From a virus, in IMG/VR virus record IMGVR_UViG_3300020429_000018, positions 1-21,060 of that record: a stretch of 21,060 nt of DNA; one strand, 5' to 3'. The notes under the pieces were generated by a model. That model had not been told where the DNA came from, searched no databases, and saw nothing but the letters and a program-made list of their open reading frames with translations. Positions 1 through 21,060 of this stretch are shown piece after piece (position 1 is the stretch's first letter; every line of letters starts with the position of its first letter). The position numbers were made by a program, and so were the translations under genes.

Positions 1-358
1 GACCTGTAAACAACTTACCTAACCATCCAAAGAATGTGGGTGCTGCTTTTGCCATTAATGCACCAACTGCTAGACCAATACCCATTTTATTACCTTTCTT
101 CATCTTACGAGCATTTGCTCTATCAATCTCAAGTTGATTTCTTCTCGATATTTCCTGCATTTGAGCATTCTGTTGTGCTCTCGCTGCTTGTACTGCTACA
201 CCTATACTATTAACTGTTATCCCTAGGGAATTAATTGCTTTAATGGTTGTGGAAAAACTTGACCCCGATACTTGTTTACCGCCAATCGAAATCTTTGCAC
301 CCTCATCTTTAGGTGGTGCAATAAATTTATAAAATCGTATGGTCTTCTTTTCTGCCAT
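1..358 (-). CDS. Tail/virion structural protein, N-terminal part only (runs off left edge)
   Basis: Begins with ATG at 358, overlapping the TAA of the upstream 766-aa gene by one base (TAATG), so the two are translationally linked. About 119 residues are visible. The protein starts MAEKKTIRFYKFIAPP, has a short polar middle (QEISRRNQLEIDRANARK) and then a hydrophobic segment (MGIGLAVGALMAKAAPTFF). Its first 80 or so residues resemble those of the 766-aa neighbour: a KF-APP-like start, an AINxxG segment, and an L-E-(I/L)-D-R motif. The two are therefore probably tandem paralogues by N-terminal duplication. Position downstream of gp26 and the large tail protein suggests a tail or baseplate component. 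No function can be read from the fragment itself. Confidence 0.75.
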   Translation of the reverse strand, partial: MAEKKTIRFYKFIAPPKDEGAKISIGGKQVSGSSFSTTIKAINSLGITVNSIGVAVQAARAQQNAQMQEISRRNQLEIDRANARKMKKGNKMGIGLAVGALMAKAAPTFFGWLGKLFTG

Positions 359-2658
359 TAGTAAACTGTTGCCTCATTTTGATTGTGTGATACAAGCACT
401 TCACCACCTGTAACAACAACAGGTTGGTTTATTGGTTGAACTATCGTTACACCAGTTCCACCATTATTCACTATATACTCTTTGTCATTCTTCAAATCAT
501 TTACATTGATAGTACCATTACCACTATTTATTTCTTTAGGGTTAACTGTGTTACTTAAAATCTCTGCTTGCTCTGCGGGAGGGAATATCGTAGGATATTG
601 CTTATCTAATGGAAGTATATTCTTATTATATTTTCCTCTAGGTTTTATTTTATGGTTTCTATATGCCTGTGCTACAAGAAATGTAGATGATGAGTCCATC
701 ATACCTAAAAGTGGGTTAAGACTACGATGTTTTCTAGCATCTATTAACTCACCTATTTTATCACCAGGTTTTACCCTTGTTTTATGGGCAACAGTAGGTT
801 CCACATTTCTGTAGTTAATATCTGGATTTTCACCATCACCCTCAATAATCATCCCTGCCTTTAAATATCCTTTTTTGTGATAATCATACTGACGTATCTT
901 ACCTGCTTTTATAGCAAAAACGTCTATTGGGAAACTTTCTGGATTTCTAGGTCTTATAACCATACCATTTTTTAACCCTGTCCTATCTTTAATAGGTTCT
1001 GCATCTCTATCTAAGAATCCATCTTTTAATGGGAATTTAGCAGCAAGTTCTGCTGTCTGAGTTTCGTTTTTTTGTGCTGTTTGTTCTGCTATTAGTGTTT
1101 GTTCCTTTGCCTGTAATTGTGCTAGATATTGTTTCTCTTTCTCAATACGTTCTGAGACAGAAAATCTCCATTTTGCCCACCAAGGTCCTCTATAGTCTTC
1201 ACCTTCCTCTTCTTGAATTTTTTCTAGCATTTTTATCTTTGCTAGACTGTCTGCTACAGTTAAAGATTGATTTTCTACTCTTCTGTCTATTTTATCTTGA
1301 TCGTCACCTAAATTTAATAAATTTGCAGTACTATTAACCAATCTCTTACCAGAATTGACTAATCTAACTAAGTTATACATCGCTTCCTCTGCCCAAGGAC
1401 TATTGATTATTTCATTAATCCTTTGTATTCCTGCATCTATAAGGGGTTTAAATATTTCTTCCAGTTTGACGAAAAGTGGTGCCAACCCTTCATTCCATAG
1501 GTCTGCAAACGCTTGTGTCACTCCACTAAAAAATTTCTTGAAGATCTGGAAGTACATTCCAAATGCTCTTTGTATAGGTTTGAACAAAGGTGTTATAGCA
1601 TCACCTAAGAAAGCACCTATCTTATCTCCAAGAAATGATCCTACAAATTGACCAACAATAGGACCAAATGGACCAAGAATAGGTGTAAGTAGTGCTGACA
1701 ATGCCAAACCACCAATAACAGCACCTGCACCACCTCCAACTGCGTTTTGCATTGATTTACCAGATGCTAATCTGTTTCCAAATGAGAATGCACCTGCCAA
1801 TACTGACATTCCTCCACCTTTGAGAAACTTACCACCCACTTTCATAAATTTGCTACCACCACCTCGTAGAAACTTACCTCCCCTTTGTAAAAATCTACCA
1901 CTCCTCACTTTTGCCAAACGTTTCATACGAAGGAGTTTTCTGGCACGTAATTGTTTATTTAATTGTCTCTGTCTTACTATTCTTCTACCTTCTGCAAATT
2001 TAGATCCAGGTTTACGATATTTGAACGCTTTATAAAATTTCTCTAATTTTTTATAGTCACCAATTAATTTCCAAGGTCGTAATATTCTAGTTGCTAAAAA
2101 TAATCCTCCAATACCACTGACAATTTTTAAAACTGCCATAAGTGGACTCTTTGTTCCAAGTCCATCAAGTATTAGTCCTATGCTTCCTGTGGTTACTTTG
2201 TAGAGAGTTTTGAACCACCCACCTATGACTGCTAGTCCTATTCTTAGATCATTTCTTTTTCCAGGTTGTTGTAAGAAAGTTAAAACACTCCAACCAAGAA
2301 ATGCTTTTGCTAACCACTTTAGGGGTTTTAAAAGTGCTTCTACCCACCCGATTTTCTTGGGTGCCTTTTTGATTCCTTTTTTGGCACCATCTTCGATGTC
2401 TTTTTTGTCTAGATCTTGTTCGTACTGCTCTTCTGCCTTCCTATCTAGTTCTAACTGTCTCTTACGATCATTCTCTGCATTGATTAGACTTCCCTGTGCT
2501 GCTGCCAAGTCATCAACCATTAACTGACCAATATCTGCCACAGCAAAACCCATCCTGTTGATAGCAAAATTTAGAGTCTTAACAGGATCTCCTTGCGGTC
2601 CACCTGGGGTGGGTGCAAGAAACTTTTTAATCTTTAATGGTGATGCTGTTTTTGCCAC
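358..2658 (-). CDS. Large tail protein, tape-measure-like, with degenerate M23-like C-terminal domain
   Basis: 766 aa. It starts with GTG at 2658, directly abutting the TAA of the gp51-like frame at 2659-2661. Residues 50-100 are charged and probably helical. Hydrophobic stretches lie at about 115-130, 140-190 and 305-350. Residues 250-285 carry a basic Gly-rich repeat (GGKFL/GGxKF). A helical region follows to about 540. Residues 560-640 resemble a lysostaphin-type (M23) beta fold: PIDVFAIKAGKI, then GMIIEGDGENPD, then VKPGDKIGEL, but the zinc-binding His/Asp residues are not evident. Long helical proteins with membrane-like segments, coded right after a frameshifted tail chaperone, are usually tape measure proteins. 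T4 gp29 is 590 aa, so this would be large. The tape-measure role is inferred from context and composition; 'large tail structural protein' is the safer name. Confidence 0.7.
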   Translation of the reverse strand: MAKTASPLKIKKFLAPTPGGPQGDPVKTLNFAINRMGFAVADIGQLMVDDLAAAQGSLINAENDRKRQLELDRKAEEQYEQDLDKKDIEDGAKKGIKKAPKKIGWVEALLKPLKWLAKAFLGWSVLTFLQQPGKRNDLRIGLAVIGGWFKTLYKVTTGSIGLILDGLGTKSPLMAVLKIVSGIGGLFLATRILRPWKLIGDYKKLEKFYKAFKYRKPGSKFAEGRRIVRQRQLNKQLRARKLLRMKRLAKVRSGRFLQRGGKFLRGGGSKFMKVGGKFLKGGGMSVLAGAFSFGNRLASGKSMQNAVGGGAGAVIGGLALSALLTPILGPFGPIVGQFVGSFLGDKIGAFLGDAITPLFKPIQRAFGMYFQIFKKFFSGVTQAFADLWNEGLAPLFVKLEEIFKPLIDAGIQRINEIINSPWAEEAMYNLVRLVNSGKRLVNSTANLLNLGDDQDKIDRRVENQSLTVADSLAKIKMLEKIQEEEGEDYRGPWWAKWRFSVSERIEKEKQYLAQLQAKEQTLIAEQTAQKNETQTAELAAKFPLKDGFLDRDAEPIKDRTGLKNGMVIRPRNPESFPIDVFAIKAGKIRQYDYHKKGYLKAGMIIEGDGENPDINYRNVEPTVAHKTRVKPGDKIGELIDARKHRSLNPLLGMMDSSSTFLVAQAYRNHKIKPRGKYNKNILPLDKQYPTIFPPAEQAEILSNTVNPKEINSGNGTINVNDLKNDKEYIVNNGGTGVTIVQPINQPVVVTGGEVLVSHNQNEATVY
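525..532 (-). promoter_or_regulatory. Putative T4-type late promoter octamer AATAAATA
   Basis: On the minus strand this reads AATAAATA, matching the NATAAATA late-promoter octamer of T4-like phages. It lies inside the 3' part of the 766-aa gene, about 167 bases upstream of the start at 358, and could give the truncated left-edge gene extra late transcription. A single octamer in AT-rich DNA can be chance. Confidence 0.35.
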
Positions 2659-2859
2659 TTACAATGATTGGTGTTGTGCGTTCGCTTGTTTCTGACGTGC
2701 TTCTTCCTCACGAAGATGTCGTATGAGCATATTTACATAGACATCCCTCTCCCAAGGCATCATAGATTCTAATTCAGTCAGACTATACTTGTGATGCTGC
2801 ATCAATGCAAAGTTCACTTCATATAGATTCATCAATGTATCGTGTGAGAGGGCTATGCG
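2659..2859 (-). CDS. gp51-like tail assembly chaperone extension, probably made by -1 frameshift from gp26
   Basis: This frame is open from just after the slippery site at the end of gp26 to a TAA at 2659-2661, giving 66 codons after the slip. The peptide begins RIALSHDTLMNLYEVNF and contains the motif MMPWERDVYVNMLIRHLREE. That kind of 'MPWER-hydrophobic-EE' pattern is seen in T4-like gp51 and in tail assembly chaperone T-extensions (from memory). The first in-frame ATG is at 2832, which would give only 57 aa and has no good ribosome binding site, so independent initiation looks unlikely. It abuts the GTG of the large tail protein. A G/GT-like pair just before the tape measure gene is the classical tail chaperone layout. 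A separately initiated small gp51 is the alternative. Confidence 0.6.
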   Translation of the reverse strand, partial: RIALSHDTLMNLYEVNFALMQHHKYSLTELESMMPWERDVYVNMLIRHLREEEARQKQANAQHQSL

Positions 2860-3563
2860 AAAAAACTTGCCATCCCCTCTAATAACATCTCACTTTTTTT
2901 CTCAGTCTTAGGATTGAAAACTTCAATAGTATGAGATACTTTAGGCATTGTCTCAAAGAAAGATTGTACTTTTTGAAACTGCATATTATTCATACCTTCA
3001 AAGAAACTTATGAGTTCTCCCTTCTTGTATGCTTTTGCGTTCTCTACCTCTTCACCGTTAGCGATTTGGTCTACGCAATCTGCTGCAAGTTGGAAAATGT
3101 CATCAAGTTTAGGTTCATCTGCTAAATTATTCTTCACAAATGTATCAATAGAAGGATACTTCATTACAAGTGTGACATCATCAGTAATTTTTATTTTATT
3201 TGTATGGTTATCAGGAACAACAACCTCAACTTCCTCAAGATTGACTTCAACATCAACTTGTGTTTCATTATCATCAGGAGCAGTCACTTTAAACTCACTG
3301 ACTTCACCTACTGACTTAGCACGAATGCGTAAGAACAAATATTCAATATCAAATGTAGCAAGTGAATCTACCTTCTTTACACTCGTACAATTTTTAATAA
3401 TTTCTTTTACTGCCTTGATCATTTCCTTTTGATCTTGAGATTCCATTGCCATATAAAGCAATTTCTCTTCACGAACTAGGAATGGACGATATGTTACCTT
3501 TTGACCAAATGGTAAGGTACATTCATACTCAGGGACCACGAGGGTCGGTAATGGCATTGGCAT
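2853..3563 (-). CDS. 26: Baseplate hub assembly protein gp26 (tail chaperone-like)
   Basis: 236 aa starting at ATG 3563. The N-terminus (MPMPLPTLVVPEYECTLP, then VTYRPFLVREEKLLYMAME) matches my recollection of the T4 gp26 / T4_baseplate family, in which a P-x-L-x-x-P-x-Y start and a Y-R-P-F-L-V-(K/R)-E-E-K motif are diagnostic. T4 gp26 is 208 aa, so the size fits. In T4, gp26 helps assemble the baseplate hub. Here the gene ends in a slippery TTTTTTC that would let a fraction of ribosomes make a fusion of about 301 aa with the following frame. A CTAAATA-type promoter lies 28 bases upstream. The family call is confident; the chaperone role rests on analogy with G/GT systems. Confidence 0.85.
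   Translation of the reverse strand: MPMPLPTLVVPEYECTLPFGQKVTYRPFLVREEKLLYMAMESQDQKEMIKAVKEIIKNCTSVKKVDSLATFDIEYLFLRIRAKSVGEVSEFKVTAPDDNETQVDVEVNLEEVEVVVPDNHTNKIKITDDVTLVMKYPSIDTFVKNNLADEPKLDDIFQLAADCVDQIANGEEVENAKAYKKGELISFFEGMNNMQFQKVQSFFETMPKVSHTIEVFNPKTEKKSEMLLEGMASFFA
2859..2879 (-). promoter_or_regulatory. Programmed -1 frameshift signal: slippery T_TTT_TTC with upstream Shine-Dalgarno-like GAGGGG
   Basis: On the minus strand the last gp26 codons read GCA AGT TTT TTC GCA TAG. The heptamer T_TTT_TTC (2865 down to 2859) is in the correct phase for tandem -1 slippage. After the slip, reading continues CGC ATA GCC into the gp51-like frame, skipping the gp26 stop at 2853-2855. GAGGGG (2874-2879) lies 8 bases upstream of the slippery site, where an internal Shine-Dalgarno stimulates -1 frameshifting in bacterial dnaX. 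No strong downstream hairpin was found by eye. Confidence 0.6.
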
Positions 3564-3590
3564 AGTTTTAAATTCAACTCAGTATATAGT

Positions 3591-3598
3591 TATTTAGC
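3591..3598 (-). promoter_or_regulatory. Putative late promoter variant GCTAAATA before gp26
   Basis: GCTAAATA on the minus strand, 28 bases upstream of the gp26 ATG and just after the TAG of the gp54-like gene (3602-3604). It differs from TATAAATA at two positions. The same CTAAATA core occurs upstream of the 78-aa gene at 14749-14756, which supports a real variant. Confidence 0.4.
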
Positions 3599-3601
3599 AC
3601 T

Positions 3602-4291
3602 CTAACTTAGGATCACCTTCTCATCTGTAAATACATCAACGTTCCAGTCTCCTGCTGTTTTCAGTAATGCTTCCATACGTAATCTTTCTACTCTGAACTG
3701 AACATCTAGTTTCATTAGTTGTTGAGGTCCATTATTAAATTTCATTGTACTTACATTAACTGGGAAACAATTAAATGCAGTCCATACTGCTGTTGGTTTA
3801 TTTAATCTAGTCTTTCCCACTACCTTTCCGTTATTATCTATTGCTCTTAGCACCTCATTAGAACCACTTTCAAACTTTGTTATCTCTATGTCTGCCACAT
3901 AGTCATCATAAAACATAGTTCTATTATCACTATCTCTGCTGATTATTTGGATCCAACGATCAAAAACATATCTTGTCCACTGATTTCTTGTAACTAAGAA
4001 TTGTATGTTCATCTCTTGTGGTTGCTGTTGTGTAGCAAACTTTCTTTGAATACCAAAGTTCTGAACATCTCCTGTCATCAATGCTCTTGATGGTATCATC
4101 ACCTCATCTGCAAGATAGTCTATTGCATCTGTCCACTCTCTTAGTTCTATTGTTCCACCAGGACTTAATTTATTATCAGGTCCTGCAAATACGAAACGTG
4201 GAGTATCTATGTGTACCTGAAAGAGATTAGTTCTCGTAGGTTCATATGCTCCTGTTCCTATAAAATTTTGAAAACCTCTAAAATTTCTCAT
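3602..4291 (-). CDS. 54: Tail tube-related protein, probable baseplate tail-tube initiator gp54
   Basis: 229 aa. Starts at ATG 4291, overlapping the upstream gene by four bases (ATGA). The N-terminus GTGAYEPTRTNLFQVHIDTP resembles the 'xRPNLFxVxI' opening of the T4 gp19 tail-tube family, to which gp48 and gp54 are related. A further motif, IPSRALMTGDVQNFG, looks like the 'P(G/S)xxixtxxvxxfG' segment of tube proteins. With gp48 and gp53 next door, the missing tube initiator gp54 is the best fit, although T4 gp54 is longer (320 aa). The tail tube protein gp19 itself or another tube-like protein is possible. gp19 usually lies beside the sheath gene gp18, which is not in this window. Confidence 0.6.
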   Translation of the reverse strand: MRNFRGFQNFIGTGAYEPTRTNLFQVHIDTPRFVFAGPDNKLSPGGTIELREWTDAIDYLADEVMIPSRALMTGDVQNFGIQRKFATQQQPQEMNIQFLVTRNQWTRYVFDRWIQIISRDSDNRTMFYDDYVADIEITKFESGSNEVLRAIDNNGKVVGKTRLNKPTAVWTAFNCFPVNVSTMKFNNGPQQLMKLDVQFRVERLRMEALLKTAGDWNVDVFTDEKVILS

Positions 4292-4761
4292 CTTTTTAGT
4301 GCTAATTGAGTTGTCATAGGTCTGTCTCTACCATCTATAGTTACATAAAATTGTTCTAAGGGCATCAAACCTATATCTGCCCAGTCGGTTTTTGGTATGT
4401 CTAATAAAGCACCACGTACTCTACTCCTCAAGTATTTATGCACGGTAATGGCAAAAACGTCACTCGATATAGATTTACCCATTACCAATGCTTCACCCAT
4501 CGCTGTACGTTCCAATGGCATCACGTAATGTAAGTTAGCACCCCAAAAATGAGTAGCATCTTCATTCATAACATACACCAATGGAAAAGCATCCCAGTGA
4601 TACATTTTTTCTTTAAACTTTGGGTTTGGATAGTCAAAGAACACCATCCTACCTATCTCTGGTTGAACGTAAGTATTGAGAGCAGTTCTTAACCTGTTTC
4701 TCCACCACTGTTTAGTTCTACCACCAGTTTGTTTCTTTTTTATGTCGGTAAAGGTGCTCAT
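4288..4761 (-). CDS. Conserved-looking virion protein of unknown function
   Basis: 157 aa with ATG at 4761, overlapping the end of gp4 (ATGA) and the start of the gp54-like gene (ATGA). It has an Arg/Lys-rich N-terminus (TKQWWRNRLRTALNTY) and an aromatic core, FFDYPNP followed by WDAFPLVYVM and GANLHYVMP. I recall a similar 'F-x-Y-x-P ... Y-D-x-F-P-L ... G-x-N-x-H-Y-L-P' pattern in structural proteins of other myoviruses, but cannot attach a T4 gene number to it. Its position between head completion and tail-tube genes suggests a connector, tail-completion or hub role; gp28 and gp3 are candidates only. No signal peptide or membrane segment is seen. Confidence 0.7.
   Translation of the reverse strand: MSTFTDIKKKQTGGRTKQWWRNRLRTALNTYVQPEIGRMVFFDYPNPKFKEKMYHWDAFPLVYVMNEDATHFWGANLHYVMPLERTAMGEALVMGKSISSDVFAITVHKYLRSRVRGALLDIPKTDWADIGLMPLEQFYVTIDGRDRPMTTQLALKR
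4433..4440 (-). promoter_or_regulatory. Putative late promoter CATAAATA upstream of the gp54-like gene
   Basis: CATAAATA on the minus strand, within the coding region of the 157-aa gene, about 142 bases upstream of the ATG at 4291. It matches the NATAAATA late consensus and could boost gp54-like and gp26 transcription. Confidence 0.4.
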
Positions 4762-5198
4762 ACTTGTAACTCTTTCTCCGTTAGTATCATAAATACCATT
4801 TGACGATCCTTACAATATTCTCTTGCTGCTTTCCACTTTGCATCGTTGACAGCGTATGTTCTTACCTCATTCAAATATTTCTTTGTACGTCGCTGTTGTT
4901 TCTTAGGTGTCTGTGTCTGTTTAAGAGGTTTGACCTCGATAATAAGTCTCGTCTTCCCCCCAGTTTTGGTCCTTGCTCTGACGTAAAAATCTGGAAAGTA
5001 ACGATGAACCCTACCATCCACAGGACTAATGTACGGGATAATAATCTCTTCACTACCCCATTCCTCTACGTTTATATTGCGGTCGCACCAAACCATAAAC
5101 TTTCTTTCCCATAAACTTCTATAAATAATGTTAGTAGGATCCCCTTTATATTTTCCAGGGTAACTTGGTTTGAATTTTCCTGAGTAACTTTTAGTCAT
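4758..5198 (-). CDS. 4: Head completion protein gp4 (nuclease-fold)
   Basis: 146 aa from ATG 5198 (MTKSYSGKFKPSYPGKYKG). A TTG two codons upstream, at 5204, would add only two residues and abut the divergent gp48 start, so ATG is preferred. T4 gp4 (also called gp50) is 150 aa and shares the SGKF opening, GDPTNIIYRSLWE, IIIPYISPVDGRVHRYFPDF and an ExK motif (IIEVKP), as I recall. E in SLWERKF, D in YFPDF and E-x-K in IEVKP form the PD-(D/E)xK pattern of the family. The protein acts after DNA packaging to close the filled head before tail joining. It is first in the minus-strand tail operon and divergent from gp48. Confidence 0.9.
   Translation of the reverse strand: MTKSYSGKFKPSYPGKYKGDPTNIIYRSLWERKFMVWCDRNINVEEWGSEEIIIPYISPVDGRVHRYFPDFYVRARTKTGGKTRLIIEVKPLKQTQTPKKQQRRTKKYLNEVRTYAVNDAKWKAAREYCKDRQMVFMILTEKELQV
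5120..5127 (+). promoter_or_regulatory. Perfect T4-type late promoter TATAAATA for gp48-gp53
   Basis: TATAAATA on the plus strand, 77 bases upstream of the gp48 ATG and inside the gp4 coding sequence on the other strand. It is an exact match to the T4 late octamer and is the only exact one facing right in the window, just where the strand switch needs it. Confidence 0.7.
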
Positions 5199-5204
5199 AA
5201 ACAA

Positions 5205-6284
5205 ATGCCATTAGTATATCCTAGATCAATAACAGGTAGTTCTCTCGGTATCTCAAGAGGAGATTCTTTCGAGACTGCTTTCGTTGATTACCTACAGATC
5301 AAAATATATAGTTCCGAAAAAGGAAATCCATATACTTACATCGGTCAAGGTAGTGGAACCAACTCAAACTATGGAGAAGGTCAAGTCCTTGGAGGTGGTG
5401 GAGAAGCAGAAGGAAGTATTAACGAAACTATTTATTTATACCTACCTCCACAATTAAAAGAGTCATATTCTACACAATATCAGAAAACTACTGTTGGTGC
5501 TGCGGGTATGGCAGCACTAGACGCATTTGCTAATGCAGCAGCAGGTCAGGAGCAAAGTTTGATAGACAAGATTCAAGATACTGCTAAAGGTGTAACTCCT
5601 CAATTTGTTATGGATAAAATTGGATCTGCTGTGGGTACTGTCAACAGTGCTATAATGGGTTCTGGTAATGCAGGTAACTTAGATGCTAATAGTGTTGCTG
5701 CGTTGACTAAGAGAAAAATATTCAACCCATATCAAGAGACAACATTTCGTGGCACAAACTATCGTTCTCATACTTTTACTTTTCAATGCCAAGCAAGAAA
5801 TCCAAGAGAAGCACAAGAACTGTTCCGTATAATTGCTGCACTTCGTAAAGCAATGCTACCTGGATTGCAAGATTCAACAGATGAAGATCCAAGTGCAGGT
5901 AATGGAATCGCTGATGATGTTGAAGGGGAAACTAATCAAAACCTAGTCAACGCAGCATTTAGAGGTGGTGCAGCAGGATCAGGTCGTTGGTTAACTATAC
6001 CTGATTACTTTAGACTAGATATTATTCGTGTAGAAGGAAAAGCAAATGCAGATGGTGAGGTAGAGATGACAGGTTCATCTCCAATGGGTTTGAAAAGAAT
6101 TATGCAATTCCCTACTAGATTAGTGTTAAAAGATCTAAATTTAAACCTATCACCTAACGGTCCATACAATTCATTGAAAGATGCTCTTGATACAGGTGTG
6201 GATTATGGTCCTGCCAATTTTCAAATGACTCTAACGTTTGATGAGACAGCATTCTTAACCAAGGCATCACTAGCAGACATCTAA
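5205..6284 (+). CDS. 48: Baseplate tail tube cap gp48
   Basis: 359 aa, near the 364 aa of T4 gp48. It starts at ATG 5205, six bases from the gp4 ATG on the other strand. N-terminal MPLVYPRSITGSSLGISRGD is followed by an Ile/Leu-rich segment and a 'xIYLYLPPQLKESYSxxY' motif typical of the family, then an Ala/Gly-rich helical region (residues about 95-160). A tube-like segment FRGTNYRSHTFTFQCQARNP (about 183-202) resembles the tube fold shared with gp54 and gp19. gp48 caps the central baseplate hub and, with gp54, starts tail tube polymerisation. The stop overlaps the gp53 start by one base (TAATG). Late expression is expected from TATAAATA at 5120-5127. Confidence 0.85.
   Translation: MPLVYPRSITGSSLGISRGDSFETAFVDYLQIKIYSSEKGNPYTYIGQGSGTNSNYGEGQVLGGGGEAEGSINETIYLYLPPQLKESYSTQYQKTTVGAAGMAALDAFANAAAGQEQSLIDKIQDTAKGVTPQFVMDKIGSAVGTVNSAIMGSGNAGNLDANSVAALTKRKIFNPYQETTFRGTNYRSHTFTFQCQARNPREAQELFRIIAALRKAMLPGLQDSTDEDPSAGNGIADDVEGETNQNLVNAAFRGGAAGSGRWLTIPDYFRLDIIRVEGKANADGEVEMTGSSPMGLKRIMQFPTRLVLKDLNLNLSPNGPYNSLKDALDTGVDYGPANFQMTLTFDETAFLTKASLADI
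5433..5440 (-). promoter_or_regulatory. Perfect T4-type late promoter TATAAATA for the gp4 operon
   Basis: On the minus strand this reads TATAAATA, exact late consensus, 234 bases upstream of the gp4 ATG and inside gp48 on the plus strand. It is the mirror of the gp48 promoter at 5120-5127, so the two divergent units have promoters nested in each other's coding sequence and overlapping transcripts. Confidence 0.6.
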
Positions 6285-7360
6285 TGGCATATTTTAAATT
6301 CCTACCTAAAGTTTACGTAAGAAATAAGACTAGGGTTGATGGCACTCAACCATATGAACTAGCAGTAAACATTTTTAGACGCATTAAAGTAAGAGATGAC
6401 TTACAAGGTTCACTACTTGGTTTTATACAATATGAAATACAAGATGGAGAAAGACCAGACCAAGTTGCATTTAATATTTACAAAGATGCAGGACTTGATT
6501 GGGTTCTTCTCTTGGTAAATAATATTATAAATGTTAATGAAGACTGGCCAATGAATCGTGAAGATTTAATGGGTTATGTTCGAGATAAGTATGGTTCTGT
6601 AGAGGGAGTTAGTCACTATGAAACACAGGAATATAAAGATCCTAGTCTTGATCTCGTTCTACTTCCTGGTGGGATCACTGTTTCAGAGTCTTACCAATAT
6701 ACGAAACCCGATGGGTCCGTCCTTACAAAATCCCAATCTAGAAATTCTATATCCTACTACGACTACGAGTCCAAAATAAATGATACTAAAAGAAATATTT
6801 ACATTCTAAGACCACAATATCTAACAGATTTTATAGCAGAGTTTAGAAGATTAGCAAGGTATCTACCCAATGCTGAGGTAGATGTTGATGGTAACAAAAA
6901 GACTGAAGGGTCACTTGCAGAGGAGTTTATCGGACTACCTAGATATAATAGACCTAGACAAAGCACCGCGTCTACAGGTTCTGCATCAGGTGGTGGTTCT
7001 TCTACTGCGTTGATAGCATCAGGTGGTTCATCAGCAGCAACAGAAACAGCAACCACTTCAACATCATCAGGTGTAACAATAAGTACAACAGATACAGATG
7101 CCTCTTCCTCTACCACTTATAGTGATACATCATCTTCTAGTTCAAGTTCCTCGTCAAGCAGTGGAGGATACGGTTCATCGAGTTCATCGAGTTCATCAAG
7201 TTCTTCATCCTCAAGTGGATCGAGCAGTTCTAGTTCTTCTGGTAGTTCTTCTAGTTCTAGCGGGTCTTCGGGATCGTCGTCAGGATCATCAGGATCATCA
7301 GGATCTTCTGGCGGTGGATACGGTGGAGGATATGGCGGTGGATACGGTGGAGGGTACTAA
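6284..7360 (+). CDS. 53: Baseplate wedge protein gp53 with a long Ser/Gly/Tyr-rich C-terminal tail
   Basis: About 358 aa; T4 gp53 is 196 aa. Residues 1-220 carry the family features: MAYFKFLPKVYV, a LysM-like segment (IQDGERPDQVAFNIYKDAG), DWVLLLVNNIINVNEDWPM and YILRPQYLTDFIAEF. gp53 joins neighbouring wedges at the baseplate. From about residue 226 the sequence turns into Ser/Thr-rich, then nearly pure Ser with Gly and isolated Tyr, ending in GGYGGG repeats. The tail is in frame, without interruption, to TAA at 7358-7360, which overlaps the opposite gene's stop at 7357-7359. The tail is not needed for the gp53 fold and may be a flexible or adhesive extension on the baseplate rim. Confidence 0.85.
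   Translation: MAYFKFLPKVYVRNKTRVDGTQPYELAVNIFRRIKVRDDLQGSLLGFIQYEIQDGERPDQVAFNIYKDAGLDWVLLLVNNIINVNEDWPMNREDLMGYVRDKYGSVEGVSHYETQEYKDPSLDLVLLPGGITVSESYQYTKPDGSVLTKSQSRNSISYYDYESKINDTKRNIYILRPQYLTDFIAEFRRLARYLPNAEVDVDGNKKTEGSLAEEFIGLPRYNRPRQSTASTGSASGGGSSTALIASGGSSAATETATTSTSSGVTISTTDTDASSSTTYSDTSSSSSSSSSSSGGYGSSSSSSSSSSSSSSGSSSSSSSGSSSSSSGSSGSSSGSSGSSGSSGGGYGGGYGGGYGGGY
7126..7357 (+). repeat. Low-complexity Ser/Gly codon repeat inside gp53
   Basis: Tandem TCA/TCG/AGT/TCT serine codons (9-base units such as TCATCGAGT repeated at about 7166-7200), then GGA-TCA units, then a 12-base GGTGGATACGGT-like repeat at the end encoding GGYG. Mixed use of all six serine codons indicates selection for serine as well as slippage. 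Confidence 0.8.
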
Positions 7361-7602
7361 TCCAAACAGTAGTCCAACGCTTTTTTAGCAGTATCTTTTA
7401 ATCTCGGTCTCTTCCACGAAGCATAAGGAATAGTCACTAAAAATCCCAGAAGATCCGCATCAGGGTCCTCTGGGATTCCTATTGGTTCAACAAAAAATAT
7501 ACCTGCTCTTGCTACTACTTTCCATTGATTGACATCAACAAATCCCAACCCTCTTAAAGCACATTCTAATTTAAGAGAGTAGCATCCGTCGATTAGTTTC
7601 AT
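7357..7602 (-). CDS. Hypothetical small protein
   Basis: 81 aa, MKLIDGCYSLKLECALRGLG to KKALDYCLD. It starts at ATG 7602, immediately after the TAA of the exported protein gene at 7603, so it is the last gene of the minus-strand train. Its stop (7357-7359) overlaps the gp53 stop on the other strand by two bases. A hydrophobic core (WKVVARAGIFFVEPIGIP) and no membrane helix are seen. I do not recognise the family. Confidence 0.6.
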   Translation of the reverse strand: MKLIDGCYSLKLECALRGLGFVDVNQWKVVARAGIFFVEPIGIPEDPDADLLGFLVTIPYASWKRPRLKDTAKKALDYCLD

Positions 7603-7896
7603 TTAAAAGCACCAGTTGTCGTCTTTGTAAAAGTAACAGGGAACTCCGTGTTCGTTATACTCATTCGGTCTGAAGTATGGTACTCTTTGTGGTACCCAAC
7701 CGTAGTGATGGTGATGATAATCTCCCCATTCTCGTTTGGGTGCAGGACGATACCAACAGTTCCACTTTTCAAATGTTTTATCAAAAGCACAATGAGAAGG
7801 TTCGACTTCAAATTCTCCACTTCTTAGTCTAGTATGTGCTGATGCAACTTGAGGTGTAGCGATTGCTGCTACGAGCATTAGATGAAAGAGTTTCAT
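7603..7896 (-). CDS. Exported small His/Cys-containing protein
   Basis: 97 aa. Residues 1-20 (MKLFHLMLVAAIATPQVASA) form a clear Sec signal peptide with an ASA cleavage site, leaving a mature protein of 77 residues that starts with His. The mature part has four Cys (36, 47, 87, 96), a HHHH run at 61-64 and many aromatics (W46, W48, W57, Y60, Y65, W67). The four Cys could form two disulfides in the periplasm; the His run could bind metal. It overlaps the upstream oxygenase by four bases (ATGA). Secreted proteins are unusual in a lytic T4-like phage outside lysis and superinfection exclusion. No function is known to me; cell-envelope modification is only a guess. Confidence 0.65.
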   Translation of the reverse strand: MKLFHLMLVAAIATPQVASAHTRLRSGEFEVEPSHCAFDKTFEKWNCWYRPAPKREWGDYHHHHYGWVPQRVPYFRPNEYNEHGVPCYFYKDDNWCF

Positions 7897-8492
7897 AATG
7901 TAACTTCATTACCGTGTTCTGTACCTATTCTACCACGAATAAACACATCATATGCAATACATAGTCGCCAGTTTGTAGACTGGTTGCGTTCTGCCCTGTG
8001 TACTAACTGCGATGGAAACATCAACAGAGTTCCAGGTTCGGGTAGTATAGAAAATTGTTTAGCGGTTGCAGGAACAAATCCTACTACGTCTGGTTCCAAT
8101 GTAGGAACAAAACAGTTCTGATAATGTGCTCCCTTGTTAAAGAACAACCTTCCACTGTCAGGGTTACACATTATATAGTAAACACCACTCATTACAGAGT
8201 TGGTATGTGAATGCCAATCACAACTGTCTCCAGTTTTATGTGATGCTGCCCAAGATCTGACTATCTCCAGTTCAGTTGTACTCTTGACGAGCAGTGTATT
8301 ATAACACCAATCTTCTACTTGCTTCTGTATAAGATTGTAAACAGAAGGTAGAAAGTTTAAGATATTTTTTTCTTTTGAAATACTTTTAGTTTCAAATCTA
8401 TCCCACTCCATTGTATCGAGAATAGAAAGGGTGCCTTCTGGCACCCCAATATTTTCTTCAAAGACAGGAGTTGGAAATAACTCGTGCATCAT
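7893..8492 (-). CDS. 2OG-Fe(II) oxygenase family protein (first copy)
   Basis: 199 aa from ATG 8492 (MMHELFPTPVFEENIG), 14 bases after gp32. A W-x-(S/T)-x-x motif is followed by DWHSHTNSVMSGVYY (about 104-118), the iron-binding His region of the TIGR02466-like phage oxygenases, then LMFPSQLVHRAERN with the second His and NWRLCIAYDV with the Arg that holds 2-oxoglutarate. Enzymes of this family use 2-oxoglutarate, O2 and Fe(II) to hydroxylate substrates. The substrate in cyanophages is not known. The N-terminal coding region contains a terminator-like hairpin (8429-8446), which could limit its expression after gp32. A second, divergent family member lies at 15355-15975. Confidence 0.75.
   Translation of the reverse strand: MMHELFPTPVFEENIGVPEGTLSILDTMEWDRFETKSISKEKNILNFLPSVYNLIQKQVEDWCYNTLLVKSTTELEIVRSWAASHKTGDSCDWHSHTNSVMSGVYYIMCNPDSGRLFFNKGAHYQNCFVPTLEPDVVGFVPATAKQFSILPEPGTLLMFPSQLVHRAERNQSTNWRLCIAYDVFIRGRIGTEHGNEVTL
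8422..8446 (-). terminator. Intrinsic terminator-like hairpin just downstream of gp32
   Basis: On the minus strand GGGTGCC-AGAA-GGCACCC (8446 to 8429) forms a perfect 7-bp stem with a 4-base loop, followed by TTTCTATT. It lies about 60 bases past the gp32 stop and inside the first codons of the 2OG oxygenase gene. The T-run is short, so partial termination is more likely than full. Confidence 0.4.
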
Positions 8493-8506
8493 AGGGTATC
8501 AAACTA

Positions 8507-9439
8507 TTAATCTTCCTCTGCGAGTTTCTGGAAGAAACTTAACGCATCGTCCTCCTCCTCTTTAGCAGCAGGAGTTGTTGCAGACGCAGCAGTTTTTGTT
8601 GCTGAGAATGACTCAACCTCTTCCTTCCAATTTGTGTTTGGAACAGGGGTTTCTGTGATATTTGATGTGTAGTCTGTATCGAATGAGGTTGGTTGAACTG
8701 ACTGTCCAAGAACTGTCTTAAGACGTTCCTCCAACTCCTCATAAGTTTTGAAATTAGATTCATCAGTAAACTCCTTTAGAGAGTAACTACTGTTATAAAT
8801 CTCCTCTAACTTAGAGTCATCAAAGTTACCTAATGTGCTAGGTGTATTGAATGATGAGTCATCATAGTTCCAGTAACCTGCAACTTGTTTGATCTTTAAT
8901 TTAAAGTCTGCACCTTTCCAAAGATCAAATGGATTGATTGCGGGTTGTGGATCGTAATCATTCTCATCTGGTTGCATACGTGCAGTAAGTTTATCAAAGA
9001 TACGTTTACCAAATTTGTATAAGAATACTTGACCTTCATTCTCTGGATTTAGAGGGTCTTTGATAACGTAGATGTTTGTGTAGTAAGAAAGTTTTCTCTT
9101 TTGCTTACGTGCTATCTCTTTGTCTGATTCTTTTCCACTATTCCAAAGCATAGAATTGTGTGCACTAATAGGGCATTTCTTCCCTAGAGTAGTTAAAGAA
9201 TTTTCAATGAACCAACCTCCAGGTCCTTGGAATGCGTGACTCCAAACCTGTGCCCAAGGGAGTTCACTCTCTCCTTGTGGTGGTACAAAACGAATGATAG
9301 CAAAACCATTTCCTGACTTATCAACACCTGGTTTCCAGAAACGTTCGTCAGATTTGTTTCCTTTACTGTTCATTTTATTGATCTCTTTTGTAAGAGATGC
9401 AAAGTTACCAGATGATTTTTTTAAACTTGCGAATGACAT
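8507..9439 (-). CDS. 32: Single-stranded DNA-binding protein gp32
   Basis: 310 aa from ATG 9439 (MSFASLKKSSGNFASLTKE), preferred over upstream in-frame starts because gp32 of T4-like phages opens with a short basic motif (KKSS here) needed for cooperative binding. The core shows FAIIRFVPP, then SYYTNIYVIKDPLNPENEG and FLYKFGKRIFDKL, matching the T4 segments SYWANILVVKDPAAPENEG and FKYRFGKKIWDKI as I recall them. KIKQVAGYWNYDDSSF follows. The C-terminus is acidic (KEEEDDALSFFQKLAEED), as in T4, where it contacts replication proteins. The zinc-binding region seems altered: one Cys (C89) with Ser where T4 has two other Cys. gp32 coats single-stranded DNA in replication, recombination and repair. 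A late-type promoter lies at 9497-9504 and the leader has a possible autoregulatory structure. Confidence 0.92.
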   Translation of the reverse strand: MSFASLKKSSGNFASLTKEINKMNSKGNKSDERFWKPGVDKSGNGFAIIRFVPPQGESELPWAQVWSHAFQGPGGWFIENSLTTLGKKCPISAHNSMLWNSGKESDKEIARKQKRKLSYYTNIYVIKDPLNPENEGQVFLYKFGKRIFDKLTARMQPDENDYDPQPAINPFDLWKGADFKLKIKQVAGYWNYDDSSFNTPSTLGNFDDSKLEEIYNSSYSLKEFTDESNFKTYEELEERLKTVLGQSVQPTSFDTDYTSNITETPVPNTNWKEEVESFSATKTAASATTPAAKEEEDDALSFFQKLAEED

Positions 9440-9490
9440 AATTAGTCTGTTGTTTGTGTGTTGTATGTTTTTACTACCCCATAAGGGTAA
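9440..9490 (-). promoter_or_regulatory. gp32 mRNA leader: 5' hairpin plus unstructured A/C-rich tract
   Basis: If transcription starts 6-7 bases after CATAAATA (9497-9504), the message begins near 9490. It opens with a hairpin TACCC-TTATG-GGGTA (9489 to 9475), followed by about 35 bases of A/C-rich, G-poor sequence up to the ATG with no strong Shine-Dalgarno. T4 gp32 represses its own mRNA by binding cooperatively to an unstructured leader bounded by a 5' pseudoknot. The layout here is similar in plan, not in sequence. Confidence 0.4.
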
Positions 9491-9495
9491 CATAA

Positions 9496-9837
9496 TTATT
9501 TATGTGCGTCAAGTTCCCTTCTCCAAGAGTGTAAGCGTTTCTCCATATCTTCTAAGACTTCTTCAATTCGCTTGCCACCACTATAGATTTCAGTCATTTG
9601 ATCTATACGAATCTTGACTTCTTCTGCTTCTTTATCTTCCAATGCCATCAACTGTAACCTACCGTAGAAGATCTTTTGTTTAGCGATAAGTTCTAATGTT
9701 TTTACGATATGTTCTTTCTTTTCCTCTGGTTTCATCAAAGGAAATCTAACAGAAAGATCATACAAATCTTTGTAGAGTTGTTGCATATTCTCCAACTCTT
9801 CTTTGATTACATCTGACTCATAAAATGGTTGTGTCAT
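9496..9837 (-). CDS. DUF1825 family protein (cyanobacterial/cyanophage)
   Basis: 113 aa, ATG at 9837 overlapping gp33's stop (ATGA). FYESDVIKEELENMQQLYKD, a K-Q-K-I-F-Y-x-R motif and an SGGKRIEEVLEDMEKRL segment match the DUF1825 family as I recall it from cyanobacteria and cyanophages. It is all helical and charged, with no membrane segment, so probably cytoplasmic. Function is unknown. It sits exactly between gp33 and gp32, the slot held by the helicase loader gene 59 in T4, which suggests but does not prove a role near replication or late transcription. Likely host-derived. Confidence 0.75.
   Translation of the reverse strand: MTQPFYESDVIKEELENMQQLYKDLYDLSVRFPLMKPEEKKEHIVKTLELIAKQKIFYGRLQLMALEDKEAEEVKIRIDQMTEIYSGGKRIEEVLEDMEKRLHSWRRELDAHK
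9497..9504 (-). promoter_or_regulatory. Late-type promoter CATAAATA for gp32, overlapping the DUF1825 stop codon
   Basis: CATAAATA on the minus strand, where CAT AAA TAA are the last His-Lys-stop codons of the DUF1825 gene. It is 57 bases upstream of the gp32 ATG. Fits NATAAATA. Confidence 0.55.
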
Positions 9838-10079
9838 AATGGTAATACTCCTCTGCTAGTTTTTTTAACGTAATTTAATTGTTGTGCATTGTATTTAATC
9901 TTGTCTTTAAGTGGACGAGATATTAATTTGTTTACAGTTTCAATCTCGATGTCATATTCATCGCAGACAACTACAACTGCATCAATATAGTTGGTAAGTC
10001 CATTGCTATTTTTGACAACTTCCTCTACCATTCCTGAGAATTTCGCTTGTGTCATAAATTTGTCTTTAAATTCTTTCAT
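9834..10079 (-). CDS. 33: Late transcription coactivator gp33
   Basis: 81 aa, ATG at 10079 overlapping the nuclease stop. T4 gp33 is 112 aa. This one lacks the first 30 or so residues but retains the helical core: MVEEVVKNSNGLTNYIDAVV, CDEYDIEIETVNKLI, LKDKIKYNAQQLNYV, and a C-terminal GVLPL tail comparable to the hydrophobic-acidic end by which T4 gp33 binds the sliding clamp. gp33 links the clamp gp45 to the beta flap of RNA polymerase and so activates late promoters read by gp55. The C-terminal tail has lost the acidic residues of T4 (DFLL), so clamp binding may differ. Gene order with gp32 supports the name. Confidence 0.75.
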   Translation of the reverse strand: MKEFKDKFMTQAKFSGMVEEVVKNSNGLTNYIDAVVVVCDEYDIEIETVNKLISRPLKDKIKYNAQQLNYVKKTSRGVLPL

Positions 10080-10756
10080 TTGATTGTAGACATAAAGTCA
10101 TCGATGTATGATCTGAGAAGATCGTAGTAGTGATCTGGATTCTTTTCAAAGACTTGAATAGTTCCATCTTCTACTGCTACAATAGTGACTATTTTGTTGA
10201 TGGGAACCCCACATCTTTCATAATACATAACTGCGTAAGCAGTTTCTTGAACGAAATAATTTTCAATCCACATTTCTTTCTTAGGTTTCGTTGACGTTTT
10301 AAAGTCAATGACAGATAACTCACCGTCAAATTCTGCTATGCAGTCAACGCGACCAGAAATGCGAAGATAATCGCTGTAGAGACAACTCTCCAGAAGGTGT
10401 ATGTTATTGATCCTATTAAGTTCCTCACGGGAGGACTGAAAAAGATAAGTAGCAAGAGGATTAGTTTCATCGAATGCAACTGGTTCGTTCTTCAAATAAC
10501 ATTCTACCATATTATGAAACTTATTGCCACGTGAAGTAGCAGCACTTGAAATTTTTGTTGCTTGCTTTTCACCGACACGTTTTCTCCATCTAATAATAGA
10601 ATCCTTCTTACGATGACTTGTGATAGTCGTGATAGAAGGATACCATTTGTTCTCTGCAACTTCATAGAGTCTTAAACCAGACTTCTTTGTCACAGAATTT
10701 ATTTCATTAATAGGTTTTGGAGGACCTATTGTTTTAAATACATTTTTAGAGACCAA
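10076..10756 (-). CDS. PD-(D/E)xK exonuclease, MGME1/RecB-like
   Basis: 226 aa from a TTG start at 10756. The start is supported by AAGGTG ending four bases upstream and no in-frame ATG before conserved sequence; it overlaps the phoH 3' end by 11 bases. Motifs: RGNKFHNMVE (77-85, the G-x-x-x-H-x-x-x-E of RecB/MGME1 nucleases), SGRVDCIAEF with Asp138, then VIDFKTS with Asp151 and Lys153, then QETAYAVMYYE with Gln170 and Tyr174. These form the PD-(D/E)xK core and the QxxxY motif of the RecB subgroup. Such enzymes digest single-stranded DNA ends in a metal-dependent manner. In this cluster it probably trims recombination or replication intermediates, possibly in place of T4 dexA. Confidence 0.8.
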   Translation of the reverse strand: MVSKNVFKTIGPPKPINEINSVTKKSGLRLYEVAENKWYPSITTITSHRKKDSIIRWRKRVGEKQATKISSAATSRGNKFHNMVECYLKNEPVAFDETNPLATYLFQSSREELNRINNIHLLESCLYSDYLRISGRVDCIAEFDGELSVIDFKTSTKPKKEMWIENYFVQETAYAVMYYERCGVPINKIVTIVAVEDGTIQVFEKNPDHYYDLLRSYIDDFMSTIK

Positions 10757-11498
10757 GATTCACCTTTGAAATTAAGTATTCTCTTACGAGTCCTGATCTA
10801 ACAATATCATCTATGCCAAATTCAACTGTATCGAATGATGGCATTGTTTGCAAGATCTTCATAAAGTCTAAGACTCCATTGCGTTCATTGCTTTTAATCA
10901 AATCAGATTGTGTGTAGTCACCTGAGAAAATAATCTTAGAGTTCTGACCAACACGAGTTATTATACTATCTAATTCGTGAAAGTTCAAGTTACTGAACTC
11001 ATCAACGATTATTACACAATTATCTAATGTCGTTCCACGTATGAATGATGTAGACCAAAAGGATATTGTCTCCTGTGATCTTAAATTGTCGTACAACATT
11101 TCAAACGCAGCATCATCTGGCATCTGAAACATATACTTTACCATATTTTTGTATGGTATTTGATATAAGTTTGACTTGTCCTCGTGATCTCCAGGTAGAA
11201 AACCAATCTCTCTCGTAGGTACAAGAGACCTAACCATATATACTTTTTCATATGGAGTAGTAGGTTCTAACACTTCTTTGAGTGCTAGGTACAAACTAAT
11301 AAAAGTTTTACCAGTACCCGCAGCACCGTGTAAAACTAGATTCTTTCCCTCAGCATAAGACTTGAAGACTATCTCTTGGTTGTCCCCAATAGGTTCGATC
11401 ACTTTAAGGTGATCCAGATTGATAGGTTTCTTTCTTCTCATAAATTTAGCACTTCTGCTGTTGTTCTGAGATGTTGTCTTTCGCTTTTTAACAGGCAT
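10746..11498 (-). CDS. phoH: PhoH-like P-loop ATPase
   Basis: 250 aa, ATG at 11498. A Lys/Arg-rich N-terminus (MPVKKRKTTS...RRKK) precedes the Walker A motif GAAGTGKT (58-65) and a Walker B stretch CVIIVDEFSN (about 165), followed by a sensor-like FSGDYTQSDL. This is the PhoH arrangement. phoH is common in marine phages and often tied to the phosphate regulon of the host, though its real role is unclear; recent work links PhoH-like domains to RNA/DNA unwinding. Here it sits in the replication train next to a nuclease and gp33, which fits nucleic-acid work. Confidence 0.9.
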   Translation of the reverse strand: MPVKKRKTTSQNNSRSAKFMRRKKPINLDHLKVIEPIGDNQEIVFKSYAEGKNLVLHGAAGTGKTFISLYLALKEVLEPTTPYEKVYMVRSLVPTREIGFLPGDHEDKSNLYQIPYKNMVKYMFQMPDDAAFEMLYDNLRSQETISFWSTSFIRGTTLDNCVIIVDEFSNLNFHELDSIITRVGQNSKIIFSGDYTQSDLIKSNERNGVLDFMKILQTMPSFDTVEFGIDDIVRSGLVREYLISKVNLGL

Positions 11499-11500
11499 AA

Positions 11501-11731
11501 TTAAGTGTAGTTTGACAAGTTAGCAGTAGGATGATCTGCTTGGATTTTAGACATCACTTCTTTAAATCCATCAGATTGTTTTGGAGTACCATACATCGTT
11601 GCAGGTGTTTGATTTCCAAAATACCTTTCCATCTCTGGATGCTCGTCTTTGTATTTATCGAGTTCTGTCATAGACATTTTTAACTCAATAATCTCACCAG
11701 TTTCTTTGTTTTTAAAATCGTATGAAGGCAT
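11501..11731 (-). CDS. Small protein with FmdB-like N-terminus lacking the zinc cysteines
   Basis: 76 aa. The start MPSYDFKNKETGEIIELKMS resembles the FmdB/zinc-ribbon opening M-P-x-Y-x-F-x-C-x-x-C-G-x-x-F-E, but both cysteines of the first knuckle are replaced (N8, E10) and no other Cys is present. The rest (ELDKYKDEHPEMERYFG...) is polar and helical. The ATG at 11731 overlaps the TAA of the next upstream gene by one base. The protein could keep the fold without metal, or be unrelated. No function is known to me. Confidence 0.6.
   Translation of the reverse strand: MPSYDFKNKETGEIIELKMSMTELDKYKDEHPEMERYFGNQTPATMYGTPKQSDGFKEVMSKIQADHPTANLSNYT
11652..11659 (-). promoter_or_regulatory. Putative late-type promoter GATAAATA upstream of phoH
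   Basis: GATAAATA on the minus strand, inside the 76-aa gene about 150 bases upstream of phoH. It fits NATAAATA but has only coding context, so chance is possible. Confidence 0.3.
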
Positions 11732-11922
11732 TAATGTTTTCGTAGTTGTTTAGTTTTGTGTCTTATGTATCTGACTTGAACATTAATTAAGTTAAGTCTT
11801 GTTCTTATTATAGCATACTTTAGTTCTAGTCTCACGTAGTCTACAAATTTGTAGAACGGATCAAACCCATCAGTAATGGCGATGAGCATTACAACTAGCA
11901 AACAAGTATAGAGTGTGTACAT
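11731..11922 (-). CDS. Small membrane protein
   Basis: 63 aa, MYTLYTCLLVVMLIAITDGF with a single N-terminal membrane helix (about residues 4-17), followed by a basic amphipathic tail (YAIIRTRLNLINVQVRYIRH...KQLRKH). Start and stop overlap both neighbours by one base, so it is held in the operon between thyX and the FmdB-like gene. I do not know the family. The basic tail suggests an N-out/C-in single-pass protein. Confidence 0.55.
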   Translation of the reverse strand: MYTLYTCLLVVMLIAITDGFDPFYKFVDYVRLELKYAIIRTRLNLINVQVRYIRHKTKQLRKH

Positions 11923-12653
11923 TAGTCTATTTTGAGACAGGGTTGAAGATCTCGCCAGTAGTCTTCTTCGGGACAGTCACAATCTTCTTGACACCATCCT
12001 AGTGCTCTAGAGATAGTAGGGAAGTTGCAAATGAAATGGTCTTTGCATAATTTTGCAATGTCCATATGCTCTTTTTGTGTACCGTGTCCAGTTCGTAGTT
12101 CGATATAATGTATCCAAGAACGAAGTGAACCTGTCATATAGATACGAGTCGGTGTTGCCAATGGCAATACAAATCTCGCACACTCTTTTGCTACACCTTT
12201 CTTTAATAGCATAGCATATACATCTTGAGCATCTTTAAATAACTCTCCGATAACACGGTTCATCTTATCTACTTCAACAGGATCAAGATCATCAATAGAG
12301 TTTTGACGATTCTTATCATCCTGACGACGTAGATCTGGTAAAGGAATCTTATCTGTTAGTAGATTTGTGTCTGCATATCGTTGAGAAAATTCCTGATAAG
12401 TAAATGAACGATGTCTTAGTATTTGTGCAGCGATTGCTCTTGTTGTATTAATTTCAAGAGTCATTGTTGCTTGCTCAAACACAGACCAATGACCGTGCTT
12501 AATGCAATACTCTAATAGTTTTTCAACTTTAGGATTGTCTTGATTATTAGGATTAGATACTCTTGCGATATATCCTATCGTTTTCTCAGCGTCAGGTGTT
12601 GTGCTTACAAGGCACACTGATGCGTGAGACAAGGGTTTCATTGTACTGGTCAT
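11922..12653 (-). CDS. thyX: Flavin-dependent thymidylate synthase ThyX
   Basis: 243 aa from ATG 12653, chosen because it overlaps the upstream stop as ATGA; an ATG at 12665 would overlap further. The diagnostic ThyX signature RHRxxxxxxxS reads RHRSFTYQEFS at residues 80-90, followed by QRY. The downstream core contains AKECARFVLPLATPTRIYMTGS and LRTGHGTQKEHMDIA. ThyX makes dTMP from dUMP using FAD and methylene-tetrahydrofolate, supplying DNA precursors. A C-terminal Cys-rich stretch (WCQEDCDCPEEDYW) extends beyond the usual core. It is upstream of phoH in the nucleotide/replication train. Confidence 0.92.
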   Translation of the reverse strand: MTSTMKPLSHASVCLVSTTPDAEKTIGYIARVSNPNNQDNPKVEKLLEYCIKHGHWSVFEQATMTLEINTTRAIAAQILRHRSFTYQEFSQRYADTNLLTDKIPLPDLRRQDDKNRQNSIDDLDPVEVDKMNRVIGELFKDAQDVYAMLLKKGVAKECARFVLPLATPTRIYMTGSLRSWIHYIELRTGHGTQKEHMDIAKLCKDHFICNFPTISRALGWCQEDCDCPEEDYWRDLQPCLKID

Positions 12654-12895
12654 TGTCGAAAACATCTAGCGATTATAAGGAGTCCAAATGCTTGTAGGAA
12701 AGATATGGTTGTCAATCCAAACAAAGCAGGAAGAGTAAAGTTCCAAGCAAACATTAATACTAAAGGAGTTAGAATTAGTTCGCCAATAAATGCCCCCACC
12801 TGTTCTGGTGTGACCTCTGGAACCTTAGATTCCTTTGGAGGTTCTTCCTCTGGTTTCTTAGGTTCTTGTATTTTATTGACGGTGTAAATCGTCAT
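12650..12895 (-). CDS. Small membrane protein with Pro/Glu-rich head
   Basis: 81 aa from ATG 12895, which overlaps the upstream stop (ATGA) and so is preferred to an earlier in-frame ATG at 12949. Residues 9-30 are Pro/Glu/Lys-rich (EPKKPEEEPPKESKVPEV). Two hydrophobic spans follow: FIGELILTPLVLMFAWNFTL and FGLTTISFLQAFGLLIIARC. A membrane protein of unknown role; similar short double-span proteins are common in cyanophages. Confidence 0.55.
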   Translation of the reverse strand: MTIYTVNKIQEPKKPEEEPPKESKVPEVTPEQVGAFIGELILTPLVLMFAWNFTLPALFGLTTISFLQAFGLLIIARCFRQ

Positions 12896-13173
12896 CTTCT
12901 TTTTCTTTTCTTGTTCGTTTTGTCGGAAGTTTCCTGTTGACTTTTCCATAATTTAGGGTTGACTAATCCTTCTGATTGTTTGAACCATTTGAAGTCCTTC
13001 TTATACTTATCATAATAATAGTCAAACATCTCTACTTGTGACATTGGTATGGCAATATCATAACATTCCTCGCCATTTTCTATGTAATGAACAAGGTATG
13101 CTGTATATGGTAATGTTTTATCGTTAGCATCAGAAACCTGACACTTCTCTTTAAGGACGTTCAATGTTTTCAA
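12892..13173 (-). CDS. Hypothetical small basic-tailed protein with TTG start
   Basis: 93 aa. It begins with TTG at 13173, overlapping the TGA of the upstream gene by three bases (TTGA); no in-frame ATG occurs before YTAYLVHYIENGEECYDIAI. GGAG directly before the start and GGGG nine bases up are possible ribosome contacts. The core is rich in Tyr (MFDYYYDKYKKDFKWF) and the C-terminus is very basic (DKTNKKRKRR), which could contact nucleic acid. No family recognised. Confidence 0.55.
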   Translation of the reverse strand: MKTLNVLKEKCQVSDANDKTLPYTAYLVHYIENGEECYDIAIPMSQVEMFDYYYDKYKKDFKWFKQSEGLVNPKLWKSQQETSDKTNKKRKRR

Positions 13174-13604
13174 CTCCGATTACCCCACTGAATTGTAGGG
13201 AATGCTTCTTGAACAACTGCTTTAGTAATTCTATAGCGTTTGCCAAGTTGTTTGTCTTTCACAAGGCATAATACCTTTGCTTCTTCTTCGTGTAACCCTT
13301 CTAACATTTGGATAAACATATTCTCTTTCTTCATAGAAGGAAGATTGTCTGCTCCACCCTTAATAAAGTAATAGAATTTACGTGCTTCTTTCTCAAGCAC
13401 TGTATGTTCTGTACCCATAGGTGCAGGATTAGGTCTGTAAGGTACGTCACCTTCTGGCAATGCTGAAACCACAGAGTCATCGTAGTTCCAGATGAATAGA
13501 GAACGTAGTGCTTGACTATTATTCTCTTGAAGGATTTTCACCTTCTGTGATTTTGTCTTTGCATTGTGTGCTTTCTGCAAAATCTCTGCAATAGTAAGTT
13601 TCAT
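13170..13604 (-). CDS. Conserved cyanophage protein, DUF6433-like
   Basis: 144 aa, ATG at 13604, three bases after the rnh stop. The N-terminus MKLTIAEILQKAHNAKTKSQ and LRSLFIWNYDDSVVSALPEG, then PYRPNPAPMGTEHTVLEKEA, match a protein family I recall in T4-like cyanophages as DUF6433, normally coded near replication genes. Cytoplasmic, helical, no catalytic motif seen. Its place next to RNase H argues for a role in DNA metabolism or transcription, but this is inference. The DUF number is from memory. Confidence 0.6.
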   Translation of the reverse strand: MKLTIAEILQKAHNAKTKSQKVKILQENNSQALRSLFIWNYDDSVVSALPEGDVPYRPNPAPMGTEHTVLEKEARKFYYFIKGGADNLPSMKKENMFIQMLEGLHEEEAKVLCLVKDKQLGKRYRITKAVVQEAFPTIQWGNRS

Positions 13605-13607
13605 AAC

Positions 13608-14486
13608 TTAAAAATAGTTTACTTCTGACACTAGGTCATTCAATTCATTCTCTTCAAAATAAGAAGAGAGATCGTTCCTGTTAGCAGGAACTAAGGATTC
13701 ATATGTATCTATAATCTTTTCTCTCATCTCTTTTGGAATGTAATCAAAGTCAATGAGTTTACGATTACGTTCATACTGATTCACAAGTTCTGGTGTAGTG
13801 CAAAAGTCTTCTGGACTTTGAGTAGACCACTTTGCAATTAAAACTTTGCGTAATGGTTTCTGTCTGCGTCCTTCGACTAAACAACTATCATCAGATAAGA
13901 AGTTTGGAATACCATCAGACCTATCACCTTTAAGGATGTGTTCTGAGATATACAATTTAGGGTCTAGTCCTTCTACCCATTTCTTAAGACAGGGATTGTA
14001 TTGATCTACATATCCATATCTTTTAAGTTGAATAAAGTCTTTATCTCCAGAGAGTATTAAAGTCTTTACTGGTGGTTGCATATTGTTTTGCAATCTTATG
14101 TTTGCAAGACCTTGTTCTTTACAGAGAACAGCGATGATGTCATCTGCCTCTGCACCGTCAACCTCTACAACTTTGTACGGTAAGTTTTCTAAGAACTCTG
14201 CCTTAAGTTTATTAAGTAGTTCAAAGATATTGTCCCAGTTATGTTTAGACTTTTGCCTGTCACGTTTACGTGTGCCCTTATAATGAGGGAACTCATCACG
14301 TCTCCAGTAATGCCTATTGTCATAACAGAGAACAAGTTCTCCATACTTTTCCTTAAACTCTGATCTATAGTTGAGCAGAGAATTAAGAACCATATGTCGG
14401 ACTAAACCTTCTTGTAACTTCTCAGTTTGTGAAAGCGAAACCATAAGGTTTGCGATCATTACCTGATTCGCATCTACAAGAATCAT
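13608..14486 (-). CDS. rnh: RNase H / FEN-1-type 5'-3' exonuclease (T4 Rnh-like)
   Basis: 292 aa, ATG at 14486 two bases after the previous stop. T4 RNase H is 305 aa. The acidic metal-binding set is present: MILVDANQV (Asp5), LCYDNRHYWRRDEFPHYKG with the conserved Y-K-G, EVDGAEADDIIAVL, LSGDKDFIQL and LKGDRSDGIPNF. This is the FEN-1/T4 RNase H arrangement. The enzyme removes RNA primers and adjacent DNA from lagging strands together with gp32. Its operon partners gp32 and gp33 are 3.5-4.5 kb downstream. Confidence 0.9.
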   Translation of the reverse strand: MILVDANQVMIANLMVSLSQTEKLQEGLVRHMVLNSLLNYRSEFKEKYGELVLCYDNRHYWRRDEFPHYKGTRKRDRQKSKHNWDNIFELLNKLKAEFLENLPYKVVEVDGAEADDIIAVLCKEQGLANIRLQNNMQPPVKTLILSGDKDFIQLKRYGYVDQYNPCLKKWVEGLDPKLYISEHILKGDRSDGIPNFLSDDSCLVEGRRQKPLRKVLIAKWSTQSPEDFCTTPELVNQYERNRKLIDFDYIPKEMREKIIDTYESLVPANRNDLSSYFEENELNDLVSEVNYF

Positions 14487-14488
14487 TT

Positions 14489-14725
14489 TTAGTCATCATC
14501 TTCGTCATCTATTATATCATCTTCATCAGTTAAACGCAAGTACAATAGTTCTTCGGGATCTACTCTACCATCATCGGTCAACATTTCTGGATGGATAACC
14601 GCTTTTGCATACGCTGCATTCTCAAGGTATGTATCAACATAGTCTTTTACATACCACGCAACAATAGCACCGATTAGGAATGCTCCTATGATTAATGCTG
14701 CAAATATTACCGCTTGCTCTGCCAT
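14489..14725 (-). CDS. Small single-pass membrane protein with acidic tail
   Basis: 78 aa. Residues 5-25 (AVIFAALIIGAFLIGAIVAWY) form one membrane helix, and the C-terminus is strongly acidic (DEDDIIDDEDDD). It starts 24 bases after a CTAAATA-type promoter and precedes rnh by two bases. Function unknown; the topology suggests a cytoplasmic acidic domain anchored in the inner or thylakoid membrane. Confidence 0.6.
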   Translation of the reverse strand: MAEQAVIFAALIIGAFLIGAIVAWYVKDYVDTYLENAAYAKAVIHPEMLTDDGRVDPEELLYLRLTDEDDIIDDEDDD

Positions 14726-14747
14726 AGGATACTCCGTGTAGTTAAAA

Positions 14748-15104
14748 TTATTTAGACTTTTTTTTGCGTCCAGGTTTACGAGTCAACTCGTACTTCCACG
14801 CATCTTCTAAGATAGCATACAGATACTTGTGTATCTTTCTTGCTTGTGGTTTAGGGATATGCCCAAAGGATTCTCTTAGGTACGGATCACCGCCCTTAAT
14901 ATATCCTTGTAACTCAAGACATATTTCTGAAACACTTGCTGCTGTGCTACTCTCAATAAACTCTGTTACTTCTCTTCGAGTAAATTTTTGTGACTCTAGT
15001 AACGGGTAGACCTTCATTAAGAATCTACCCTCGCTCATTGCAGAGTCCATTGCTCTCTCAACTAAAGAACAAAGTTCATCAACTTTGTTTTGCTTGTCTG
15101 TCAT
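14748..15104 (-). CDS. Hypothetical cytoplasmic protein
   Basis: 118 aa from ATG 15104, preferred over a TTG at 15113 that would overlap the glutaredoxin stop. Mostly helical (DELCSLVERAMDSAMSEGRF) with a basic C-terminal tail (LTRKPGRKKKSK). A G-G-D-P-Y-L-R-E-S-F-G segment lies in the middle. Placed between glutaredoxin and a membrane protein. No family recognised; the Lys/Arg end suggests nucleic-acid contact. Confidence 0.6.
   Translation of the reverse strand: MTDKQNKVDELCSLVERAMDSAMSEGRFLMKVYPLLESQKFTRREVTEFIESSTAASVSEICLELQGYIKGGDPYLRESFGHIPKPQARKIHKYLYAILEDAWKYELTRKPGRKKKSK
14749..14756 (-). promoter_or_regulatory. Putative late promoter variant TCTAAATA, overlapping the previous gene's stop codon
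   Basis: TCTAAATA on the minus strand, where TCT AAA TAA are the Ser-Lys-stop codons of the upstream 118-aa gene. It lies 24 bases from the next ATG and shares the CTAAATA core with the gp26 promoter at 3591-3598. Confidence 0.45.
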
Positions 15105-15109
15105 TATAG

Positions 15110-15355
15110 TCAAATGATACCTCTTGATTTAAAGTGTGAGATTGATTCATTACAACCACCTATTTTCTGTCCGTCTACAACTAACTGTGGGAAGGTGGAC
15201 CCATTTCCAAATTCTTTATAGAATTGATCTCGTGTAAAATTTTCATCGAGTTTATACTCTCGATAACTCCAACCCTTTAGATCGTAAAACTGTTTAATCT
15301 TAGAACAGTAAGGGCAACCATTTCTGGAGTAGATTGTAGTTTGTTTAGGAGTCAT
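15110..15355 (-). CDS. Glutaredoxin
   Basis: 81 aa from ATG 15355, which overlaps the TAA of the oxygenase gene by one base (TAATG); this start gives the normal length for a phage glutaredoxin (T4 NrdC is 87 aa). It has the active-site CPYC at 14-17, the cis-Pro loop STFPQLVVDG and a GG motif (KIGGCNES). Glutaredoxins reduce disulfides, in phages mainly of ribonucleotide reductase, so this supports deoxynucleotide supply. No nrdA/nrdB is in the window. Confidence 0.88.
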   Translation of the reverse strand: MTPKQTTIYSRNGCPYCSKIKQFYDLKGWSYREYKLDENFTRDQFYKEFGNGSTFPQLVVDGQKIGGCNESISHFKSRGII

Positions 15356-15975
15356 TAGTAAAGATGTACGTTGAATGCGATTGAATAGCGAGAGTGATCT
15401 GTGTTGTTCTTTTCCGTAGCGTGTTCTAACCACGATGGGAATAGTATAACAGATTCTGGAGTAGGTTCAAAGTAAATACCTTCTTCAGTTCCAAACATAC
15501 ACATCTTAGCATACATATTCGGATTGTAAAATAGTATCCCACCCATATCAGGAGTCGTCTTATGATAATACACACCTGATACTTGATGACCTGCGTGTGT
15601 ATGTCTCTGTTGTGACTTACCTTTACCTACTACATTGATCCACGATTGAGAAATTGTCCACGATCCTCTCAACGGTTCTATGTATGCTGATGCACTATCT
15701 GGAACAGGTAATTTTTGAGAACCAACATATTTTTCTATTGCTTCACCTAAGAATGTTTCAAGTTTAGGCATTGGATGTCTCTTAAACATCTGTAATAGAT
15801 GTTGTTTCTCGTGAGTACCGTGCAAAGTTTCTTGCAAAGCATAAGGAGACAAGTATGAACTGTCAGACCAGTCACCTGTCTCCTCTAAGTATTTTATTGT
15901 GTTATCTATTTCTTCTACTATAGCAGGGTCACTATGTTGTGATGGAAATATTTCAATAGGGAATAGTTGCATCAT
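15355..15975 (-). CDS. 2OG-Fe(II) oxygenase family protein (second copy)
   Basis: 206 aa, ATG at 15975. The motif QRHTHAGHQVSGVYYHK carries the iron His residues, GGILFYNPNMYAK follows, and LFPSWLEHATEKN with the distal His plus HSRYSIAFNV with the Arg close the fold; this matches the TIGR02466-type phage oxygenases well. Substrate unknown. It shares W-x-x-S, H-x-H and FPSxLxH architecture with the copy at 7893-8492 but little else, so the two probably act on different substrates. Confidence 0.85.
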   Translation of the reverse strand: MMQLFPIEIFPSQHSDPAIVEEIDNTIKYLEETGDWSDSSYLSPYALQETLHGTHEKQHLLQMFKRHPMPKLETFLGEAIEKYVGSQKLPVPDSASAYIEPLRGSWTISQSWINVVGKGKSQQRHTHAGHQVSGVYYHKTTPDMGGILFYNPNMYAKMCMFGTEEGIYFEPTPESVILFPSWLEHATEKNNTDHSRYSIAFNVHLY

Positions 15976-16129
15976 TTAATTCTTTGATTCTGTAGTGCCT
16001 TACAAGTTGCTGATCTAAAGTATGAATCTCTACAACAGCATCTTCTGGTGCATCAAATATGTATAACTCGGAGGGCATTAATACTTTCTCTAACCAAGTT
16101 TCTCTCGCTATACATTTAAAGATTACCAT
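15953..16129 (-). CDS. Hypothetical small protein
   Basis: 58 aa from ATG 16129 (MVIFKCIARETWLEKVLMPS). An upstream in-frame ATG at 16201 would overlap the previous gene by 44 bases and add a low-quality segment, so the internal ATG is preferred. The C-terminus (DQQLVRHYRIKELNDATIPY) overlaps the oxygenase start by 23 bases. Beta-rich, acidic centre (FDAPEDAVVEIH). No family known to me. Confidence 0.5.
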   Translation of the reverse strand: MVIFKCIARETWLEKVLMPSELYIFDAPEDAVVEIHTLDQQLVRHYRIKELNDATIPY

Positions 16130-16157
16130 CTTATTGGTATCATTTTTATATGTATGA

Positions 16158-16334
16158 CTATTCACCCTGCAACTCCTTGAGTTTGTCGTAGCAATAGTCA
16201 ATGATCTCTTGTCTGTAAGACATCATTTCTGTGAAACAATCTTGATTATATGCACAAGATCTTAATTTACTATCAGGTTTGTGAAGACTCTCGATCAATA
16301 GAGTCAATCCCCTCTGTTGTTTCTCCTGTGACAT
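16158..16334 (-). CDS. Hypothetical small protein
   Basis: 58 aa from ATG 16334 (MSQEKQQRGLTLLIESLHKP). It overlaps the upstream coiled-coil gene by 62 bases in another frame; an ATG at 16376 would overlap it by 104 bases and is less likely. Polar and helical, with two Cys in the segment SCAYNQDCF. No family recognised. Confidence 0.5.
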   Translation of the reverse strand: MSQEKQQRGLTLLIESLHKPDSKLRSCAYNQDCFTEMMSYRQEIIDYCYDKLKELQGE

Positions 16335-16554
16335 CAGATTCTTGTGTTTGTTTCTTAACATTATATATGGTATCATCTAATTTTGCAAGTTCTCCAAGCA
16401 AACTTTTTTGATATTTCTTTTCTTTCTTCATTTTCTTACGAAGAGTTACAGGGTCATCCTTATATTTTTTACCTATCTTTACGATACGTTGTAGTTCATC
16501 GTGCGATTGCTTTAGTCTTCTATCCCAGAAGGCATCTTTGTTTAAAGGGGTCAT
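16273..16554 (-). CDS. Small coiled-coil protein
   Basis: 93 aa, ATG at 16554 overlapping the stop of the 1055-aa gene (ATGA). Highly charged Lys/Glu-rich helices (KKMKKEKKYQKSLLGELAKL) suggest a coiled coil, followed by a Thr/Ser/Glu tail. Its coupling to the large virion gene suggests an assembly partner or chaperone, but this is inferred from position only. Confidence 0.5.
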   Translation of the reverse strand: MTPLNKDAFWDRRLKQSHDELQRIVKIGKKYKDDPVTLRKKMKKEKKYQKSLLGELAKLDDTIYNVKKQTQESDVTGETTEGIDSIDRESSQT

Positions 16555-19500
16555 ACTGCGTCGTCAATAATTAATCTAAAGGTTCTAAAGTGATTGTTCT
16601 TTGACCTCGTATCATTACTATACCACACAGTTGAACTTCTGTCGTGTGATGACTGGTACATTGCCCACTTAGCAGTTCTAGTATTGATAGATGTCTCTGA
16701 GTTATTTAACCTTATTCTTTGAGGTAGTGTTTTCTCTGGTGGATAGTATGGTGTAACAATTTCTACACCCTCATTGTTTACAAGATCCTCGTGTCTTGTA
16801 GGATACTCCCACGTAAACTCCATACCATCTACATATCCCTGACCTGCATTGATAATAGAATCTACTGTCCACCTAAACTGGTATCCTTTCATAGTCTCTG
16901 GTGCTGTCTGAGTATCTGTTGCCTTAAATATTAACTCACCTCTCATTCGTAACTTGAGTCCATTAGTTTTACCTAGATCAAAATCGTGATAAAAATAAAC
17001 TGGTTCTCCTGCTACGTTCTTTCTCTGCCAATATTGTATGAGAGTAGCAGGTTCTCTATACATCTCAAGAACTGAGTTAGATGTATCTTCTACACTTACA
17101 GTAAATAATTTCTCTACCAGATCACTAACCTGACTATCAAAATAATTTGCTGTTGGTGAACCTGATTGAATCATAATCACAGGAGTAGGAAGACCATAGG
17201 CACCGACCTCTATATCCTCATTCAGAGTTCCAAATGATAATTGATTTACAGCACCACCTGATGTACAAGCAGAGGTATCAAGACTATCAATACGGATACC
17301 TTGTCTAAACATCGTACCTAATACTTTATCTTTTCCTACAAAAAACTTATATAGTTCTCCTGTATTATATCCACCCTTACCTTCATCAATGATACCTTCT
17401 ACACGGTATCTAATACCATTAGGCACTGATTCATATCTAATGTTAAGTGATAGACCACCATCACCTATCTCTCTTGCAATATATCCTATGCTATCATCAA
17501 GAGTTCTAGTTTGATTTACAAACAGAGGACGTGGACTTGTTGTTAACCAGTTGTTAGTAATTCCACCACCACTTGACCACGCAGACACCACATTAGTAGG
17601 ATCGTTTAGATCATATAAGGAGAATGATCCAGGCATACCACACTGGAAGTCTTGATTGGTTACGTTATGTGTCACTGTGGTTAAGTTGACTTCCCATATA
17701 TTGACGATCTGTTTTGTGCCTTCGTTGTGTATAGCAAAGTGTGGTGCTACTGATGCAGCAAAGTGACCACTTACTATACTGTCAACTCTAAATGATATAT
17801 CATCACCTCTCACGATGTCGAATGTGTGTAATGGTGTACCAATCTTTGTCCACTCATCTATGTGTGCTTCATCCTCAAATATTTTTACACCATTCTTATA
17901 CAACTCATACTTAAATACTGTACACTCACCAAGACCACCTGTCATACCACCGTGTGATCTTAGACTTACGGTTGCATCTTGTATGCAGGTAATTGTTTGT
18001 GCTGTATTGTCTCTGATTAGATAATCTCCAACACAATCACCACATCCACCTGAGATTACTTCTCCTTCTACAACTTGTCCACAACCCGCACGCATCATAC
18101 TGACTCCTTTAAATCCTGTAGGATCAAACAAGAAGTCTTCACAAGATTTGATTGGTTCTAATACTTCAAACTCAGGTTCAACTAACTCTCCAAAGACATA
18201 ACCTGTGATGCCTTCATAGAACCAAGGAGATCCATTGTAACTCATACGATATGATATTTTAACATCGTTATAATCATCATCACCATCCAGTAAGTCTTCC
18301 CACCACTGCCACCAACGTGATGTCCATCTTGTAAAGTTTTTTTGTTTCCAGTTTAGTCTTCTTTCACTAAACATACTAAGATTTTGTTGCTGTGAATTTA
18401 GATTAGTTCTCCAAGAACCATTGTTTGTTGTCTGACTAAAGGTAAGAAGATCACCCTGATTTATAGTTCCATTACCCTGACCTGCATCAAAACCATTAGG
18501 AATTAGAACAAATCCTATTTTACAAGGAGCGTATTGATTCAGAACTGTCTTTGAAATTGTGTGTGAGAGGTACCCAGAAGCGTCTGTAGCATTAGGAAGA
18601 ATGACTTGACCATATGCAGGGTTATCATTTGCGTCAGTAATGTAATATCCAAAGACATTTTTATATGCTGCACTACCACGTTGACAATTAAACTCAATCA
18701 ATATATCAGCATCAACTCTACCTCCGATCCTATAAAATCCTCCTGTTAAAACAGGTTCTATCAACTCTCCACCAAGAGGTGTCAGAGAATATCTATGATC
18801 ACCTGTTGTAGGATTCCAGTATCTGTATAAAGTTGATAGTTTTTCTCCATCACCTAGGGAACTAATCCCATCAATTTTCTCACGGAAAATGTAAGAAATA
18901 ACATCACTCCTAGATCCCATACCATAAGCATCCATAGAAGATTTCTCTCCTTCTGGATCCATAGTTAACATAGTATCTGTCTGACTAGAACTATATGAAA
19001 CATACAATTCTGATGATCTAGGTTCTTGTTTATTATGCCCCCAGAATATAATGCTTGACGATGTATATGTATTGTCAGGAGGTGTATCAGATAAACTATA
19101 GTGATGATTTGTAGGTGATACGTGTTCATAAACTGCTCTACGTTCTGGAACACAATTCTTTACACATATTCTATTTGTCCTTCTGTTGAACTCTCTAGTG
19201 ATAAAGTTTTCACAGTCTGGCATAGGAGGTTTCCAATCACCACCTGCGTATGGTCTTAACATACACTCGATGTGATCTAACATACACTGAGGAACTTGTC
19301 CTATATCTGGATTACAATCTACATCTGATTGTGTATCGTACTCATCATTCTGACATTCTTTTCCTGCTGAAGCATCTCTTGGGTCTTCTAATTCTATTCT
19401 AATTTTACTTGGTACACCTATGTCCGCTAGTCCAAGACCTTTTAAATGATCTACAATATATCCAATATCATATTCTATTGGTGCTAGATTTTCAAGACCT

Positions 19501-19718
19501 GTATCTGGTTCACCAAAGTTAGGTACGGTCTGTGTTTGTTGTGAAGGGTAACACTGACCTACTAAGTTTTCTATTATTTGATTTACTGTTGCATCAGCAG
19601 GAGTACCATCACCTTTTATATTCGTACCACCGCCACCAGAAGGTACCTCTTGTTGCCCCTGAGACTGATCGTCCGAGGGGTCACAATTTTGTTGAAACCA
19701 ACCGTTGTCACCTGACAT
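16551..19718 (-). CDS. Large virion/adhesion-type protein with DUF5648- and DUF4114-like segments
   Basis: 1055 aa, ATG at 19718. Residues 1-60 are Gly/Ser/Gln-rich. Residues 197-212 (YEHVSPTNHHYSLSDT) and 297-313 (TLYRYWNPTTGDHRYSLT) resemble the 'YRxYNPxTGDHxYT' motif of DUF5648. Residues about 355-490 look like DUF4114: GYYITDANDNP, GFVLIPNGFDAG, a FSERRLN turn, and WWEDLLDGDDDYNDVKISY, whose E-D-L-x-G-D-x-D-Y-N-D is the family signature and a likely calcium-binding loop. The remaining 550 residues are beta-rich with DGDD and GGxG turns and scattered Cys. Such proteins are extracellular or virion surface proteins, so a tail fibre or receptor-binding role is likely. It starts the longest minus-strand transcript, 12 bases after an AATAAATA octamer. 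Confidence 0.7.
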   Translation of the reverse strand: MSGDNGWFQQNCDPSDDQSQGQQEVPSGGGGTNIKGDGTPADATVNQIIENLVGQCYPSQQTQTVPNFGEPDTGLENLAPIEYDIGYIVDHLKGLGLADIGVPSKIRIELEDPRDASAGKECQNDEYDTQSDVDCNPDIGQVPQCMLDHIECMLRPYAGGDWKPPMPDCENFITREFNRRTNRICVKNCVPERRAVYEHVSPTNHHYSLSDTPPDNTYTSSSIIFWGHNKQEPRSSELYVSYSSSQTDTMLTMDPEGEKSSMDAYGMGSRSDVISYIFREKIDGISSLGDGEKLSTLYRYWNPTTGDHRYSLTPLGGELIEPVLTGGFYRIGGRVDADILIEFNCQRGSAAYKNVFGYYITDANDNPAYGQVILPNATDASGYLSHTISKTVLNQYAPCKIGFVLIPNGFDAGQGNGTINQGDLLTFSQTTNNGSWRTNLNSQQQNLSMFSERRLNWKQKNFTRWTSRWWQWWEDLLDGDDDYNDVKISYRMSYNGSPWFYEGITGYVFGELVEPEFEVLEPIKSCEDFLFDPTGFKGVSMMRAGCGQVVEGEVISGGCGDCVGDYLIRDNTAQTITCIQDATVSLRSHGGMTGGLGECTVFKYELYKNGVKIFEDEAHIDEWTKIGTPLHTFDIVRGDDISFRVDSIVSGHFAASVAPHFAIHNEGTKQIVNIWEVNLTTVTHNVTNQDFQCGMPGSFSLYDLNDPTNVVSAWSSGGGITNNWLTTSPRPLFVNQTRTLDDSIGYIAREIGDGGLSLNIRYESVPNGIRYRVEGIIDEGKGGYNTGELYKFFVGKDKVLGTMFRQGIRIDSLDTSACTSGGAVNQLSFGTLNEDIEVGAYGLPTPVIMIQSGSPTANYFDSQVSDLVEKLFTVSVEDTSNSVLEMYREPATLIQYWQRKNVAGEPVYFYHDFDLGKTNGLKLRMRGELIFKATDTQTAPETMKGYQFRWTVDSIINAGQGYVDGMEFTWEYPTRHEDLVNNEGVEIVTPYYPPEKTLPQRIRLNNSETSINTRTAKWAMYQSSHDRSSTVWYSNDTRSKNNHFRTFRLIIDDAV

Positions 19719-19728
19719 ATCTTTTTAG

Positions 19729-19923
19729 TTATTTATTAAGGTATGTAGGTGGTATGTGATGATCATTCCAATGCCTAATGTTACCACCAACAATAAAACA
19801 GTTTGTGATTATAAGTTGTAAAAAGATAAAGGTTCTTATCATAGCAATGATGTCTGCTTCCCTATCGTTCTTACCTGATTTGTCTCCCAGTGCCTTTGCC
19901 CAGATTCTCCAAATTTTTCTCAT
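19729..19923 (-). CDS. Conserved-looking cyanophage small membrane protein
   Basis: 64 aa, MRKIWRIWAKALGDKSGKND then a single helix (IRTFIFLQLIITNCFIVGG) and a short tail (NIRHWNDHHIPPTYLNK). I recall very similar 'KIWRIWAKALG...IRTF...NCFI...IRHW' proteins as recurrent hypothetical genes of T4-like cyanophages, but no function. Its ATG overlaps the stop of the 35-aa ORF (ATGA). Confidence 0.65.
   Translation of the reverse strand: MRKIWRIWAKALGDKSGKNDREADIIAMIRTFIFLQLIITNCFIVGGNIRHWNDHHIPPTYLNK
19730..19737 (-). promoter_or_regulatory. Putative late promoter AATAAATA overlapping a stop codon
   Basis: AATAAATA on the minus strand, where AAT AAA TAA are the Asn-Lys-stop codons of the 64-aa gene. 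It lies 11 bases before the 1055-aa gene's ATG, so a start 6-7 bases downstream would leave only about 5 bases of leader. AAAAAGA next to the ATG would act as a short ribosome contact. Confidence 0.5.
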
Positions 19924-20027
19924 CCGTATAAATGTACGTTGTGAGATTTTCTTGATGGAGGATACTTTGGTTTCCTCGGTTGCTTGACCGCTTTGTAAAT
20001 GCGTAGTAAAAGTTCTGTATTAATCAT
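19920..20027 (-). CDS. Possible 35-aa peptide ahead of the 64-aa membrane protein
   Basis: ATG at 20027 (MINTELLLRIYKAVKQPRKP...) to TGA at 19920-19922, whose ATGA overlap starts the 64-aa gene. The overlap and the TATAAT eight bases upstream of the ATG support translation, perhaps from a leaderless message. It is short, basic and of unknown function. A leader peptide for the downstream gene is possible. Confidence 0.4.
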   Translation of the reverse strand: MINTELLLRIYKAVKQPRKPKYPPSRKSHNVHLYG

Positions 20028-20034
20028 AGAATAT

Positions 20035-20061
20035 ATTATAGCATAAAAAAGGACTTGCCAA
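20035..20061 (-). promoter_or_regulatory. Putative sigma70-type promoter, consensus -10 TATAAT
   Basis: TATAAT (20040 to 20035) with TTGGCA (20061 to 20056) 15 bases upstream on the minus strand. The -10 is perfect; the -35 is fair and the spacing two bases short. The -35 lies within the loop and stem of the preceding terminator. The start point would fall at or next to the ATG of the 35-aa ORF. Confidence 0.45.
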
Positions 20062-20083
20062 CACCAATAAGCAAGTCCTTTTT
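20045..20083. terminator. Strong bidirectional intrinsic terminator
   Basis: A 13-bp perfect inverted repeat, AAAAAGGACTTGC (20046-20058) and GCAAGTCCTTTTT (20071-20083), with a 12-base loop and T-runs on both strands. It closes the noncoding RNA on the minus strand and also faces plus-strand transcription. There is no coding gene on the plus strand nearby. Confidence 0.85.
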
Positions 20084-20278
20084 AATATTAAAGGGGAGGT
20101 TGGATTCCTGTGTACCAACAAGAGCGAGGCATTTCTACAGTTAGAAATTTCACTCTGCCTACGTCCTACTTGGTTGAGTAGTTCTGCCTTTCGACAGCGA
20201 GCACCACCTCTGACGTATCACCTTAACTAGCAAAATGCCAGTAAGTTTATTCAGTCACTCCCTGTGTCGCGTCCGACT
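20046..20278 (-). ncRNA. Candidate structured noncoding RNA (about 235 nt) with own promoter and terminator
   Basis: Transcription would start near 20278 from a TTGACA-17-TATTAT promoter and end at the strong hairpin 20046-20083. Helices read by eye: 20222-20231 with 20237-20245 (one bulge); 20160-20165 with 20212-20217, enclosing two hairpins, 20184-20188 with 20193-20197 closed by GAAA, and 20166-20170 with 20177-20181; 20131-20137 with 20142-20148 (7 perfect pairs) extended by 20121-20126 with 20151-20156; and 20099-20103 with 20115-20119. No ORF of credible length covers 20083-20246. Possible long-range pairing GGGAG/CTCCC and GAGGT/ACCTC. It does not match a 6S RNA, tRNA, tmRNA or RNase P pattern I know. 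The first 30 nt overlap the end of a 58-aa ORF. Confidence 0.5.
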
Positions 20279-20423
20279 CTTGTATAATAACAGAACCGTC
20301 GCACTGTGTCAACCCCCTATTATGGTATCCGATATGTGCTAACTCAATAAGAGTAAAAGACCCTACCAACAATAGATTAAATGTGGTTACAGGGTGAGTT
20401 AAGACTTTAAATACCGCTTTCAT
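20247..20423 (-). CDS. Possible 58-aa small membrane protein
   Basis: ATG at 20423 (MKAVFKVLTHPVTTFNLLLV) to TAA at 20247-20249. Residues 12-30 form one hydrophobic helix (VTTFNLLLVGSFTLIELAHI). It begins two bases after the T-run of the psbD terminator, without a clear Shine-Dalgarno. The composition looks like the small membrane proteins of cyanophages, but the consensus promoter at 20284-20312 lies in its 3' half. It may be real, overlapping the RNA gene, or chance. Confidence 0.35.
   Translation of the reverse strand: MKAVFKVLTHPVTTFNLLLVGSFTLIELAHIGYHNRGLTQCDGSVIIQESDATQGVTE
20284..20312 (-). promoter_or_regulatory. Sigma70 promoter TTGACA-17 bp-TATTAT
   Basis: Minus strand: -35 TTGACA (20312 to 20307), 17-base spacer, -10 TATTAT (20289 to 20284). 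Six of six and five of six consensus bases at ideal spacing make this the best host-type promoter in the window. Expected start near 20278. It lies inside the 58-aa ORF, which weakens that ORF or makes the two overlap. Confidence 0.6.
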
Positions 20424-20425
20424 AT

Positions 20426-20455
20426 AAAAAAAGACCCTCTACTATGTAGAGAGTC
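20426..20455 (-). terminator. Intrinsic terminator after psbD
   Basis: On the minus strand GACTCTCTA-CATAG-TAGAGGGTC (20455 to 20433) forms a 9-bp stem with one G-U pair, followed by seven T (20432 to 20426). It ends transcription 25-55 bases past the psbD stop. Confidence 0.75.
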
Positions 20456-20476
20456 TGATCCATCTCGAACTGAGAT

Positions 20477-20484
20477 TATTTATA
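20477..20484 (-). promoter_or_regulatory. TATAAATA octamer over the psbD stop codon
   Basis: Exact late consensus on the minus strand, formed by the final Leu codon, TAA stop and the next bases. It stands only 25 bases before the psbD terminator, so a transcript from it would be very short unless the terminator is read through into the 58-aa ORF. Listed as an observation with low weight. Confidence 0.25.
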
Positions 20485-21060
20485 ATGCGTTACCTCTTGG
20501 CAACACTTCTTCTGGGAACACAAAGTTCTCGTGTGGTTGGTCAACTGATGACATCCACGCTCTCATACCTTCATTTAAAAGAATATTCTTTGTATAGAAA
20601 GTCTCGAACTCTGGGTCTTCTGCTGCTCTTATCTCTTGAGATACAAAGTCGTATGCTCTGAGGTTAAGTGCAAGACCTACGATGCCGATAGATGATGTCC
20701 ACATACCCATAACAGGTACGAATAACATGAGGAAATGTAAGAACCTTTTGTTACTGAAAGCGATTCCGAATATCTGTGACCAGAATCTGTTTGCGGTAAT
20801 CATACTGTAAGTTTCTTCATCCTGTGTAGGATCAAATCCTCTGAACGTTGTGCTCAGTGATTCTCCCTCACTATAAATTGAACCGTCTTCATACAATGTA
20901 TTCTGTACGGTTGCACCGTGGATAGCACATAGAAGTGCTCCACCTAAGATTCCTGCAACACCCATCATGTGAAATGGATTCAGTGTAATGTTGTGGAAAC
21001 CTTGAATGAATAGGATGTAACGGAAGATTGCTGCGACACCGAATGATGGTGCGAAGAACC
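20480..21060 (-). CDS. psbD: Photosystem II reaction centre protein D2 (PsbD), C-terminal part; start beyond right edge
   Basis: About 193 C-terminal residues are visible; whole D2 is about 352 aa. The text [34 protein letters not shown] (the His that binds non-haem iron and QA), [27 protein letters not shown] (second iron His) and [20 protein letters not shown] with the C-terminus [12 protein letters not shown] are plainly D2. With D1, D2 holds the charge-separating cofactors in the thylakoid. Phage copies keep photosynthesis running while host psbA/psbD decay. Between ED and FRGF the loop reads [13 protein letters not shown] (13 residues) where I recall 6 in cyanobacterial D2, so the D-E loop seems enlarged by about seven. 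A terminator follows at 20426-20455. A TATAAATA spans the stop. Confidence 0.96.

Follow-up and report, generated by a model that had tools for sequence, protein, structure and literature searches.

The window analyzed here is the whole 21,060-nucleotide stretch of viral DNA, positions 1 to 21,060 of IMG/VR record IMGVR_UViG_3300020429_000018. On its minus strand, a tail tube-like gene (3602..4291; PHROG 45 "tail tube," E = 2.5e-35) lies upstream of gp26 (2853..3563), which starts with ATG, encodes 236 aa, ends with a TAG stop at 2855-2853, and is a putative short tail assembly chaperone (TAC-N). Overlapping the end of gp26 on the same strand is an open reading frame (ORF) in the -1 frame (2662..2859; 66 codons, RIALSHDTL...QHQSL; stop TAA at 2661-2659), which would supply the gp51-like TAC-C part of a fusion protein. 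gp51 is present in the window solely as this 66-codon extension; a full-length gp51 gene of its own is absent. The overlapping pair sits just upstream of a 766-aa ORF (358..2658, minus strand), whose GTG start at 2658 immediately follows the -1 frame stop. This ORF may be tape-measure-like, as suggested by its position and by PHROG families labelled tail length tape measure, to which its matches are weak (best E = 7e-5); endolysin-labelled PHROG families match somewhat better (best E = 7.7e-12).

Elsewhere in the window, a minus-strand gene that enters with its 3′ part (20480-21058; Photo_RC, E = 1.7e-32) encodes a photosynthetic reaction centre protein; it is probably psbD and marks the window as cyanophage DNA. 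A manA RNA motif (20089-20279, minus strand; Rfam RF01745, 174.9 bits), a cis-regulatory RNA, lies downstream of this photosystem II D2-like gene. The plus strand carries a gp53-like baseplate wedge protein gene (6284-7360; PHROG 232 and Pfam gp53), the product of which has a long Ser/Gly-rich low-complexity tail with GGGY repeats at its end.

The 3′ end of gp26 reads GAG GGG ATG GCA AGT TTT TTC GCA TAG. A sequence-only reading of the window had placed a slippery heptamer here, in phase for a -1 shift, and T_TTT_TTC indeed occupies 2859..2865 on the minus strand, exact to the base. GAGGGG, a probable internal Shine-Dalgarno sequence (2874..2879, minus strand), lies 8 nt 5′ of the heptamer, as had also been claimed, with the spacer ATGGCAAG. 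Reading in the -1 frame begins at the re-read C (2859), and the 66 open codons end where the next ORF starts, again in agreement with the earlier description. On recount, the predicted fusion comprises 235 aa through the second Phe plus 66, giving the 301 aa that had been estimated. It would yield the tryptic peptide SEMLLEGMASFFR, ending in FFR, and the short form the C-terminal peptide SEMLLEGMASFFA, ending in FFA. The assertion that the -1 frame has no well-placed start also holds: its first candidates, TTG at 2835 and ATG at 2832, have no Shine-Dalgarno-like 4-mer 5 to 16 nt upstream.

To place the heptamer among relatives, two sets of loci were used. In the first (78 IMG/VR loci, four named phages, and the window), the heptamer stands one codon 5′ of the gp26 stop in 83/83. 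The second, an automatic scan of 136 sequences, gave a gp26 match in 134, of which 131 were untruncated and formed 56 clusters at 90% identity. Since loci repeat some viruses (HTVC008M occurs twice), counts are given by cluster. A comparison of relatives had been proposed as a check, and the scan finds an in-phase T_TTT_TT[C/T] in the final eight codons of gp26 in 53 of the 56 clusters (128 of 131 loci), spelled TTTTTTC in 50 and TTTTTTT in 3. The carriers include Kyanoviridae, pelagiphage HTVC008M, Sinorhizobium phages phiM12 and phiN3, Pseudomonas phage Astolliot, Cronobacter phage S13, Vibrio phages nt-1, V07, and QD01, Stenotrophomonas phages Marzo and Ps15, Agrobacterium phage OLIVR5, and Aeromonas phage phiAS5; Aeh1 and S-PM2, examined after the wider scan, have an in-phase T_TTT_TT[C/T] too. 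A chance poly-T tract was considered and rejected: besides its presence in 53/56 clusters, the gp26 site is the sole in-phase T_TTT_TTY in the 5,784 codons of 22 window ORFs, which we selected from the ORF list. The same ORFs hold 28 in-phase X_XXY_YYZ heptamers of any kind, and with random window codons the probability of an in-phase T_TTT_TTY in a gene's last ten codons is ∼0.0035.

Because the two Phe residues encoded by the heptamer are themselves conserved, nucleotide conservation was judged against other Phe sites, in 55 clusters (locus L116, discussed below, was left out). In the 53 clusters with Phe at the first position of the site, its codon is always TTT; at the second position, 52 clusters use TTC and 3 use TTT, whereas each of the nine other conserved gp26 Phe columns mixes TTT and TTC. 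The base before TTT is T in 53/53; elsewhere, 1,889 of 3,151 Ser/Ala/Asn/Asp/Gly codons (60%) end in T.

The scan missed the site in three clusters: Vibrio phage K413 (L093), Salmonella phage Vi01 (L126), and L116. The last is a scan artefact, as an in-frame stop lies upstream in gp26 and the real end has T_TTT_TTT, which brings the true misses down to two. On this HTVC008M-like contig (L116, 2440-2740), the in-frame stop precedes the real end by ∼210 nt with the slip site kept, and is either a sequencing error or real. K413 and Vi01, both distant, have lost the heptamer while the -1 frame after gp26 is still open, and in K413 an ATG overlaps the gp26 stop (TAATG); these phages may have switched to reinitiation or to another slip site. 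Loss of the heptamer with both frames persisting had been named as evidence against frameshifting if seen in close relatives; the pattern occurs in these two distant phages.

The frame that slippage would open behaves as coding sequence. In the 53 heptamer clusters, the -1 frame has no stop within 150 nt past the gp26 stop (contigs L075 and L104 end sooner), and both other frames have stops within that distance in 53/53. The substitution ratio just past the gp26 stop is 0.18 in the -1 frame, compared with 1.46 and 1.37 in the others (45 clusters), and in the -1 frame only are substitutions there mostly synonymous. Fourteen of the 53 clusters have no ATG, GTG, or TTG before +50, and their ratio is 0.21, versus 3.9 and 0.98. 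These ratios are given without P values because cluster pairs are not independent. The substitution patterns indicate that selection on the -1 frame acts at the protein level immediately past the gp26 stop, even where no start codon is present. The central proposal of the sequence-only reading, a -1 programmed frameshift giving a gp26-gp51 fusion, thus draws strong support from both heptamer conservation and -1 frame coding in relatives.

The selection seen in the 14 clusters without a start is also what makes it improbable that gp51 is a separate small gene, translated from its own ATG or TTG or by termination-reinitiation at the gp26 stop, beside an incidental heptamer. Public records do annotate gp51 as a gene of its own, but its annotated starts differ in place, some records omit it, and separate initiation would not explain why T TTT TTC is fixed. 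An ATG occurs in the -1 frame before +50 in 32/53 clusters, including the window (2832), so some separate initiation could take place; a start overlaps the gp26 stop in 9/53, and K413 combines its TAATG with a lost heptamer. A Shine-Dalgarno-like 4-mer lies 5 to 16 nt before such a start in only one of the 53 clusters (Marzo, L091). Initiation of gp51 from a good ribosome binding site had been named as counterevidence; by this simple 4-mer test it is found in that one cluster and not in the rest. None of 27 T4-like records other than T4 annotates gp26 as a joined gene; E+E′ of P2 is annotated as one.

Still less probable is slippage of RNA polymerase, rather than of the ribosome, on the T run, producing a fusion mRNA. 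The site is a homopolymer, one inserted base would likewise give the -1 frame, and three of the 53 clusters (HTVC008M, phiM12, and L122 types) have seven or eight T. In the other 50, however, exactly six T are closed by C. The preceding codon ends in a single T, so the tract never reaches further upstream, and a constant phase and closing C are what tRNA re-pairing predicts. RNA polymerase slippage usually needs longer runs.

We next consider elements that may stimulate ribosomal frameshifting. The Glu of an LEGL motif upstream of the heptamer has the codon GAG in 28 of the 36 clusters that keep Glu, compared with 382 of 1,268 Glu codons (30%) elsewhere in gp26, and of the 15 conserved Glu columns, this one among them, it has the top GAG share. 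The codon bias points to a probable internal Shine-Dalgarno sequence upstream of the heptamer in cyanophage-type loci. The suggestion that GAGGGG promotes frameshifting thus gains from the GAG bias in these loci and does not extend to several distant ones, in which the GAGG-type signal is absent or different.

RNA downstream of the heptamer may contribute as well. Against a synonymous-codon null, the stretch after the heptamer folds with a mean z of -2.36 (z < -2 in 22/40 clusters; an earlier run gave -2.13 and also 22/40); a control stretch inside gp26 gave -1.20 (7/40 clusters) under the same null, which is therefore itself not neutral. Against dinucleotide shuffles, the 80 nt past the heptamer have a mean z of -1.89 (53 clusters), compared with -0.15 from +60. 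Predicted pairing in the window's clade suggests a candidate stem that would connect 2858-2841 to 2756-2735 on the minus strand: its 5′ arm (2841..2858) starts right after the heptamer, and its 3′ arm (2735..2756) is made of 2756-2745 and 2740-2735. Pairing of the arms has a mean z of -2.56 in 11 clade clusters (-2.92 in the window), compared with -0.48 to 0.27 at five gp26 control positions; the clade mean is -1.64 when codon usage is taken from the gp51 region alone, and two of the 11 clusters (L020 and L055) give no signal of the long-range stem. Swapping arms among all 40 clusters reduces pairing from 496 to 480.0, and 4 of 2,000 shuffles reach the unswapped value; within the clade swapping hardly reduces it (160 versus 157.8 of 198), and 94/2,000 shuffles reach the unswapped value.

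Covariation of the stem is weak, with one cell changed on both sides; its score of 0.073 exceeds 500/500 shuffles, yet a slid version scores 0.068. RNAalifold retains only 3 pairs, in a different register, and Rfam at gathering thresholds finds nothing at the junction. The window's first 40 to 100 nt after the heptamer fold no better than shuffles (z of 0.61 to 1.62), whereas a longer stretch does. As covariation is indecisive and the near 40 to 100 nt are negative, the long-range stem is treated as a candidate only. In several other clades (loci L082, L083, L086, L088, L122, and L130), local hairpins, distinct from the long-range stem of the window's clade, are predicted just past the heptamer.

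The kinship of the products was assessed with sequence profiles. gp26 matches Pfam T4_baseplate (PF12322, E = 6.7e-67) and PHROG 150 "baseplate hub" (E = 4.3e-73). The -1 extension matches PHROG 634 "baseplate hub assembly catalyst" (E = 5.6e-30). It also matches the C-terminal part of PHROG 150, the gp26 family (E = 4.2e-7), which a family that includes joined members would predict; Pfam gives nothing for it with E of 1 or less. In NCBIfam, gp26 had a single match, below threshold, and the other queries had none. Against a joined gp26+gp51 profile built from the 53 clusters, T4 gp26 scores 81.3 bits (best of 2,000 shuffles, 9.7) and T4 gp51 scores 43.1 bits (best of 2,000 shuffles, 12.4), the latter match covering profile positions 23 to 283 of 298 and crossing the joint. 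T4 gp26 thus resembles the short form, and T4 gp51 the whole joined form, joint included. By these profile matches, T4 gp51 as a whole corresponds to the frameshift fusion and T4 gp26 to cyanophage gp26, and cyanophage "gp51" alone corresponds only to the C-terminal part of T4 gp51. A search for matches crossing the joint identified no gp26 fused in frame to gp51 in the place of gp26; its one-piece matches were to gp51 of Acinetobacter phages Acj9 and 133 and Citrobacter phage Moon, weak at E of 0.01 to 0.2. A PDB sequence search with the gp26 and gp51 profiles returned weak, chance-looking matches only.

Predicted structures add supportive evidence. The AlphaFold model of gp26 is confident, with a pLDDT of 87.5. 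When it was compared by VIA-align with 555 chains, those ranked highest by Foldseek, the HK97 tail assembly chaperone 2ob9 came first (Z of 7.6, below 8), with 84 residues of gp26 1-85 aligned at an rmsd of 4.9, followed by YqbN (3klu; Z of 7.0), which we take to be a prophage TAC, and 5ir0 (Z of 5.1). Foldseek itself places 2ob9 seventh (E = 1.7) and finds nothing significant for gp26 in the PDB, which leaves the evidence on the fold at the level of support. At E up to 0.001, gp26 matches 55 viral models, and many of the named ones are T4-like baseplate hub or gp26 proteins. The N-terminal domain of gp26 probably has a chaperone-like (TAC-N) fold. For the extension, the best AlphaFold model, also confident, has three helices and a pLDDT of 87.1 (other models, 63.7 to 79.5); structural comparison of this helical gp51 model found nothing above a Z of 2.9.

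Frameshifting by -1 in tail chaperone genes is textbook knowledge for lambda and P2. Lambda G/GT and P2 E/E+E′ have the arrangement proposed for the present locus: two overlapping ORFs, upstream of the tape measure gene, give a short and a long protein through a -1 slip on a slippery heptamer close to where the leading ORF ends. The P2 E slip site, T_TTT_TTG, lies before the tape measure gene and is almost the same as T_TTT_TTC here. P2 E has 91 aa, compared with 236 aa in gp26, and the gp51-like part has no sequence match to P2 E′ (-0.1 bits); short helical domains can diverge past sequence detection. The analogy with G/GT drawn by the sequence-only reading holds by position, by probable fold, and by the relation to T4 gp51. 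T4 itself differs: its gp26 and gp51 are separate genes on opposite strands, which makes frameshifting between them impossible, so that two genes do there what the slip site would do here within one locus.

Vladimirov, Gautam, and Davidson (2022; Virology 566:9-15) reportedly identified the TAC genes of T4-like phages, to go by the title. Two papers cite this work: some T4-like phages, rather than frameshifting, encode the short and the fused form in two genes (PMC10885494), and TAC-N genes of T4-like phages contain poly-T slippery sites (PMC12846349). Given these citations, the frameshift principle is in all likelihood already in print. Available sections of PMC12671138, PMC12859696, PMC9603447, and PMC11131426 cite the same work and contain nothing further on frameshifting. 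The earlier impression that such a mechanism had not been described for T4-like phages needs correction, as their TACs are treated in Vladimirov et al. 2022, the source cited for the poly-T sites. In other families, Vandenendeviridae and Andersonviridae, PMC12846349 describes a conserved -1 frameshift in the TAC, with poly-T GTTTTT at the TAC-N end, as here. Among titles and abstract openings, with most subscription journals outside the search, we recognized no paper describing the cyanophage case. The kind of frameshift is already known; what is added here is its breadth, a probable internal Shine-Dalgarno sequence, and weaker evidence for downstream RNA structure.

Sullivan et al. 2010 (PMC3037559) note that the first ∼200 residues of gp51 are absent in cyanophages and marine vibriophages, and that Aeh1 alone has no gp51. 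Frameshifting would account for both, the missing residues and the missing gene. Aeh1 has T_TTT_TTC and a -1 extension without a start before +50.

We conclude that this T4-superfamily cyanophage locus very probably encodes a tail assembly chaperone pair made by -1 frameshifting. Most ribosomes would end at the gp26 stop, yielding the short, 236-aa TAC-N chaperone. A minority would slip back one base on T_TTT_TTC, the Phe-tRNA on UUU/UUC re-pairing one base upstream, probably helped by the internal GAGG Shine-Dalgarno sequence 8 nt upstream and perhaps by downstream RNA structure. Slipped ribosomes would read the 66-codon gp51-like part and produce the 301-aa TAC-NC protein. On the model of lambda G/GT and P2 E/E+E′, the chaperones would coat the tape measure protein through their TAC-N part and recruit tail tube subunits through the C-terminal part. 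That slippage occurs, at whatever rate, and that the products act as chaperones is what we infer from comparative evidence.

A broader reading, which we offer tentatively and hold to be possible rather than probable, joins these observations. The TTTTTTC -1 frameshift may be the ancestral way of making TAC-NC across the T4 superfamily, taken here as the cyanophages, pelagiphages, and Vibrio, Aeromonas, Sinorhizobium, and Stenotrophomonas phages. T4 and its nearest relatives would have escaped it by duplication of the gene, their gp51 being a once-recoded fusion frozen in one frame, and in the window's clade the slip would be tuned by the long-range stem, which links the bases right after the heptamer to the PWERDVY codons ∼95 nt downstream. 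Cyanophages are abundant marine viruses whose gp51 is either left out of annotations or entered as a small gene of its own, and frameshifting would supply a simple rule for its re-annotation. Recoding and gene duplication would then be two solutions to one stoichiometry problem, which could be compared within a single phage superfamily.
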